64,000 bases of DNA from Streptomyces lycii. GTDB lineage: Bacteria > Actinomycetota > Actinomycetes > Streptomycetales > Streptomycetaceae. The DNA lies in the NCBI RefSeq assembly GCF_009735685.1, contig NZ_WHPN01000301.1, forward strand, positions 42,277-106,276, given 5' to 3'. Position 1 is the first letter of the stretch. Each line of letters starts with the position of its first letter. This document shows, one piece after another, positions 1-64,000 of the stretch. Position numbers and translations under genes: made by a program. Under the pieces are notes generated by a model. That model was not told where the DNA came from. It did not search any database and worked only from the letters and a program-made list of their open reading frames with translations.

Positions 1-107
1 GGTCAGGCACCCGGCGCGCGGCGCGTGCGGCCCGGCGCGGAGGGGCCAGCGGACGTCCGGGGACTCCGGGTCGTGGTGGCAGGGCCGGCGGTTCGGATCC
101 GGGCCGG

Positions 108-275
108 GCTCGGGTCTTCCGGGCAGAGCCGGTTCCGGGCGGTTCCGGGGGCTCGTGCTTCCGGGCAGAGCCGGCTTCGGGCGGTTCCGGGGGCTGCTGC
201 CTGCGGGGCAAGGCCGGTCCGGGCGGTTCCGGGGGCTGCTGCCTGCGGGGCAAGGCCGGTCCGGGCGGTTCCGGG
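108..275. repeat. 42-bp tandem repeat, about four copies
   Basis: Units begin near 97, 139, 181 and 223. The copies at 181 and 223 are essentially identical and the outer ones are degenerate; each contains GCGGTTCCGGGGGCT. The stretch 1-353 holds no gene I can support. A frame stays open across it only because 42 is a multiple of three and the DNA is GC-rich. Confidence 0.85.
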
Positions 276-353
276 CGTTGCCCGGCCGGGCGAGGGCCCG
301 TTCGCGCCGCCGCGCCGGACTCCCGGACTCCGCCCCGCCCCGGGCCCGTTCGT

Positions 354-1229
354 TCAGACGGCGGGGCCGGGGCCGTGCCCGTCACCCGTCCCCGCCGCGA
401 CCGGTCCGTTCGCGTCGACCGTGACGGTGTCGCCCCGCGCGCAGCGCAGGACGCGCGAGGCGATGCCGCGGCGGCCGGCCTCCCGCAGGAAGTCCGACAG
501 CGGCGAGCGCATGACCGTGTAGTCGTCGTAGTGCACCGGCAGGACGTGCCGGGGCCGCAGGGCCTCGACGAGATCGGCGCCCTGGCGGGCGTCCATGGTG
601 ACGACGAGTCCGCCCGGCAGCGTCGTGCCGCCCAGATGCACGACGGCCAGGTGCACGTCGGGAAAGCGGCGCGCGATCTCGTGCACGCCGGGGAACATCA
701 GGGTGTCGCCGGTGATGTGCAGCCGCAGCCGGGGCGGGCCGCCGGGGTCGCCGAACTCCAGCAGGCTGCCCATGACCGGCGGCAGCAGCCCCGGCAGCTT
801 CCCCGGGGTGTGGCGGCCGGGCAGCGCGGTGATCCGGACCTGGCTCCGGTCGCGCAGCAGCACGTGCTCGTGCCAGGTGGGGAGGCCCGTCGCCCGGCTG
901 AAACCGTGCAGGCCCTGGAGCCGGCGGGAGGCGTGCGGGGTGGTGAGGACCGGCAGGGAACGGTCCAGGCCGCGACGGGCGACCCGGTCCCAGTGGTCTC
1001 CGTGCAGATGGGAGAGGACCACCGCGTCGAGGTCCGCCGGCAGGTCCCGCACCGTGACGGCGGGGTCCGCGAGCCGCCGGGACACCAGCCCCTTGCCGAG
1101 ATAGGCGTACTGGCCGCGGTGCAGGAAGTTGGGGTCGGTCAGCAGGGTGAGCGAACCGTAGCGGATGAGCAGCGTGGCGTTGCCGATGAAGCGGATCTCG
1201 GCGGCGCCCGGGGGCGGTACGGGACTCAT
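354..1229 (-). CDS. UlaG-like MBL-fold metal-dependent hydrolase
   Basis: The protein has 291 residues and a metallo-beta-lactamase fold. The metal motif HLHGDH lies at about residues 74-79, with later ligands in 'ITGDT' and 'PVHYDDY'. The N-terminal 'GNATLLIRYGSLTLLTDPNF' strand pattern is typical of UlaG-like (lactonase or phosphodiesterase) members. The ATG at 1229 is preceded by GGAGG at a normal distance; upstream in-frame sequence is low-complexity Pro/Arg/Gly and was left out. There is no signal peptide, so it should be cytosolic. It stands alone between repeat-rich gaps, so its substrate cannot be inferred. The last 20 residues are a Gly/Pro-rich tail next to the repeat region. Confidence 0.88.
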   Translation of the reverse strand: MSPVPPPGAAEIRFIGNATLLIRYGSLTLLTDPNFLHRGQYAYLGKGLVSRRLADPAVTVRDLPADLDAVVLSHLHGDHWDRVARRGLDRSLPVLTTPHASRRLQGLHGFSRATGLPTWHEHVLLRDRSQVRITALPGRHTPGKLPGLLPPVMGSLLEFGDPGGPPRLRLHITGDTLMFPGVHEIARRFPDVHLAVVHLGGTTLPGGLVVTMDARQGADLVEALRPRHVLPVHYDDYTVMRSPLSDFLREAGRRGIASRVLRCARGDTVTVDANGPVAAGTGDGHGPGPAV

Positions 1230-1459
1230 GGGCGGCCTCCTGACCGGGCACGGGCAGGCCCGGGCGCCGTGGCCCGCGCCGCCGTGACCCGTTGGGGAAC
1301 GGCCGCCGTCACGATCGGCTCCGTCCCCGCGGAACGGTACGGGCGGTTCCGGGCCGTTACCGGGGCGGCCTCTCCGCCCGTCCGTCCGCGGTACCCGGGG
1401 GGCGGCGGGCCATGCACGGACGGGCGGGAGCCCACCGGCCGAGGGCGGACGGCGGCGGG

Positions 1460-1560
1460 GCGGGCCCATCGGGCAGCGGGGCACGCACACCGGCGGCGGA
1501 GGCGGGCCCACCGGGCAGCAGGGCACGCACACCGGCGGCGGAGGCGGGCTCACCGGGCGA
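1460..1560. repeat. 42-bp tandem repeat in the intergenic gap
   Basis: Units start at 1460, 1502 and 1544 with GCGGGCCCACCGGGCAG-type sequence. The gap 1230-1600 between the MBL and HAD genes contains this array and otherwise no recognisable signal. The period equals that of the array at 108-275, but the unit sequence differs. Confidence 0.8.
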
Positions 1561-1600
1561 CGGAGCGGACTGCTCGCCGGGCGGCGGCGGAGCCGGTGTC

Positions 1601-2086
1601 TCAGGTGCGGCCCTCGTCCTCCTGGACCTGCTCCAGGACCGGCGGGGCCTGCGCCATCCAGTCGGCCCGTACGACCCGGAAACCCGCCGCCTCGTAGGCC
1701 GCGCACACCTGCTCGTCGTCGTCCGCGACCAGGGCGACCTCGCGGCCGGCGGCCAGTTCGCGCAGCAGTTCCGGCTTGGTGACACGGGCGGGACGCCGGT
1801 CACGGGCGCCCCGCATCCGCAGGTCGCCGTCGGGCAGGCCGTGCCGGGCGAGCCACTCCCGGGTGTCGCGCCGGCAGCTCTCCGGGCGTCCGGTCACGTA
1901 CACCACCTCGCAGTGCCCGGTGCTCTCCCGCACGAGCCGGACGCCCGGTTCCAGGGGCGCGTCGCGCGGGGCCGCCCGGAAGAACGCCTTCCAGTCGCGG
2001 GGGCGGCGTTCCAGGTGGTGCAGCCGGTGCCGGACGTCGGCGAGCGTCCCGTCGAGGTCGAACACCGCCAGCGGTCGTGCTGTCAC
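1601..2086 (-). CDS. HAD-superfamily phosphatase
   Basis: This 161-residue protein has all HAD motifs: DLDGT at residues 10-14, 'VTGRPE' (motif II), a motif III lysine in 'TKPELL' and 'VADDD' (motif IV). The size and 'VTGR' match the small acid-phosphatase or polynucleotide-kinase 3'-phosphatase-like HAD group; the true substrate is unknown. The GTG at 2086 is chosen because GGAGG sits seven bases upstream and motif I starts immediately after it. The longer frame adds only an Arg/Pro-rich segment. No obvious operon partner: the next gene upstream ends in a different context about 3 kb away. Confidence 0.85.
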   Translation of the reverse strand: MTARPLAVFDLDGTLADVRHRLHHLERRPRDWKAFFRAAPRDAPLEPGVRLVRESTGHCEVVYVTGRPESCRRDTREWLARHGLPDGDLRMRGARDRRPARVTKPELLRELAAGREVALVADDDEQVCAAYEAAGFRVVRADWMAQAPPVLEQVQEDEGRT

Positions 2087-2222
2087 CGTTGGCCTCCGGG
2101 GGTCGGGATCGTCGGTACGGCGCCATGGTCGCACCGCCGGGCCCGGGCGCGCCCGGCGGCCCGGCACCGCGCGCGCCCCGGCACGCCCGGATTCACGGAC
2201 GTGCCGGGGCGGGCCCGTGGCC

Positions 2223-5200
2223 TCAGCGCAGGGCCCAGCGCACCGCCGCGTCGAACAGGTCCAGCCCGCGCTCCGTGACGACGTCCGGGTCGACGGCCTC
2301 GTCGCCCAGGAAGAGCGCCACCCTGGCGGCCGGCGCGGTGCCCTCGGCCATCCGGTCGCCCGCGCGGTAGCCGAAGAGCGCCGGGCGGCTGTCGCCGTCG
2401 GCCGTCACCGCGGCGACCTCGGCCTCCGGGCCCGGCGTGCCCCAGCGCACGCGGTCGGGGCCCCGGTAGACGGCGACCTCGCCGTCCAGTCCTGCGGCGA
2501 GCGGTGAGCCGGGGTCGCTGATCCGCAGCCGGGAGGCCCGGAACGTCTCCCCCGGATCGCCGGCCATGCCCAGGTCGTCGAAGAGATACGCCTCCCAGAC
2601 GAGGACCGGCACCGCGGCGTCGGTGAACTTCTGCCGCACCGCGCCCGAGGAGAGCGTCGAGGAGATCACCACCGCCGCCTTTCCCCGGGCGTCGCCGGAT
2701 GCCGCGTCCTCGCCCCGGAGCACCCGGACGGGGTGCCCCAGATGCTCCAGCCGGTCGCGTACGGCCGCGTCGCCCGCGCTGAGTTCCTCGCCCTCCGGGA
2801 CGGGCGCGTCGCGGCCGACGAGGAGCAGTACGGGTTCCGGGTCGCCGACGGTGAGGCGGGCCGCCGCGGAGCGCACGGCGCCGCCGTCCGCCGCGACCGC
2901 CCGCGCCGTCACCAGATGCAGCCCGGTGGGCGCGGAATCCCAGGTCAGCCTGTACGGGGCGGTGGCGTCCTCGCCCAGCTTCCGGGACCCGGCGTGGAAC
3001 TCCACCTTCGCCACCGGGGTGTCACCGGCCCGCACGTCCGCGCGCAGCGCCACATCGGACCCGGCTTCGGCGCGCCCGGGCGCGGTCGCGGTGACGGTGC
3101 GCCGGGCCAGTCCGGCGTCGGTGAGGAACCGGCGCAGCACACCGGTCGCCACGGTCTCGTACGTCTCACGGGCCCGCGCCGCCTCCCGGTCGGCGGTGCG
3201 CCACCGGCTCCACGACACGGTGCCGCCGCCGTCCGTCCCGGCGGCCGTCTCCGCCGCGAGGGCTTCGGTCGCCGCCGCGCCCGCCGCGCCGTAGTGGTGG
3301 AGCTTGGTCAGCCACGGCTTCGCCTGGGCCGTGAAGCGCGGGTTGCCCATGTCCCGGACCAGGGTGTCGCGCGCGTCGCGCATCGCGGTGAACGCGTCGA
3401 TCAGCGCGGCGGTGGCGGGCCCGTTCCGGCCGGCCCGGTGTTCGGTCCAGAAGTCCGCGATGAGGGCGGCGAGCCGGGGTGACTCGGTGCGGTCGAGGTC
3501 GGAGGAGCGGCTGTTGCCCGCGAACGCCTCCAGTGCCCGGTGCGCGGAGCCTCCGATGTCCCGCAGCGCCGCCCGCCAGGACCGCTCGGCGTCGTAACCC
3601 GCGGTGTTCCAGGCGTAGTCGGCGACCGTGGCCAGGGCGATCTTGGAGGGTTCGGACTGCGGCATCGGGTTGGCGGTGATCCCGGCGATGCCGTGCCGGG
3701 GCAGCTCGGGCGACCGGCCGGTCAGCGGGCCCAGGAACAACTGCCGGGGCAGGTAGTCGTTGACGGGGAAGTTGTCCCAGAGGATCAGGTCGTGGCGGAA
3801 GACCCCGGCGGCCGCTTCGGCGTCGGCCGCGGTGATCTCCGGGGAGACGACCTCGGGCCCGGTCCAGTACAGCACCACGTCGTCGTGGACGAGTTCGGCG
3901 AAGCGCTCCCGGTAGCCGGAGCTGTCCGTACCGGAGTATTCGGTCGGCACGGTGAGCAGCCGGCCCGCGCCCTCGCGGGGCTCGAGGAAGTCCGTGCGGA
4001 AGGAATTGAGCAGATGGGCCTGGGCGGCGGCGAGCGGGTCGGCGTCGTCCCCGAAGCGCCGTTCGTCGTCGGCGCAGTGCAGCTCGCGGCCGATGTCGTC
4101 GAAGAACAGCCCGAAGGTGCGCACGCCCGCCTTCCAGAGGGAGGCCGCCTTGGCGCGCAGCGCGGCCTGGTCACCGGGCGAGGAGTAGCAGACGTCCTGG
4201 CCGGGTGAGACGGTGAAGACGAAGTCGACGTGCCGGGCGGTGGCGCGCTCGCGCAGCGCACGCAGTTCGCCGAGGGTGTCGGCGGGGTACGGCTCCCGCC
4301 ACTTCTCGCGGTGGTACGGGTCGTCCTTGGGCGCGTAGACGTAGGTGTTCATCTTCCGCTCGCCGTGGAAGTCGAGCTGCCGGAGCCGGTCCCGGTGCGT
4401 CCAGGGATCGCCGTAGAAACCTTCGATGACGCCCCGCCAGGACGTCGACGGCCAGTCGCGCACGGTGACGGCGGGCAGCACCGGCCGCCCGTCCCCGCCG
4501 CCGCGCGGTGCCAGCAGTTGGCGGAAGGTCTGCGCGGCGTAGTACGTGCCGGGGGCGTCGGCGCCGGCGAGCACGACCTGGGCGCCCGGAAGACCGGGGG
4601 CGCGGCCCGACGCCAGCACGTAGCCCTCGGCCGGGAGCCCGCGCGGGCCGTCCGCGCCGAGGGAACGCAGGATCCGCCGTGTCTCCGGGGTCCCGGACGC
4701 GCCGGTCATCCAGACGGTCAGCGGGGCGGGGGCGCTCTGCGCGGGGCCGCTCTGCGCGGGGCCGTTCTGCGCGGAGCCGTTTTGCGCGAGGCCGTTCTGC
4801 GAGCGCCGCGGGGGGTCTTCCGGAGCGGGGGCGGACGGTCCGGTGACGGCTGATCCGGGGGCGGACAGTCCGGAGGCGGACAGTCCGGAGGTGGCTGACG
4901 CGGAGTCGGCTGTCGTGAGGTCGGCCGTCGCGGAGTTGGCGGACGCGGGGTCGGCTGACGTGGAGTCGGCTGGCGCGTCGGCGGGGGCGGGTTCCGGGTC
5001 GGCGGAGCGGACGGCGGCGTGGGCGGGTCCGGAGCCGGGGGATCCCGGGCCGGCGGCGGCCGGGTCGGCTGATCCCGGGTCGATGGGGGCAGTACCGGCG
5101 GGGGCGGGAGCCTGTCCGGCCGGTGCGGTGACGGTGCGCGGTTCCGCACCGGCCTCGCGCAGTGCCTTCTCGACGGCGTTCACGGCGGGCCGGTCGGTGC

Positions 5201-5552
5201 CGGGCGGTGCCACCACCCGCACCCGGGGCGGCAACGGCACGGCGGGGCCGCGGCGCGTCACGGACTGCGGCCGGGGGCTGATCCGCGGCAGCGCCCGGCC
5301 GTCGTCCGCGGCCGGTTCAGCGGCGACTCCCGCCGCACCACCGGCCGCACTCGCACCACCGGCCGCACTCGCGCTGCCGGCGAGGGCGCGGGTCGTCGCC
5401 GGCCGGTCCGCCGGATGGGCCGCGGCGGCGGATGGCATCAGCCCCAGGGTGAGCAGCGCGGCGAGGAAGGGCGTCAGCGCGCGGGAACCAGGGGTGGGGC
5501 GTGGGCCCGTGGGGCGGCGTGGCCCGCCGGGTGGGGCGGTGCGGAAGAGCAT
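2223..5552 (-). CDS. secreted GH84 beta-N-acetylglucosaminidase
   Basis: The 1109-residue protein should hydrolyse terminal beta-GlcNAc outside the cell. A long n-region and a hydrophobic stretch ending in 'SAAAAHPA' form an export signal at about residues 20-50. An N-terminal GH20b-like domain is split by a Ser/Ala/Pro-rich insert with QNGPA-type pentapeptide repeats (coded at 4735-4800). The GH84 barrel follows, starting with 'WRGVIEGFYGDPW', with the catalytic Asp-Asp pair in 'LFFDDI' near residue 485 and 'NYVY..DD' style barrel strands. An Ig-like module and a C-terminal Rossmann-like domain resembling ThuA/GATase close the protein. ATG at 5552 has AGAGGA upstream. It lies 113 bases downstream of the sugar-kinase gene and is probably transcribed with that operon or from its own start. 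Confidence 0.9.
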   Translation of the reverse strand: MLFRTAPPGGPRRPTGPRPTPGSRALTPFLAALLTLGLMPSAAAAHPADRPATTRALAGSASAAGGASAAGGAAGVAAEPAADDGRALPRISPRPQSVTRRGPAVPLPPRVRVVAPPGTDRPAVNAVEKALREAGAEPRTVTAPAGQAPAPAGTAPIDPGSADPAAAGPGSPGSGPAHAAVRSADPEPAPADAPADSTSADPASANSATADLTTADSASATSGLSASGLSAPGSAVTGPSAPAPEDPPRRSQNGLAQNGSAQNGPAQSGPAQSAPAPLTVWMTGASGTPETRRILRSLGADGPRGLPAEGYVLASGRAPGLPGAQVVLAGADAPGTYYAAQTFRQLLAPRGGGDGRPVLPAVTVRDWPSTSWRGVIEGFYGDPWTHRDRLRQLDFHGERKMNTYVYAPKDDPYHREKWREPYPADTLGELRALRERATARHVDFVFTVSPGQDVCYSSPGDQAALRAKAASLWKAGVRTFGLFFDDIGRELHCADDERRFGDDADPLAAAQAHLLNSFRTDFLEPREGAGRLLTVPTEYSGTDSSGYRERFAELVHDDVVLYWTGPEVVSPEITAADAEAAAGVFRHDLILWDNFPVNDYLPRQLFLGPLTGRSPELPRHGIAGITANPMPQSEPSKIALATVADYAWNTAGYDAERSWRAALRDIGGSAHRALEAFAGNSRSSDLDRTESPRLAALIADFWTEHRAGRNGPATAALIDAFTAMRDARDTLVRDMGNPRFTAQAKPWLTKLHHYGAAGAAATEALAAETAAGTDGGGTVSWSRWRTADREAARARETYETVATGVLRRFLTDAGLARRTVTATAPGRAEAGSDVALRADVRAGDTPVAKVEFHAGSRKLGEDATAPYRLTWDSAPTGLHLVTARAVAADGGAVRSAAARLTVGDPEPVLLLVGRDAPVPEGEELSAGDAAVRDRLEHLGHPVRVLRGEDAASGDARGKAAVVISSTLSSGAVRQKFTDAAVPVLVWEAYLFDDLGMAGDPGETFRASRLRISDPGSPLAAGLDGEVAVYRGPDRVRWGTPGPEAEVAAVTADGDSRPALFGYRAGDRMAEGTAPAARVALFLGDEAVDPDVVTERGLDLFDAAVRWALR
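4735..4800 (-). repeat. 15-bp repeat inside the GH84 gene
   Basis: About four copies of a CGTTCTGCGCGGAGC-type unit encode the QNGSA/QSGPA pentapeptides of the disordered insert. The period keeps the frame. Confidence 0.75.
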
Positions 5553-5564
5553 GAGGATCCTCTG

Positions 5565-5655
5565 CGGAAGTCGTGGGGATCGCGGGGGGAATGGGGATCG
5601 CGGGGGTCGTGGGGATCGCGGGATTTGTGGGGATCGCGGGAGTCGTGGGAGTTCC
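5565..5655. repeat. short-period repeat between GH84 and kinase genes
   Basis: GGGGATCGCGGG recurs about four times with a spacing near 18 bases, filling the 113-base gap between the acid sugar kinase stop and the GH84 start. No terminator or promoter is apparent in it. Confidence 0.7.
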
Positions 5656-5665
5656 GGGGGCGGTG

Positions 5666-7321
5666 TCACAGGGCGTTCCAGGCCGTGACGAAGAAGTCCT
5701 CGGCACCGAAGTTGCCGGACTTCAGCGCGAGGTTGACGGTGCGGCCCCGGTAACGGGCCGCCGTCCACGGCACACCCGGGGCGATCGCCGGGCCGATACG
5801 GAAACGCCGTATGCCGAGCGCCGTGGCGACGGCCCCGGAGGTCTCTCCCCCGGCGACCACCAGCCGGCCGGTGCCCGCGTCGAGCAGCCCGCGCGCGCAG
5901 GCCGCCATGGCCCGTTCCACGGCTGCCGCGCTCTCCGCGGTGCCGAACCGCCGCTGCGCGTCCTGCACTTCGGCCCGGTCGTCCGCGCTGTAAAGCAGCA
6001 CGGGGCGCGGCCCGGCGTTGCTGCGGGCCCAGGCCACGGCCTCGGCCACGGTGCGAGCGGGGTCGGCGAGCAGGACGGCAACCGGCAGCTTGCGGTGCGG
6101 CAGCGCCTCGCGGGCGTACGCCGTCTGCGCGAGGGTCGTGTCGGAAACGCTGCCGGCGAGCACGGCGCCCGGTCCGGCAGCCACTTCGATGCGGCCCGCA
6201 CGTTCCGCGCCGGCGCTGTCCCCGCCCGCCCCGGCGGCGTACGTGCGGGCGACGCTGCCCCTGCCCGCGCCGACGGCGTACGTGCCGTCCGCGGCGGCGG
6301 CTGCGGCAGCGGCGGCAGCAGCGGTGGTGGTGGCCGTGGCAGCGGCGGCAGCAGCGGTGGTGGTGGCCGTGGCAGCGGCGGCAGCAGCGGTGGTGGTGGC
6401 CGTGGCAGCGGCGTCGACCTTCGTGCCCGCGCCGACTCCGTCGCCCCGCAGGTCCCCGTCAGCCCCACCGGCCCCGCCAGCCCTACCAACTCCGCCGGTC
6501 CTGCCAGCCCCGCCGACACCACCGGTTCCGTCCGACCCACCGGTCCTACCGGCCCCTCCAGCCCTGTCGAACCCGTACGCCCCGTCGGCCCCGGAGCGTG
6601 GCGGCGGCAGGGCGAGCGCCAGGCCCGAACCGCCGGTGAGCAGCGGCAGATGCGCGGTGGCGCGCAGCAGCGGGGCGAAGTCCTCGTTGCCGAGCACGTC
6701 GGTGACCACGACGCGGGTTCCGGCCGCGGTGAGCCGGTCGAGCCGGGCGCGTACGGCGGCGTCACCGGCGCGCAGGACCTGGTGCGGCAGCAGCCCGACC
6801 CGGTGCCGGGTCTGGGCCGCGAGTACCCGCACCAGATCGGGGTCGGTCATCGGGGTCAGCGGATGGTGGCGCATCCCGGTCTCGTGCAGCGGCCGGTCAC
6901 CGACGAAGAGGTGCCCCTGGTAGACGGTGCGGCCGTTGTCGGGGAACGCCGGGCACGCGACGGTCCACGGGGCGCCGGTGGCGTCCAGCAGGGCGTCCGT
7001 GACCGGGCCGATGTTGCCTTCCGGCGTGGAGTCGAACGTCGAGCAGTACTTGAACCAGAAGCGGGTGCAGCCCAGCCCGGCCAGCCCCCGGTGCGCGGCC
7101 AGCGCCTCCGCCACCGCCTCGGCGCGGGGCGCGGTGCGGGTCTTGAGCGCCACGACCACCGCGTCCGCGCCCTCGTCCGCCACGCCGCCGTCCGGCGGGC
7201 CCACCGTCAGGATCGTGCGGTGCCCCGCCCGTACGAGGTTCCCGGCCAGGTCGGTGGCGCCGGTGAAGTCGTCGGCGATACAGCCCAGCCGGGGGCCCGG
7301 GCCCGCCCCGGCGCCCCTCAC
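5666..7321 (-). CDS. four-carbon acid sugar kinase (OtnK/DUF1537 family)
   Basis: Members phosphorylate 3-oxo-tetronate, threonate or erythronate type acids with ATP. The N-terminal domain (about residues 10-235) has the signature 'GCIADDFTGATDLAGNL' and 'FKYCSTFDSTPEGNIGPV'. The C-terminal nucleotide-binding domain (about 370-551) has 'VVAGGETSGAV' and ends in 'ALKSGNFGAEDFF'. Between them lies an unusual 130-residue linker of Gly/Arg-rich sequence and three 11-residue Ala/Thr repeats; typical members run near 420 residues without it. The GTG start at 7321 overlaps the stop of the racemase-like gene (GTGA) with GGAGG upstream, so the two are translationally coupled. It is the last enzyme of the long coupled run. 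Confidence 0.88.
   Translation of the reverse strand: MRGAGAGPGPRLGCIADDFTGATDLAGNLVRAGHRTILTVGPPDGGVADEGADAVVVALKTRTAPRAEAVAEALAAHRGLAGLGCTRFWFKYCSTFDSTPEGNIGPVTDALLDATGAPWTVACPAFPDNGRTVYQGHLFVGDRPLHETGMRHHPLTPMTDPDLVRVLAAQTRHRVGLLPHQVLRAGDAAVRARLDRLTAAGTRVVVTDVLGNEDFAPLLRATAHLPLLTGGSGLALALPPPRSGADGAYGFDRAGGAGRTGGSDGTGGVGGAGRTGGVGRAGGAGGADGDLRGDGVGAGTKVDAAATATTTAAAAAATATTTAAAAAATATTTAAAAAAAAAAADGTYAVGAGRGSVARTYAAGAGGDSAGAERAGRIEVAAGPGAVLAGSVSDTTLAQTAYAREALPHRKLPVAVLLADPARTVAEAVAWARSNAGPRPVLLYSADDRAEVQDAQRRFGTAESAAAVERAMAACARGLLDAGTGRLVVAGGETSGAVATALGIRRFRIGPAIAPGVPWTAARYRGRTVNLALKSGNFGAEDFFVTAWNAL
6309..6407 (-). repeat. 33-bp repeat in the kinase linker, three copies
   Basis: Three nearly perfect copies begin at 6309, 6342 and 6375 and encode an 11-residue Ala/Thr unit. 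The repeat preserves the frame between the two kinase domains. Confidence 0.85.
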
Positions 7322-8037
7322 GGGCCCGCCTCCGCCGGGGCCTGCCGCTGGGCGAACGGCGCCAGTTGGGCCGTACCGCTGCGCGGGGAGGTCAGGACCG
7401 GTACGGCGACGCCGCCGTCCGGCAGGGTGCGTACGGCGGCGGCCATGGACGCCTGCGCGAGGACCAGCACGTCGTGCGTGGCGGCCAGCCGGAGCGCCTC
7501 GGCGGCGACCAGCGCGTCGTGCTCGCCGGGCCGGCCGGCGGTGCGGGCGCGGTGGGCGCCCTCGCAGGTGGAGGTGGTGAGGGTGACGGTGGTGCCGCTC
7601 TCGGCCGCCCGGCGGCGGATCAGGGCGGCGGTCGGCTCCAGGGTGGAGTCGAGCGTGGCGAGCACCCCGATACGGGATCCGGTGCGGACGGCCTCGTCGG
7701 CCATCGGGGCGTCGACCCGCAGCACGGGCACCGACACCAGCGGGCGCACCTGTTCGGCAGCGGTGCCGATCGAGGAGCAGGTGACGAGGACGGCGCGGGC
7801 GCCGGCGGCCTCGGCCTCCCGGACGTGGGAGGCGAGCCGGGCGGTGGTGCGGGGCAGCGGCCCGTACGCGACGGTGTCGGCGAGCAGACTCTCGTCGACC
7901 ATGTGGTACGGGGCGAGGCCGGGCGCCTCCTCGCGCAGCAGCGGGTCGAAGACGGCGGGGAGCGCGGCCACGGTGTGCAGCAGGCACACGCGCGGTGCCC
8001 GGCCGGGTCCGGTCCCGGAACCCGGGTCCCGCGTCAT
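7318..8037 (-). CDS. Asp/Glu-racemase-superfamily protein
   Basis: The 239-residue protein belongs to the aspartate/glutamate/hydantoin racemase fold. Two cysteines sit where the family's acid/base pair is expected: C87 in 'VTCSSIG' and C158 in 'TSTCEG'. Small cofactor-independent racemases and decarboxylases share this fold, so the reaction cannot be fixed from sequence. ATG at 8037 overlaps the stop of the aldolase gene by four bases (ATGA), and its own stop overlaps the kinase start. That placement between an aldolase and an acid-sugar kinase suggests it works on an intermediate of the same pathway, perhaps epimerising or isomerising a sugar acid. This last point is inference only. Confidence 0.8.
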   Translation of the reverse strand: MTRDPGSGTGPGRAPRVCLLHTVAALPAVFDPLLREEAPGLAPYHMVDESLLADTVAYGPLPRTTARLASHVREAEAAGARAVLVTCSSIGTAAEQVRPLVSVPVLRVDAPMADEAVRTGSRIGVLATLDSTLEPTAALIRRRAAESGTTVTLTTSTCEGAHRARTAGRPGEHDALVAAEALRLAATHDVLVLAQASMAAAVRTLPDGGVAVPVLTSPRSGTAQLAPFAQRQAPAEAGP

Positions 8038-9143
8038 GCGGTGTCACCGCCCCGCCGGGTGCCGGCCGGCCGCGCGTCCCACCAGGGCCGGCCGTGCCGG
8101 TCGACGATCTCGCCGAGCGCCCGGAGGCGTTCGGCACAGGGGCCGTGCAGCGCGGCCTCCGGGTCGGCGGCGCCCAGCGCGGAGGTCCACAGCGCGCGCC
8201 CGGCGAGGAAGCCGGACGCCCCGGCCCGGCAGGCCGCTTCCACGGCCCGCGGGAAGGCGGCCGGATCGACCCCCTGCGAGAGCACCACCCACGGCACATC
8301 GACCACGGCGTCGATCCGGGCGGCCTCGGCGGCCAGGCCGGACACCGTCCCCGCGCCGCCGTCCGGCACCTGGCACTTGTAGAGCGAGGGCCGCAGCGGG
8401 GCGAGTTCGGCCGCGGCCTCCACGATGGCGTCGTTCAGCCGGAAGCTGCCGTCCGCCTCCTCCTCGGGCGTGGGCCGGGCGACCGGTTCCAGGACCGAGG
8501 CGAGCCCGGCGGCGCGGCACAGCTCCACGAAGCGGGCCGCTGTCGCGACACGGCTGTCGCGGTGCCGGTCGCGGCGCCAGATCACCAGCAGTTTCAGGGC
8601 CCGTACGCCCGCGGTCGCGGCGGCCGCCGGGTTCACGGCCGGGTCGAGGGCGGTGTCCGTGACAGGACCGCCCGGCTCCTGGGTGAGCGTGTCGACGGCG
8701 AGGACGGGAGCGCAGGTCCCGGGCAGGATCCGCTGGTCCAGCAGCTCGCGGAAACCGTACCGGCGGTCGATCAGCAGGGCGGAGGCGTACGGGCCGAGGG
8801 CGCGGGCGACGGACAGCTTGAAGGCCGTCATGCGGGCGTCGCCGATGTCGTCGCGGGGCGTGCCGGTGTGCTCGGCCATCATCGTGCGCAGCGAGTCGCG
8901 CTGGTCCATGGCGACCATGGCGAAGGTCCCGGCGGGACGGGCCAGCGCCGCGACGGGCTCGGAGGTGCCGGTGCGTGCTGTGGTGTCGGTGGGTGCAGCG
9001 GTGTGGGTGGGTGCAGCGGTGTGGGTGGGTGCAGCGGTGTGGGTGGGTACAGCGGTGTGGGTGGGTACAGCGGTGTGGGTGGGTACAGCGGTGTGGGTGG
9101 GCGCAGGGGTGCCGGTGGGCTGACTACGGGTCTGACGGGTCAC
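8034..9143 (-). CDS. class I aldolase, LacD/YihT-like
   Basis: The 369-residue protein starts with a Thr/Pro/His/Ala-rich tail of seven HTAVPT-type hexapeptides, then the family opening 'FAMVAMDQRDSLRTMM'. Relatives cleave tagatose 1,6-bisphosphate or 6-deoxy-6-sulfofructose 1-phosphate by a Schiff base; the likely lysine is in 'LYKCQV'. 'ALKLLVIW' and 'GASGFLAGRALW' are further barrel-strand motifs. The GTG at 9143 overlaps the FGGY kinase stop (GTGA) with GGAG upstream. The enzyme presumably cleaves a phosphorylated sugar produced by one of the neighbouring kinases. The N-terminal repeat tail is not expected in the family and may be tolerated disorder. Confidence 0.86.
   Translation of the reverse strand: MTRQTRSQPTGTPAPTHTAVPTHTAVPTHTAVPTHTAAPTHTAAPTHTAAPTDTTARTGTSEPVAALARPAGTFAMVAMDQRDSLRTMMAEHTGTPRDDIGDARMTAFKLSVARALGPYASALLIDRRYGFRELLDQRILPGTCAPVLAVDTLTQEPGGPVTDTALDPAVNPAAAATAGVRALKLLVIWRRDRHRDSRVATAARFVELCRAAGLASVLEPVARPTPEEEADGSFRLNDAIVEAAAELAPLRPSLYKCQVPDGGAGTVSGLAAEAARIDAVVDVPWVVLSQGVDPAAFPRAVEAACRAGASGFLAGRALWTSALGAADPEAALHGPCAERLRALGEIVDRHGRPWWDARPAGTRRGGDTA
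8988..9110 (-). repeat. 18-bp repeat at the 5' end of the aldolase gene
   Basis: About seven copies of GGTGGGTGCAGCGGTGTG (C/T variants in the last three) encode the Pro-Thr-His-Thr-Ala-Val/Ala hexapeptides. Confidence 0.9.
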
Positions 9144-10849
9144 GGACGACTCCGGTTGGGTGTGCGGGCGGGATCGGGGTGAGCGGTACGGGCGGGGCCG
9201 GGCCGGGCGGTACGGCCGGGATCGGGCCGGCCGGTGCGCGGAGGGGCGGCGGCGGTGGCGGGGCCGGCGGCCGCAGCGGTCCCGGGCGCGGTCGCGGGTC
9301 CGGCCGCGCGGGTGACCGCGGGCAGGAACGCCTCGCGGTACACCGCGTCGTAGCGCTCGCGGTCCTCGCCGGGGCCGGGCTCCCGTGTCTCGGTGGGCAG
9401 GGGTCCGGGCACCGGCAGACCGGCGGCCGGGGCGGCGAGCAGGGCCGCGCCGACCGCGGGTGCCCGGTGTTCGGCGAGCACCCGGGTGCGCCACGGCGTC
9501 ACCGCTGCCTTGACGCCCGGCCAACGCGTCTGGGCGACGGGACCGCCGAGCAGCACCACCTCGTCCGGCGGGACGCCGGTCAGCTCCGCCTGCGCCTCGG
9601 TCATCCAGCGGGCCTGGTAGGCGGTCGCCTCCACCACGGCGAGCGCGAGCCGCGCGGGTCCGTCGCCGGGGCCGAGCCCGTGCACGGCCACCCTCCGGTC
9701 CGGGTCGGGTGCCGGGGCGGTGCGGCCGCTGAGATACGGCTCGACGACCAGCCCGGTCGGACCGCCGCCCGCCTCGGCCAGCAACGCGCCGAACCGCCGC
9801 TGCCGTTCGGGGCCGCCCGGCAGCCCCAGCAGCTCCGCGCACCAGTCGGTGAGCGCGCCGCAGCTGCCCGTACCGGCCATCACGTACCAGTGGCGGCCGT
9901 CCGCGTGCCGCCCGTAGCCCATGCCGCGGGCCAGCGCGCCGGCCGGCTCGGGCGGCCGCTCGGACAGGGTGAGGACGGCCTCGGCGGTGCCCATCGAGTC
10001 GGCCACGGCACCGGCCGTGCGGGCGCCCGCGGCCCAGGCGCCGACGAGGTGGTCGTGCCCGGCGACGACGACGGGGGTGCCGGTGCGCAGTCCGGGCACG
10101 CGCCGGGCACCGTCACCGGTGACGTGTCCGGCGGGCTCGCCGGGGGCGCGTACGGGGGGAAGCCGCGCCGTGGACAGCCCGGCCAGCGCGGCGAGTTCCG
10201 GATCCCAGCGGCCGCGGTGGACGTCGTAGGCCATGGTGCGCTGGGCGAAGGTCGGGTCGGTGGCGGTCCGTCCGGTGAGGGCCCGGGCGACCAGGTCCGC
10301 GGCCCCGGACCAGACGCCCATCCGCTCCAGGGCTTCGGGCCGGTGCTCGCGCAGCCAGCACCACTTGGCGAGGGTGGCCTTCGCGGAGGGCCGTACACCG
10401 GTCACCGCGTGCAGGTGCGGCCCGCCCACCGTGCGGACCAGCCGGGCGGCCTGTTCCGTGCCGCGCGGGTCGGACCAGGTCAGCAGCGGACCGGCCGGAC
10501 GGCCGTCCGGGGCGAGCGGCACACCGGTCTCGGCCATGCCGGTGAGCCCCACGGCGAGCGGTGGCCGCCCGGCGGCGGCGACGGCCTCCGCGAGCGCGCC
10601 GAGGGCGGCACTCACCAGGGCGTCCGCGTCGTCCTCGCCGAGCGGGGTGGGCCGCGCCCCGGAGCCCAGCACGCTGCCGTCGGCTGTGCAGACCACGGCC
10701 TTGACCCGGGTGGAGCCCAGGTCCAGCCCGGCCAGCACGGGGACGCCGGACGGTTCGCCCGGCACCCGGGAGACACCGGTCGCGCCGGTCGCGCCCGGCG
10801 GGGCAGGCGGGACCGGTGGGACCGGTGGGGAAGTCACCGGCTCAGCCAT
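9140..10849 (-). CDS. FGGY-family carbohydrate kinase
   Basis: The 569-residue protein has the FGGY/ASKHA architecture: phosphate-1 loop 'GLDLGSTRVKAVV' near residue 41, 'GLTGMAETGVP', the central 'AGHDHLVGAW' and 'DSMGTAEAV' nucleotide motifs, and a C-terminal 'LLGGPVAQTRWPGV' adenosine loop. Relatives phosphorylate xylulose, ribulose, glycerol, erythritol and similar polyols or ketoses. The sugar here is not determinable. A Pro-rich N-terminal tail precedes the fold, and an Ala/Pro/Arg-rich C-terminal tail of about 50 residues follows it. ATG at 10849 overlaps the end of the FAD gene by 16 bases and has GGAGAAG upstream; its stop overlaps the aldolase start. Confidence 0.88.
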   Translation of the reverse strand: MAEPVTSPPVPPVPPAPPGATGATGVSRVPGEPSGVPVLAGLDLGSTRVKAVVCTADGSVLGSGARPTPLGEDDADALVSAALGALAEAVAAAGRPPLAVGLTGMAETGVPLAPDGRPAGPLLTWSDPRGTEQAARLVRTVGGPHLHAVTGVRPSAKATLAKWCWLREHRPEALERMGVWSGAADLVARALTGRTATDPTFAQRTMAYDVHRGRWDPELAALAGLSTARLPPVRAPGEPAGHVTGDGARRVPGLRTGTPVVVAGHDHLVGAWAAGARTAGAVADSMGTAEAVLTLSERPPEPAGALARGMGYGRHADGRHWYVMAGTGSCGALTDWCAELLGLPGGPERQRRFGALLAEAGGGPTGLVVEPYLSGRTAPAPDPDRRVAVHGLGPGDGPARLALAVVEATAYQARWMTEAQAELTGVPPDEVVLLGGPVAQTRWPGVKAAVTPWRTRVLAEHRAPAVGAALLAAPAAGLPVPGPLPTETREPGPGEDRERYDAVYREAFLPAVTRAAGPATAPGTAAAAGPATAAAPPRTGRPDPGRTARPGPARTAHPDPARTPNRSRP

Positions 10850-13800
10850 GACTCTTCTCCTTCTGCCTCTGACTCTGCCACCGGGATCTCTCCCGCCGGA
10901 ATCTCCACCGCGGGGTTCCTCGCTGCCGATGTCTTTCCCCCGGGGGCTTCCTCCGCCGGGGCTTCCTCCGCCGAGGTCTCAGCTGCTGCGCCGTCGTCCG
11001 CCGGGGTCTCCGCTGCCGCGCCCTCGTCCGCTCCTGTTCTCGCAGCTCCGGACCCTCCCGCTGCTGCCCGCACTGCTCCTCGCTCCGGATCCGCCGCCGC
11101 TCCCGTACCGCCACCGCCGGTGTGCACCGCGAACATCGCGGCCGGCAGATCGGCGGTGTGCGGGTCGTGCGCGTACGGGAGCGGCAGGGGTCCGGGCGGG
11201 CCGGCCGCCGCCAGGTGCCGCCGCCAGGCCCCGGCGTCCTTGCCGTGGTCCGCGCCGGTCAGGACGGTGAGCCTGCTGTGGGCCTGCTCGGCGAGGAGGG
11301 CGCGGTTGTCGTCGAGGTAGCGCACCAGGATGCGGTGCCCGCGCGGGTTGCCGCAGTGTGCCAGGGCGCGGCCGAGGGCCAGTTCGAGCAGGGCACGGCG
11401 CTCCTGGAGGTCGTCGGCCTCGATGCCGCCGGTGCGCCACTGCCCGTGCAGCGACGGCCGGTCGTGCAGCCGTTCCAGCGCGGGCGACGCCGCGGGGTCG
11501 CCGAGCCGTTCGGCGGCCGCGCAGACGGCGTCGACCCAGGCGAAGGGGGCGGCGGCCGGGTCGCGGAAGGCTTCCTCCCGGGCGTCCAGCAGCCGGGCGA
11601 CCCGCTCCCACAGCGGCACCGCGCGCGGCTCGCGCGCGAAGCCGAGGGTGTGCAGCAGATACGCCTCGTCCGGCATGGCCGACTGGTCCGGCGGCAGTTG
11701 GGCCTCGCGGATGCGGGAGGTGCGGGGCGGCAGCCGGTCACCGGAGAGCCGCTCGGCGAGACAGGACAGCAGTACGTCCGTACCCGCCCGGTTGCCGCGC
11801 AGAGTCAGCAGCTGCGCGACGGCTGTCCGGGCTTCCCCGGTCGTGCCGGGGGCGTTCAGGGCGCGCTCCAGTGCCGCGGTGGTGTCCGGGCGCCGGTCCA
11901 GGGCGAGCAGTACGAAGGGGATCCGGTCGCGGAACACCTCGCGGCGGCCCATGTCGGAGTAGGCGTACAGGGGCAGCGCCGCCTGCAACCCGGCGATCAG
12001 CCCGGCCACTTCTCCCGGACCGGGACCGGGACCGGAACCCGAACCGCGACCCGAACCGCGACCGGGACCGGGACCGGGACCGGTACCGAAATCGGGACCG
12101 GTGTCCGGGACTCCGGCGGCGGGGTCTCCGGCGGCCGGGGCCCCGGCGGAACGGTCCGAGCGGGCGGTGCGTCCCGAGGGGGCGGTACGTCCCCAGTGGC
12201 CGGGGCGATGGGCGTGCTCGGGTCGGCCGGGCCTGTGAGGGCGGTCGAGGCAGTCAGCGCGGTCAGGGTGACCAGGACGGCCGGAGTGGTCGGAGGGGAC
12301 GGTGTCGTCGGGGCCGTCGGGGCCGTCGGGGCCGTCGGGGCCGTCGGGGCCGTCGGTCCAGTGGCCGGGGCGGCAGCCCACGACGCCGCCGGGACGATCG
12401 GTGCTGTCGCCGGGACGGCCCGGGCCGGTGTGCACAGCCGTCGCCGGGAGGCTGCCGCGCCGTACCAGTTCCCGCTGGAGGGCCGGCACGTCCAGCTCGC
12501 GGGGTTGGCACCCGGCGGCGGCGCAGCGCGCGGCCGCGAGTCCGGTCGCCTCACCGAGGTTCTCCAGGTCGGCCTGCATGCGCAGCGCCGGGAGCGCGTC
12601 GTGTGTCGCGGACAGCGCCTTGCCGGTGACCAGGAGCCCGTCCAGCCCGCGGGGCAGCAGCGCCCGGTAGGGCACCTCGATCTCCAGATTGGGCGGTACG
12701 AGGCCGAGCTGCGGCCACAGCGCCTCGCCCTTGCCCTTGAGGTCGTGATTGGAGAAGTGCACGCCGACGGTGTCCGGCCAGTGCCGGCCCGTCAGCTGGT
12801 CGGTGAGCGTCAGGACGACCTCGCCGATCAGGTGCCTGGTCTCGCGTGCGGCGGGCCGGATGCCGTGGTCGTGGTGGTCCGGTGCGCGCCGCCGGGCGGC
12901 CAGCACCGCGCGGGTGGCGTCGGTGACGTCGGTGGGGTCGGCGAGCCCGCCGAAGTTGTTCCGCGTGGCCCCGGGAACCTCGAACCGGGCCAGCGAGCCC
13001 CACATGACGGTGTGCACCCCCGCAGCACCGAGTACGCACGGGGCGCCGCACCAGGCGGCCAGATCGGCGTCACCGGTGGCGTCCACGACCACCCGTGCCG
13101 TGGCCGCGAAGGGCCCGGTCCCGCTGCTGAACACGGCACCCGTCACCCGCCGGCCGTCCCGCAGCGCCGCGAACGCGGAGGCTTCGTGGACCATGGTGAC
13201 CCCGGCCTCGCGCAACTCCTCGTGGAGGGTGAGGGACTTGGCTTCGATGTTCCACCGGCCGACGCCCCCGCGCAGGCCCAGCTCCCGGTGCGTCCGGCGG
13301 GTCGCGGCCTGCACCCGGGCTGCGTGGCCCTCACGGCGGCCGAACCAGTAGCTGTGCACGCCGCCGTGGGTGCCGGTGCCGCCGGGCCCGGGTCCCGCCT
13401 CGACCAGCAGCGTACGAGCGCCTTCCCGGGCGGCGGCCAGCGCGGCGGACGCCCCGCTGGTGCCGCCGCCGACCACCAGCACGTCCACGGCGTGGCGGTG
13501 CGGGACGACGAGGGCGGCGACGGTCTCACGGGCATACGGCCGCCCGCGGCACGGGGCGTCCTGCTCGGCGACCCGGACGCCCGCGGAGAGCCCCTCGCCG
13601 GAGCCGGATTCCGGAGCGGTTCCGTCCCGCGCGCCCGGGGTGGCCCCGGTGCCGGTGCCGGGGGTGATCCCGGCACCGGCGTCCGGAGCAGCCTCGGCTT
13701 CTGCCCGCGAAGCGTCACCGATCCCGGCGTCCGCGGTTCCCCCGGTCCGGGTGCCAAGAGCGACCCCGGAGCCGACATCCGGAGCGGCACCGGCCCCGAC

Positions 13801-15402
13801 GCACGGAGCGACCTCAGCCCCGGCCCCCGGGGCAGCACCGCCCCCGGCCCCCGAAGTGCCCCCACCCCCGGCGTCCGCAGTCCCCCCGGCCCGAGCACCG
13901 GGAGCGACCCCGGCGCCGACATCCGGAGCGGCACCGGCCCCGACGCACGGAGCGACCTCAGCCCCGGCACCCGGGGCAGCACGGCCCCCGGCGTCCGAAG
14001 CACCCCCGGTGCGGGCCGAGTTGGCTGCTGTCCCGGTGTCCGCGGCTCCCCGCGGGCCGGGCCTCGCGGGCGGTGTCGCGCCGGTGCCGCTGCCGGGCGC
14101 CGCCGCCATGGCACGGCCCAGCCGCGTGCCCAGTGCCACCGCGTCGAGGGGGTCGAGCAGCGGCCCGGCCGGGTCCGTCAGCCGGGGCGGCGGCGCGGCC
14201 GACCGGACGCCGTCCCGGGCCGCCGTTGGCCATGTCGCCGGTGGCCCGGCCGCCTTATCCGCCGGATCCCCGTACGGTCCCGACAGCGGCTCGGTCCCCA
14301 CCGCGCCCAGCGACGCCCCGGCGAAGCCCGGGTGCTCGCGCAGCAGCCGGCCGGCGGCCCGTACGGCGGCGCGGCGGCCGCCCGCCACCGCGAGCAGCGC
14401 GTACACGTGACCGCGCCCCCGGCAACCGTCGAGCAGCGGTACGCCCCGGGCTGCGGGGTGCGCGGCGAGTTCCCCGGCTCCCGCCGCGGCGCCGTCCAGT
14501 TCGACGCTCCACACGGCCCTACCGGTCCCCCGTTGCGGCGGGGGACCGGAGGTGCCGTGCAGCGCCGGGTCCCGGCCGGTGGCGTCCAGCAGCAGGGGGC
14601 AGCGCACCAGTTGCCGTCCCGACTTGTCCGCGACGACGACCCCGCGCACCGCTCCCCCGCGGCGGTGCACGGCCAGTGCCCTGGCCCCGTAGAGCAGCAG
14701 ACCGCCCGCGTCGAGGAGGGCGTCCTCCAGGTGCAGTTTGAGCGCCGCCGGGCGCACGGCGACCCGCTGCCCGGACCGGGCGCCCGCGGGCAGCAGCGCG
14801 CGGAGCAGCCCGTGCGGCGCCGGGCGCCCCGTCCCGCGGCTCCCGGCCCCACCGGGGCGCCGGTCCTCCGTGGGCACGCCCTCCGTGCGCACGCCCGTGC
14901 GCCCGTCCGGGGCCACGTCCCTCGGGCGCACGCCCAGCGATCCGTCCGCGGAGACGACCGCGGAGACGGCAGGGGAGACGGCAGGGGAGACGACCGGGAA
15001 GACGACCCGAGATACGTCCGGGGCCACGTCCCGCGTGGGCCCGCCCAACGGCCCGCCCGACGTGCCGTCCACGGGTCCGTCGACAACCGGCTCGTCGACA
15101 ACCGGCTCCTCCACCGCCCGGTCCACCGCTCCGTCCCCCGGCACGCCGGCCGGCCCGTCCACGGGCACGTCCGGGGGCACCGTGAGCCACGGGCGGTTCG
15201 CCGCCGTCAGCTCGGTGCCGAGGTCGTATCCCGGCTCCAGCAGCACCACCCGCCGCCCCGCGCGGGCGAGTTCCACGGCCGCCGCCGTGCCCGCCAGTGT
15301 GCCGCCCACCACGGCGGCGTCCGTGTCGTACAGCACCGGGAGGGCGCGGCCGGGCAGTCGCAGCGCCGGGCTTCCCGCGCGGGGCGGCCGGGGCCCGTTC
15401 AC
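10834..15402 (-). CDS. very large protein with two FAD modules and an alpha-helical C-terminus
   Basis: At 1522 residues this is far longer than usual FAD-dependent oxidoreductases. A first dinucleotide fold begins at about residue 30 ('AAVVGGTLAGTAAAVELA'). A low-complexity Ala/Gly/Thr linker of over 150 residues carries a 48-residue duplication. A second, canonical FAD_oxidored (PF12831-like) module starts near residue 640 with 'VDVLVVGGGTSGASAA' and continues to about 990 ('VTGKALSATHDALPALRMQADL'). A second linker of GP/DGP repeats leads to a helical, HEAT-like region at about 1130-1420. The GTG start at 15402 overlaps the GH1 stop (GTGA). PF12831 proteins recur in glycan loci, but their reaction is mostly unknown; oxidation of a sugar or glycoside is plausible. 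Confidence 0.82.
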   Translation of the reverse strand: MNGPRPPRAGSPALRLPGRALPVLYDTDAAVVGGTLAGTAAAVELARAGRRVVLLEPGYDLGTELTAANRPWLTVPPDVPVDGPAGVPGDGAVDRAVEEPVVDEPVVDGPVDGTSGGPLGGPTRDVAPDVSRVVFPVVSPAVSPAVSAVVSADGSLGVRPRDVAPDGRTGVRTEGVPTEDRRPGGAGSRGTGRPAPHGLLRALLPAGARSGQRVAVRPAALKLHLEDALLDAGGLLLYGARALAVHRRGGAVRGVVVADKSGRQLVRCPLLLDATGRDPALHGTSGPPPQRGTGRAVWSVELDGAAAGAGELAAHPAARGVPLLDGCRGRGHVYALLAVAGGRRAAVRAAGRLLREHPGFAGASLGAVGTEPLSGPYGDPADKAAGPPATWPTAARDGVRSAAPPPRLTDPAGPLLDPLDAVALGTRLGRAMAAAPGSGTGATPPARPGPRGAADTGTAANSARTGGASDAGGRAAPGAGAEVAPCVGAGAAPDVGAGVAPGARAGGTADAGGGGTSGAGGGAAPGAGAEVAPCVGAGAAPDVGSGVALGTRTGGTADAGIGDASRAEAEAAPDAGAGITPGTGTGATPGARDGTAPESGSGEGLSAGVRVAEQDAPCRGRPYARETVAALVVPHRHAVDVLVVGGGTSGASAALAAAREGARTLLVEAGPGPGGTGTHGGVHSYWFGRREGHAARVQAATRRTHRELGLRGGVGRWNIEAKSLTLHEELREAGVTMVHEASAFAALRDGRRVTGAVFSSGTGPFAATARVVVDATGDADLAAWCGAPCVLGAAGVHTVMWGSLARFEVPGATRNNFGGLADPTDVTDATRAVLAARRRAPDHHDHGIRPAARETRHLIGEVVLTLTDQLTGRHWPDTVGVHFSNHDLKGKGEALWPQLGLVPPNLEIEVPYRALLPRGLDGLLVTGKALSATHDALPALRMQADLENLGEATGLAAARCAAAGCQPRELDVPALQRELVRRGSLPATAVHTGPGRPGDSTDRPGGVVGCRPGHWTDGPDGPDGPDGPDGPDDTVPSDHSGRPGHPDRADCLDRPHRPGRPEHAHRPGHWGRTAPSGRTARSDRSAGAPAAGDPAAGVPDTGPDFGTGPGPGPGRGSGRGSGSGPGPGPGEVAGLIAGLQAALPLYAYSDMGRREVFRDRIPFVLLALDRRPDTTAALERALNAPGTTGEARTAVAQLLTLRGNRAGTDVLLSCLAERLSGDRLPPRTSRIREAQLPPDQSAMPDEAYLLHTLGFAREPRAVPLWERVARLLDAREEAFRDPAAAPFAWVDAVCAAAERLGDPAASPALERLHDRPSLHGQWRTGGIEADDLQERRALLELALGRALAHCGNPRGHRILVRYLDDNRALLAEQAHSRLTVLTGADHGKDAGAWRRHLAAAGPPGPLPLPYAHDPHTADLPAAMFAVHTGGGGTGAAADPERGAVRAAAGGSGAARTGADEGAAAETPADDGAAAETSAEEAPAEEAPGGKTSAARNPAVEIPAGEIPVAESEAEGEESWLSR
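12310..12355 (-). repeat. 9-bp repeat in the FAD gene
   Basis: GCCGTCGGG recurs five times and encodes Asp-Gly-Pro triplets in the linker before the helical C-terminus. A 6-base GGGACC/GAACCG run at about 12015-12105 lies in the same linker. Confidence 0.85.
13771..14000 (-). repeat. 144-bp direct duplication in the FAD gene linker
   Basis: About 86 bases from 13771 recur from 13915 with few changes, an offset of 144 bases (48 codons). The unit encodes Gly/Ala/Pro/Val sequence between the two FAD modules. Confidence 0.8.
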
Positions 15403-16997
15403 ACCGGCTCCGGTGCGGACGGACTCGCCGGGCCCGGCGGACGCGGGGTTGCCGGAATTGCCCCGGCCGCCGCCGCCCGGGCGTACCAGTGGCCGCTGTC
15501 CTTCACGGTGCGGCGCTGCGTGGCCCGGTCGAGGTGGACCAGGCCGAAGCGCGGCCGGTAGCCCATGGCCCACTCGAAGTTGTCGATGAACGACCAGTGG
15601 TAGTAGCCCTCGACCGGCGCCCCGGCCTCGATCGCCGCGTGCACGGCGGCGAGATGGGCGTGCAGGAAGGCGGTCCGGCGGCTGTCGTGCACGGCTCCGT
15701 CCTCGCCCGGCCCGTCGCCGAAGACGCCGCCGTTCTCGGTGACCATCAGCGGAACGCCGGGGTGGTCGTGGTGCAGCCGCAGCAGCAGCGCGGTGAGGTC
15801 GTCGGGAACGATCTCCCAGTTCAGGTCGGTGCGCGGTACCTCCGGCCGCCCGCGCTCGACCCGCCAGGGCCACGGTCCGTCACCCGAGTCGGCGGGGACG
15901 GCGGAGACGATGCGGCGGGTGTAGTAGTTCACGCCGATGAAGTCGCTGCCGGTGGCGATCGTGTCGAGGTCGCCGTCGTGGACGAAGTCCAGCGGCCCGG
16001 CGGCCCGCTCCCAGTGGGCGCGCATGTCCTCGGGATAACCGCGGCCGTGCACCGGGTCCAGGAACCAGCGGTTCACATAGCCGTCGGAGGCGTACGCGGC
16101 GGCCCGGTCGGCCTCACCGCCGGTGGCCGGGGTGTGCGGGAAGAGGCTGTACGCGATGCCGGCGCGGGCGTCCTCGCGGCCGGTGGCCCGCAGCGCGCCG
16201 GCCGCCAGCCCGTGCCCCAGCAGCAGGTGGTGCATGGCGCGGACGCTGCCCGCGAGGTCCTTCTCGCCGGGGGCGTGCAGACCGAGCTGATGGCCGAGGA
16301 CCCCGGCGATCCACGGCTCGTTGACGGTGACCCAGTCGCGTACGCGGTCGCCGAACGCGTCGTAGCAGACGGCCGCGTAGTCGGCGAAGCGGGCGGCGGT
16401 GTCGCGGTTCCGCCAGCCGCCGCGGTCCTGGAGCGGCTGCGGCAGGTCCCAGTGGTAGAGGGTGACGAGCGGGGTGATGCCGCGTTCCAGCAGCGCGTCG
16501 AGCAGCCGGTCGTAGTGGTCGAGCCCGCGCCGCTCGACCCGGCCGGTGCCGTCGGGCACGATGCGCGGCCAGGCGAGCGAGAAGCGGTGGGCGTTCAGGT
16601 TCAGGGAGGCCATCAGGTCGGCGTCCGCCCCGAAGCGCCGGTACTGGTCGCAGGCGACCTCGCCGGTGTCGCCGTTCTCGACGGCGCCCGGCCGGGCGCA
16701 GAACCGGTCCCAGACACACTCGCCGCGCCCGTCGGCCCGCACGGAGCCCTCGACCTGGTACGAGGAGGTGGCCGTGCCCCAGCGGAAGCCGTCGGGGAAG
16801 CGCAGCGGGGGCGTGGTGCCGTGCCCGGCGGAGGCCGCTTCGGGGCCGGCGGCCCGGTCGGTGGTCGGGGCTGCGGTCCGGTCTGCGGTCGGGTCTGCTG
16901 TCCGGTCGGCGGCCCGGTCTGTGGTCGGGTCCGTGGTCCGGTCCGTGGTCCGGTCTGTGGTCGGGGCTGCGGTCCGGTCCGTGGTCCGGTCGGTCAC
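15399..16997 (-). CDS. GH1 beta-glucosidase/beta-mannosidase-type glycosidase
   Basis: The 532-residue enzyme has the GH1 acid/base motif TVNEP near residue 225 and the nucleophile motif VTENG near 418. The barrel starts at 'FPDGFRWGTATSSYQVEG' and ends with 'SFIDNFEWAMGYRPRFGLV'. There is no signal peptide, so it acts on imported oligosaccharides in the cytosol. About 55 N-terminal residues are Thr-Asp-Arg tetrapeptide repeats not seen in typical GH1 proteins. The GTG at 16997 overlaps the upstream gene's stop (GTGA), which supports this start despite the repeats. Specificity could be beta-glucoside, beta-mannoside or beta-galactoside; the neighbouring mannosidases favour gluco/manno substrates. 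Confidence 0.93.
   Translation of the reverse strand: MTDRTTDRTAAPTTDRTTDRTTDPTTDRAADRTADPTADRTAAPTTDRAAGPEAASAGHGTTPPLRFPDGFRWGTATSSYQVEGSVRADGRGECVWDRFCARPGAVENGDTGEVACDQYRRFGADADLMASLNLNAHRFSLAWPRIVPDGTGRVERRGLDHYDRLLDALLERGITPLVTLYHWDLPQPLQDRGGWRNRDTAARFADYAAVCYDAFGDRVRDWVTVNEPWIAGVLGHQLGLHAPGEKDLAGSVRAMHHLLLGHGLAAGALRATGREDARAGIAYSLFPHTPATGGEADRAAAYASDGYVNRWFLDPVHGRGYPEDMRAHWERAAGPLDFVHDGDLDTIATGSDFIGVNYYTRRIVSAVPADSGDGPWPWRVERGRPEVPRTDLNWEIVPDDLTALLLRLHHDHPGVPLMVTENGGVFGDGPGEDGAVHDSRRTAFLHAHLAAVHAAIEAGAPVEGYYHWSFIDNFEWAMGYRPRFGLVHLDRATQRRTVKDSGHWYARAAAAGAIPATPRPPGPASPSAPEPV
16860..16990 (-). repeat. 12-bp repeat at the 5' end of the GH1 gene
   Basis: About eleven units of a GTGGTCCGGTCC-type dodecamer encode TTDR/TADP tetrapeptides. 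They start immediately inside the gene, next to the GTGA junction. Confidence 0.85.
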
Positions 16998-19450
16998 AGG
17001 GACTCCTTGAACTCGGGGAGGTCGCGGGCCGTTTCGCAGGCGTACAGCAGCACCCCGGCCGACCAGGCGTGGGAGAGCGTGAGCAGCATGCCCTTCGCCT
17101 GGAAGCAGTCGGTCTGGTAGAAGCGCTCGCTGACCATGCCGCGGTAGGCGTTGAAGTCACCGTCCGCGCGGGCGACGAACTGCCGGAAGCAGTCCAGGTT
17201 CTCCCGCGCGGAGCGCAGGTAGTACGGGTCGCCGAGATGGCGGGCCAGTCGCACCGTCTCGGGCAGGCAGATCAGGCCGAAGGCGTGCAGGTGCTGGTTG
17301 GAGGGCGACGCCTGGTCGCCGCCGCGGGTGCGGAAGCCGTAGCGGCCGAGCAGGGTGTGCGGGCCGAAGGTGACGTCGTAGGTGTAGCGGAACGTGAGCA
17401 TCCAGTCCGCGGCGCGGCGGGCGAGAGCGGCCCAGCGGGGATCGCCGGGGTCGGCCTCGTGCAGCAGGGTGTAGGCGATGACGGCGTTGTAGCCGTCCTC
17501 CGAGGTCGGGGCGAGCGAGACGTCCTCGGGCGCGCCGCACAGGAACTCGGCGTGCACGTCGGCGGCGTAGGCGGCGCCCGCTCGCCGGGCCGCGGCCAGC
17601 AGCTCCGGGGCGTCGAAGGCCGCGGCGGCCTCGGTCAGCGGCGCGATCCAGGCGAGCCCCGCCGCGCCCAGGTGGGACAGCGGGGCACCGGTGTCGCTGT
17701 GGTGGGCGGCGGCGGGCCTGCCGTCCTCGGGTCGCTGCCCGGCGACCGCGACGGCGAGGTTGGAGCGCACGGCCCGCTCCCAGGCGGGATGGTCGTGGCC
17801 GCGGGACCGCTCGGCGCGCAGGGCGCGCAGCAGGAACAGCGTGGCGTCTCCGAGGGTGCGCGCGTGCAGCCGGTGCGGGTCGGGGGTCCAGCCCGCGGTC
17901 CAGCCGCGCCGGGCGCCCCACTGGCCCCAGAAGGTGCCGCCGGGCGCGAGATTGCCCGCGATGTGGTCGAGCACGCCGACGGCTGCCTCGGCCCGTGCCC
18001 GGTCGCCGGTGCGGCGGGCGTGCAGCAGCAGGGCGTGCGCGTACGGGGTGCCGCTGACCCAGGACACGTGCATGGCCTGCCGGTCGCCTCGCTCGCCGAG
18101 CGCCTCGCGGTCGAAGGCGGCGGTCTCCAGCAGCACCGGCGGGGCGGGGCGGTAGTGCCAGCGGTGCAGCCCGTGGGCGGCCAGCGCGGCGGTCTCCTCG
18201 ATGCCGGTCCAGGCGGCGGGCACGGCGGGCTCCGGGGTGCGCTCGTGGAGCGCGCGCAGCACGGGGGCGTACGCGTGCGGATCGGCGCCGGTCAGGTGGA
18301 TCGTGAACCGCAGGGTGTGCTCCTCGCCGGGCCGCCAGGTGTGCAGCGGGGTGTCCGGCGGCAGCGGGGTCGCCGAGCCGTAGTAGCCGACGGGCTCCTC
18401 GCGGTACGGGGCGTGCAGGCGCAGCGCCGGGCGGTCGCCGGGCAGCAGGGCGAAGCCGACGCCCTGCTGGCCGAGTCCGCCGGTCTCCGCCAGGGAGAGC
18501 GCGGCGCCGCCGAGGCGGTCACGGGCGAAGACGGCGGGGGTGGCGCAGCGGTCGGCGCGGAAGGACCAGGCGTCGGCGACCATGCAGCCGGGGTCGTGGG
18601 CGCCGCGCTGGTAGCGCGGATAGGGGCGCTCGCACTCGGGCAGCCGGTTCTGTCCGTAGAACACGCCGGGGATCAGCCAGCCGGGGTCGTCGGTGGGGCC
18701 GAGGCGCAGTTCGACCCGCAGCCCGGCGGAGACGGCGGTGGGCTCCTCCGGCGGGGCCGCGGTGCGGCGCACGGTGAGCACGGCCTCGCGCCGCAGCGTG
18801 TCCCCGCCGGGTGCGGCCGCCGGCCGCGGCCCGTGGGCGTCCCCGGGGCCGGGGAACTCAGGGGTGTCTCGGCCGGGGGCGGTGTCCGCCCGGGTGCCGT
18901 GCCCGCCGGTCGAGGGGCCGGTGCCGTCGTGCTCCGGGGTGTGCCCGGGAGCAGGCCGGGAGGCGTCCGCGGCCGGGGCTTCTCCGGGCGTGTCGGCCAC
19001 GGGCGGACCCAGCCGCAGTTCCACCGAGAAGCCGTGCGCCGAGCCGCGCAGTTCGATGCCGCCGTCCGCCCCCCGTACGTGCGTCTCGGCCGGGATCGGC
19101 AGACAGGCCCCGTCGGCAAGGATGACGGCGGCGGCGTACGGCAGCAGCACCTCGCCCGCCGCGCCGTCGCGCAGCAGCACACAGCCCGGCGGCGCGGCGC
19201 CAGGAGGTGCGTCGGGGCCGCGACCGGCCTCGGAGCAGCGACCGGGGACGGGACCGTGACCGGCCCCGGAGCCGTGGCCGGGAACAGCGCCGTCACCCGG
19301 GGAGCCCGACGCGTCCGCCGGAGCCGATGGAGCCGATGCAGCCGCCGGGGCCGATGCAGCCGCCGGGGCCGGTGGGGTGCGCGGGCGGGGGACGACCGGG
19401 GCTCCGGCGGGCAGGGCCGCGGCCGGGAGGTCAGCCGAGTTGGCGGGCAC
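16994..19450 (-). CDS. unassigned glycosidase-like protein with (alpha/alpha) hairpin domain
   Basis: I do not recognise a named family for this 818-residue protein. After a Pro/Ala-rich N-terminus come two beta-rich segments ('VLLRDGAAGEVLLPY', 'GIELRGSAHGFSVELRLGPP') and motifs such as 'GVFYGQNRLPECERPYPRYQ'. A long helical C-terminal half follows, with repeated Trp/Tyr/His-rich helices ('TFWGQWGARRGWTAGW', 'SPSNQHLHAFGLICLPE') like six-hairpin glycosidases and lyases. No signal peptide is visible. GTG at 19450, 20 bases inside the end of the beta-mannosidase gene and with GGAAGGA upstream, is the best start; its stop overlaps the GH1 start. The position among four glycosidases suggests a carbohydrate-active enzyme. 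Confidence 0.68.
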   Translation of the reverse strand: MPANSADLPAAALPAGAPVVPRPRTPPAPAAASAPAAASAPSAPADASGSPGDGAVPGHGSGAGHGPVPGRCSEAGRGPDAPPGAAPPGCVLLRDGAAGEVLLPYAAAVILADGACLPIPAETHVRGADGGIELRGSAHGFSVELRLGPPVADTPGEAPAADASRPAPGHTPEHDGTGPSTGGHGTRADTAPGRDTPEFPGPGDAHGPRPAAAPGGDTLRREAVLTVRRTAAPPEEPTAVSAGLRVELRLGPTDDPGWLIPGVFYGQNRLPECERPYPRYQRGAHDPGCMVADAWSFRADRCATPAVFARDRLGGAALSLAETGGLGQQGVGFALLPGDRPALRLHAPYREEPVGYYGSATPLPPDTPLHTWRPGEEHTLRFTIHLTGADPHAYAPVLRALHERTPEPAVPAAWTGIEETAALAAHGLHRWHYRPAPPVLLETAAFDREALGERGDRQAMHVSWVSGTPYAHALLLHARRTGDRARAEAAVGVLDHIAGNLAPGGTFWGQWGARRGWTAGWTPDPHRLHARTLGDATLFLLRALRAERSRGHDHPAWERAVRSNLAVAVAGQRPEDGRPAAAHHSDTGAPLSHLGAAGLAWIAPLTEAAAAFDAPELLAAARRAGAAYAADVHAEFLCGAPEDVSLAPTSEDGYNAVIAYTLLHEADPGDPRWAALARRAADWMLTFRYTYDVTFGPHTLLGRYGFRTRGGDQASPSNQHLHAFGLICLPETVRLARHLGDPYYLRSARENLDCFRQFVARADGDFNAYRGMVSERFYQTDCFQAKGMLLTLSHAWSAGVLLYACETARDLPEFKESL
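19327..19372 (-). repeat. 18-bp repeat in the hairpin-protein gene
   Basis: CCGATGCAGCCGCCGGGG recurs, encoding Ala/Pro-rich sequence near the N-terminus. Confidence 0.65.
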
Positions 19451-22037
19451 GGACGTTCCATCCTTCCAGCAGTACGGTGCGCGGCTCCGGCGGTGCGGCA
19501 CGCCAGTCCACGGGGACCAGCGCACGCTCGCCGGGCAGCAGGTCGAGCATGTTGTCGCCGAACGCGGCCCAGCCGGGCGCTTCGTACGGGCGGGCGTCGG
19601 TGAGGTACAGGCCGAGTGCCGCCGGGCCGCCGGTGTGACGCAGCTCCACCGAGTCCGTCCCGGGCCCGGTGCGGGTCTCGATCCGTGCCTCGCCGAGATC
19701 CAGCAGGGGCGCCAGATCCGCCGTCGTGGTGTGCAGATAACGGTTGTCGGCGAGGAGCGTGCCGTCCGGGCCGCGCAGCGCCAGGTCGAGGACGAACAGG
19801 CCGTCGGCCGGGGCGGGCAGCGGCACCCGCCACTCCCCCGCCCGGACGGCCGGTACGGAGTTGTGCGGGCCCGGTCCGGCCGGCTCGCCCGCACCCCGCG
19901 CGGGAAGGACGGTTTCGGCGAAGGGCACGCCGTCCGTGCCCAGCAGCCGGGCGGTCACCGTGCCGCCGCCGGCCGTGGGACGGTCCTGCTGCCAGGACCA
20001 GAGTCCGGCCCGGAAGGTGCTCTCCCCGGCCCACACCTGGGTGGCGAACCGGGCGCACACGTGCCGCGGCCGGTAGGCGCGCCGCACCCCGTGGTAGGCG
20101 GGCTTCGGGTCGCCCCGGTGGTCGACCGCGCTGGTGCACCAGGCGTTGGGGAAGGGCTCGTTGAACTGCCAGGGCACCGTGCCGCTGCTGCGGGGCGCGC
20201 GCCGCAGGTTGGCCTCCACGGCGTAGCGCAGCCCGTCGTACTGGAGTTGCCGGCTCGCGCGGCGCACCGCGTCCGGGCCGGCCGGGCCGATCCGGTCGCC
20301 GAAGGCCGTGCACACCAGCGGTGTGTTGTTCCACCAGGCGCCGAGATGTTCCAGGACCGGGTTGTCGCGGCCGGTGGGGGTGCGGTCGTCCGGCGGGACG
20401 ACGGCCTCCCAGGTGCGGCGGTTGGCCATGCCCTCCACGCCGAACTCGCTGTGCAGCAGGCAGGTCCCGGCGTCGTAGAGGCGCTGCTGCCCGCCGTGGC
20501 CCTGGTGTTCCCAGGGGCCGTGCACGTCGTGCTGCCCGTCGGGGTCGGCGGCGACGATGTCGGCCCGGTTGAGGAACGCCGGGCCGGAGGGCGATCCGGG
20601 GAGCCAGGCCCGGTCCGGGTCGAGTTCGGCGACGACGTCCGCGAGCACCTTGATCACCGGGGAGTCGTCCTCGGCGAGGGGGCGGGCGGCAGCCGTGTCG
20701 TGCAGTTCGTTGCCGGGGCTCCACACGGCGAGCGAGGGATGGTGGCGCAGCGCGGGGACGATCGCGCGGGCCTCCCGTTCCATCAGGGCGAGGTACTCCG
20801 CGTCGGCCGCCGGCACGCTGTCGATGCCGGAGCTGGACAGCGCGAACTCCTGCCAGACCAGCAGTCCCAGCCGGTCGCAGGCGCGGTGGAAGTCCTCGGA
20901 CTCGATCAGCCCGCCGCCCCAGACCCGCACCAGGTTGACGTGCGCGTCGGCGGCCAGCCGCAGCAGGTGGTCCAGTTTCCGCGGCCGGGGCACGCCGTGC
21001 CGGGCGTCCATGGGCACCCAGTTCCAGCCCTTGGCGTACAGCCGGCGGCCGTTGACGCACAGGGTGTACGGCAGCGCCCCCGGCGGTGCCCCGGGGTTCG
21101 GTACCAGCCGCACCCGCCGGAAGCCCGTCTCCACCGTCCGGACGCCCGCCGGCCGGCCGGCGGCGTCCTCCAGGGTGGTGACGACCGTGTAGAGGGGCTG
21201 TGCGCCGTGGCCGTTCGGCCACCACAGCCGGGGCCGGTCCACGGCGAGTTCCAGTGCGGCGGAGTCCGCGCCCGCGGGGACACCGGTGGAGCCGCGGGCG
21301 ACCACGGTGCCGTCGCCGGGCGCGCGGACCTCGGCGCGCAGGGTCCCCGGTTCGCCGGCCTCCAGCACGGCTTCCACCGTGATCCGCCCCGTGCGGCCGC
21401 CGGGGTCCGGGAGCGCGCCGGTGCGGGCCCCGGCCAGCCGCAGCGGGCCGGAGACCTCCAGGGTGACCGGCTTCCAGATGCCCTGGTGCACCATGCGCGG
21501 GCAGAAGTCCCAGCCGTACGTCATCCGGCTCTTGTGCGTACGGACCCGGTCGGTCCGCCCCACCTGGGGCTCGCCCGGCGGGGTGGGGTGCACGGCGACG
21601 GCCAGCAGATGACTGCCGCCGTCCGCCAGCTCCGCGGTGACGTCGACCTCGAAGGGCGTGAACATCCCCGCGTGCCGCGCCACTTCCCTGCCGTCGACCA
21701 GCACCGTCGCCTCGTGGTCGACGCCTTCGAAGCGCAGCACCGCCCGCCGGCCGGGCGCCGGGGGCCCGGCGGTGAGGGTCCGCCGGTACAGCCAGGTGCG
21801 CTGCGGCACCCACTCGGCGGCCAGTGAGCCGGTGCCCCGGTACGGGTCGGGCACCAGCCCGGCACGGTGCAGGTCGTCCAGCACCGTGCCGGGCACCCGG
21901 GCCCGCGTCCAGCCGGGTTCGTCCTCCGGCCGGCCGGGTCCGCAGAGCCAGCGCCAGGTGTCGCCGAGGCAGCCGCGCAACTGCCAGCCGGAGTCGAGCC
22001 GGGCCGGGGCCCGGCCGGGATGATGCTCCGGGCTCAT
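19431..22037 (-). CDS. GH2 beta-mannosidase
   Basis: The 868-residue enzyme removes beta-linked mannose from non-reducing ends. The jelly-roll domain begins at 'GWQLRGCLGDTWRW' and is followed by an Ig-like sandwich. In the barrel, 'NLVRVWGGGLIESEDFH' is a typical beta-mannosidase signature; the acid/base Glu is in 'WSPGNEL' near residue 440 and the nucleophile Glu in 'LLHSEFG' near 530. No signal peptide is present, so it is cytosolic. ATG at 22037 overlaps the alpha-mannosidase stop (ATGA). Together with the GH38 gene it can take apart alpha- then beta-mannosidic linkages, as in N-glycan cores or mannans. Confidence 0.92.
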   Translation of the reverse strand: MSPEHHPGRAPARLDSGWQLRGCLGDTWRWLCGPGRPEDEPGWTRARVPGTVLDDLHRAGLVPDPYRGTGSLAAEWVPQRTWLYRRTLTAGPPAPGRRAVLRFEGVDHEATVLVDGREVARHAGMFTPFEVDVTAELADGGSHLLAVAVHPTPPGEPQVGRTDRVRTHKSRMTYGWDFCPRMVHQGIWKPVTLEVSGPLRLAGARTGALPDPGGRTGRITVEAVLEAGEPGTLRAEVRAPGDGTVVARGSTGVPAGADSAALELAVDRPRLWWPNGHGAQPLYTVVTTLEDAAGRPAGVRTVETGFRRVRLVPNPGAPPGALPYTLCVNGRRLYAKGWNWVPMDARHGVPRPRKLDHLLRLAADAHVNLVRVWGGGLIESEDFHRACDRLGLLVWQEFALSSSGIDSVPAADAEYLALMEREARAIVPALRHHPSLAVWSPGNELHDTAAARPLAEDDSPVIKVLADVVAELDPDRAWLPGSPSGPAFLNRADIVAADPDGQHDVHGPWEHQGHGGQQRLYDAGTCLLHSEFGVEGMANRRTWEAVVPPDDRTPTGRDNPVLEHLGAWWNNTPLVCTAFGDRIGPAGPDAVRRASRQLQYDGLRYAVEANLRRAPRSSGTVPWQFNEPFPNAWCTSAVDHRGDPKPAYHGVRRAYRPRHVCARFATQVWAGESTFRAGLWSWQQDRPTAGGGTVTARLLGTDGVPFAETVLPARGAGEPAGPGPHNSVPAVRAGEWRVPLPAPADGLFVLDLALRGPDGTLLADNRYLHTTTADLAPLLDLGEARIETRTGPGTDSVELRHTGGPAALGLYLTDARPYEAPGWAAFGDNMLDLLPGERALVPVDWRAAPPEPRTVLLEGWNVRARQLG

Positions 22038-24991
22038 GCCCCGCCGGTCCTCTCCCCGCCGGGCGTCCCGCCGGTCCTCTCCCCGCCGGGCGCTTCCGCG
22101 GCAGGTGTCTCCCCGCCGGGCGTCTCCCGGGCGGCCCCTCCCCGGGCTCCCTTGCCCCGTACGGTGCGTCCCCGGTCCGCGCGCTTCCGCCCCGCCTGCT
22201 CGGGGACCCTCGGCTCGGGGACCCTCGGTTCGGGAACCGTCGGCTCCGGGTCCGTGGCGCCCGTAACCCGGCCGTTCGACGCCCTGCCGTCGGGGCGGGT
22301 GCCGGTGCCGCCGGGCCGGGTGCCCTCGGGCCGGGTGGCGGAGGGGCGGGAGTCGCCGGGGCCCGAGCCGTCAGGGCCGGTTCCCTCCGGGCCGCCCTCC
22401 GGACCGGAGGCACCGGCGCCGGTGCCCTCCGCGCCCGAGCGCTCCGGACGGGCGCGTTCCAGCAGGTCGGTCTCCACGACCGGTCGCCGCGCGTCGGCGG
22501 GCACCCGGAACGTCTTGATCTCGCACGGCCCGAACTCGCTCTCGATCACCCGGCCGCCGAGCGCGGGCAGCGCGATCCGGGCCCGCGCCGGACGCCCGGC
22601 GGACTCGTACGCCCGCACGACGACGTCCCCGCCGCCGTCCTCGTCGCCCTTGAGCACGGTGACCAGCACACTCGACCCGCCGTCGTCGGCGTGCGAGGCC
22701 CGCTGCGCGAGCGGCCCGTCGTGGAACGTCTCCAGCAGCGCGAACGCGGGCTGGTTGAACTCCGCCGCGCGGCGCACCGGATCGGCGGCCCGCCAGTCGC
22801 CGCCGTGCGGCAGCAGCAGCAACCGGAAGTCCTGGCGGCCCTGGTCGAGGTAGTCGTAGATGCCGTCCGGGTCCAACTGGTGGGGTTCGTGCCAGGCGTA
22901 GGCGGGGCTGCGCAGCGCCGTGACACCGATGTCGCCACCGGTCACGTCGTGCCCGTACTTGCTGTCGTTGACGACGGTCAGCCCGGCGGGCCGGCCACCC
23001 GGCAGGGTGCCGGTGACGTCCACCCAGGCCTGCGCGGGCTCCTCGGTGCCGTCGGGTGTGCGTTCCAGGTGGCCGTACGGGATCTCGTGGGTGGCGGTGG
23101 TGCCGGTCAGCGCCGTGGGGAAGCGCAGCTTGAGCAGCTTCAGCTGCTCGTGCCAGTCGACGGTGACGCGGATCTCCACCTGCCGGGAGCCCGCGGACAG
23201 CAGGAACTCCTCGACCAGAGTGGAACGCCCGTACGCCGACTCGACGCGCAGCGCGGCCCGCACCGGGCCCTGTTCGGTCACGCGTATCCGCCGCGGGCGG
23301 AACGAGCCGACGGCCTTGTCGTAGGCGCGGATCCGGTGGCCCCAGGTGTCGGACGGATCGTCGACGACCACGGCGTGCGGCCCGGGCCGCTCCGGCATCA
23401 GCTCGGCGCCGGTGTCCTTGTCGAGGAGCGAGCCGAGCCGGCCGGTCCCCGGATCGACGGTGAGCCGCAGGTGCTCGTTCTCCAGGGTGGTGCCGGCCGC
23501 GGCCACCGGGCCTGTCTCCGGCCGGTCCCCGGGAGCGGCCGTCCCCGGCAGCAGGTGGTACACGCGGTGGCCCAGCGGGGGCACGGCCGCACGGAAGGCG
23601 ACACGGCCGCGGCTGCCGTTCAGGGTGGCCTCCGAGCGGATCCGCTGGAGCGGCACGGGCGTGCCCTCGTCGTCGGCCAGCCGGGAGACGGCCGCGCGGC
23701 CGTACTCGGCCTCGACGTCGGTGTGCAGCTCCCAGGGGTGCGGATTGAAGACGACGAGCGGCATCGTCTCCTCGCGCAGCGGGATGTCGATACGGCGCGC
23801 GACGGCCTGCACCGAGCGGTTGAAGACATCGGCGGCCAGCGAGCGGGCCCGCCCGTAGTCGTCGCGGGCGTCCTCGTAGGCGGAGCGGATCGAGGTGCCG
23901 GCGAGGATGTCGTGGAACTGGTTGAACAGCACCAGCTTCCATGCCTCGGTCAGCTCCCGCAGCGGCTGCTCCTCGCCCGCGACCGCCGCGGCGACCACGG
24001 CCCACTTCTCCGCGCGCTGGAGCTCGTTCTCGGCACGCCGGTTCCACGCCTTGATGCCGGAGTGCGCCGAGTAGCAGCCCGGGCCGTGGTGCTGGAGTTC
24101 GCCCGCGTGTACGGGGATGTCCGCGCGGTCACGGACCCGGGCGAGGAACGCCTCGGGGTGGCTGAGGGTGAGCCGGGGCAGCCCGCCGAGCGCCTCCAGC
24201 CGGCGGACGCTGTCCAGGTTGGCCTTCGTGGGGCCGCCGCCGTGGTTGCCGACGCCGTAGAAGACCATCAGCTCCGGCTCGTCCGGCGGCATGACCGCGA
24301 GCGCCTTGTCGAGATGGCCTCCGATGTCCTGGCCCGCGCTGCCGTACTCGTGCGGCAGCCGGTAGGCGATCACCCGGGAGCCGTCCGGGGACTGCCAGTG
24401 GAAGAACTGGCCGGGCAGCGCCTGCTCGTGCGGGCCCGGCCGGAGGAAGACGTAGCCCTCCAGGCCGGACTTGCTCAGCAGCTGGGGCAGCATCGCGTTG
24501 TGCCCGAACGGGTCGAGGTTCGAGCCGACGGTGGCCGCCGCGCCGAACTTCTCCAGCAGATAACGCTGGCCGTACAGCGCCTGGCGTACGAAGGACTCGC
24601 CGGACGGGATGTTGCAGTCCGGCTCGATCCACCAGCCGCCGATGTTCTTCCAGCGGCCCTCGGCGACGCGCTTGCGAATGGTCTCGAACAGCTGCGGATC
24701 GTGCCGTTCGACCCACTCCAGATACATCACGGAGTCGCAGGTGAACACGGCCTCGGGGTACTCCTCCAGGCGGTCGGCGGCGGACCGGAACGTCGCGCGG
24801 ACCTCCTGGAGTCCCTCGGGCCAGCGCCACAGCCAGACCGGGTCGATGTGGGCGTTGCCGACCAGGTGCAGGGTCCGGTCGCGGGAGCCGGGGGCGGGGA
24901 CGCCGCGGGAGGGCGGGACGGTGCCGGCGGGGGCGGTGCCGGCGGGCCGGTCGTCGGCGTCCGGGCGGCTCTGGGGCTTCCTGTGGGTCAT
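22034..24991 (-). CDS. GH38 alpha-mannosidase
   Basis: This 985-residue enzyme hydrolyses alpha-mannosides by a zinc-dependent retaining mechanism. Zinc ligands are in 'GNAHIDPVWLW' (H48, D50) and a His in 'FNQFHDILAGTS'. The nucleophile Asp is in 'SNLDPFGHNAML' near residue 160. The C-terminal half carries the usual beta domains ('VVFNPHPWELHTDVEA', 'EIRVTVDWHEQLKLLK'). A tail of about 150 residues made of Pro/Glu/Arg and Gly-Gly-Glu-Arg-Thr repeats is extra. No export signal is present. ATG at 24991 overlaps the SIS gene stop (ATGA). The related B. subtilis-type enzymes act on mannosylglycerate or N-glycan fragments; exact linkage preference is open. Confidence 0.93.
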   Translation of the reverse strand: MTHRKPQSRPDADDRPAGTAPAGTVPPSRGVPAPGSRDRTLHLVGNAHIDPVWLWRWPEGLQEVRATFRSAADRLEEYPEAVFTCDSVMYLEWVERHDPQLFETIRKRVAEGRWKNIGGWWIEPDCNIPSGESFVRQALYGQRYLLEKFGAAATVGSNLDPFGHNAMLPQLLSKSGLEGYVFLRPGPHEQALPGQFFHWQSPDGSRVIAYRLPHEYGSAGQDIGGHLDKALAVMPPDEPELMVFYGVGNHGGGPTKANLDSVRRLEALGGLPRLTLSHPEAFLARVRDRADIPVHAGELQHHGPGCYSAHSGIKAWNRRAENELQRAEKWAVVAAAVAGEEQPLRELTEAWKLVLFNQFHDILAGTSIRSAYEDARDDYGRARSLAADVFNRSVQAVARRIDIPLREETMPLVVFNPHPWELHTDVEAEYGRAAVSRLADDEGTPVPLQRIRSEATLNGSRGRVAFRAAVPPLGHRVYHLLPGTAAPGDRPETGPVAAAGTTLENEHLRLTVDPGTGRLGSLLDKDTGAELMPERPGPHAVVVDDPSDTWGHRIRAYDKAVGSFRPRRIRVTEQGPVRAALRVESAYGRSTLVEEFLLSAGSRQVEIRVTVDWHEQLKLLKLRFPTALTGTTATHEIPYGHLERTPDGTEEPAQAWVDVTGTLPGGRPAGLTVVNDSKYGHDVTGGDIGVTALRSPAYAWHEPHQLDPDGIYDYLDQGRQDFRLLLLPHGGDWRAADPVRRAAEFNQPAFALLETFHDGPLAQRASHADDGGSSVLVTVLKGDEDGGGDVVVRAYESAGRPARARIALPALGGRVIESEFGPCEIKTFRVPADARRPVVETDLLERARPERSGAEGTGAGASGPEGGPEGTGPDGSGPGDSRPSATRPEGTRPGGTGTRPDGRASNGRVTGATDPEPTVPEPRVPEPRVPEQAGRKRADRGRTVRGKGARGGAARETPGGETPAAEAPGGERTGGTPGGERTGGA
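22040..22250 (-). repeat. 27-bp and 15-bp repeats at the 3' end of the GH38 gene
   Basis: From about 22040 to 22105 a 27-base unit (CCGCCGGTCCTCTCCCCGCC plus 7 bases) encodes GGERTGGTP. At about 22197-22250 a 15-base unit encodes VPEPR. Both keep the frame. Confidence 0.75.
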
Positions 24992-25893
24992 ACCGGGGTC
25001 TCCAGGCGGTCGTGTCCGTTGCTGCCGGTGCTGCTGGTGCTGCCGTTGCTGCCGGTGCTGCTTGTGCTGCCGTTGCTGTTGGTGCTGCTCGTGCTGTCGG
25101 TGCCGCCGGGCGCGCCGGTGTTGTCAGTGGCGGCGGTGTTGTCGGCGGCGGCGGTGCTGTCGTCGCTGTCCGGGGTGCCGGTGCGGTGCTCCTCCGCGCC
25201 CTCGGCCGGTGCGGTCCGCGCCCCGGCGCCGGATCCGGTCCGCGTGCCCGGCTCCGCGCCGGCTCCCCTGTCGGTCTCCGCTGCGACTCCCGCGTCGGTC
25301 TCCGCTGCGACTCCCGCGTCGGTCTCGGCGGCCCAGACGTCCACCCGCTCGCTCAGCAGATGGAGCAGCAGCAGATGCATCTCCTGGATCCGGGCGGTGG
25401 CCGTCGCGGGCACCGCGAGGACGTGGTCGGCGTGCTCGGCTGCCGGCAGCCCGCCCCGGTCGCCACCCGTGAACAGCACGGTCACGGCCCCCGCTTCGCG
25501 CGCCGCCGCCAGCCCGCGCACGACATTGGGCGACCGGCCCGAGGTCGTGAAACCGGCGACCATGTCACCGGGCCGGGCGAGCGCCCGGACCTGGCGGGCG
25601 AACAGGTCCTCGAAGGCGTAGTCGTTGGCGATGCAACTGACCACCGACGGGTCGGTGGTCAGCGAGACCGCGGCGAGCGGGCGGCGTTCGCGCAGATAGC
25701 GGCCGACGAGTTCGGCGGCCAGATGCTGGGCGTCCGCGGCGCTGCCACCGTTGCCGAAGGTGTAGAGACGGCCGTCGCCGGTGTAGACGTCGATGAGGCG
25801 GCGGGCCACCCGGTCGAGTGCGGGCAGCAGTTCCCGGGTGGCTTCGGCGGCGTGCAGATGGCCTTCCAGCTGCCGGGTGAGGGCGTCGTGCAT
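24988..25893 (-). CDS. SIS-domain sugar-phosphate isomerase (GmhA-like)
   Basis: The first 190 residues form a SIS domain of the GmhA/phosphoheptose isomerase type: 'LYTFGNGGSAADAQHLAAEL', 'SCIANDYAFEDLFARQV', 'FTTSGRSPNVV' and the C-terminal 'IQEMHLLLLHLL'. The remaining 110 residues are a low-complexity tail with AAETDAGV and SNGSTSSTG repeats, absent from normal members. In a mannose/GlcNAc locus an aldose-ketose isomerase for an imported, phosphorylated sugar is a reasonable role. I prefer ATG at 25893 (GGAG upstream, start of family homology). A GTG at 25986 would overlap the ROK stop by four bases like the other junctions and add 31 residues, so it cannot be excluded. Confidence 0.87.
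   Translation of the reverse strand: MHDALTRQLEGHLHAAEATRELLPALDRVARRLIDVYTGDGRLYTFGNGGSAADAQHLAAELVGRYLRERRPLAAVSLTTDPSVVSCIANDYAFEDLFARQVRALARPGDMVAGFTTSGRSPNVVRGLAAAREAGAVTVLFTGGDRGGLPAAEHADHVLAVPATATARIQEMHLLLLHLLSERVDVWAAETDAGVAAETDAGVAAETDRGAGAEPGTRTGSGAGARTAPAEGAEEHRTGTPDSDDSTAAADNTAATDNTGAPGGTDSTSSTNSNGSTSSTGSNGSTSSTGSNGHDRLETPV
25018..25330 (-). repeat. 27-bp repeats in the SIS gene tail
   Basis: At 25018-25100 a GTTGCTGCCGGTGCTGCTGG-based 27-base unit encodes SNGSTSSTG. At 25277-25330 another 27-base unit encodes AAETDAGV plus one residue. Confidence 0.8.
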
Positions 25894-25982
25894 CGTACGG
25901 GGGCTCCAGAAGTCGGGGGAGGTGTGGGGACTGTCGCGCCGCGCGCGGCCGGTTCCGGGCGTGGCGGCGCCCGGGGAGGGGC

Positions 25983-26993
25983 TCACGGTGCTGCCAGTCG
26001 TTCGAACCCGATGGCGGCGGCTCCGAGGACACCGGCCGCGTCACCGCCGGAGGCCCGTACGATCCGGGCGGTGCGCGCCGCGGGGCCCATCGCCTGCGCC
26101 GCGACGAGGCGCCGTACGGGCTCCAGCAGCCGGTCCCCGGAGCGCGTGACTCCTCCGCCGAGGACGACCAGCTCCGGTTCGAACAGGTTGACCAGGGAGG
26201 TGAGTCCGCTGCCGAGGGCGTCCACGGTCTCGGCCCAGACCTGCTCGGCCACCGGATCGCCCTGCCGGGCCGCGGCGTCGACATCGGCGGCGGTGAGCCG
26301 TGCGCGGCCGGCGAGGACGGTGGCGGTGCCGCGGGCCGCCGCGGCGGTGACCGCCTCCGCGGCGCGTTCCGCGATCGAGGTGCCGGACGCGTACGCCTCC
26401 AGACAGCCGGTGCGCCCGCAGCCCTTGCAGCTCCGGCCGCCGGAGCGCACCGTCACATGGCCGGGCTCGCCGCCGTTCCCGGCCCCGCCGCGGAACGTCC
26501 GCCCGTCCAGCACCAGGCCGCCGCCGACCCCGGTGGACACCGTCAGGTACAGCAGGTGGCGGCAGCCGCGCCCGGCACCGAACCGCCACTCCCCCGCCGC
26601 GCCGGCGGTGCCGTCGTTGTCGAGCACGGCGGGCCTGCCGTAGCGCTCGCGGGCGAGGCCGGTGATCGGCACGTCCCGCCAGCCGGGCAGGTGCGGCGGC
26701 GCGAGCAGCACCCCGGAGTACGGGTCCAGCGGCCCGCCGCAGCCGATGCCCGTACCGAGCAGGTTCCCGGCCGCGGCCCCCGCTTCGGCGAGCGCCTTCT
26801 CACCGAGGTCGAACAGCCGCTTGAGCGCGGCTTCCGGGCCGTCCTCGACGCCCGTCGGGCAGACGGCGAAGGACAGCGTCGTGCCGTCCGCGCCGACCAC
26901 CCCTGCGGCGAGCTTGGTGCCGCCGATGTCCAGGGCCAGCACGGCCCCGCCGGCGTTTTCCCCCGGGCCGCCGGCCCCGTGGTCGTCGCTCAC
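25983..26993 (-). CDS. ROK-family sugar kinase
   Basis: This 336-residue kinase has the ATP loop 'LALDIGGTKLAAGVV' near residue 18, the catalytic Asp in 'VLDNDGTAGAAGEW', the hexose motif 'GNGGEPGHVTV' and the zinc-binding pattern CKGCGRTGCLE. It should phosphorylate glucose, mannose, GlcNAc or ManNAc delivered by the adjacent transporter. The EPGH glutamate is common to ROK hexokinases and does not separate these. GTG at 26993 has GGAAGAG upstream. The sequence just upstream is an array of four 32-33 base units, each carrying the same ribosome-site/stop/start arrangement, described separately. The stop overlaps an alternative GTG of the SIS gene. Confidence 0.92.
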   Translation of the reverse strand: MSDDHGAGGPGENAGGAVLALDIGGTKLAAGVVGADGTTLSFAVCPTGVEDGPEAALKRLFDLGEKALAEAGAAAGNLLGTGIGCGGPLDPYSGVLLAPPHLPGWRDVPITGLARERYGRPAVLDNDGTAGAAGEWRFGAGRGCRHLLYLTVSTGVGGGLVLDGRTFRGGAGNGGEPGHVTVRSGGRSCKGCGRTGCLEAYASGTSIAERAAEAVTAAAARGTATVLAGRARLTAADVDAAARQGDPVAEQVWAETVDALGSGLTSLVNLFEPELVVLGGGVTRSGDRLLEPVRRLVAAQAMGPAARTARIVRASGGDAAGVLGAAAIGFERLAAP

Positions 26994-27058
26994 GTCAGCT
27001 CTTCCGTTCCGTGGTCCTGGCTCAACGTCAGCTCTTCCGTTCCGTGGTCGTGGCTCAC
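26990..27058 (-). CDS. possible 22-residue leader peptide before the ROK kinase
   Basis: A GTG at 27058 with GAAGAG upstream opens a 22-codon frame made of two copies of a repeat (…DHGTEELT…). Its TGA overlaps the ROK kinase GTG as GTGA, the same geometry as the real junctions of this operon. It arises entirely from the duplicated junction units, so it may be a by-product rather than a functional leader. Nothing else supports expression. Confidence 0.25.
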   Translation of the reverse strand: MSHDHGTEELTLSQDHGTEELT

Positions 27059-27103
27059 GTCAGCTCTTCGTTCCTCGGTGATGGCTCAACGTCAGCCCTT
27101 CCG
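26994..27103 (-). repeat. 32-33 bp tandem repeat of the permease/ROK gene junction, four copies
   Basis: GTCAGCTCTTCCG-type units begin at 26994, 27027, 27059 and 27091. On the coding strand each unit reads as a GGAAGAG-like ribosome site, TGA, then GTG or TTG. The outermost copies are the permease 3' end and the ROK 5' end, so the junction itself has been duplicated. Confidence 0.85.
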
Positions 27104-28042
27104 TCCTGTGGTGGCGATGCCGGAGACGAAGTACCGCTGGCCGAGGAAGAAGACGAGGATCATCGGCAGGGTGACGACGACGCTCGCGGCGCACACGATC
27201 TCCCACCTCATCTCTCCCCCCTCCCCGAACTGGTCGAGGACGGCCTTCAGGCCGCGCGGCACGGTGTAGAGGTCGGGGTCGCGGAGGTAGATCAGCGGCC
27301 GTACGAGATCCGTCCAGGCGGCCTGCACCTCGAAGACGAAGGTGACCACCAGCGCCGGCCGGCACAGCGGGACGGCGATCCGCCAGAACATCCCGAAGTG
27401 GCTCGCGCCGTCGAGCCGGGCCGCCTCGAACAGTTCGCGCGGCAGGCCCAGGAAGAACTGCCGGAGCAGAAAGATGTAGAAGGCGCTGCCGAAGAGGTTC
27501 GGCGCCCACAGCGGGATCTGGCTGCTGGCCAGGTGCAGCCAGTTCCAGATCAGGTACTGCGGGACCATGGTGACCACGGCCGGCAGCATCATCGTGGCGA
27601 TGACCAGGCCGAAGAGCGCGTTGCGGCCGGGGAAGCGGAAGTAGGCGAAGCCGAAGGCCACGATCGCGCTGCTGGCGGTCGCCGCGACCGCGGCGGCGAG
27701 CGTCACCGCGGCGCTGTTGCCCAGCCAGGTGAGCAACTGCACCTCTTCCCAGATCCGGGTGTAGTTCTCGAACTGCCAGGAGTCCGGGATCAGGGCGTTG
27801 TCGAAGACGTGCTCGGAGGGCTTGAGGGAGGCGCTGATCAGCCACAGGAACGGATAGACGAAGACGACCGTGGCACCGGTCAGGGCGATCCACCGCAGCG
27901 GTCGCGCGACGCGTCCCCGGCTGCCGCGCGCGCCGCCCGCGCGTGCGGGACGGGCCCGGCGGGTTCCGGTGCCGGCGGGGGCGCCGGTGTCCGCGGGCCG
28001 CTCGCCGTCGCGGCCGGGAGGGAGGGTGGTGAGGCCGGTCAT
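27092..28042 (-). CDS. ABC sugar permease, MalG/CUT1 type
   Basis: The 316-residue inner membrane protein has a Gly/Arg/Pro-rich N-terminal tail, then six predicted membrane helices starting with 'WIALTGATVVFVYPFLWLISASLKP'. The EAA-type cytoplasmic loop 'EAARLDGASHFGMFWRIAVP' contacts the ATPase. It pairs with the next permease and the binding protein in a carbohydrate importer; no ATPase gene is present here, so a shared MsiK-type ATPase, common in Streptomyces, is likely. ATG at 28042 overlaps the upstream permease stop (ATGA) with GGGAGA upstream. Confidence 0.94.
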   Translation of the reverse strand: MTGLTTLPPGRDGERPADTGAPAGTGTRRARPARAGGARGSRGRVARPLRWIALTGATVVFVYPFLWLISASLKPSEHVFDNALIPDSWQFENYTRIWEEVQLLTWLGNSAAVTLAAAVAATASSAIVAFGFAYFRFPGRNALFGLVIATMMLPAVVTMVPQYLIWNWLHLASSQIPLWAPNLFGSAFYIFLLRQFFLGLPRELFEAARLDGASHFGMFWRIAVPLCRPALVVTFVFEVQAAWTDLVRPLIYLRDPDLYTVPRGLKAVLDQFGEGGEMRWEIVCAASVVVTLPMILVFFLGQRYFVSGIATTGRKG

Positions 28043-29001
28043 CGGGCGTCTCCCTCGTAGTAGACGAACCGCTTGCTGACCTTGGCCTGGATCACGGTGA
28101 TGACCAGGATCACCGCGAACAGCAGCCAGGACAGGGCGGAGGCGTAGCCCATGTGCATGAACTGGAAGGCCTGCTGGAAGAGGTAGACGACGTAGAACAG
28201 CGCGGCCTCGTGGCTGTACGTCTGCGCGTTGGAGGTGCCGAAGAAGGCGGTGTACGCCTCGGTGAAGGTCTGCAGCGAGGCGATGGTGTTGACGATGAGG
28301 GTGAAGAACAGCGCACCGGAGATCTGCGGCAGGGTGACGTGCCGGAACGCCTTCCAGCGGCTCGCCCCGTCCAGCTCGGCGGCCTCGTACAGGTCCTGCG
28401 GCACGTTGCGCAGCGCCGCGAGGTAGATGACCACGGTGGAGCCCAGCGCCCAGAGGGTGGTGAGCACCAGCCCGGGCTTGACCCAGCTGCCGTCGGTGGT
28501 CCAGCTGGGCCCGGGGATGCCGAAGAACCCGAGCACGTTGTTGACCAGGCCCATGTTGCCGTTGAACAGCAGCAGGAAGAGGATGCCGACGGCGACCGAC
28601 GGCGTCATCACCGGCAGGTAGAAGACGGTGCGGAAGAAGCCGGCGGCCTTGCCCACCCGGAGCAGCAGCATGGCCAGTGCCAGCGCCAGCGCCATGGACA
28701 GCGGCACCCGCAGCGCGGTGAAGACCAGGGTGTTCAGCAGCGAGGTGGCGACCTGCGGGTCCTCGAAGAGCTGCCGGTAGTTGTCCATGCCGACGGCGTG
28801 GGTGGGCCCGATGCCGTCGTAGTTGGTGAAGGACAGCACGAAGCTGGCGATCATCGGCCCGGCGGTGAGGGCCAGGAAGCCGAACATCCACGGCGAGATG
28901 AACCAGTACGCGGCCCGGGTGTCGCGGCGCCGCCACGAGGCCCGCCAGCGCCGGACCCGGTCGCGGCGCTCACCGGTCAGGAGCGTGGTCATGCCGGTCA
29001 C
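28039..29001 (-). CDS. ABC sugar permease, MalF/CUT1 type
   Basis: The 320-residue membrane protein has an Arg-rich cytoplasmic start, helices beginning at 'AAYWFISPWMFGFLALTAGPMIASF', and the EAA loop 'EAAELDGASRWKAFRHVTLPQ'. It is the partner subunit of the permease at 27092-28042. GTG at 29001 overlaps the binding-protein stop (GTGA) and has GGAGAGGGA directly upstream. A second in-frame ATG three codons later could also serve. Confidence 0.94.
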   Translation of the reverse strand: MTGMTTLLTGERRDRVRRWRASWRRRDTRAAYWFISPWMFGFLALTAGPMIASFVLSFTNYDGIGPTHAVGMDNYRQLFEDPQVATSLLNTLVFTALRVPLSMALALALAMLLLRVGKAAGFFRTVFYLPVMTPSVAVGILFLLLFNGNMGLVNNVLGFFGIPGPSWTTDGSWVKPGLVLTTLWALGSTVVIYLAALRNVPQDLYEAAELDGASRWKAFRHVTLPQISGALFFTLIVNTIASLQTFTEAYTAFFGTSNAQTYSHEAALFYVVYLFQQAFQFMHMGYASALSWLLFAVILVITVIQAKVSKRFVYYEGDAR

Positions 29002-30368
29002 TCCCTCTCCGTGTTGCCGCGGTCCAGTGCCGCCTGCGCGCGCTGCTGCGCCTGTTCGAGCGCTTCGCGCGGGCCGGCGTCCCCGGACAGGACGCTGTTG
29101 ACCGCGGACTGCCAGGCCTTGCGGAACTCGGTGCCGGCGGCGTTGGCGGGGACGCTGAAGGCGTTGTCCTGTGCCGCGTAGAGCTGGCGGGCGGCCTCGT
29201 CGAACGCGGCGTTGCCGGTGGGCTTCCAGATCTCCTCGTGGATGCGGCGGTCCGCCACCTTGTTGCCGGTGAAGTCGCCGATGTACGGGGAGCCGTCCTT
29301 ACGGATTTCCGCCGCCTTGGCCCGCGCGGCGGCGAACCAGGTGTCGGGCGCGGTCATCTCGGTGATGAACTCGCAGGCCTCCTCCGGGTGCGGGCTGCCC
29401 TTGGGGACGACCCAGCTGTAACCGGAGACGTAGTTGACCGGCTCGCCCCGGCGGTCGGTGAACGGCTTGGTCCGCAGGTCGACGTCGGGTGAGGTCTCGG
29501 CGAGGACGCTGACGTACCAGTCCTCCATGGGGTACGCGCCCACCTGGCCGCGCACCAGCTGGTTGCCCGCGCCGAACTGGTCGAAGGAATCGCGGAGCGC
29601 CTTCATGCCGCCCCAGCCGCCCTGCGCGTCGATCAGCCCGACGGTGAACCGGAGGGCTTCGACCGTCCGCGGGTCGTCGAGCTTCGCCGTCCGGCCGTCG
29701 GCGCTCAGCAGCGAGCCGCCGTTGGCCCGGACCCACAGCGGGAAGAACTCCGGGATCTTCGGGTCGAAGCCGATGCGGGTGAGCTTGCCGCCCCTGGTGC
29801 GGTCGAGGTCCTCGGCGAGAGCGCGCAGGGCCTGCCAGTCGGAGGTGTCGATGTCGGCGGCACGGTGGCCGGCCTCCTCGACGACCTTGCCGTTGATGAG
29901 CAGCAGCCGGTTGTCGTAGGAGTCGGGCAGCCCGTAGACCGTGCCGTCGAGGGTGGCCTCGTCGACGGCGCCGTCGCGGTACTGCTCCAGATCGACGTCC
30001 TGGTCACGGAGGCACTCGGTCAGCGGCATGATCGCGCCGCGGGCGGCATAGCCGCCGATCAGCGTGCGGTCCATGCGCACCGCGTCGGGCGGGTCGCCCG
30101 CGGCCACCGCGGAGAGGAACTGCTGTTCGTCGAACGCGCCCTCGTTGACCTCGAGTTTCATCGTTCCGAGGGTCTTGCGTGCCTTCTCGACCCGGACGGT
30201 GGCCAGGGCGTCCCCCATGCCGTACCCCATGGTGGTGAAGGTGTCGGAGGTGTCGGCGAGGCCCACGCCACCGCAGGCGGTGGCGGCCGGCAGGAGCAGC
30301 GCGGCCACGGCGGCGAGGGCGGCGGGCCGGCGGTGGCGCCGCCGGTGGTGGGGTGGTGGTGCCGTCAT
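28998..30368 (-). CDS. ABC sugar-binding lipoprotein
   Basis: The 456-residue extracellular solute-binding protein (family 1) starts with a basic, His/Arg-rich n-region, a hydrophobic stretch and a lipobox ending at C32 ('LLPAATAC'), so it should be lipid-anchored outside the membrane. Typical features include 'QQFLSAVAAGDPPDAVRMD', 'GTVYGLPDSYDNRLLLIN' and 'VSGYSWVVPKGSPHPEEA'. ATG at 30368 has GGGAGAG at good spacing; a few codons upstream are in frame but lack a site. It is the first gene of the long operon, with the paired operator about 110 bases upstream. The ligand is presumably a mannose- or GlcNAc-containing oligosaccharide. Confidence 0.93.
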   Translation of the reverse strand: MTAPPPHHRRRHRRPAALAAVAALLLPAATACGGVGLADTSDTFTTMGYGMGDALATVRVEKARKTLGTMKLEVNEGAFDEQQFLSAVAAGDPPDAVRMDRTLIGGYAARGAIMPLTECLRDQDVDLEQYRDGAVDEATLDGTVYGLPDSYDNRLLLINGKVVEEAGHRAADIDTSDWQALRALAEDLDRTRGGKLTRIGFDPKIPEFFPLWVRANGGSLLSADGRTAKLDDPRTVEALRFTVGLIDAQGGWGGMKALRDSFDQFGAGNQLVRGQVGAYPMEDWYVSVLAETSPDVDLRTKPFTDRRGEPVNYVSGYSWVVPKGSPHPEEACEFITEMTAPDTWFAAARAKAAEIRKDGSPYIGDFTGNKVADRRIHEEIWKPTGNAAFDEAARQLYAAQDNAFSVPANAAGTEFRKAWQSAVNSVLSGDAGPREALEQAQQRAQAALDRGNTERE

Positions 30369-30475
30369 GTGCTCTCCCTTGAGTGTGACGGGCACGGGCG
30401 GGGGGATCAGCGGACGGGGACGGCGGGCGGGGACGGAAACACGTCGTCAGAAGCGTGGATCCGGGCCGCCGGAGA

Positions 30476-30511
30476 ATGTGGCATCGTTCCCACATGAGAA
30501 CGTAGCCACAT
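30476..30511. promoter_or_regulatory. paired LacI-type operator upstream of the transporter operon
   Basis: Two 14-base near-palindromes with central CG, TGGCATCGTTCCCA (30479-30492) and TGAGAACGTAGCCA (30495-30508), are 16 bases apart. As a whole the site is also an inverted repeat (12 of 14 matching arm bases). The same arrangement occurs at 35946-35975. The LacI protein encoded between the two sites is the natural ligand. Confidence 0.72.
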
Positions 30512-30692
30512 GGCCCGGAGGGGTCAAGAGAAGGTGAACAACAGGTTTCCGGGCGCGCCGGGGCGGGGCACGTCGGCGCAGCTCAGGGGGTGACAGAGGG
30601 GCCGGCACGGGGATTTCGGACGCCCGTACGGGGTGGGTGCGGGCCGCTCGCGGAGCCCGCCCGGGCGCTCCCCCCGGAAGCCCCCTGGGCGG

Positions 30693-30833
30693 CGGAAGCC
30701 GGTTCCGGGCTGCGCGGAAACCGTTCCGGGCCCTGTGGCAACGGTTCCGCGGCGGGGCTCCGGCGGAAGCCGTCCGGACCGGCCCTGTGGAGAGGTTTCC
30801 GGATTTCCGGGCTCCCTGCGGAAACGGTTCCGG
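30693..30833. promoter_or_regulatory. four GGAA-N4/5-TTCC palindrome-like motifs in the gap
   Basis: Motifs of the form CGGAAACGGTTCCGG occur at about 30693-30707, 30715-30729, 30736-30751 and 30819-30833. They lie in the 625-base gap (30369-30993) between the lacI stop and the binding-protein start. Apart from the operator at 30476 and a GGCGCCGGCGCC palindrome at 30971-30982 just after the lacI stop, I see nothing else in this gap. Confidence 0.4.
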
Positions 30834-30993
30834 GGGTGTGTCTGCGGACGTCATCCGGCTGCGTGCGGCGGCCGACCCGGGTGCGGGGACCGTCCCGGTG
30901 CGGCTACGGGGTCCGCCGGGCGGGGTCCCGGGCCTGCGGGGGCCGTCCGGTGGCTCGCGGTGGTGATCCGGGCGCCGGCGCCGGTGCCCCGCG

Positions 30994-32052
30994 CTACGGA
31001 GTCTGTTCGGCCGGGGTTCCGGGCGCGGAGGTCGAGCCGCGCAGCACGAACTCCGGTTCCAGCGTGTGGGTCCTGGCCCGCCCCCGCTCGCCCGCGATCC
31101 GCTCCAGCAGCAGTTCGGCGGCCGTGCGGCCCATCTCGTAGACGGGCTGGCGCACCGCGGTCAGCCCGGGCTCCACGATGCGCATCCAGGTCAGATCGTC
31201 GAAGGACACCACGGAGCAGTCCTTCGGCACCGCGCTGCCCCGGCGCTGGAGCTCCTGCCACACCGCCTCGGCGACGAGGTTGTTCGCCGCGAACACGGCC
31301 GTGACGTCCGGGTTGGCGTCGAGGAAGGCCGCCACGTCGCCCTGCGGGTCGGCCGGACGCAGCCCGAGGTCGAGCACGAGCCGCCGGGCCAGCGGGACTC
31401 CGGCCGCGCGGTGGGCCGCGCGGTAGCCCTTGAGCCGGTCCCGTCCGGTGCCCCACACCGTCTCGTCCAGCACCATCGCGATCCGGCGGTGGCCGAGTTC
31501 CAGCAGATGGCTCACGGCCTCCCGGGCGCCGCGCTCGCTGTCGATGGTCACCGCGTCACAGCTGCGCACGCCGGAGCGCCGGTCGACCTCGACGACGGGC
31601 GTGCCGTGCTCGACGAGCAGTTCGGTGGCGGTCCGGCCCACCGGGGCGAGCAGCACACCGGCGGCGCGCATCGCGAGGAAGGCGCGGGCGCCGTCCAGCG
31701 CCTGTGTGTCGCTGCCGTGGTCGTCGACCAGCACCATCTGGTGCCCGGCCGCGGCGAGGGTCTGCTCCACCCCGGCCGCGAGGGCGGCGTAGAACTGGTT
31801 GCGCAGGTCCGAGACGACGAGGCCGACCAGGCCGCTGGAGCGGCCCTTCAGGCTGCGCGCGGAGACGTCCGGCACGTAGCCGAGCCGGGCGGCCGCGGCC
31901 TCGATCCGGGCCTTCAGCCCCTCGGCGACATAACCGTGGCCCGCCAGCGCGCGGGACGCGGTCGACGGGGACGTGCCCGCCTCCTGGGCCACCTCGCGGA
32001 GGGTGACCCGGGCCCGCCTGCTCCTGCCGCCGGTGCGCGCGTCCTTGCCCAT
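30994..32052 (-). CDS. LacI-family transcriptional regulator
   Basis: The 352-residue repressor begins with a LacI helix-turn-helix ('VTLREVAQEAGTSPSTASRALAG', about residues 16-38) and hinge helix ('VSARSLKGRSSGLVGLVV'), followed by a periplasmic-binding-protein-like effector domain ending in 'PEFVLRGSTSAP'. It is the third gene of the MBL/GH36/lacI operon, 13 bases after the GH36-like stop. Both local operons start behind paired TGGnnnCGnnnCCA sites that match LacI-family operators, so it most likely represses its own operon and the transporter/glycosidase operon until a sugar inducer binds. Confidence 0.94.
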   Translation of the reverse strand: MGKDARTGGRSRRARVTLREVAQEAGTSPSTASRALAGHGYVAEGLKARIEAAAARLGYVPDVSARSLKGRSSGLVGLVVSDLRNQFYAALAAGVEQTLAAAGHQMVLVDDHGSDTQALDGARAFLAMRAAGVLLAPVGRTATELLVEHGTPVVEVDRRSGVRSCDAVTIDSERGAREAVSHLLELGHRRIAMVLDETVWGTGRDRLKGYRAAHRAAGVPLARRLVLDLGLRPADPQGDVAAFLDANPDVTAVFAANNLVAEAVWQELQRRGSAVPKDCSVVSFDDLTWMRIVEPGLTAVRQPVYEMGRTAAELLLERIAGERGRARTHTLEPEFVLRGSTSAPGTPAEQTP

Positions 32053-32065
32053 CGACCCCTCTTCC

Positions 32066-34084
32066 TCACCGTCGGCCGCGGTCGCGCCAGCGCTCCCACT
32101 GCTCGCGCAGGGCGGCGTAGTCGCACTCCTGGAGTTCCTCGCCCGTGCGGTCGAGGTGCGTCGTCACATACAGCGCCGGAACGCCCAGCTCCCGCTTGGC
32201 CGCACCGTAGGCGCGCCACTGCGCGAGGTCCGGTGCGCACCAGTCGTCGGTGTCGGTCAGCAGCCCCGGGCACGCCGCCCGGGCGACCGCCGCGCGGTAG
32301 CGCATCTGGGGTACGACGCGGGCGCGGGGGTCCGGGTCGTCCAGTCGCAGCATGTCGTTGAGCCGGATCATATCGGTCACCGCCGCGAACGCCGGATGCG
32401 GCGTGTGCGTGACGACCAGCGCGTCCGGCTTCGCCCCCTTCGCCGCGTCATGGATCGTGGCCAGTTGATCGTACAGGAGCGCAAGGCCCCAGCGGTCTCC
32501 GGCGGTTGTCAGGGAGTGCCCGGACGGCGTGTCGGCGGTGAAGTCGATCTTCAGGCCGTCGGCGTCCAGGCCGTCCGGGGCGAGCAGCCGGTCGATGTTC
32601 CCGGCCAGCAGGACGCGCGCGCCCGGGTGGCCGGGGTCCAGGGCGACCGGCACGCCGTCGGGGGTCCGTACGCAGAACTCCTCCGGTACGCCCTCGGTCG
32701 CCCAGGCCCGCCACCACAGCAGCACCTTCTGGCCGCGGGCGTGCCGGCCCGCGATCCAGGCGCGCAGGTCCGGCCACTTGACCGGGTCGGGCTCCCAGGA
32801 GCCGTAGACCACCTGCCACTTGTCGTCCACCACGACGGTGCCGGGCACCAGGCCGTGCGCCTCCAGCACCGCGAGGTGCGCGTCGTACTCCCGCTGGGTG
32901 GCGAGCGCGGGCGCGGGGCGGCCGGTGTCACGGGCCCGGGCCGTCTGCGCGCCCCAGCCGCAGAACATCGGTTCCGACCACCAGGCGGGCCGTTCGCCGG
33001 GGTCCGGCGCGGGCGCCCAGCCGTGCGCCTCCAGCCACCGGCGGTGCGCGCGCAGCCCGGCGTACGGATCCGGGTGGCCGGGCGAGACGAGCAGCGCCGG
33101 GGTGCGGAAGGCGCCGTCCACCCGGGTGTGGCCCTCGTAGTCGCAGCTCAGGTGCCAGCCCTGGTCGGAGGGGACGTAGCGGAGCTGGGTGAAGGTCAGT
33201 TCGCGTACCGGCGCGCCGAGCCCGAGCGTGCACCACTCCCCCGCGCCGGGGGCGGCCGGGTCGGTGTCGTCGGGCAGCCGGGCCCCGGTGAGCGCCAGGC
33301 ACAGCGGCGCGGGGGTGAAGAACCAGTGCCCGCGCCCGGGTCGCGCGTCCCCGCACGCGCCGATCACGGCGCTCTCCCCCGCGCCGCGCAGCAGCCTGCG
33401 CGGCGGGCCGGGGTTCGGTGTGAACAGGGTCTGCCAGTCGTGCCCGCTGGGGCACAGTCCGCTGCCGCGGCCGCCCCGCGCGGACCGGGTGGCGAAGAGG
33501 GCCACGGACTCCAGCCGCCCGGCTCCGCGCACCGACCAGCTGAACTCGGGGCCTTCCGGGGTGCACACGAGACGGGTCTCGGCGTGGTCCCAGGCGGTGG
33601 AGCGCCGGGTGACGGTCACGACGGGCGCGGGCCCGGACGTGTCGAGCACCGGGGCGGCGACGGAGAGCGTCTCGTCGACCGCGCCGGTACGGTCCAGCGC
33701 GCCGGGCAGTTGGAGCTCCACCGGATATGCGCCGCCGGCGAGGAGGCGGGCGGTGGTGCCGTCCGCGGCGACCGTGAGCCGGTAGCCGGGCGCGGTGACG
33801 CCGATCTCCCCGGCGGCGGTCCGCTCGGCGGTGACCGCGGGCTCCCCGTGCCGGTGCTCCGCCGCGCGCCGTTCCGCGTCCGGGCGGGAAGCGCGGGTGT
33901 CCTCCGGAGCCGGGCGGGAAGCGCGGGCGCGCCCGGAGGCCGCGCGAGAGGCTCGGGTCTTCTCCACGTCCGGGCGGGAGGCACGGGTCTCCTCCGGAGC
34001 CGGGCGGGAAGCGCGGAAGTCCTCGGGGTCCGGGCGGGAAGCACGGGTGTTCTCCCGGGGCCGCGGGTCCGTGTGGTCGGTCAT
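32066..34084 (-). CDS. GH36-like (clan GH-D) glycosidase
   Basis: The 672-residue protein has an N-terminal tail of six RASRPxPEDT-type decapeptides, a beta-supersandwich domain ('YRLTVAADGTTARLLAGG'), then a barrel with 'PGTVVVDDKWQVVYGSWEPD', the probable nucleophile Asp in 'DGLKIDFTAD' and an acid/base candidate in 'LLTDTDDWC'. This arrangement resembles alpha-galactosidase/raffinose-synthase-like GH36 members; the exact family and substrate are uncertain. There is no signal peptide. ATG at 34084 overlaps the stop of the MBL gene (ATGA), indicating coupling. Confidence 0.78.
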   Translation of the reverse strand: MTDHTDPRPRENTRASRPDPEDFRASRPAPEETRASRPDVEKTRASRAASGRARASRPAPEDTRASRPDAERRAAEHRHGEPAVTAERTAAGEIGVTAPGYRLTVAADGTTARLLAGGAYPVELQLPGALDRTGAVDETLSVAAPVLDTSGPAPVVTVTRRSTAWDHAETRLVCTPEGPEFSWSVRGAGRLESVALFATRSARGGRGSGLCPSGHDWQTLFTPNPGPPRRLLRGAGESAVIGACGDARPGRGHWFFTPAPLCLALTGARLPDDTDPAAPGAGEWCTLGLGAPVRELTFTQLRYVPSDQGWHLSCDYEGHTRVDGAFRTPALLVSPGHPDPYAGLRAHRRWLEAHGWAPAPDPGERPAWWSEPMFCGWGAQTARARDTGRPAPALATQREYDAHLAVLEAHGLVPGTVVVDDKWQVVYGSWEPDPVKWPDLRAWIAGRHARGQKVLLWWRAWATEGVPEEFCVRTPDGVPVALDPGHPGARVLLAGNIDRLLAPDGLDADGLKIDFTADTPSGHSLTTAGDRWGLALLYDQLATIHDAAKGAKPDALVVTHTPHPAFAAVTDMIRLNDMLRLDDPDPRARVVPQMRYRAAVARAACPGLLTDTDDWCAPDLAQWRAYGAAKRELGVPALYVTTHLDRTGEELQECDYAALREQWERWRDRGRR
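33870..34070 (-). repeat. 30-bp repeat at the 5' end of the GH36-like gene
   Basis: About six imperfect units containing GGGCGGGAAGCGCGGGTGTC encode RASRPxPEDT decapeptides. Confidence 0.85.
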
Positions 34085-35913
34085 CGCACGCTCACCAGGG
34101 CCTCCGCCTGTTGTCCGAACCGCATCCGGCCGACCGTCAGATCGGCCGCGACCCGCAGCCGTTCCGCGGCCGGCTCCCCGTCCGGCACCCGCACCAGGAA
34201 TTCCGCCGTGCCCTCCGCGTGCCCGGCCAGCCCGACACGCTCCACCGCGGGCTGCGCCTGCCAGCCGGGCGGCAGCACCAGCCGCACCTCGGCCGTGTCC
34301 CCGCCGGGGAAGGGGTTGCGCACCTCCGCCACCAGCCGCATCTTGCCGCCGGAGGCGACGACGCTGCGGTACGGGGAGAGCCGGGCCCCGAAGCCCTCGG
34401 CGCCGAAGTCGATCCCGGCGGGCAGCAGTTCGCGGTGCAGCCGGGCCAGTTCCTCGCCCTTGGCCAGCAGCATGTCGAGATAGCCGTCGGTCACCTCGTG
34501 CGGGTGCCAGTGGCCGCTGATCATCAGCTCCGGACGCAGGCTCCGGTACAGCTCGGCGCTGCGGGTGAAGTCGTCGATCCGGAAACGGTTGCGGTACTGG
34601 TAGTTGAGGATCTCCGGACGCAGCCCCGGCTCCCACTCGGTGGTCTGCTGGTCCCCGGTGGCGATGATCCGGCGGCCGTCGGCGGTGAAGGAGTAGGCGG
34701 CGGCGTAGAGGGTGTGCCCGGGCAGGTCGTGCACCCCGATCTCGTACTCGCGCCAGCGGACCGGGCGGTCCGGCGGCAGTTCCCGGTCGACGGGGATCGG
34801 GTCGTACCACAGGCACGGCAGGTCCCAGTGGTCCGGTGACTGCAGTACGGGCGCGATGTGCGCCGGGGACCACACCTCGGTGCCGTGCACCTCCCGCAGC
34901 AGGTTGAAGCCCGCGACATGGTCGTCGTGGTAGTGCGTCGGCAGCGCCACCTCGACCCGGTCGACCCCGTGGTCGCGGCGCAGCGCCTCCACGGACGCGA
35001 GCAGCGGGCGGCGCGAGGAGCGGTCCTGGCCGCCGGCGAGACCCGTCGTCAGGTCGTAGCCGAAGTCCAGCAGCAGCGCGGTGCCGTGGTCGGAGAGCAG
35101 CGCGTAGGAGTTGGCCATGGCGGTGGTGTTGCGCAGCAGGTGCGGGGTGACCTCACGCCAGGGCCGGTGCAGCATCCGCTCGGGGTCCCAGGGGGCGCGC
35201 CGGTGCAGATCGAGCAGCGCCTGCATCCGGGACCGCAGCCGGGCGACGGCGCGCGGCGGGTCGGTGACGGGGTCGCCGTGCGAGGGCAGCAGCAGATCGG
35301 GCCGGTGGTCGAGCAGTTGCATGCAGGAGAGCACGGTGGCGGCGACGCCTTCCCGGCCCGCGTGCTCGTGGAAGCCGGAGTACGCCCACTGGGTCGCGGC
35401 GAGCGACCACACCCGTCCCTCGCCGTGGACGAGGTCGCCGACGAAGGCGAGCCGCCGGCCGCCGTGTTCGACGAGATAGCTGACGGAGCCGACGGTGTGG
35501 CCGGGGGTGGGGAGGGTGTGCACGTCGAAGGGGCCGTACCGCCGGGTGCGGTACTCGGCCGCGGTGCCGGTGACGGGGACCTGCTGGAGCAACGAGAAGC
35601 GGTCCTGCCTGACGTCGTAGTCGTTCTCGAAGCGCCGGGTGCGCCAGTGCTCGTCGACCCCGGCTATCAGCTCGCGCTCGACCGGGGGCACCCAGATCCG
35701 GATTCCGGCGTCCGCGGCGCGGGCCAGGCCCTGGAGCTGGTCCCGGTGGTGGTGGGTGATCAGCACATCGGTGACCTCGTCCACGCCGAAGCCCGCCAGA
35801 CGGTCCAGCACGTCGCCGCTGCCGAAGTCGACGAGCACGGCCTGACGGCCGGATCTCAGTACATACACGTTGCAGGTGTCCCGGAACACGAACACATCAC
35901 TGCCGACCAGCAC
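34081..35913 (-). CDS. tandem double MBL-fold hydrolase with Ig-like C-terminus
   Basis: The 610-residue protein contains two metallo-beta-lactamase-fold domains. The first (about 1-235) has 'LITHHHRDQ', a ligand His in 'TPGHTVGS' and 'FVGDLVHG'. The second (about 265-480) has 'LPTHYHDDH', 'LPGHTLYAA' and 'IATGDQQT'. A C-terminal beta-sandwich follows. The first domain's Arg in place of the usual Asp (HHHRDQ instead of HxHxDH) may alter metal binding. No export signal is seen. GTG at 35913 is first in the operon, only 33 bases from the paired operator. Its role beside a glycosidase is unknown; lactonase, phosphodiesterase or glycoside-related hydrolase activities are all possible. Confidence 0.8.
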   Translation of the reverse strand: MLVGSDVFVFRDTCNVYVLRSGRQAVLVDFGSGDVLDRLAGFGVDEVTDVLITHHHRDQLQGLARAADAGIRIWVPPVERELIAGVDEHWRTRRFENDYDVRQDRFSLLQQVPVTGTAAEYRTRRYGPFDVHTLPTPGHTVGSVSYLVEHGGRRLAFVGDLVHGEGRVWSLAATQWAYSGFHEHAGREGVAATVLSCMQLLDHRPDLLLPSHGDPVTDPPRAVARLRSRMQALLDLHRRAPWDPERMLHRPWREVTPHLLRNTTAMANSYALLSDHGTALLLDFGYDLTTGLAGGQDRSSRRPLLASVEALRRDHGVDRVEVALPTHYHDDHVAGFNLLREVHGTEVWSPAHIAPVLQSPDHWDLPCLWYDPIPVDRELPPDRPVRWREYEIGVHDLPGHTLYAAAYSFTADGRRIIATGDQQTTEWEPGLRPEILNYQYRNRFRIDDFTRSAELYRSLRPELMISGHWHPHEVTDGYLDMLLAKGEELARLHRELLPAGIDFGAEGFGARLSPYRSVVASGGKMRLVAEVRNPFPGGDTAEVRLVLPPGWQAQPAVERVGLAGHAEGTAEFLVRVPDGEPAAERLRVAADLTVGRMRFGQQAEALVSVR

Positions 35914-35945
35914 TTCCCGCCCCCTGTCGCCCCACGTCCGGCGTG

Positions 35946-35975
35946 TGGCATCGATACCAGATGGGAACGCTGCCA
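35946..35975. promoter_or_regulatory. paired LacI-type operator upstream of the MBL/GH36/lacI operon
   Basis: TGGCATCGATACCA (35946-35959, palindromic except one pair) and TGGGAACGCTGCCA (35962-35975) are centred 16 bases apart, as in the site at 30476-30511. The position just upstream of the GTG at 35913 would let a bound repressor block initiation. The rest of the 384-base gap (35914-36297) holds CCCGTACGAGC-type repeats at about 36190-36250, including the palindrome GCCCGTACGGGC at 36217-36228. Confidence 0.75.
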
Positions 35976-36297
35976 GGTCGGGTGGGAGCGGTCAAGAGAC
36001 GTGCGGCCGGCGGTATGGGCACGGGCCTCCGCGACGGGGCGCCGCACGCGGAGAAAAGCCCCCGGCGCGGCGGACCCCGCCCCTGGTCCGCCGCCCGCCT
36101 CGAAGCACCGCTCACCCCGGTCCGCCGCCCGCCCCGGATCTGCGTTCGCCCCGGGCCGCCTCTCGCCCCGGATCACCGCCGCCGCTGTTCCGTACGAGCC
36201 CGTACGAACCCCACCAGCCCGTACGGGCCTTACGAGCCCGTACGAGCACGGGCCGGGCCGCCCGCGGCAGGACGGGCCGCGCCCGGGCCCGTGCGGG

Positions 36298-37164
36298 TCA
36301 CTCGTAGGGCACGACGGTGACCGGCTGCTTCGCGTGGTGCAGCACGGCATGGGTGACCGGGCCGATGTGCGTGCCCAGGCTGAGCCGCTTGCGGCTGCGG
36401 CGGCCGACCACGACCAGGCCCGCGTCCTCGGAGGCGGCGAGCAGTTCCGGGGCCGTCGCCCCGGAGAGCAGTGACAGCTCGGCGTCCACCTCGGGGAACG
36501 CCTCGTGCACGGGGGCCAGCGCGGCGAGCGCGCCGCGGTGCGCCTCCTCGCGCACCGCGGCGGCGACCTCGGGGTCGGGCAGCGCGGAGGGATAGGCGTA
36601 CAGCTCCTGGAGGCTCCAGGTGTGCACCACCCGCAGCGGACTGCGGCTCCGGGCCGCGGCCTCGAAGGCGTATTCGAGAACGGCCGCGTGATGGTGCTGG
36701 AGGTCGAGGCCGACGACGACCGGCCGTCCCGGACCGGTTTCCGGAGGCTCCTCCCCGCGGACCACGGCCACCGGCCGGGACGCGTGGGCGATCACCGCCT
36801 GGCTGACCGAACCGACGAGGAACCCGGCGAGTCCGCCCAGCCCACGGGAGCCGACGACGAGCAGCTCCGACTCCGCTGCGGCGTCCAGCAGGACCCGTAC
36901 GGGCGCGTCGGCTCTCGCCTCCGAGGTCAGTTCCAGCTCCGGATACCGCTCGGTGACCCGTTCCGTGACCAGGGCGATCCGGGTGTCGGCCCAGGACTCG
37001 TTCGCGGACACGCCGATCGTGAACTGCTCGTTGCCCGCCCGCCACTTCCGCGCGTGCAGCAGTCTGAGCGGGAGCCGGCGCGAGACCGCCTCCGCCGCGG
37101 CCCATTCGGCGGCCGCCAGGCTCTCCGGGGATCCGTCGACTCCCGCCGTCACCGGTCGCACCAT
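36298..37164 (-). CDS. tandem universal stress protein
   Basis: The 288-residue protein contains two UspA domains. The first (1-145) has the ATP-binding signature 'GSRGLGGLAGFLVGSVSQAV'; the second (about 155-288) has 'VVVGRRSRKRLSLGTHIGPV'. Tandem Usp proteins of this size are common in Streptomyces and mycobacteria and bind ATP under hypoxia or stress. ATG at 37164 has GGAGAG close upstream. It is divergent from the APC transporter gene, separated by a repeat-rich 451-base gap, and nothing identifies its regulator. Confidence 0.93.
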   Translation of the reverse strand: MVRPVTAGVDGSPESLAAAEWAAAEAVSRRLPLRLLHARKWRAGNEQFTIGVSANESWADTRIALVTERVTERYPELELTSEARADAPVRVLLDAAAESELLVVGSRGLGGLAGFLVGSVSQAVIAHASRPVAVVRGEEPPETGPGRPVVVGLDLQHHHAAVLEYAFEAAARSRSPLRVVHTWSLQELYAYPSALPDPEVAAAVREEAHRGALAALAPVHEAFPEVDAELSLLSGATAPELLAASEDAGLVVVGRRSRKRLSLGTHIGPVTHAVLHHAKQPVTVVPYE

Positions 37165-37615
37165 GTTCGTTCTCTCCGATCCGGGGCGTCCGCGGGCCTT
37201 GCGGCGCGTCGCGGGGCCGCTCGTCGAGGGTCCGTGTCGGCTCCGGGCGGGACCCCTCGGGGGCAGCCCCTCCGAGGCAACGCCGTGGAAGCGACCCCTC
37301 GGAGGCAACCTCTCGGGAGCGGCCTCTCGGGAGCGGCCCTTCGTGAGCGCGGGGGACTGCGCCCGGAACGCGTGAGGTCCGCGCCCGGAACACGAGAAGT
37401 CCGAGCCCGGAACACGAGAGGTCCGCTCCGGGGGCGGGCCCCCGGAGTGCGGGGCCCGCCCCCAGAATAGGTCCGGACGGCCGGGGCCGCCGCGCGAGAA
37501 CCCGGCACACCGCTTCCGCAGGTCCGCCCCGTGGACCGGCGTACACCGACCCGCCGGGCCCGGTGCCGCGAGGCAGCCGGGGCCGCGCGCCCCGAGGAGA
37601 CCGAGGAGTGCACCC
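37165..37615. repeat. repeat-rich divergent gap with a 22-bp array
   Basis: Between the USP and transporter starts, a 22-base unit (GCCCGGAACACGAGAGGTCC plus two bases) is present three times at 37361, 37383 and 37405. CTCTCGGGAGCGGC is doubled near 37310-37340. I could not pick a convincing promoter. Confidence 0.7.
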
Positions 37616-38881
37616 GTGAGCAAGCCGCCCGCCACCGGGACGCCGGAACCACTGCGCCGCCGGCTGGGGGTGTCCGACGCGGTCGTGATCGGCCTCGGGG
37701 CGATGATCGGCGCCGGGATCTTCGCCGCACTCGCACCCGCCGCCCGGGCCGCGGGGACGGCCCTGCTGCCCGCCCTCGCCGTCGCGGCGGTCGTCGCGTA
37801 CTGCAACGCGACGTCCTCGGCCCGGCTGGCCGCCCGCTACCCGGCCTCCGGCGGCACCTATGTCTACGGCCGCGAGCGGCTCGGCGAGTTCTGGGGCTTC
37901 CTCGCCGGCTGGGGCTTCGTCGTCGGCAAGACCGCCTCCTGCGCGGCCATGGCCCTCACGGTCGGCTCGTACGTCTGGCCGGACCAGGCGCACGCGGTCG
38001 CGGTGGCCGCCGTGCTGGCGCTGACCGCGCTGAACTACACCGGGGTGCAGAAGTCCGCCTGGCTGGTCCGGGCCGTCGTCGCGGTGGTCCTGGCCGTGCT
38101 CGCCGCCGTGGTGGTCGCGGCGCTCACCTCGGGCGCCGCGGACACCGCACGGCTGGGCCTCGGCGGCGACGCGGCGTTCGGCGGGCTGTTGCAGGCGGCG
38201 GGCCTGCTGTTCTTCGCCTTCGCCGGTTACGCGCGCGTCGCCACCCTGGGCGAGGAGGTGCGCGACCCCGCCCGCACCATTCCACGCGCCGTCCCGCTCG
38301 CCCTGGGCATCACCCTGCTGGTGTACGCGGCGGTCGCGGTCGCGGTGCTGGCCGTGCTCGGCAGTGACGCGCTGGGGCGGGCGTCCGCGCCGCTGGCCGA
38401 CGCGGTCCGCGCCGCGGGCGTTCCGGCGCTGGTCCCGGTCGTACGCGTCACCGCGGCGATCGCCGCGCTCGGCTCGCTGCTGGCCCTCATCCTGGGTGTC
38501 TCGCGCACCACCCTGGCGATGGCGCGGGACCGGCACCTGCCGGGCGCCCTCGCCGCGGTCCACCCCCGGTACCGGGTGCCGCACCGGGCCGAGCTGGCGG
38601 TCGGCGCCGTGGTGGCGGTCGTGGCGGCCACGGCGGATCTCCGCGGTGCCATCGGGTTCTCGTCCTTCGGCGTCCTGGCGTACTACGCCGTCGCCAACGC
38701 CGCCGCCTGGACGCTCACCCCCGCCGAGGGCCGTCCGGCGCGGGCCGTACCGGTGCTCGGACTGGCCGGCTGCCTGGCCCTCGCGTTCGCGCTGCCGCTC
38801 TCCTCGGTGCTCTCCGGGACGGCCGTGCTGGCGGCGGGCGCCTGCTGGTACGGCATCCGCCGGGCGGCTGCCGGGCGGTGA
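37616..38881 (+). CDS. APC-superfamily amino acid permease
   Basis: The 421-residue protein has about twelve hydrophobic helices. Helix 1 carries 'VIGLGAMIGAGIFAALAP', the classic APC substrate-binding break, and a loop has 'RYPASGGTYVYGRERLGEF'. It likely exchanges or imports amino acids or polyamines at the cytoplasmic membrane; specificity is not evident. GTG at 37616 follows GAGGAG at a normal distance. No partner gene lies in the same operon. Confidence 0.92.
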   Translation: MSKPPATGTPEPLRRRLGVSDAVVIGLGAMIGAGIFAALAPAARAAGTALLPALAVAAVVAYCNATSSARLAARYPASGGTYVYGRERLGEFWGFLAGWGFVVGKTASCAAMALTVGSYVWPDQAHAVAVAAVLALTALNYTGVQKSAWLVRAVVAVVLAVLAAVVVAALTSGAADTARLGLGGDAAFGGLLQAAGLLFFAFAGYARVATLGEEVRDPARTIPRAVPLALGITLLVYAAVAVAVLAVLGSDALGRASAPLADAVRAAGVPALVPVVRVTAAIAALGSLLALILGVSRTTLAMARDRHLPGALAAVHPRYRVPHRAELAVGAVVAVVAATADLRGAIGFSSFGVLAYYAVANAAAWTLTPAEGRPARAVPVLGLAGCLALAFALPLSSVLSGTAVLAAGACWYGIRRAAAGR

Positions 38882-39306
38882 CGGGCGCGGGGGCGGACGC
38901 GGGACGGCGCGGGGCCGAAGGGCGCTTGCCGGTGACCGCGGCACCGGCCGCACGGGCGGGCTCTCCTGCGGGCTTCCTCCCGCACGGGCGGGGTCTCGTA
39001 CCGTTTCCTCCCGCACCGGCAGGCTCCCCCGTACGAGCGGGCTCCCGTACGGCTTCCTCCCGTACGGGCCGCGTCGGCCGGGGCGCCGGGCCGAACCCGG
39101 GACGGCCGGCCTGCGTCGTCGCGGCCAACGGCCGGGATCACGGACTGTTGACTTCCGGATATAGTGCGGATTCACTAATTGGAGTTGGCTTCCAGTAACT
39201 ATGTTGAGGTAGAGATGCGACGTCTGCTGATGCATTCCGGGAGTAGCTGTGGTGACCTGCGACGGGGGTGTCCTTTCATTCCCTCGCCCGTCCCGGGGGA
39301 GCCGAC
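38882..39306. promoter_or_regulatory. gap with GTACG repeats and an AT-rich promoter region
   Basis: From about 38960 to 39070 CTTCCTCCCG and CCCGTACGAGC motifs recur, including a CCCGTACGGG palindrome at 39059-39068. From 39142 to 39215 the DNA becomes strikingly AT-rich for this genome, with TTGACT at 39148-39153 and TATAGT at 39160-39165, probably the promoter region of the signalling module that starts at 39307. Exact -10/-35 pairing is not clear. Confidence 0.5.
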
Positions 39307-39714
39307 GTGAGCACCGCGCTGCTGCACACGCGCACGGTCGTCCGGTCGGGTGTGGCGGTGGTCTACCTCTCCGGCGAGCTCGACCTGGACACCGCCCCCG
39401 GGGTACGGGCCACGGTCACCCTCTGCCTGGACCGGCGGCCGGAACAGCTCCGCATAGACCTCACGGAAGTCGTCTTCTGCGACTGTGCCGGGCTGAACGC
39501 CCTGCTCGGCGCCCGCCTGGCGGCACTGCGGGCCGGCGCGGAGATGTATGTGACCGGCGTCGGAAGCCAGGTGGCCCGCCTGTTCGACCTCTCGGGCGCC
39601 GGCAAGGTGCTCGCCTGCCGTGCGGCGGATCCGGCCCCGCCGGACGGCACCGGCGGGGCGGCACAGGAGCCACCGGAACCACCGGCTGTCCCACGGACGC
39701 GGCCCCTGCCGTAA
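39307..39714 (+). CDS. STAS-domain anti-sigma factor antagonist
   Basis: The 135-residue protein is a single STAS domain: 'VVYLSGELDLDTAPGV', 'LRIDLTEVVFCDCAGLNALL' and 'VTGVGSQVARLFDLSGAGKV'. The residue at the usual phosphoserine position appears within 'CDCAGL' (Cys-Ala where SpoIIAA has Ser), so control by phosphorylation may be lost. A Pro-rich tail ends the protein. GTG at 39307 has GGGGGAG upstream; a longer frame from 39268 lacks a site. No cognate anti-sigma kinase is in the window, but a histidine kinase module follows immediately. Confidence 0.86.
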   Translation: MSTALLHTRTVVRSGVAVVYLSGELDLDTAPGVRATVTLCLDRRPEQLRIDLTEVVFCDCAGLNALLGARLAALRAGAEMYVTGVGSQVARLFDLSGAGKVLACRAADPAPPDGTGGAAQEPPEPPAVPRTRPLP

Positions 39715-39754
39715 CCTCTGTTCGCCGATTCCCCGTGACCGAGGATTGTTTTTG

Positions 39755-40411
39755 ATGCCAGAGTCCCCAGCTACCGGTGAACCGATCCGGGTCCTGCTCG
39801 TCGAGGACCACGACATGGTGGCCGAGGCACTACGTCTGGCCCTCGACCGATCACCGGACCTGGAGGTCGTCGGACGATCCGGTTCGATGGCGGAGGCCTT
39901 CAAGGACGCCGAACGGTACGAACCCGATGTCGTCCTGCTGGACCGCCGGCTGCCGGACGGGGACGGCATCTCCGCCATCGCCCCGCTCCAGGAGGCCCTG
40001 CCGCGGGCGCGGGTGCTCGTCCTGGCGGGCGAGGCGACCGCTTCCGTGGCGGCCCGGGTGGCGGAGGCGGGCGGGGCCGGGCTGGTGCTCAAGGCCTCCG
40101 GGCTGGAGGAGTTGGAGGACGCGGTGCGCCGGGTGGGCCGGGGCGAGGTCGTGTTCAGCCGGGAACTGCTGGGCGGCGTCCTGGACCGGCTGACCGGCCG
40201 CACCCGGGGCATCGGTGCCGCGCTGACCCCGCGGGAGCGGGAGACCCTGCACCTGCTCGGCGAGGGGCTCAGCACCGCAGAGATCAGCAAACGGCTGGGG
40301 GTGGCCGTGAACACCACGCGGAACCACATCCACCGCGTACTGGAGAAGCTCGGAGCCCGCTCCCAGCTGGAAGCCGTCACGATCGCACGCCGGGAAGGAC
40401 TCCTCGATTGA
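39755..40411 (+). CDS. NarL/LuxR-type response regulator
   Basis: The 218-residue regulator has a receiver domain with the phosphoacceptor D63 in 'VVLLDRRLPDG' and acidic 'LLVEDHD' pocket, then a LuxR helix-turn-helix ('LTPRERETLHLLGEGLSTAEI', 'NTTRNHIHRVLEKLGARSQLEA'). ATG at 39755 has GAGGA about ten bases upstream. Its stop overlaps the TTG start of the histidine kinase (TTGA), so kinase and regulator should be a cognate pair. Confidence 0.93.
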   Translation: MPESPATGEPIRVLLVEDHDMVAEALRLALDRSPDLEVVGRSGSMAEAFKDAERYEPDVVLLDRRLPDGDGISAIAPLQEALPRARVLVLAGEATASVAARVAEAGGAGLVLKASGLEELEDAVRRVGRGEVVFSRELLGGVLDRLTGRTRGIGAALTPRERETLHLLGEGLSTAEISKRLGVAVNTTRNHIHRVLEKLGARSQLEAVTIARREGLLD

Positions 40412-41619
40412 CAGCGCCGCAGGACTCCTCCGGAACCGGCCGCCCGGCCAGACGCCAGGCCTCGGAGACGGCCTTCACCCTCCTGGTCCAGGGAGTGCTG
40501 GACTACGGCATCTTCATGCTCGACCCGGGCGGGCACATCAGCAGCTGGAACGCGGGGGCGGAACGCATCAAGGGATACCGCGCCGACGAGATCATCGGCC
40601 GGCACTTCTCGACCTTCTACCCGCCGGAGGACGTCGCCGCGCAGAAGCCGCAGCGCGAGCTGGAGACCGCGGTGGCCGAGGGACGGCTCGAGGACGAGGG
40701 CTGGCGGATCCGCAAGGACGGATCGCGGTTCTGGGCGAACGTCGTCATCACCGCCCTGTTCGACGAGGACGGCGTACTGCGCGGCTTCGGCAAGGTCACC
40801 CGTGACATGACCGAACGGCGCGCCGCGGAACAGGCGCTCACCGAGCACCGGCGGCTGTTCGAGCATCTGGTACGAGGCCAGGAGCAGGAGCGCCAGCGGA
40901 TCGCCTGGGACGTCCACGACGACACCATCCAGTCGATGGTGGCCGTCGGCATGCGCCTCCAACTGCTGGCCGGCCGGATGCCGGAGCCGTACGCCGCCGA
41001 ACTGGCCCAGCTCGACCACACCGTGCGCGACGCCGTCACCCGGCTGCGGAACCTGACCTTCCGTCTGCATCCGCCGGGCATCGACCGGCACGGTCTGGTC
41101 GAGGCATTGACCAGCCATCTGAGCGATGTGGTGGAATCATGGGGGCTCACGCACTCGTTCGAGCACCGCATCGACCGTGAGCCGTCGCCCGAACGGGCCG
41201 TCACGATCTTCCGGATCGTCCAGGAGGCGCTGCTGAACGTCCACAAGCACGCGAACGCGAGCAGGGTCGCACTGAGCCTGGAATCGGTCGACAACGGCCT
41301 GCTCACCCGTGTCAAGGACGACGGAAACGGCCGGCCCCTCGACCCCACGGCCTACCACGGGCACTTCGGCGTCATGGAGATGCGCGAACGGGCCGAGTCG
41401 GCGGGCGGCTGGTGGTCCCTGCGCAGCGAGCCGGGCGCCGGGACGACGGTGGAGTTCTGGGTGCCGGACCTGCCGTCCACCTCCGAGGACGACGTGCCCA
41501 CACCCGGTCCGGCCGGGGACGGCGCGTCCCCCGACGCCGCGGCCGGTGACGGCACATCCCCGCCCGCCGCGACCGGGGACGGTGCTTCCCCCTCCCCGGC
41601 CGAGGAGGAGGGACCGTGA
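40408..41619 (+). CDS. PAS-domain sensor histidine kinase (HisKA_3 type)
   Basis: The 403-residue protein lacks membrane helices, so it senses a cytosolic signal through a PAS domain (about residues 25-135, 'FMLDPGGHISSWNAGAERIKGY'). The dimerisation region has the phosphoacceptor H170 in 'RIAWDVHDDTIQSM'. An HATPase_c domain follows ('IVQEALLNVHKHANASRV', 'DDGNGRP', 'GAGTTVEFWVP'). A GDGASP-type repeat tail ends the protein. It starts with the rare codon TTG, overlapping the response regulator stop, with GGAAGGA upstream. It is coupled downstream to a lone receiver gene (GTGA). Confidence 0.93.
   Translation: MTAPQDSSGTGRPARRQASETAFTLLVQGVLDYGIFMLDPGGHISSWNAGAERIKGYRADEIIGRHFSTFYPPEDVAAQKPQRELETAVAEGRLEDEGWRIRKDGSRFWANVVITALFDEDGVLRGFGKVTRDMTERRAAEQALTEHRRLFEHLVRGQEQERQRIAWDVHDDTIQSMVAVGMRLQLLAGRMPEPYAAELAQLDHTVRDAVTRLRNLTFRLHPPGIDRHGLVEALTSHLSDVVESWGLTHSFEHRIDREPSPERAVTIFRIVQEALLNVHKHANASRVALSLESVDNGLLTRVKDDGNGRPLDPTAYHGHFGVMEMRERAESAGGWWSLRSEPGAGTTVEFWVPDLPSTSEDDVPTPGPAGDGASPDAAAGDGTSPPAATGDGASPSPAEEEGP
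41518..41600 (+). repeat. 27/30-bp repeat at the kinase C-terminus
   Basis: Three units around GGGGACGGCGCGTCCCC encode GDGASPxAA-like segments at the end of the histidine kinase gene. Confidence 0.65.
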
Positions 41620-42029
41620 CCGCGGAGGCATCCGGCCCGAAGGCCCCTCCCCGGCAGTTGGACGTCATGATCTGCGACGACAACATCATGCTGCTGGAGG
41701 TGCTGCGCGAGGTCGTGGAGTCCGAGCCGGACATGACGGTCGTCGCCACGGCGCAGAACGCCGAGGAAGCCATACGGCTCGCCGGCCGCCACACACCGGA
41801 CCTCGCGGTCCTGGACGTCCGCTTCCCAGGCGGCGGCCCGTACGCCGCGCGTGAGATAGCCCGCCGGTCACCGAGAACCGGGATCCTGGCCTTCTCCGCG
41901 CACGGCGACAGCGGCGCGGTCGGGGAGATGCGGCACGCCGGAGTGACGGAGTACCTGGTCAAGGGCGCGACCAACAGGGAGTTCCTGACGGCCCTGCGGC
42001 GACTGGGCGGCAGGCTCCCGAAGTCCTGA
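41616..42029 (+). CDS. stand-alone receiver-domain protein
   Basis: The 137-residue protein is one receiver domain: acidic pair in 'VMICDDNIML', phosphoacceptor D67 in 'LAVLDVRFPGG' and the conserved Lys in 'EYLVKGATN'. No output domain follows. GTG at 41616 overlaps the kinase stop. It may act as a phosphate sink or a second output of the same kinase. The 238-base gap to arsC contains a run of nine G (about 42220-42228) and no clear terminator. Confidence 0.9.
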   Translation: MTAEASGPKAPPRQLDVMICDDNIMLLEVLREVVESEPDMTVVATAQNAEEAIRLAGRHTPDLAVLDVRFPGGGPYAAREIARRSPRTGILAFSAHGDSGAVGEMRHAGVTEYLVKGATNREFLTALRRLGGRLPKS

Positions 42030-42267
42030 GAGCGGCGGCGGGGCGGCTTCCCGGAGTCCTGGAAATCCCGGGAGCGCCGACCACCGGCGGCGGCCCGGAG
42101 TCCCGGGACGCGGCCGGGAGCGGCGCCCGGAGGGCCGGGGAGCCGCCGGAGGGCTGAGAGCGACCGGAAGGCCGGAGGCGGTCGGCGGCGGGCCGGAAAG
42201 CCCCGGCCGGCAGGCCGCCGGGGGGGGGCGTCCGGGGCGTGCCCCGGACCGGCGCGGGCCCTGCCGG

Positions 42268-42681
42268 TCAGCCGGCGGGGGCCGGTGCGATCTCCGCGAT
42301 CAACGTCTCGACCCGCGTCCTGATCGCGTCGCGGATCGGCCGGACGGCCGCGACGCCCTGCCCGGCCGGGTCCTCCAACCGCCAGTCCAGGTAACGCTTG
42401 CCGGGGAACACCGGGCAGGCGTCGCCGCAGCCCATCGTGATGACGACGTCGGAGGCACGGACGGCGTCCGTGGTGAGCACCTTGGGGATCTCGGCGGACA
42501 TGTCGACGCCGGCTTCGCGCATGGCCTCGACAGCGGCCGGATTGACCCGGTCCGCCGGCTGCGAACCGGCGGAGCGCACCTCGACACGGTCTCCGGCGAG
42601 GTGAGTGAGCCAGGCGGCGGCCATCTGCGAGCGGCCGGCGTTGTGCACACAGACGAAGAGCACGGAGGGCTTGTCGGTCAT
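42268..42681 (-). CDS. arsC: arsenate reductase, low-molecular-weight phosphatase type
   Basis: The 137-residue enzyme reduces arsenate to arsenite. The catalytic loop 'VCVHNAGRSQ' starts at C11, and the 'MGCGDACPVFPG' segment with its redox cysteines is typical of thioredoxin- or mycothiol-linked ArsC. ATG at 42681 is preferred over an upstream in-frame start because homology begins directly with 'VLFVCVHN'. It is divergent from arsR; the palindrome at 42755-42774 lies between them and should control both. Confidence 0.94.
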   Translation of the reverse strand: MTDKPSVLFVCVHNAGRSQMAAAWLTHLAGDRVEVRSAGSQPADRVNPAAVEAMREAGVDMSAEIPKVLTTDAVRASDVVITMGCGDACPVFPGKRYLDWRLEDPAGQGVAAVRPIRDAIRTRVETLIAEIAPAPAG

Positions 42682-42754
42682 CTCGGGTTCTCTCTGCCTC
42701 ACGGGAGCGGGGCGGCGGCGACCGTCCCGTCACCGCCTGCTGGCGTCAGCCGAC

Positions 42755-42774
42755 GCTGATATGACAGTATCAGC
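42755..42774. promoter_or_regulatory. ArsR operator candidate
   Basis: GCTGATA (42755-42761) and TATCAGC (42768-42774) form a perfect inverted repeat with a six-base spacer. It ends two bases before the arsR ATG and is 74 bases from the arsC start. arsR has no ribosome site, and CAGTAT (42765-42770) could be the -10 of a leaderless transcript. Confidence 0.72.
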
Positions 42775-42776
42775 CC

Positions 42777-43091
42777 ATGCTGACGTCAGTCGAGGCTGAA
42801 CTCATCCGGGTGCTGGCCGACCCGCTCAGGCTGAAGATCGTGACCCTGCTCGCGCACGAGACGCTGTGCACCACGCACCTGGTCGAGGAGACCGGTGCGC
42901 GGCAGACGAACCTCTCCAACCATCTGCGAGTGCTGCGCGAGGCCGGGGTCGTCGACACCGAGCCGTGCGGCCGCTACACCTACTACCGGCTGCGACCCGA
43001 CGTCATCGAGGCGCTGGCCGGCTCCTTCGCCGAGCTGGCCGCCACCGCACGCACCACGATCGCCGCCGACACGAAGAGGGCCTGTCCGTGA
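42777..43091 (+). CDS. arsR: ArsR-family metalloregulator
   Basis: This 104-residue winged-helix repressor has 'LADPLRLKIVTLL' and the recognition region 'ARQTNLSNHLRVLREAGVV'. The classic ELCVCDL arsenite site is replaced by 'ETLCTTHL' (only C31). C64 in 'EPCGRYTYY' and C103 near the end could complete a different arsenic site, as known for some actinobacterial ArsR proteins. No Shine-Dalgarno sequence precedes the ATG, so the message may be leaderless. Its stop overlaps the acr3 start (GTGA). Confidence 0.92.
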   Translation: MLTSVEAELIRVLADPLRLKIVTLLAHETLCTTHLVEETGARQTNLSNHLRVLREAGVVDTEPCGRYTYYRLRPDVIEALAGSFAELAATARTTIAADTKRACP

Positions 43092-44194
43092 CCCCCACCG
43101 CCCCGACCGCGACGAGCGAGAACACCTCGGTCGCCGCCAAGCTCTCCACCCTCGACCGCTTCCTCGCGGTCTGGATCCTGCTCGCGATGGCGGCCGGCCT
43201 GGGCCTGGGACGGCTCGTTCCCGGAATGAACGATGTGCTGGCGGCGGTCGAGATCGGCGGCATCTCGCTGCCCATCGCCCTCGGGCTGCTGGTCATGATG
43301 TATCCGGTGCTGGCGAAGGTCCGTTACGACAGGCTCGACGCGGTCACCGGCGACCGGAAGCTCATGGTCTCCTCGCTGGTGGTCAACTGGATCGCCGGAC
43401 CGGCCGTGATGTTCGCCCTCGCCTGGATCTTCCTCCCCGACCTGCCCGAGTACCGCACCGGCCTGATCATCGTCGGCCTGGCCCGCTGCATCGCCATGGT
43501 CGTCATCTGGAACGACCTGGCCTGCGGGGACCGCGAGGCCGCCGCCGTCCTCGTCGCCCTGAACTCCGTCTTCCAGGTCATCGCCTTCGGCCTGCTCGGC
43601 TGGTTCTACCTCGACCTGCTCCCCGGCTGGCTGGGCCTCGGCCGGGGCGAACGCCTGGACATCTCCATGTGGGAGATCGCCCTCAACGTCGTCATCTTCC
43701 TCGGCGTCCCGCTGCTCGCCGGCTTCCTCACCCGGCGCCTGGGCGAGAAGAAGCTGGGCCGCGCGCGGTACGAGCAGGGCTTCCTGCCGAAGATCGGCCC
43801 CTGGGCGCTCTACGGCCTGCTGTTCACCATCGTCATCCTCTTCGCCCTCCAGGGAAAGACGATCACCTCGCAGCCTTGGGACGTGGCCCGCATCGCGCTG
43901 CCGCTGCTGGTCTACTTCGCGCTGATGTGGTTCGGCACCTTCGCCCTCGGCAAGGCCGTCGGCCTCGCCTACGACCGCACCGCGACCCTCGCCTTCACCG
44001 CCGCGGGCAACAACTTCGAGCTGGCCATCGCCGTCGCCATCGCCACCTTCGGTGTCACCAGCGGCCAGGCCCTGTCCGGCGTCGTCGGCCCGCTCATCGA
44101 GGTTCCCGTCCTCATCGCCCTGGTCTACGTCTCGTTGGCCTGGCGCGGGCGGTTCGGCGGCCGGCAGCCGGCGGCGGTCCCGCAGGAGAGCTGA
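43088..44194 (+). CDS. acr3: ACR3-family arsenite efflux permease
   Basis: This 368-residue membrane protein with about ten helices exports arsenite. It carries the conserved cysteine region 'LARCIAMVVIWNDLACGD' and the 'AAGNNFELAIAVAIATFG' signature. GTG at 43088 overlaps the arsR stop, so repressor and pump are made from one transcript. Arsenate reduced by ArsC from the divergent gene is exported here. Confidence 0.95.
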   Translation: MTPTAPTATSENTSVAAKLSTLDRFLAVWILLAMAAGLGLGRLVPGMNDVLAAVEIGGISLPIALGLLVMMYPVLAKVRYDRLDAVTGDRKLMVSSLVVNWIAGPAVMFALAWIFLPDLPEYRTGLIIVGLARCIAMVVIWNDLACGDREAAAVLVALNSVFQVIAFGLLGWFYLDLLPGWLGLGRGERLDISMWEIALNVVIFLGVPLLAGFLTRRLGEKKLGRARYEQGFLPKIGPWALYGLLFTIVILFALQGKTITSQPWDVARIALPLLVYFALMWFGTFALGKAVGLAYDRTATLAFTAAGNNFELAIAVAIATFGVTSGQALSGVVGPLIEVPVLIALVYVSLAWRGRFGGRQPAAVPQES

Positions 44195-44206
44195 CGCCCG
44201 GCAGCG

Positions 44207-44221
44207 GGACGCGGGGCGTCC
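44207..44221 (+). terminator. hairpin after acr3
   Basis: GGACGC-GGG-GCGTCC is a perfect six-base stem 13 bases after the acr3 stop, followed by a second palindrome (GCCGGTCCGGC). There is no T-run, so termination is only likely. Confidence 0.45.
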
Positions 44222-44284
44222 GCCGGTCCGGCGGGGGCCGCCGCGCCAGGTGTGGCCGGCGCCTGCCGGGGAAACCGGTGCCGC

Positions 44285-44590
44285 ATGCCGGTGCGGAAGC
44301 AGTATCGAGTGGCGGCCTCGGGCCAGTGGCGGGACACGGAGGACGGGCGCAGGCTCCCCGCGGGCGAGGTGCACGCGTGGGAGCAGGGCAGGAACGAGAC
44401 CGTGTGCGGCCTGTCGCTCGACAAGTCCCGTCTCGGGCGGTTCGCCCACGTTCCGTGGACGGACGCCCTGCCCGAGTCGGGCGGCGCCGCCGACCGGGTG
44501 CGACGGGTCTGCCCGCGCTGCGCGTCGGCCGCCGGGCGCCGCGGCACGGACGCCCGTCCGCGCTGGCACCGGGAGAACCCCCGGCCGTGA
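44285..44590 (+). CDS. small Cys-containing protein of unknown function
   Basis: The 101-residue protein reads 'QYRVAASGQWRDTEDGRRLP', then 'ETVCGLSLDKSRLGRFAHVPW' and a terminal 'RRVCPRCASAAGRR'. The spacing of one Cys plus a CPRC pair suggests metal binding. I do not recognise a named family. ATG at 44285 is the best start I see, without a strong ribosome site. It lies 90 bases after acr3, beyond the hairpin, so co-transcription is uncertain. Confidence 0.6.
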   Translation: MPVRKQYRVAASGQWRDTEDGRRLPAGEVHAWEQGRNETVCGLSLDKSRLGRFAHVPWTDALPESGGAADRVRRVCPRCASAAGRRGTDARPRWHRENPRP

Positions 44591-44684
44591 CCCGGCGACC
44601 GGCCGCGGGCGGAGCGGCGCCGCGCACCGTCCAGCCGGCCGCCGGCCCCGCGGAGTCCCGGCCCGCGAGTGACCGGTTTCCACC

Positions 44685-44825
44685 GTGAACCCCGATGTCG
44701 TACGACACTGGCACGGGCGCGAGGCGTACGACTTCTCCGGCCTGGTCTTCGACGGCCCCCCGCCCCGACCGCGCCGTTGGCAGGGGCCCCTCCCGGCCGT
44801 ACAGCGCCGCTGGATCGCGGGATTG
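44685..44825 (+). pseudogene. possible truncated pentapeptide-repeat gene
   Basis: A GTG at 44685 opens 'NPDVVRHWHGREAYDFSGLV' and continues 'FDG', which resembles the opening of Streptomyces pentapeptide-repeat proteins. After about 25 residues the sequence becomes Pro/Arg-rich and runs into the antisense 3' end of the next gene. It looks like a 5' remnant, but the match is short and from memory only. Confidence 0.3.
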
Positions 44826-45179
44826 CTAGTAGTACGTCTCGATCCAGCCGTCGTAGACCCAGCCGCACCAGTCGTTCGTGCGGTCGGAGTACTGCACCTT
44901 GATCCACAAGTTGTCGTACTTGTTGGTGTGGAGCCCGTAAATGGCCATCGTGGTGCCGCGGGGGACGGACTTCAGCGTGGCGGACGAGCTGTAGTAGGTC
45001 TCCTTGATGGCGACCGTCTCGTTGAGTGCCCTGGCCCGCAGGTCGAGCGGGTCACCGGGGCACATGCCCTGGACGGTGACGGGCCCCTCGGGGACCGCCA
45101 CGGCGGGTGCCGCCCCCATGGTGCCGACCATGACCGCGGAGGCGGCTGCCACGCCGAACAGCCGATGAAGCTTGCCCAT
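44826..45179 (-). CDS. small secreted SH3-like protein
   Basis: The 117-residue preprotein has a Sec signal peptide ('FGVAAASAVMVGTMGAAPAVA') and a mature domain of about 88 residues rich in Thr/Tyr with 'RGTTMAIYG', 'LWIKVQYSDRTNDWCGWVYD' typical of small bacterial SH3-like domains. Two cysteines may form a disulfide. ATG at 45179 has AGAGG upstream. Such proteins are secreted by Streptomyces in multiple copies, with unknown ligands. No operon partner. Confidence 0.8.
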   Translation of the reverse strand: MGKLHRLFGVAAASAVMVGTMGAAPAVAVPEGPVTVQGMCPGDPLDLRARALNETVAIKETYYSSSATLKSVPRGTTMAIYGLHTNKYDNLWIKVQYSDRTNDWCGWVYDGWIETYY

Positions 45180-45392
45180 CGAGTAACCTCTCATTCCCCT
45201 GGATCGACCGTCCGGCCGCGGCTGCCGTGCCGCGGCCGGACGTCGCGGTGCGTCCTGAAAGGACTTCACCCGCGACCTTCTCCGTCGAGATGCGCCCGGC
45301 CACCATGACGGGCTGCACCGGGGGAAGGAACCTATGACCTCGCAGGGTCACTTCATCGCGTTCCGCGGTTGCGGGTGCGGTCCCGCCGTGTG

Positions 45393-46262
45393 TCACGCCG
45401 GTTCGACGGGCAGCCACAGCTCGCAGGTCGCCGTGCTGAAGTCGTCCGCGCGTTCCAGGACCGTGACGATCGACGGCCCCGGCCGCAGCCGCCACGGGTT
45501 GGACGGGAACCACTCGGTCGCGGTCGCGGCCCAGGTCGTCTGCAGGGCCTGCGGATGCGGTCCGGCGCTGCGGAAGGCCGCCCAGGTGCCGGCCGGTACC
45601 TCGATGGCGTCGAGATCGGCGGGGACCGGCGTGTCCCGGGAGACGGCGACCCCGTGCAGATAGGTCAGTTCGCTGCCCTCCGTGCCGTCGGGGGCGAGGT
45701 CGTCGCAGACTTGCAGCAGACCCCCCGGTTCGGTGTCGCTGAGGGCTTTCAGCCGGCCGTGCTCCTCCTGCGGCAGTGCGGCGATGTGCTGCTGGATGTG
45801 CGGGTTGACCCCCTGGTGGATCAGGGGGACCCGGGCTGCGTGTCCGACCAGCCGGAAGGCGGGGCGTTCGATGAGGCGGGTGTCCATGGGACTGCTCCCT
45901 TCGACGGTCAGGCGGAACCTGAGCTGCGGTTGCGTACGCAGGGGGCCTCCGGCGCGGCGTACGTCACCGGGACCGGCACCGTGCACCGCGCGGAACGCCC
46001 GGCCGAACGCCTCGGTCGAGCCGTATCCGTGCCGGACTGCGATGCTCAGCAGATCCTCCTCGCCCCGTACGACGTCACCGGCGGCGACGGTCATGCGCCG
46101 TCGGCGCACGTACTCCGACAGCGGCATGCCGGCCAGCGAGGAGAACATCCGGCGCAAGTGGTATTCGGTCGTGCCGAGCGCGCCCGCCAAGCCGTGCACG
46201 TCGAGTTCCTCGGTGAGGTGCTCCTCCACGAGATCGACGAGCTGGTTGAGTGCCGAGATCAC
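45393..46262 (-). CDS. AraC-type regulator fused to a GyrI-like effector domain
   Basis: The 289-residue protein has an AraC double helix-turn-helix at residues 1-105 ('LAGALGTTEYHLRRMFSSLAG', 'IAVRHGYGSTEAFGRAFRAVHG') and a C-terminal GyrI-like small-molecule binding domain (about 125-289, 'ERPAFRLVGHAARVPLIHQG'). This is the Rob/SoxS-like multidrug sensor layout. GTG at 46262 is chosen for the excellent AAGGAGG ribosome site. It has no neighbour that would be an obvious target. GGCGGTTCGC is repeated three times in the downstream gap near 46438-46470. Confidence 0.9.
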   Translation of the reverse strand: MISALNQLVDLVEEHLTEELDVHGLAGALGTTEYHLRRMFSSLAGMPLSEYVRRRRMTVAAGDVVRGEEDLLSIAVRHGYGSTEAFGRAFRAVHGAGPGDVRRAGGPLRTQPQLRFRLTVEGSSPMDTRLIERPAFRLVGHAARVPLIHQGVNPHIQQHIAALPQEEHGRLKALSDTEPGGLLQVCDDLAPDGTEGSELTYLHGVAVSRDTPVPADLDAIEVPAGTWAAFRSAGPHPQALQTTWAATATEWFPSNPWRLRPGPSIVTVLERADDFSTATCELWLPVEPA

Positions 46263-46477
46263 GAGGCCTCCTTTCGCCGTCAACCCTGGCAGGGCGCACC
46301 CCGGGCGCACCCGATCACCGCGGACCGGTCCGATCGGATGCCCGGACCGGCGGGAGCCGCCGGCCCGCGGCCGGCGGCTCGAACCGTACGGCCCTGTCCG
46401 CCGGACGCGGGCCGGCCGGTACCGCGGGTGGGTCGCGGCGGTTCGCGGCGGTTCGCGGCGGTTCGCGGCCGGTGACG

Positions 46478-47980
46478 TCAGTGGCTGCCGGTCAGCTGTC
46501 CGGCCAGGCGTTGGTGCATGTCCGCGCTGGACTGGTTGAGGCCGACGATGGTGACCTTCTTGCCGCGCTGGGCGTACTTGGTCTCGATGGCGTCGAGGGC
46601 GGCGACGGTGGAGGCGTCCCAGATGTGGGCGTCGGTGAGGTCGATGACGACGTCGTCGGGGTCGTCCCGGTAGTCGAACTGGTGGACCAGGTCGTTGGAG
46701 GAGGCGAAGAACAGCTCGCCGGTGACCGCGTAGACGACCTGGTTGCCGTCGGGGTCGACGACACCGGAGACATTGACCATGTGCGCGACGCGCTTGGCGA
46801 AGATCACCATCGCGGTGATGCAGCCCACGACGACGCCGATGGCCAGGTTGTGGGTCGCGACGACGCAGGCCACGGTGACCAGCATGACGATCATCTCCCC
46901 GGCCGGCATCCGCCTGACGGTCTTCGGCGCGATGGAGTGCCAGTCGAACGTGGCCACCGACACCATGATCATCACAGCGACCAGAGCCGCCATCGGGATG
47001 TCCGAGACCACCGGCCCGAAGATCACGACCAGCACGATCAGGAACGAGCCCGCCAGGAAGGTGGACAGCCGCGTCCGCGCTCCCGACACCCGCACGTTGA
47101 TCATGGTCTGGCCGATCATCGCGCAGCCGCCCATGCCGCCGAAGAAGCCGGTGACGATATTGGCCACGCCCTGGCCGAGGGACTCACGGGTCTTGCCCGA
47201 GTGCGTGTCGGTGATGTCGTCGACCAGCTTCGCCGTCATCAGCGACTCCATCAGGCCCACCAGCGCGAAGGCGAAGGCGTACGGGGCAATGGTGGCCAGC
47301 GTCTCCAGGGTGAAGGGGACGTCGGGCAGGCCCGGCACCGGCAGCGAGGACGGCAGTTCGCCCTTGTCACCCACCGTCGGCACCGCGATCCCGGCCGCCA
47401 CGGTGATCACGGTCAGGGCGACGATGGACACCAGCGGGGCCGGGACCACCCTGGTGACCTTGGGGAAGAACACCATCAGCGCCAGACCGGCGGCGATGAG
47501 CGGATAGACGGCCCAGGGCACGTCGCGCATCTCCGGAACCTGCGCCATGAAGATGAGAACGGCGAGGGCGTTGACGAAGCCGACCATGACGCTGCGCGGC
47601 ACGAACCGCATCAGCTTGGCCACCCCCAGCGCGCCCAGAATCACCTGGAAGACGCCGCCGAGGATGACGGCGGCGACCAGATACCCCAGCCCGTGCTCAT
47701 GGTTCAGCGGGGCGATGACCAGGGCGATGGCACCGGTCGCGGCGGAGATCATCGCCTTGCGGCCGCCCACGACCGAGATGACCACGGCCATGGTGAACGA
47801 GGCGAAGAGGCCCACGGCCGGGTCGACCCCGGCGATGATCGAGAACGAGATCGCCTCGGGAATCAGCGCCAGGGCGACGACCAGACCGGCCAGCACCTCG
47901 GTACGGAAGACCTTCACAGAGGCGAGCCAGTCGGGCCTGGACATGCGAAGCCCGGGGAGTGCGGACAGCGGAGAGGACAT
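46478..47980 (-). CDS. SulP-family anion transporter
   Basis: The 500-residue membrane protein has about twelve helices ('LAGLVVALALIPEAISFSII', 'GGMGGCAMIGQTMINVRVSG') and a C-terminal STAS domain ('DDVVIDLTDAHIWDASTVAA'). Family members move sulfate, bicarbonate or C4-dicarboxylates; no carbonic anhydrase lies next to it. ATG at 47980 is the best start, without a strong ribosome site. It is divergent from a MerR regulator, which may control it. Confidence 0.92.
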   Translation of the reverse strand: MSSPLSALPGLRMSRPDWLASVKVFRTEVLAGLVVALALIPEAISFSIIAGVDPAVGLFASFTMAVVISVVGGRKAMISAATGAIALVIAPLNHEHGLGYLVAAVILGGVFQVILGALGVAKLMRFVPRSVMVGFVNALAVLIFMAQVPEMRDVPWAVYPLIAAGLALMVFFPKVTRVVPAPLVSIVALTVITVAAGIAVPTVGDKGELPSSLPVPGLPDVPFTLETLATIAPYAFAFALVGLMESLMTAKLVDDITDTHSGKTRESLGQGVANIVTGFFGGMGGCAMIGQTMINVRVSGARTRLSTFLAGSFLIVLVVIFGPVVSDIPMAALVAVMIMVSVATFDWHSIAPKTVRRMPAGEMIVMLVTVACVVATHNLAIGVVVGCITAMVIFAKRVAHMVNVSGVVDPDGNQVVYAVTGELFFASSNDLVHQFDYRDDPDDVVIDLTDAHIWDASTVAALDAIETKYAQRGKKVTIVGLNQSSADMHQRLAGQLTGSH

Positions 47981-48242
47981 GCAACCGTTTCTGTTCGGGC
48001 GGACGGCGCCCCCTGGGGGTGTCCGCGACGTTCTGATTCCGCGCACGGAAGAAGCGGAACCCCTCGGCGGCCCGGCCACATCAGCGGGGCCCGGCCGGTC
48101 TGCACGGCAGCCTTCCGCTGCCTGTCGGGCATCATGGCCCGGAAGTCTTCGGATGCCACCGGGGCCCCGCGGGGCCCGCGTCATGGCGGTTCACCGGTGC
48201 GCGGCAGCACACGGCCGCAGCGGTCAACACGGAGAAATACTA

Positions 48243-48256
48243 CCCTGACGTAAGGG
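48243..48256. promoter_or_regulatory. palindrome in the sulP/merR divergent gap
   Basis: CCCTGACGTAAGGG is palindromic at 12 of 14 positions. A related GCCTTACGG lies near 48333. Both sit in the 404-base gap (47981-48384) upstream of the MerR gene and are candidate MerR sites. The rest of the gap is AT-richer near 48240-48350. Confidence 0.45.
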
Positions 48257-48384
48257 CAGAGTGCGACGTGCGGCATACGAAGTGCAGGCGAACACCCGCC
48301 AAGATCCTGTGATTCATCTCACGTAGGCTGCATTGCCTTACGGTTTCAAGAACTGCGGGAAACGACGAAGGGGACCATGGGGAG

Positions 48385-48804
48385 ATGACGGATCAGCGGC
48401 GGATGCAGATCGGCGAGGTGGCCGAGCGGACCGGATTGTCGCTGCGCACGATCCGCCACTACGAGGAAGTGGGACTGGTCATCCCCTCGGCCCGCAGCAA
48501 GGGCGGCTTCCGGCTCTACACGGAGACCGACGTCGAGCGCCTGATGGTGATCCGGCGGATGAAGCCGCTGGACTTCTCGCTGGAGGAGATGCGGGATCTG
48601 CTGGACATCACCGACCGGCTGGCCGGCACCGGCGAGCAGCCCGCCGACGAGGAACGCGAGCGCCTGCGCGAACGGCTGGACTCCTACCGCGAGGTGGCCG
48701 ACGCCCGCTGCGAAACCCTGCGGGCCCGGCTGGAGATGGCCGAGGACTTCGCCGCCACACTGCGCCGCCACCTGCCGGCGGACACCCGGCCGCGCCGCCA
48801 CTGA
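48385..48804 (+). CDS. MerR-family regulator
   Basis: The 139-residue protein begins with a MerR helix-turn-helix ('MQIGEVAERTGLSLRTIRHY', 'YEEVGLV') and wing, followed by a coiled-coil dimerisation helix ('EERERLRERLDSYREVADAR'). No C-terminal effector cysteines are present, so it does not look like a metal sensor. ATG at 48385 is preceded by GGGGAG unusually close. Divergence from the SulP gene suggests local control. Confidence 0.9.
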   Translation: MTDQRRMQIGEVAERTGLSLRTIRHYEEVGLVIPSARSKGGFRLYTETDVERLMVIRRMKPLDFSLEEMRDLLDITDRLAGTGEQPADEERERLRERLDSYREVADARCETLRARLEMAEDFAATLRRHLPADTRPRRH

Positions 48805-48830
48805 CGAACGGCCGGGCCGCCGGCGGGCCC

Positions 48831-48890
48831 GGGCGGTGACGGGATCCGGGCGGTGACGTGATGTGGGCGGTGACGGGATCCGGACGGTGA
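48831..48890. repeat. 17-bp tandem repeat
   Basis: GGGCGGTGACGGGATCC starts at 48831, 48848, 48865 and 48882 (last copy partial). It lies in the 416-base gap 48805-49220, where I see no gene. The period is not a multiple of three, as expected for non-coding DNA. Confidence 0.85.
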
Positions 48891-49220
48891 CGGCCCGGCC
48901 GTCGGCCACGGTTCGCAGGGCCCGGCAGACTGCCGGGCCCTCCCCCGCGGCCGGACGAACCACCCGGCGTCCCGGCAGGCACGCCGCCGGACGCCGAGCC
49001 CGCGGGTCGTGCCCGTGACGGGAACCGCCGGGAGCGGCGCGCACACCGCCGGGCTGCCGTCGGCGGCGCCCGGCAGGGGATTCCGCCTGGTGCCGGCCCT
49101 GCCCGGCCGTGTGGCGCGTGTCGACGCCGCGCGAGGCACGGGACCGCGGTGCGCCGCGCGAAGTACGGGACCGCGGTGGGGTGCCCGTCCGCCGCGCGGC
49201 GTCTGATCACGGCCGGCGGC

Positions 49221-49739
49221 TCAGAGGAGGCGCCATTCCTGGTACGGCCGGTCGGCGGCGCACGTCTGCTGGACCACGCCGGCTCCGTCGTAGATGTTCC
49301 CCGCGGTGACTTCGAGGCACTTGCCGCTGTGCCGGGCGACGAGCGTGAAGTAGCCGTTGGGGCGCTGGACGAGGCGCCACTCCTGGTTGGGCGTGGTGTA
49401 GCACCGCCACTGGTGGACGGTCCCCCCGTCGGCGACGCTCGCCTCCGCCACGTCGAGGCACTTGTCGCTGTGATCGGCGCTCACGGTGTAGTAGCCGTCG
49501 CCCACCGAGGTGAAGTTCCAGTTCTGGTTGGCGGTGCTGTAGCACCGCCACTGCTGGACGAAAGCCCCGTCGGCCGTGCTCGCGTTCGCCACGTCGAGGC
49601 ACTTTCCGCTGTGGTGGGTCTGCAGCTTGGTGTTGAACGGGCCGGCGCTCGCCGGAGCGGCCGATCCGGCGGCCAGCATCGCCCCGCTGAGTGCGAGGAC
49701 GGACAGGGCTGCGGTGAATGCTCGTCTGGGCTTCCTCAC
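49221..49739 (-). CDS. secreted ricin B-type lectin
   Basis: The 172-residue preprotein has a signal peptide ending around 'GSAAPASAG' and one RICIN domain of three QxW repeats ('VQQWRCYSTANQNWNF', 'VHQWRCYTTPNQEWRL', 'QQTCAADRPYQEWRL'). These domains bind galactose or xylan-type sugars, often as part of larger enzymes; here the domain stands alone. GTG at 49739 has GGGAGG upstream, and a hairpin with a TTTT loop sits in the leader. Confidence 0.9.
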   Translation of the reverse strand: MRKPRRAFTAALSVLALSGAMLAAGSAAPASAGPFNTKLQTHHSGKCLDVANASTADGAFVQQWRCYSTANQNWNFTSVGDGYYTVSADHSDKCLDVAEASVADGGTVHQWRCYTTPNQEWRLVQRPNGYFTLVARHSGKCLEVTAGNIYDGAGVVQQTCAADRPYQEWRLL

Positions 49740-49758
49740 GGTGACCTCCCTTGTCGAG

Positions 49759-49774
49759 CCGCCCTTTTGGGCGG
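49759..49774 (-). promoter_or_regulatory. hairpin in the lectin leader
   Basis: CCGCCC-TTTT-GGGCGG is a perfect six-base stem, ending about nine bases before the GGGAGG site of the lectin gene. A second inverted repeat, TGGCA-N6-TGCCA, is at 49833-49848 near the AT-rich probable promoter. Beyond these, the 429-base gap 49740-50168 shows nothing. Confidence 0.5.
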
Positions 49775-50168
49775 ACTGAACGGTCACCGTTGTACTGCGG
49801 ATAATTCGACGCGTGCACAGCACATGAATGATTGGCATTGTGTTGCCATAGCACTACCGGGCGAATGTGCGAACACCGTACCCGGCATTACGGCGCACTC
49901 GGCGAACCCGCAGGTCGCCCGCGCCGTAGCAGAGGAACAAAAAACATCGGTTGCGCAAGATGACCATGAGGGGGACAGCCTCTTCTGAGCATCGTGGTGC
50001 GTCGATCCGCGCCCCGGAATCCGCGTTCGCCCGGCTGCCCCCTTTCCGGAATCAGAAATCGAAAAGGCACCTCCCTGTCCGCCGCGTCCGCGGCACGGCA
50101 GTCAAGTTCGTGTCGCGTTCGACCGCCGGGCCGGGCCGGAGCGGTACCGGCCGGGCGGTCAGCGGGAT

Positions 50169-50876
50169 TCACACCGTGGTCTGCGGCTGGGCCGCACCGA
50201 GGTAGTGCACGGCCGTCCGGCCGGCTTGCCCGGTGAGCAGTTCCCGCAGCTCGTCGGCGGCGGTTTCGAGGATCCGGCCGTCGCGGGCGGCGTGGAGGGT
50301 TTCGAGGACGAAGGCGACGCGGGCGGAGTCCTCGGTGACCCGGGTGCGGTGGGCGTCGCGGTGGTTCCAGTGGCGGGTGAGGACACCGCTGGTGTCGGCG
50401 TAGACGACCTCGCCGGGCTTGGGGTTCTCGATGGTGCCGGGCTCGCCGAGCGGGGTGAACTCCTCGGTGCCGTCGGCGTGGCGGATGTCGATGTCGCCGG
50501 TCACATGGTCCAGGTCGAAGGCACCGGCGGGCAGACCGTGGCGGACGGAGACGGCGTTGTAGGTGTCGACGGCCGGATTGATCCGCGGCAGGCTGCCCTT
50601 CTTGGCGAGGCGGCGCCCGAGCGCGTCGACGCTGGGGCGGACGCGGCGGGGGTTGGTGCCGAAGGAACGGTAGGCGGTGTGCCAGGCCTCGACGCGCGGG
50701 TCGCGCTCGTCGGCGGGCTGCCACACGCCGTCGGCGAACTGCCGCTCCAGCGACTCCAGGGCGGCAGCGGTGTCCGGCCACGGCTCGTGGCCACGCAGTC
50801 CGGTGGCGGTGACCACGGCGATGAGGGTGTCGGGGAAGGCGTCCGCGACGGCGGGAGCGAGCCGGAAGGCGGTCAT
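50169..50876 (-). CDS. B3/B4-domain protein
   Basis: The 235-residue protein is a free-standing B3/B4 domain as found in the editing module of phenylalanyl-tRNA synthetase beta ('YRSFGTNPRRVRPSVDALGR', 'NPAVDTYNAVSVRHGLPAGA', 'TGDIDIRHADGTEEF', 'TRVTEDSARVAFVLETL'). A trans-editing or amino-acid-derivative hydrolysis role is possible but unproven. ATG at 50876 lacks a good ribosome site. It is divergent from an XRE-cupin regulator. Confidence 0.85.
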   Translation of the reverse strand: MTAFRLAPAVADAFPDTLIAVVTATGLRGHEPWPDTAAALESLERQFADGVWQPADERDPRVEAWHTAYRSFGTNPRRVRPSVDALGRRLAKKGSLPRINPAVDTYNAVSVRHGLPAGAFDLDHVTGDIDIRHADGTEEFTPLGEPGTIENPKPGEVVYADTSGVLTRHWNHRDAHRTRVTEDSARVAFVLETLHAARDGRILETAADELRELLTGQAGRTAVHYLGAAQPQTTV

Positions 50877-51180
50877 GGGAGAGGATTTCCGTTTCTGCCT
50901 GCGTACGGGGTGTGGTTCAGGGCTTCCGGGGCCGACGCGGTCCGGCCGCCGGCGCTGTTGCCGCAACCCCGGAGACGGGGCGGGGCCCGCGGTCATCGCG
51001 GTCCGCGGCACCCGGGCCTTCGTCACGGCCCGCGGCATTCCGGTCTTTCGGGCGCCGAGACGACCGGGACGACCGAAGAGGCCGAGGTGGTCGAGGAGGC
51101 CGGCGCACCCGCGAGCGAGGCCGCCGCCCGGGCCGGCAGCGGAACAATCACCGTTCGCACATCCCGTACGATGTCAATGG

Positions 51181-51232
51181 AACGACCAAACCGTACAGCG
51201 AACCGACCAAGCCCTGTCAACCAAACGACCGG
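51181..51232. promoter_or_regulatory. CGACCAA direct repeats upstream of the XRE gene
   Basis: CGACCAA occurs at 51183-51189 and 51204-51210, exactly 21 bases (two turns) apart, with CCAAACGACC at 51221-51230. TACGAT at 51167-51172 is a possible -10. They lie in the 397-base gap between the B3/B4 and XRE genes and are candidate XRE sites. Confidence 0.45.
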
Positions 51233-51273
51233 GCGGTACATCGGAGTGGTCCAGCCGCGAGGAGGGTGATCGG

Positions 51274-51852
51274 ATGGCCGGGGCAGAGCGCGCCCTGCGG
51301 ACGCTCGCGCACAACGTCAGAGCGGCCCGCACCCGCGCCGGCCTGACCCTGGACGAACTCGGCAGGCGCGCCAAGGTGAGCAAGGGTGCCCTGGTGGGGC
51401 TGGAGAAGGCGCAGGGCAATCCGAACTTCGCCACCCTGGTCCGGCTGGCCGACACCCTCGGTGTCTCCGTCTCCGCCCTGCTGGAAGGCCCGGCCGAGGG
51501 CCGCGTCCGCGTCGTGACCGCCGACGCCGTCGCGCCGCTGTGGACCGGCGCGCAGGGCAGCGAGGCCCGGCTCGTGCTGACGACCACGGGCCCGGCGCCC
51601 ACCGAGGTCTGGCGCTGGGCACTGGAGCCGGGCGAGGAGTATCCCAGCCATCCCCATCAGGCCGGAGTCGTCGAGACCGTCAGCGTCGTCTCCGGCCGCA
51701 TGGCCCTGACCGTCGACGGCGCCGAGTACATCGTCGAAGCCGGGCAGACCGCCACGTTCGACGGCGACGCTCCCCACGCCTACCGGGGCGCGGGCACCGG
51801 AACCTGCCGGCTCGTCATGACGGTGCACCTGCCGCCCGCCTCGGCGACCTGA
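51274..51852 (+). CDS. XRE-family regulator with cupin domain
   Basis: The 192-residue protein has a helix-turn-helix at residues 8-62 ('RTRAGLTLDELGRRAKVSKG', 'GNPNFATLVRLADTLG') and a C-terminal cupin ('LEPGEEYPSHPHQAGVVETV', 'GDAPHAYRG'). Such proteins often repress a divergent gene until a small ligand binds the cupin. ATG at 51274 has GGAGG upstream. The divergent B3/B4 gene is the obvious target. Confidence 0.92.
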   Translation: MAGAERALRTLAHNVRAARTRAGLTLDELGRRAKVSKGALVGLEKAQGNPNFATLVRLADTLGVSVSALLEGPAEGRVRVVTADAVAPLWTGAQGSEARLVLTTTGPAPTEVWRWALEPGEEYPSHPHQAGVVETVSVVSGRMALTVDGAEYIVEAGQTATFDGDAPHAYRGAGTGTCRLVMTVHLPPASAT

Positions 51853-52013
51853 CCCGCAGAGTCACGGCACCCGACGGCTGCGGGCGGGCGGCCGGGACGG
51901 CCGGAGGCCGGTGCCTGCCGCTGACTGCCGGTGCCTGCCGGTGCCTGCGGTAGCGCGGTCACCGTCCGGCGGTACGCCGCCCGCGCGGGGGCGGGCGCAA
52001 GCGGGGCGCGCCG

Positions 52014-53399
52014 TCAGCAGACGCCCAGTTCCTTCAGCACCCGGCGCTGCTTGGGCGAGGGCTTCGCGGGCCAGTAGATGTAGCAGATCCCGCCCGTGCC
52101 GCCGCTGACCTTGCCCTCCGCGTTGTAGCGCTTGGTGCGGAGCCAGATGTTTTCAAACTGCCGACGCTTGTAGACGTGGCGCACCGCGTCGTTGCTGTCG
52201 CTCGCCGGGTCGTTGGCGATCACGTCGCCGTCCTCGGTGAAGCCGATGACACACATCAGGTGCCCCGCCGTCCCGTAGCCCGCTCCGTCCAATTCCTCTT
52301 CGAGGAACGACTGGGACGTTATGAACGGGATTCCGGCGGCGATCAGCTTCTCGGCGTCGTTCAGGGAGCCGAGCCGGGTGACGATGCCCTGCATGCCGTC
52401 GTACGTCGCGGCGTAGGCGGCGTTGAAGGACCAGTTGCCGCAGCCCTCGTACTGGTAGTCGTACGTATAGCGGGCGGCGTGGCAGACCTGCGGGTCGGCG
52501 AAGTCCGGATTGACCCAGGCCAGGTCGTCCGCGGTCGGCTTGCGGCCCCAGTACTCGATGATCATCTGCGAGGAGGTGGGGCTGCACCAGGCCTCGCCGC
52601 CGTTGTCGTACTCCGGGTACTGGCCGATGTGGGTGTTCTGCGAATAGCGCGGCACCGTCAGCTCGTGTCCGGCGCCCGGGCCGGGCTCCGAGGCCGGGAC
52701 GGTGAAGCGGTCCGGGATGTCGGAGGCCATCGCGCCCAGCCGCCAGACCTTCGGGGTGGCGTCGCTGCCCGGCTTCCGGTACAGAGTGAGCCGCAACCGG
52801 TACGAGGCCAGGCGCAGCCCGCTGCCCGTGTCGTCGATCGCGAAGGTGTCGGTCCAGACACTGCTCCTGTCGTCCGACTGGTCGTCGACGGAGGTGCGGC
52901 GCATGTCGCCGTCGCCCGCGGCCCAGCGGCCCATCACGTACCACGGGGTGTCGCCGCCGTCGGTGTACGTGCCCCGCAGTTCCACCTGGAGCCAGGTGCC
53001 CGCCGGGGTGTGGGCGTTCCAGGAGGTGACGACTTCGCTCGCCGGGGTGTCGAGGTTCCGCACCGGCCCCGTCCAGGTCGCGTACTCCCAGGTGGCCTTC
53101 TTGCCCGTGTGCGGGTCGGTGTAGTCGGTGGTGCCCGCCGGGGTGCCGATGACGACGCCCGCGCGGTCGCCGGAGACGACGCGGACACCGCGGGCCGCGC
53201 CCGTCCGCCACTGTGCCGGGGTGCTCCAGCCCTGGTAGTCCACCCGGTCGACCCCCCTCTGCGACGTGGCCGCCGGGCGGCCGGTGCGGCGGTGCGCGTC
53301 CGGCGCGGCGAGCGCCGCGGGTGCGGCGGCCGCGCTCGCCGCAGCGGCTGTCGCGATCGCGGCGGTCAGTACGGTGCGCCGGGAAGCGGGTCTGGTCAT
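52014..53399 (-). CDS. Tat-exported C39-like peptidase
   Basis: The 461-residue preprotein starts with a twin-arginine signal ('SRRTVLTAAIATAAAASAAA'). About 200 residues of beta-rich sequence follow, then a papain-like C39 domain: catalytic Cys in 'GGEAWCSPTSSQMIIEYWG' near residue 270, His in 'AGHLMCVIGF' and Asp in 'VIANDPAS'. It probably acts on peptides outside the cell, but related proteins lack proven substrates. ATG at 53399 has GGGGGAG upstream. It converges with the XRE gene. Confidence 0.88.
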   Translation of the reverse strand: MTRPASRRTVLTAAIATAAAASAAAAPAALAAPDAHRRTGRPAATSQRGVDRVDYQGWSTPAQWRTGAARGVRVVSGDRAGVVIGTPAGTTDYTDPHTGKKATWEYATWTGPVRNLDTPASEVVTSWNAHTPAGTWLQVELRGTYTDGGDTPWYVMGRWAAGDGDMRRTSVDDQSDDRSSVWTDTFAIDDTGSGLRLASYRLRLTLYRKPGSDATPKVWRLGAMASDIPDRFTVPASEPGPGAGHELTVPRYSQNTHIGQYPEYDNGGEAWCSPTSSQMIIEYWGRKPTADDLAWVNPDFADPQVCHAARYTYDYQYEGCGNWSFNAAYAATYDGMQGIVTRLGSLNDAEKLIAAGIPFITSQSFLEEELDGAGYGTAGHLMCVIGFTEDGDVIANDPASDSNDAVRHVYKRRQFENIWLRTKRYNAEGKVSGGTGGICYIYWPAKPSPKQRRVLKELGVC

Positions 53400-53625
53400 G
53401 GCGGGACTCCCCCGATCGGTGGGACTGACAGGGCTGCGGGTGACACCGCGGCGGTGACCGGCGGGGTCGCCACCGGGAGACAACTATCTCGGTCAGCATG
53501 CCCCGCGGCCAGGGTTCTCGTACGCCCGGCGCGATGATTATTGGTCGATACCACTGACATGGAGCACGGGGAACGGGCGCCGCCCGCAACCGTGCCGGGC
53601 GGTGTCGCCCGCGCGACGCGGCGCC

Positions 53626-53730
53626 GGGCCCGCCTCCGGACCGGGCGCACCCCCGGACCGGGCGCACCTCCAGTCCGGGCCCGCCTCCGGACCGGGTCAC
53701 CTCCCGGCCCGGCCCGCCTCCCGACCGGGC
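53626..53730. repeat. 17-bp tandem repeat, about six units
   Basis: GGGCCCGCCTCCGGACC-type units fill 53626-53730 of the 367-base gap 53400-53766. TTGGTCGATACCA near 53544-53556 lies in the probable promoter region of the peptidase gene. Confidence 0.8.
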
Positions 53731-53766
53731 GCGGCCGCGGAGCCCTCCGGCCGTACCGTTGGACGG

Positions 53767-54354
53767 ATGGACACCTCCGGTCTCGCCCCGCTCGCCGCCC
53801 GGCTGCGCGCCCTGCCGCCGTCGTGCGGCCCCGTGCGGCTGGTCGGGCTGGACGGGCACGCCGGTTCCGGCAAGAGCACGCTGGCCGCCGGGCTGGCGGA
53901 GGCGCTCGGCGGCGCGCCGGTGCTGCATCTGGACGATCTGGCCACGCACGACGAGCTGTTCGGCTGGACCGGGCGGCTGGCCGAGGAGGTGATCGCGCCT
54001 CTCAGCCGCGGCCGGACCGCACGGTACGGCGTCTACGACTGGCACCGCCGCCGGTTCACCGCGCGGCGCGAACTGCCGCCCGAGCCGGTGGTGCTGGTCG
54101 AGGGCGTGGGCGCCGGGAGGCGTGCCGTGCGGCCGTGGCTCGCGCTGCTGCTGTGGCTGGAGGTGCCCGCCGGCACGGCCTGGGAGCGCGGACGGCGGCG
54201 CGACGGCCCGGAGCTGTCCGAGTTCTGGAACGGCTGGATCCGGACGGAGCGCGCGCACTTCGCGAACGACCCCTCGCGCGCCCATGCTCAGGTCCTGGTA
54301 CGGCAGGTGCCAGAGGGATTTGTGTGGCTGCCGGGGCCCGCCGAGGCCGAATGA
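53767..54354 (+). CDS. P-loop kinase, uridine-kinase-like
   Basis: The 195-residue protein has a Walker A motif 'GLDGHAGSGKSTLAAGL' near residue 27, followed by 'VLHLDDL' and a lid region ('ERGRRRDGPELSEFW'). It resembles uridine kinase and other nucleoside or small-molecule kinases; substrate unknown. ATG at 53767 has no ribosome site, and TACCGT at 53753-53758 just upstream could be the -10 of a leaderless transcript. Confidence 0.8.
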   Translation: MDTSGLAPLAARLRALPPSCGPVRLVGLDGHAGSGKSTLAAGLAEALGGAPVLHLDDLATHDELFGWTGRLAEEVIAPLSRGRTARYGVYDWHRRRFTARRELPPEPVVLVEGVGAGRRAVRPWLALLLWLEVPAGTAWERGRRRDGPELSEFWNGWIRTERAHFANDPSRAHAQVLVRQVPEGFVWLPGPAEAE

Positions 54355-54441
54355 GAACCCTCCTCCTTCACCGACCGTAACCGGCCGCGGTCGATGCGCA
54401 ATCCAGCGCCGGTGGAGCGCTCACGGGTCTCCGAACTTCGC

Positions 54442-54471
54442 TTGACCTGGGGGCCGTACAGGTCTTACGTT
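54442..54471 (+). promoter_or_regulatory. promoter for a small transcript
   Basis: TTGACC (54442-54447) and TACGTT (54466-54471) are separated by 18 bases, a good vegetative promoter match. The predicted start near 54478 leads straight into two hairpins. Confidence 0.6.
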
Positions 54472-54477
54472 CTTATT

Positions 54478-54548
54478 GAGCGGTCGTCAGAAACCGCCCG
54501 CAGACGCGAAGCCCCCGGTTGTTCCCCCGTGATCGGGGGCTTCGTTCT
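54478..54548 (+). ncRNA. candidate small RNA with two C-rich hairpins
   Basis: A transcript of about 70 bases would contain a first stem GCGGT/ACCGC (54480-54497) and a second, strong stem at 54507-54544 whose loop carries a run of five C. No reading frame fits. The shape recalls the actinobacterial 6C RNA motif, but the C-runs are shorter than its definition, so the assignment is tentative. Confidence 0.5.
54507..54544 (+). terminator. rho-independent-like hairpin
   Basis: CGAAGCCCCCG (54507-54517) pairs perfectly with CGGGGGCTTCG (54534-54544) around a 16-base loop, followed by TTCTGCTCC. It can end the small transcript and also read-through from the kinase gene. The remainder of the gap to 54836 has no further strong signal. 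Confidence 0.7.
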
Positions 54549-54836
54549 GCTCCGGAAACGCCCACCACGCCGCATTTCGGGCACAGCCGGCCGCCGATGG
54601 ATCACTCTCCGTCACCGCCGTTTCCCGCCCTCCGCAAGCCCCTTTGAAGCCCGCCTTCCGCTCGCGCACGCCGTCCCACCTGCGCGCGGCCCCTTCGGCT
54701 GCCACCCCCTGCGCGGGTACGATGCCGTACGGGAGGATGTGGCAACTTCCGTCCACAGCGCGGCGGTTCATACTGGCTGCGGTCCGGCGCCCGCCCGGCC
54801 GCCGCCACGGGGGCACGGTAGTGGGGGACGGACGTG

Positions 54837-56753
54837 ATGGACTTCGGCGGTCAGGGCCGGGACGCCCCGGCCGAACTGGCGTGGCTGCGCGCCGTCGACG
54901 CGTACACCATGGGCGCGTACGCCCAGGCCGAGGAGGAGTTCCGGTCCGCCGTGCGGGACGACCCCGGCATGGCCGACGCCTGGCTCGGGCTGCACGCCCT
55001 GCGCGTCGACCCGACGACCGCTCTGCTGCGGATGTACCGGCACCGCGACCGCTTCGGTGAGCAGCGCGCCCGGCACCGCCGCAAGCTGAACTCCTGGTAC
55101 TGGCTGGGCTGGTGGGTGCAGCCCGTGCTGGAGAGCCCCCGCGATCTGCTGCTGGCCCACGCCTCGCACTGGCTGGACGGCCGGCACGTACCGGAACTGG
55201 ACCGCGCGCTCGCGGCCTGCCCGCCCGTCGACGCAGACCCGCAGGTGCGCTTCCTGCACGCCTGCCGCGCCTATCTGGTCAAGGACTGGGAGCGGCTCGT
55301 CCGGCACACCGAACCGCTGCTGGAGGACCCGCTGCTCGGCATCGAGGCGGGCCTCTTCGGCGGCATGGCACGCGTCCGGCTGGAGATGTACGGGCAGGCC
55401 GAGCCGCTGCTGTCCGCGGCGCTCATGCGCTGCCGCAGCGAGCAGCCGCAGCGCAAGGAGTTGCGCTACTGGCTGGCCCGCGCGCACGAGGGCACCGGCC
55501 GCAGCGCGGCGGCCCTCCCCCTCTACCGGGCCGTGCACCGGGTCGACCCGGCGTTCATGGACACCGCCGCCCGGCTGGCGGCGATAGCCGACGGGGACGG
55601 GCTCGACACGGGGGACCTGGCCGTGGTCTCCCTCGCCGGAGCCGGCGGCCCGGACCCGCTGGACGCGACCGCCGACCCGGACCCGCTCCTCCCCGACGCG
55701 CCGCCCGACGGCCGCGACCAGCCGGTGTATCCCGCCCCCGACGGCCTGCCCGGCGCCGGCGGGCTGCTCCCGGGCACCGCGCCCGTCGACGCCGACGGCA
55801 TACGCGAGAAGGCCGTCATCCCGGTCCAGCCGTCCGTACCGCGGCTGCCGGACGGTCCGCCCGATCCGGTGCTGCTGGCGGAGGCCCTGGACGAACTGGA
55901 GCGCATGGTGGGCCTGGAGCCCGTCAAGCGGCAGGTACGGGCCCTGTCCGCGCAGCTCCACATGGCGCGGCTGCGGGCGGGCGAGGGCCTGCCGGTGCAG
56001 CCCCCGAAGCGGCATTTCGTCTTCTCCGGCCCGTCCGGTACGGGCAAGACCACCGTCGCCCGCATCCTCGGCCGGGTCTTCTACGCGCTCGGGCTGCTCG
56101 GCGGCGACCACCTGGTGGAGGCGCAACGGGCGGACCTGGTCGGCGAATTCCTCGGCCAGACCGCCGTCAAGGCCAACGAACTCATCGACTCGGCGCTCGG
56201 CGGGGTGCTCTTCGTGGACGAGGCGTACAGCCTCGCGGGCACGGGTTACAGCAAGGGTGACGCGTACGGCGACGAGGCCCTCCAGGTGCTGCTGAAGCGA
56301 GCCGAGGACAACCGCGACCGGCTCGTCGTCATCCTGGCGGGCTATCCGGAGGGCATGGACCGGCTGCTCACCGCCAATCCGGGGCTCGGCTCCCGTTTCA
56401 CGACCCGCGTCGACTTCCCCAGCTACCGGCCGCTGGAACTGACCCGGATCGGGGAGGTGCTGGCCGCGGAGAACGGCGACTGCTGGGACGAGGAGGCCGT
56501 GGACGAGCTGCGCAGCATCAGCGGCCATGTGGTCGACCAGGGCTGGATCGACGAGCTGGGCAACGGCCGCTTTCTGCGCACCCTGTACGAGAAGAGCTGC
56601 GCCTACCGCGACCTGCGGCTCTCCGGTTACAGCGGTACCCCGAGCCGTGAGGATCTGGCGACGCTGCGGCTGCCGGACCTGATGCAGGCGTACGGCGAGG
56701 TGCTGTCGGGCCGGGGCCCGATGGACCCCGGCCCGCCCGATCCGCTGACCTGA
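54837..56753 (+). CDS. EccA/CbxX-type AAA ATPase with TPR domain
   Basis: The 638-residue protein has an N-terminal alpha-helical TPR-like half ('AYAQAEEEFRSAVRDDPGMADAW' pattern, about 1-265), an acidic Pro-rich linker, and a C-terminal CbxX/CfqX AAA domain: Walker A 'GPSGTGKTT' near residue 398, Walker B 'VLFVDEAY', and arginine-finger region 'NPGLGSRF'. This matches EccA of type VII secretion, yet no other secretion gene is nearby. ATG at 54837 is used; the GTG just before it is equally placed behind GGGGGA. Confidence 0.9.
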   Translation: MDFGGQGRDAPAELAWLRAVDAYTMGAYAQAEEEFRSAVRDDPGMADAWLGLHALRVDPTTALLRMYRHRDRFGEQRARHRRKLNSWYWLGWWVQPVLESPRDLLLAHASHWLDGRHVPELDRALAACPPVDADPQVRFLHACRAYLVKDWERLVRHTEPLLEDPLLGIEAGLFGGMARVRLEMYGQAEPLLSAALMRCRSEQPQRKELRYWLARAHEGTGRSAAALPLYRAVHRVDPAFMDTAARLAAIADGDGLDTGDLAVVSLAGAGGPDPLDATADPDPLLPDAPPDGRDQPVYPAPDGLPGAGGLLPGTAPVDADGIREKAVIPVQPSVPRLPDGPPDPVLLAEALDELERMVGLEPVKRQVRALSAQLHMARLRAGEGLPVQPPKRHFVFSGPSGTGKTTVARILGRVFYALGLLGGDHLVEAQRADLVGEFLGQTAVKANELIDSALGGVLFVDEAYSLAGTGYSKGDAYGDEALQVLLKRAEDNRDRLVVILAGYPEGMDRLLTANPGLGSRFTTRVDFPSYRPLELTRIGEVLAAENGDCWDEEAVDELRSISGHVVDQGWIDELGNGRFLRTLYEKSCAYRDLRLSGYSGTPSREDLATLRLPDLMQAYGEVLSGRGPMDPGPPDPLT

Positions 56754-56869
56754 CTCCCCCGCCCCCGGCCGCACCGTCACGCGGGCGCGGGCAGGCGGCG
56801 CGGGCACGCGGCCTCGCTCGCCGTCGTCACAGCGGTCGCGTTCGGCACGGGCACGAGGCGGCCCGGGGG

Positions 56870-58042
56870 TCAGCCCACCGGCGCCCGCGGCCTCCGTTCC
56901 CGGGGCGGCAGCTCCGGCTCCGGGCGCGGCCCGGAGACCCGGCCGCCGTCCCGCTCCGGCGCCCCCGCGGCGGAATCCGCCGCGGCGGCGCCGCCCGCCA
57001 CGGACCGGTGCGCCGGGTCGTGCGCCTCACCGACCAGCCGTTGCAGGACGTCCTCCAGCGTGACCAGCCCCAGCACCCGCCCCGACGCGTCGGCGACCTG
57101 GGCGAGATGCGTCGCCGCGCGCCGCATCGCGGTCAGCGCGTCGTCGAGCGGGAGGCCGGCGGGCAGTGTCGTCATCGGCCGCAGCACCCGCTCCGGCAGC
57201 GCGGTGTCGGCCTCGTCCCGTTCCAATACGTCCTTGACGTGCAGATAGCCGGTGAACCCGGAGGCGTCCGCCCCGTCCCCGGCGCGCACCGGGAAGCGGG
57301 AGAAGCCCGTCCGTACGGTCAGCTCCTCGATCTCCCGGGGCGTCACCCGCGGGCCCACCGTGACCAGCCCCGCCGGGTCGAGCAGGACCTCGGTCACGGG
57401 GCGGCTGCCCAGTCCCAGCGCGTCCGCGAGCCGTTCCCGGTCGCCGCGGCCGAGGAGTCCGGCCTCGCTCGAGTCCACGACGAGACGGCCCAGCTGCTCC
57501 CGGGTGTACACCGCTTCGACCTCGTCCTTCGGCTCCACCCGGAACAGCCCGAGCACCACCCGGGCACAGGCACCGAAAAAGGCCGTCACCGGCCGGCAGG
57601 GCCGGGCGAAGGCGACGAGCGCCGGAGCGAGCAGCAGCGCGGTGCGCTCCGGCGCGGCCATCGCGAGGTTCTTCGGCACCATCTCGCCGATCACCAGGTG
57701 CAGGGCCACGACCGCGGCGAGCGCGATCGCGTAACCCAGCGGGTGGACGACGGCGTCCGGCAGCCGCGCGGCGTGGAAGACGGGTTCCAGCAGCCCGGCC
57801 ACGGTCGGCTCGGCGACGGCGCCGAGCGTCAGCGAGCAGACGGTGATGCCGAACTGGGCGGCGGCCATCATCTGCGGGAGGTTCTCCAGCCCGTGCAGCA
57901 CGGTACGGGCGCGTGCGGAGCCCCCGGCCGCGAGCGGCTCGATCTGGCTGCGCCGGACGGAGACCAGCGCGAACTCGGCGCCCACGAAGAAGCCGTTGCC
58001 CAGCACCAGGAGTGCGGCGAACAGCAGTTGCAGCAGGCTCAT
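56870..58042 (-). CDS. CNNM-domain/CBS membrane protein (second of a pair)
   Basis: The 390-residue protein has a DUF21/CNNM transmembrane domain ('LLVLGNGFFVGAEFALVSVRRSQ', 'VALHLVIGEMVPKNLAMA') and a CBS pair ('FTGYLHVKDVLERDE', 'VLGLVTLEDVLQRLVGE'). It lacks a CorC/HlyC C-terminal domain and ends in a Pro/Arg-rich tail. Such proteins are thought to move or sense Mg2+ or other divalent ions. ATG at 58042 overlaps the partner's stop (ATGA). Confidence 0.92.
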   Translation of the reverse strand: MSLLQLLFAALLVLGNGFFVGAEFALVSVRRSQIEPLAAGGSARARTVLHGLENLPQMMAAAQFGITVCSLTLGAVAEPTVAGLLEPVFHAARLPDAVVHPLGYAIALAAVVALHLVIGEMVPKNLAMAAPERTALLLAPALVAFARPCRPVTAFFGACARVVLGLFRVEPKDEVEAVYTREQLGRLVVDSSEAGLLGRGDRERLADALGLGSRPVTEVLLDPAGLVTVGPRVTPREIEELTVRTGFSRFPVRAGDGADASGFTGYLHVKDVLERDEADTALPERVLRPMTTLPAGLPLDDALTAMRRAATHLAQVADASGRVLGLVTLEDVLQRLVGEAHDPAHRSVAGGAAAADSAAGAPERDGGRVSGPRPEPELPPRERRPRAPVG

Positions 58043-59493
58043 CGCGCGCCCGCCTCCACCCGGTCCCCGGCGCACCGGGAACCGCCGTCCGCGCGCCGGT
58101 CACCGGCCTCCCGCCCGGTGTCCGCCCCGGGAGCACCGTCCCGGTCAGCGCCGCGGGGGCCGCCGGGCACACCCGCGGGCCGGTGCGCGGCAGCCGTCCG
58201 TACCAGGCGGACCCGCTCCGCGCGGTGGTGCGCCACCTCGCACACCACCAGCCGCCAGCCGGGCAGCCCGGCCGTGTCCCCCGGTTCCGGGATGCGGCCG
58301 AGGAGACCGGCGACGAGCCCGGCGACCGTCTCGTACGGTCCGTCCGGCGCGTCGAGGCCGATGCGGCGGAGCGCGTCCAGCCGGCAGCCGCCGTCGGCGT
58401 CCCACGCGGGATGCCCGTGCTCGCCGGGCGCCGGGGCCAGCTCCGGCCGGTCGGCGCCGTCGTGTTCGTCGCGCACCGCGCCGACCAGTTCCTCGACGAT
58501 GTCCTCCAGCGTCACGACACCGGCGGTGCCGCCGTACTCGTCGACGACGACGGCGATCGGCTGCTCGCCGCGGAGCCGCTCCAGCAGCGGCTGGACGGGC
58601 AGTGTTCCCGGTACGAGCAGCGGCGGCACGGCGACCCGCCCGACCGGGGTGCGCAGCCGCTCCCCCGCCGGCACGGCGAGCGCGTCCTTCAGGTGCACCA
58701 TGCCGACGACCTCGTCCAGCCGGCCGCGGTGCACCGGGAAACGGGAGAGCCCGGTGGCGCGGGTGAGGTTCAGGACGTCCTCGGCGGTCGCGGAGGACTC
58801 CAGGGCGCTCACCCGGACCCGGGGCGTCATGACGTGCTGTGCCGTCAGTTCGCCCAGCGCCAGGGTGCGGACGAAGAGGTCGGCGGTGTCCTGTTCCAGG
58901 GCACCGGCCCGCGCGGAGTGCCGGGCGAGGGAGACGAGTTCGCCGCGGGTGCGGGCGGAGGCGAGTTCGTCGGCGGGCTCCACTCCGGCGGCCCGGACGA
59001 GCCGGTTGGCGAGGCCGTTGAGCAGGGCGATGACGGGCCGGAAGAAGCGGGAGAAGGCGTGCTGCGGTCCGGCCACGAAACGGGCGACCTGGAGCGGGCG
59101 GGACACCGCCCAGTTCTTGGGCACGAGTTCGCCGATGACCATCTGGACGGCGGAGGCGGTGACCACGCCGATCACGAGGGCGGCGCCCGGCACGGCGCCC
59201 GCGGGAAGCCCGGTCGCGGCGAGGGGCCCGGCCAGCAGCCGGGCCAGCGCGGGTTCGGCGAGCATGCCGACGACCAGTGAGGTGAGGGTGATGCCGAGCT
59301 GGGTGCCGGAGAGCTGGAAGGACAGCTCGCGCAGCGAGGCGACGACGGTACGGGCCCGGCGGTCGCCGTCGGCCGCGGCGCGCTCGGCCTCCGGGCGGTC
59401 GACGGTCACGAGGCCGAACTCGGCGGCCACGAAGAACCCGTTGGCGAGGACGAGTAGCAGGGCCGCGGCGAGCAGGAGAAGAGGGACGATCAT
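58039..59493 (-). CDS. CNNM-domain/CBS/CorC membrane protein (first of a pair)
   Basis: The 484-residue protein has the DUF21/CNNM domain ('LLVLANGFFVAAEFGLVTVDR', 'MVIGELVPKNWAVSRPL' pattern), two CBS motifs ('VVGMVHLKDALAVP', 'VVTLEDIVEELVGAV') and a CorC/HlyC-like C-terminus ('AWDADGGCRLDALRRIG', 'LPGWRLVVCEV'). ATG at 59493 has GGAGG upstream. It is coupled to the shorter homologue, so the two may form a heteromeric transporter. Confidence 0.93.
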   Translation of the reverse strand: MIVPLLLLAAALLLVLANGFFVAAEFGLVTVDRPEAERAAADGDRRARTVVASLRELSFQLSGTQLGITLTSLVVGMLAEPALARLLAGPLAATGLPAGAVPGAALVIGVVTASAVQMVIGELVPKNWAVSRPLQVARFVAGPQHAFSRFFRPVIALLNGLANRLVRAAGVEPADELASARTRGELVSLARHSARAGALEQDTADLFVRTLALGELTAQHVMTPRVRVSALESSATAEDVLNLTRATGLSRFPVHRGRLDEVVGMVHLKDALAVPAGERLRTPVGRVAVPPLLVPGTLPVQPLLERLRGEQPIAVVVDEYGGTAGVVTLEDIVEELVGAVRDEHDGADRPELAPAPGEHGHPAWDADGGCRLDALRRIGLDAPDGPYETVAGLVAGLLGRIPEPGDTAGLPGWRLVVCEVAHHRAERVRLVRTAAAHRPAGVPGGPRGADRDGAPGADTGREAGDRRADGGSRCAGDRVEAGAR

Positions 59494-59967
59494 GCCGCCG
59501 CCTCCGGGGAGGTGGCGGCGCGGGTACTACAGGACGAACCGTCCATCGGTGGAGGGATTCACTCCTTGCGGTGGCAGGTCCCCGCGGGGACGCGCGCACG
59601 CGCGGGGCCCGGTCGGTGCGGGGCGGGGCGCCGGTGCGCCGCCTGGCAGACAGAGTAATCACTGCCACTCGGCCTGCGAAGGCTCCCGGACCCGCGACGC
59701 GCCCGCCCGCGCGCCCCGCGTCGAGCCGTTCGCGGCCTCACCGCGCGCGTCGGGCTACGGCGGGCGCGGGCGTCACGGCGGGGCGCGGGCGTTGGGCTAC
59801 GGGGGACGCGGGCGTCACGGCGGGCACTGGAGCACGGCGGGCGCTGGGCCACGGCGGGCGCGGGTGTCACGGGGCACGTAGTCGCGGCGGGTGTGGCATC
59901 ACGCCGTGACGCCGTCATCACGGGCGCGGCGGCGGTGCCGCCCTCGTGGCGACGGCGTGAGGGCGTC
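59494..59967. repeat. gap with partial 42-bp repeats
   Basis: GGCTACGGCGGGCGCGGGCG-type units start at 59753 and 59795 (42 bases apart), with degenerate copies to about 59870. An AT-containing stretch near 59655-59675 is the likely promoter region for the CNNM pair. No gene is supported here. Confidence 0.6.
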
Positions 59968-60456
59968 TCAGCCGTCGGCCGGGCTGGTGCCGTGCCGCTC
60001 GGCGAGATCGCGCAGCGCGCGGGCGTCGGCCAGGGCGTGTTCCCGGGCCAGCCCGGGCTGGATGCCCATGGCGGGCAGCTGGGTGCCGTCGGCGAGGTCG
60101 AGCTGCACCCACGGGTCGCCGGGGCGGAGGTTGACCCGGACGACCTCGGCCCATTCCAGCCGGCGCACGGTCGTCAGGTTGACCACGGTGATCCCGGTGC
60201 TGTCGGCGTCCACCCGCGGACGGCTGAGCAGGGCCAGCACGGCGAGGAAGAGCAGTCCGGTGGCGACGAAGGACACGCGCTCGCCGCCGCCGAGCGAGGG
60301 CAGCGCCAGCGCGATCACGGTCAGCGTGACGAGGAGAGCGGTCCCGCAGGCGAGCAGGATCACCCGGGTGCGGGTCGGCCGGAAGGTGACGGGCAGCTCG
60401 GTGCGGCCGTCCGGTCCCGGCCGGCCGGATCCCGTACCGGGGGTGGAGGAGGACAC
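59968..60456 (-). CDS. PH-domain membrane protein
   Basis: The 162-residue protein has two membrane helices ('VILLACGTALLVTLTVIALA', 'FVATGLLFLAVLALLS') followed by a bacterial PH domain (PF10756-like, 'DADSTGITVVNLTTVRRLEW'). GTG at 60456 has GGGAG about ten bases upstream. It lies 70 bases downstream of hisG, at the end of the rib/his run, and may be co-transcribed. Function unknown. Confidence 0.85.
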   Translation of the reverse strand: MSSSTPGTGSGRPGPDGRTELPVTFRPTRTRVILLACGTALLVTLTVIALALPSLGGGERVSFVATGLLFLAVLALLSRPRVDADSTGITVVNLTTVRRLEWAEVVRVNLRPGDPWVQLDLADGTQLPAMGIQPGLAREHALADARALRDLAERHGTSPADG

Positions 60457-60526
60457 GGTGTCGGTCTCCCGTGGATCGGGCCGCGCGGCGCCCGGTCGGC
60501 GGACCGGTGCCGCGCGGGCGGCTGCG

Positions 60527-61375
60527 TCAGAGGCGGCAGGCGTGGATGCCGGTGGTGAGGATCGCCCGGGCGCCGAGGTCGTACAGCTCGTCCATGATGC
60601 GCTGGGCGTCCCGGGACGGGACCATCGAGCGGACCGCGACCCAGCCCTCGTGGTGCAGCGGCGAGACGGTCGGGGACTCCAGGCCGGGCGTGAGCGAGAC
60701 GGCCCGCTCGACGTGCTCGACGCGGATGTCGTAGTCCATCATCACGTAGCGGCGGGCCACCAGTACGCCCTGCATGCGGCGGAGGAACTGGCGCACCTTC
60801 GCGTCCTCGGTGCCCTCGCCGGTGCGCCGGATGACGACCGCCTCGGACTCCAGGATCGGCTCGCCGATGATCTCCAGTCCGGCGTTGCGGAGCGTCGTGC
60901 CGGTCTCCACGACATCGGCGATGATCTCCGCCACACCGAGCTGGATGGCGGTCTCGACGGCCCCGTCGAGGCGGACGACGGAGGCGTCCACGCCGTTCTC
61001 CCCGAGGTGCTTGGCGACCAGCCCGGCGAAGGACGTGGCGACGGTCATGCCGCCGAACTCGGAGACGTCCTTGGCGGTGCCGGGTCGGGTGGCGTAGCGG
61101 AAGGTGGACCCGGCGAAGCCGAGCTGGAGGATCTCCTCAGCGTCGGCGCCGGAGTCCAGCAGCAGGTCACGGCCGGTGATGCCGATGTCGAGGCGGCCGG
61201 AGCCGACGTAGACGGCGATGTCGCGCGGGCGGAGGAAGAAGAACTCGACCTCGTTGTCGTTGTCGACGAGCACCAGCTCGCGGCGGTCCTTGCGCTGCTT
61301 GTAGCCGGCCTCATGGAGCATCGCCGACGCAGGCTCGGAGAGAGAACCCTTGTTGGGGACGGCGATGCGCAGCAT
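60527..61375 (-). CDS. hisG: ATP phosphoribosyltransferase, long form
   Basis: The 282-residue enzyme joins ATP and PRPP in the first step of histidine synthesis. It starts 'MLRIAVPNKGSLSEPASAML', has the PRPP loop region 'EIIADVVETGTTLRNAGL' and a C-terminal regulatory domain that binds histidine ('VSPLHHEGWVAVRSMVP'), so it is the self-contained long form. ATG at 61375 has AAGGA upstream. hisE lies 100 bases upstream; a short GGTGAGTTC repeat fills the gap. Confidence 0.96.
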   Translation of the reverse strand: MLRIAVPNKGSLSEPASAMLHEAGYKQRKDRRELVLVDNDNEVEFFFLRPRDIAVYVGSGRLDIGITGRDLLLDSGADAEEILQLGFAGSTFRYATRPGTAKDVSEFGGMTVATSFAGLVAKHLGENGVDASVVRLDGAVETAIQLGVAEIIADVVETGTTLRNAGLEIIGEPILESEAVVIRRTGEGTEDAKVRQFLRRMQGVLVARRYVMMDYDIRVEHVERAVSLTPGLESPTVSPLHHEGWVAVRSMVPSRDAQRIMDELYDLGARAILTTGIHACRL

Positions 61376-61476
61376 GAGGACGTTTCCTTCGCTTCTTCGG
61401 TGAGTTCGGTGAGTTCGGTGAGTTCGGCGGGAGGTGGTGAGCGGGTCGTGCGCGGCGGCCGCGGGAGGGCGGCGGC

Positions 61477-61749
61477 TCAGAGGTGAGCGTATACGTCGTC
61501 GAGGGTGATCCCCCGGGCGACCATCATGACCTGGAGGTGGTAGAGGAGCTGCGAGATCTCCTCGGCGGTGCGGTCCTCGCCCTCGTGCTCGGCGGCCATC
61601 CACACCTCGGCCGCCTCCTCGACGACCTTCTTGCCGATGGTGTGCACGCCGGCCGCCACGAGTTCGGCGGTGCGGGAGGTGGCGGGGTCGCCGGTGGCCG
61701 CCTTGTTCCGGAGCTCGGTGAACAGCTCCTCGAATGTCTTGTTCGCCAT
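61477..61749 (-). CDS. hisE: phosphoribosyl-ATP diphosphatase
   Basis: The 90-residue enzyme hydrolyses phosphoribosyl-ATP to the AMP form, the second histidine step. It shows the MazG-like helical signature '[19 protein letters not shown]' and '[18 protein letters not shown]'. Stand-alone HisE next to hisG is the normal actinobacterial arrangement. ATG at 61749. Confidence 0.95.
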
Positions 61750-61863
61750 GGTGGGTACAACTTACCGGTTCCGCCGCCGTCCGGGACGGGCGGCTCAGAC
61801 TGCGGACACCCGCCCGGGCCCGGGCACCGGCCCGCGGCCCGGACGGGCCGCGGGCGGCACGGC

Positions 61864-62349
61864 TCAGCGCCAGGGCTCGGCGACGCCGCGCAGCGTGGTC
61901 GCGGTGGCGACGGCCGCGGTGACGGCCTCGTGGCCCTTGTCCTCGCGGGAGTCCGCCAGCCCGGCCCGGTCCAGCGCCTGCTCCTCGGTGTCGCAGGTCA
62001 GGACGCCGAACCCGACCGGGACTCCGGTGTCGACGGAGACCTGGGTGAGGCCCTGGGTGACGCCCTGGCAGACGTACTCGAAGTGCGGGGTGCCGCCGCG
62101 GATGACGACGCCGAGCGCGACGATCGCGTCGTAGCCGCGGTCGGCGAGGACCTTGGCGACGACCGGCAGCTCGAAGCTGCCCGGCACCCGCAGCAGGGTC
62201 GGCTCGTCGATGCCCAGCTCGCGCAGGGCCCGCAGCGCGCCGTCGACCAGGCCCCCCATCACCTTCTCGTGCCACTGCGCGGCGATCACGGCCACACGCA
62301 GGTCTCCGCAGTTCTTCACGGACAGTTCGGGGGCGCCCTTACCGCTCAC
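61864..62349 (-). CDS. ribH: 6,7-dimethyl-8-ribityllumazine synthase
   Basis: The 161-residue enzyme condenses 3,4-dihydroxy-2-butanone 4-phosphate with the pyrimidine precursor in riboflavin synthesis. Motifs include '[15 protein letters not shown]', '[18 protein letters not shown]' (catalytic His in HFEYV) and '[16 protein letters not shown]'. GTG at 62349 has GAGGAG upstream, 45 bases after ribBA. Confidence 0.96.
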
Positions 62350-62394
62350 GTCTCTCCTCGTGCTCTTGTCTTCGCTTGCGCGTTCTCGGTCGTT

Positions 62395-63675
62395 CTACTG
62401 GTTGTGGCAGGCGGACGCGCGTTCGGCGTCCAGCCAGGGCAGGTCGTGCCCCATCCGGTCCCGCTTGGTGCGCAGATAGCGCAGGTTGTGCTCGCCCGCC
62501 TGGACGGGCACGGGCTCCCGGCCGGTGACCCGCAGCCCGTGCCGGAGCAGGGCGTCGGACTTCTCGGGGTTGTTCGTCAGCAGCCGGACGCTGCGGACGC
62601 CGAGGTCGGTGAGGATCTGCGCGCCCGCCGCGTAGTCGCGGGCGTCGGCGGGCAGGCCGAGTTCGAGGTTCGCGTCGAGGGTGTCCCGGCCGCGCTCCTG
62701 GAGCTCGTACGCGCGCAGCTTCGACATGAGCCCGATGCCGCGGCCCTCGTGGCCCCGGAGATAGAGCACGACGCCGCGGCCCTCCTCGGTGACCCGGGCC
62801 AGGGACGCCTGGAGCTGCGGACCGCAGTCGCAGCGCAGGGAGCCGAAGATGTCCCCGGTCAGGCACTCGGAGTGGACCCGGACGAGGACGTCCTCGCCGT
62901 CGCCGATGTCGCCCTGCACGAGCGCGATGTGCTCGACGCCGTCGGTGGTGGAGCGGTAGCCGTGCGCCCGGAAGTCGCCGAAGGCCGTGGGAAGCCGGGT
63001 CTCGGCCTCGCGGCGGACGGTCGGCTCGGCGGAGCGGCGGTACGCGACCAGGTCCTCGATGGAGATGATCGCCAGCCCGTGCTTGCGGGCGAAGGGCACC
63101 AGCTCCGGCAGCCGCATCATGGTGCCGTCCTCGGCGGCGATCTCGACGATGGCGGCGGCGGGCCGCAGCCCGGCGAGCCGCGCGAGGTCCACCCCGGCCT
63201 CGGTGTGGCCGTTGCGGGCCAGCACCCCGCCCGCCCTGGCGCGCAGCGGGAAGATGTGCCCGGGGCGGACGAAGTCGCCCGGGACGCTGTCGCCCGAGGC
63301 CAGCAGCCGCAGGGTCGCGGCGCGGTCGGCGGCGGAGATGCCGGTGGTGACGCCGTACGCGGCGGACGCGTCGACGGAGACGGTGAACGCCGTCCGCATC
63401 GACTCGGTGTTCTGCTGCACCATCTGCGGGAGGTCGAGCCGGTCGAGGTCGGCGCCGTCGAGCGGCGCGCAGATCAGCCCGCGGCACTCGGTCATCATGA
63501 AGGCGACGACCTCGGGCGTTGCCTTCTCGGCGGCGATGACGAGGTCGCCCTCGTTCTCCCGGTCCGCGTCGTCGACGACGATGACGGGGCGGCCCGCGGC
63601 GATGTCGCCGATGGCGCGTTCCACCGGGTCGAGGGTGAGGTCGTCGAGATGCCAGTCGTGTGCGCCGACGGTCAT
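62395..63675 (-). CDS. ribBA: bifunctional DHBP synthase / GTP cyclohydrolase II
   Basis: The 426-residue protein supplies both branches of riboflavin synthesis. The RibB domain (about 1-215) has '[16 protein letters not shown]' and '[15 protein letters not shown]'. The RibA domain (about 220-400) has the zinc cysteines in '[19 protein letters not shown]' and '[12 protein letters not shown]'. ATG at 63675 overlaps the ribM stop (ATGA) with AAGGAG upstream. Confidence 0.97.
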
Positions 63676-64000
63676 GCCGTGGCTCCTTCCAGGACGGGCC
63701 CCGCGTCGAGACGGGTGCGAAGCCACCAGTCGCGCAGGCCCCACAGGACGAGCACGAGATAGATGACGTAGACGAGGCCGGAGAAGGCCAGTCCGCTGCT
63801 GAAGGCGAGCGGCACGCCGACGAGGTCGACGAGCAGCCAGGCGAACCAGAACTCGACGAGCCCCCGGGCCTGGGCGACCATCGCCGCGAGGGTGCCGGTG
63901 AAGATGTAGGCGTCCGGCCAGGGGTTCCAGGACAGCGAGGGGACGAGGGTGAACAGCCCGCCGACGGCGAGCGTCCCCGCGGCCGTGCCCGCCGCGAGCA
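63672..64000 (-). CDS. ribM: PnuC-like riboflavin transporter, 5' end beyond the window
   Basis: The frame is open to the right edge, giving 108 C-terminal residues with '[19 protein letters not shown]' and '[20 protein letters not shown]', the PnuC-family pattern. A PnuC-like protein directly before ribBA corresponds to RibM of Streptomyces rib operons, which imports riboflavin. The N-terminus, any riboflavin synthase gene and any FMN riboswitch would lie outside the window. Confidence 0.88.

Follow-up and report, generated by a model that had tools for sequence, protein, structure and literature searches.

A probable small RNA gene of Streptomyces with a conserved promoter, a covarying stem and an invariant C-rich loop, likely orthologous to scr1434

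Does the segment between a kinase-like gene and an AAA ATPase gene of Streptomyces lycii encode a small RNA of its own and, if so, which one and through what part would it act? The segment lies at 54442-54548 of a 64,000-nucleotide stretch of DNA (the window, to which all coordinates refer), and a sequence-only reading had proposed there a candidate small RNA with its own promoter and terminator, resembling the 6C RNA class in outline. A function is known for only a few Streptomyces sRNAs, as stated in the available part of PMC8388888.

All elements of the predicted gene lie on the forward strand. The -35 element TTGACC (54442-54447) and the -10 element TACGTT (54466-54471) were assigned by direct reading and conservation, with an 18-base spacer between them, which confirms the TTGACC-N18-TACGTT motif of the sequence-only reading at 54442-54471. 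That reading had also placed two stable hairpins within ten bases of the promoter, the second with a C-rich loop, and both were recovered. Hairpin 1 (54480-54497; GCGGU-N8-ACCGC in the RNAalifold consensus of 20 sequences) begins 8 bases past the -10 hexamer and has a variable loop, here CGUCAGAA. Hairpin 2 (54507-54544; 15 pairs, from the fold and stem pairing) is both terminator-like and loop-presenting, reads CGAAGCCCCCGGUUG-UUCCCCCG-UGAUCGGGGGCUUCG as arm, loop and arm, and is followed by the tail UUCUG (54545-54549), a weak U tract that differs among other genera. The predicted transcript is ~ 72 nt long (54478-54549), with both ends estimated, the 5' end at ~ 7 nt past the -10 element from the position of the promoter.

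The whole segment 54442-54548 folded at -49.2 kcal/mol (z -3.32), the predicted transcript at -38.8 kcal/mol (z -4.78), and hairpin 2 by itself at -25.3 kcal/mol (z -4.90), and in each case none of 200 shuffles was as stable. Three terminator-like sites were found in 53800-55200 against 0.4 expected, two of which are registers of hairpin 2; this hairpin has the G+C-rich stem and following U run of an intrinsic terminator, with the U run short and imperfect. The terminator scan also listed an alternative self-switch, in which the CCCCC of the loop and the CCCCC of the stem would compete for GGGGG. It was rejected because two homologs from other loci (L092 and L101) have stems without a GGGGG partner, yet their loop is unchanged. 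The claim that the segment holds no reading frame needs rewording: two mechanical ORFs of at least 60 aa run across the hairpins (54394-54837 on the forward strand, 54487-54816 on the reverse), neither has a Pfam match, and homologs vary by 1- or 2-base indels in the hairpin 1 region.

A BLAST match to the core of the locus (~ 54434-54550) was present in 98 of 101 genomes, namely the genome itself and 100 others of the genus, and also in 6 of 6 named Streptomyces genomes (S. cyaneus, S. muensis, S. cyaneochromogenes, S. violaceoruber NRRL S-981, S. regalis, and S. caeruleatus). A covariance model built from 20 of the genus loci, R1, gave matches at E <= 0.001 in 129 of the 150 family genomes, with the weak matches read in part; two of its matches (L138 and L139) are unrelated hairpins without the loop and not members. 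Of the 17 family genera sampled, 15 yielded loop-bearing members on reading. None was found in genus g2, with one match lacking the loop and two listed genomes without a match, or in genus g10, whose one listed genome had no match. Across the class, R1 matched 59 of 296 genomes at the same threshold, 26 of the same genus and 33 of others. Reading covered the four best-scoring of these 33 (L085-L088), which have no loop and resemble ordinary terminators; the remaining 29 all score at most 34.9 bits. One of the four, L085 (the same place as L100), has a MiaB-like reading frame close by, named by eye. Neither the window nor four other-genus loci gave a match at the gathering score of any Rfam family. 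The sRNA is near-universal in the genus and present in most sampled genera of the family.

A strict E. coli-type scan of 53800-55200 found no promoter at all, so the case for the promoter rests on comparison. Three overlapping sets of loci were compared, into which copies were admitted by loop and stem and not by promoter, and TTGACC with a -10-like hexamer was present in all loop-bearing loci of each (30/30, 36/36, and 56/56). The spacer is 18 in all but two rows of the three sets, with a range of 17-18, and TTGACC is unchanged in all 21 rows of alignment A6. Among the genus BLAST loci that make up the first set, the -10 is TACGTT in 29 of 30 and TGCGTT once. TACGTT was likewise read in 34 of the 36 loci of the second set, which includes the window again (L051) and three other-genus loci (L072, L074, and L076). 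In the far set of 56 loci the hexamer is more varied, with TACGTT in 21, TAGGTT in 19, TAAGTT in 10, and others in 6. Directly upstream of TTGACC, and abutting it, an operator-like inverted repeat, GAGT-N6-ACTC, was observed in 15 of the 30 first-set and 11 of the 36 second-set loci (among L003-L031 and L049-L084); it is absent from the window and from all 56 far-set loci.

For the stem and loop of hairpin 2, R1 was run on 77 of 149 sources (the window and L001-L148). The sources omitted were L085-L088, L100 (read separately), L135 (the place of L092), and most further genus loci, as near-repeats; L076 and L107 are one place. Of the 84 rows returned, nine have no loop, six being opposite-strand readings of true copies and three coming from L138 and L139, the two sources that are exceptions to an otherwise constant loop TTCCCCCG (75 of 77). 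The rows were found with R1, which rewards pairing and holds the loop, yet the hairpins that it accepted outside the family at 37-47 bits lack that loop, and it accepted loop-bearing members at 32-36 bits; only the 75 loop-bearing rows were counted in the stem test, collapsed to 30 distinct arm pairs. Over the first 13 stem pairs, 387 of 390 cells are standard-paired. With the 3' letters shuffled, the paired fraction averaged 0.767 and none of 500 trials reached the observed value, and slid partners gave 0.36-0.51. Several stem pairs alternate between C-G, G-C, and T-A, while the 8-nt C-rich loop UUCCCCCG (54522-54529), together with its closing G, is constant across 15 genera.

The stem of hairpin 2 is nearly constant inside the genus (covariation term -0.35 in the consensus of 20 sequences), and the evidence for covariation therefore comes from other genera. 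Changes on both sides of a pair were seen within the genus in one of 21 consensus pairs, the innermost pair of hairpin 1, where both sides changed in five sequences and three are unpaired. The pattern across genera indicates, at the level of sequence comparison, that selection keeps the pairing of the stem and not its letters, and that it keeps the letters of the loop exactly. Because the stem letters are free while the loop letters are fixed, the loop is probably the functional part of the RNA.

The upstream neighbour encodes a P-loop kinase-like protein of 250 aa (53602-54354, forward strand; PRK06547 at 88.9 bits, below the cut-off of 173). The downstream neighbour, an EccA/CbbX-like AAA ATPase (54834-56753, forward strand; PF21545, PF00004, and PF17866 above their cut-offs), is followed by two adjacent CNNM/CBS-domain membrane proteins encoded convergently on the reverse strand (56870-59493). 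In Pfam terms, the order counted from the AAA gene is CNNM, CNNM, PH-domain, HisG, HisE, RibH, RibA, a PnuC/RibM-like gene (NMN-transporter-type), and riboflavin synthase, beyond which lie a RibD-type gene and then an FMN riboswitch. In S. coelicolor, riboflavin synthase is SCO1443 and has an FMN riboswitch, according to the accessible portion of PMC4681348. Since the AAA gene stands nine genes back from riboflavin synthase, it would be the ortholog of SCO1434, given the same gene order in S. coelicolor.

This count matters since the sRNAs scr1434 (S. coelicolor), sar6912 (S. avermitilis), and svr1031 (S. venezuelae) are named by their right flanking gene, as given in the available text of PMC3765725. 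The same text (Moody et al. 2013) describes them as having a very stable stem-loop with a C-rich loop, and as highly expressed, with northern blot signals strongest in aerial hyphae and during sporulation. The sRNA examined here stands directly left of the putative SCO1434 ortholog, as the name scr1434 requires, and its hairpin 2, at the stability given above, likewise carries a C-rich loop. Because gene order places it left of that gene, we consider it very likely to be the ortholog of scr1434, sar6912, and svr1031, matched by gene order and verbal description; the orthology, through synteny, and the transcript ends are both inferred. Its expression and timing would be carried over by analogy from the three other species, as reported in the part of PMC3765725 at hand. 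A literature search found no other papers naming scr1434, sar6912, or svr1031.

Taken together, the conserved promoter, the covarying stem, and the invariant loop argue for an independent structured sRNA gene and not just a terminator, and there is very probably a genuine regulatory sRNA at 54442-54548. What the sequence-only reading had proposed, an sRNA gene carrying a promoter and a terminator of its own, is thus strongly backed, both by the comparison of loci and by a probable ortholog in the literature; its 6C comparison goes no further than outline. The same reading had allowed that the hairpin might serve only to terminate the upstream kinase gene. Hairpin 2 begins 153 and ends 190 bases past the kinase stop, can be called terminator-like, and may well also end read-through. 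Yet termination would require neither that the loop stay fixed while its stem covaries nor that a promoter be conserved between the kinase gene and the hairpin, and northern blots show the likely orthologs of three species to be sRNAs, according to the consulted part of PMC3765725, which leaves a mere kinase terminator very improbable.

We regard it as unlikely, less strikingly so, that the segment acts in cis on the AAA gene, as its 5' leader or attenuator, with transcription from the promoter passing the hairpin under some condition only. In 84 of 85 loci the loop is followed downstream by the N-terminal motifs of the AAA protein, at a distance from the loop of 235-435 nt in the 82 loci measured; the odd one out, L100, is not a member. 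Some places are counted twice in this survey, and the members L015 and L077 were found in a separate reading. The AAA leader also has conserved G tracts. Against a leader stands a second conserved promoter-like block, GGTACGATGC (54716-54725, forward strand), which is constant in 12 of 12 aligned genus loci, has the counterpart GGTAC[GC]AT in seven of eight other-genus loci read (GCTACGAT in L101), and is preceded by a CTTCCGGAT block in some other-genus loci. This separate block probably serves the AAA gene as the -10 of a promoter of its own, which speaks against the sRNA as a mere AAA leader. The match of the G tracts to the loop also lacks specificity: over 12 loci the mean longest complement to the loop is 6.83, with 5.65 for block shuffles and 7.42 for the reversed loop, and because the reversed loop outscores the loop, the test does not single out the AAA leader as a cis target.

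Between the sRNA and the AAA gene there is one further conserved block, TCACTCTCCGTCACC (54602-54616), in which the letters TnACnCnnnGTnAnC are invariant in the 12 aligned genus loci. It resembles the BldD box consensus, and is the window's only match to it at <= 1 mismatch, with 3.6 expected by chance.

The reading we favour, and think probable on the whole, is a stand-alone sRNA gene, orthologous to scr1434, that makes a ~ 72 nt RNA whose hairpin 2 presents its loop for pairing with G-rich mRNA and lowers translation. RNA polymerase would start at the fixed promoter, and transcription would stop at hairpin 2, which would have the double role of ending the transcript and holding out the single-stranded loop. 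During aerial growth and sporulation, the loop could then pair with G-rich stretches of mRNAs, for example at ribosome-binding regions, and such pairing would lower translation of the target mRNAs. Base-pairing with G-rich mRNA sites appears the most likely mode of action. The 11-mer CACGGGGGAAC has seven complementary sites in the genome, including the sRNA itself, against three for a reversed control, and an excess over the control was also found in 41 genomes; the control has no CG step, so the excess says little and is given little weight. One perfect 11-nt complement of the loop region (L152; G000:C81 near 5825) lies 38 nt before the ATG of a gene whose protein has NNH1 and NACHT domains (Pfam), and a second 11-nt complement lies inside the same gene; these may be chance matches.

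The RNA might instead act through a protein bound to the invariant loop, as a sponge or scaffold, without mRNA pairing. An 8-nt loop and closing G held constant across 15 genera are arguably stricter than shifting mRNA targets need; no partner is known, and for C-rich loops of other bacterial sRNAs pairing with mRNAs has been reported, so that we see protein binding as a possibility of rather low weight. Reportedly, 6C RNA of M. tuberculosis pairs with mRNAs in this way. RNAIII is cited as another C-rich-loop sRNA that pairs with mRNAs, in the accessible part of PMC3765725. A related and similarly improbable proposal is that the family-wide role of the RNA is the display of a fixed 9-nt GUUCCCCCG, on a stem free to change its letters, to a single ancient molecule, whether a new RNA-binding protein of this family or one core RNA or mRNA site, and not to changing mRNAs. 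If the single-partner proposal were true, it would reveal a new RNA-chaperone or sponge system in bacteria that are not known to have Hfq.

The likeness to 6C RNA was checked with the covariance-model search that had been suggested for it. A cmscan of 54340-54850 with E up to 10 gave no match to RF01066, and none reached the gathering score in the window; the models that did match in that region, Rhizobiales-2 (18.4 bits), mir-8510, and P15, score well under their gathering thresholds and were put down to chance. 6C RNA is defined by two stem-loops with at least six C apiece, in the available part of PMC8388888, and in S. coelicolor it is scr3558 (PMC8539372, from the portion available). Here there is one C-rich loop, with 5 C, the loop of hairpin 1 being CGUCAGAA. 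A 6C candidate sits elsewhere in the same genome (L040:1094-1174 in G000:C73; 38.8 bits, E 0.021, gathering 47), adjoining a CpaE-like gene. A whole-genome RF01066 search, in which 150 of 6688 candidates were scored without a match, was not relied on. That the segment is a divergent 6C RNA, as two hairpins, a C-rich loop, and an actinobacterial host might suggest, has almost no probability in light of the absent cmscan match, the single 5-C loop, and the separate 6C candidate, and membership was rejected on these grounds; the outline likeness is all that stands.

What the comparison adds concerns an sRNA that is near-universal in the genus, widespread in the family, and has a likely ortholog with published development-linked expression: it singles out 8 nucleotides as the likeliest carriers of the function, which makes the question of what scr1434 binds directly testable. 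With 6C RNA, this sRNA shares the nature of a small actinobacterial RNA and a strong hairpin with a C-rich loop; it differs in having no covariance-model match, one C-rich loop of 5 C instead of two of at least six, and another locus. The sRNAs scr5583, sar2652, and svr5279, likened here by their description in the available part of PMC3765725, are likewise conserved in Streptomyces and have a C-rich terminal loop, but by name and flanking number are a different gene. For scr1434, sar6912, and svr1031, also likened by description, the same partial text reports expression and predicted structure in three species, and no function. They have in common with the sRNA described here the inferred place, the stable C-loop hairpin, and the character of an intergenic sRNA conserved between Streptomyces species. 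The RNA itself had thus already been seen in other Streptomyces, and what is new here is its family-wide range, the covariation of its stem, and its invariant loop.
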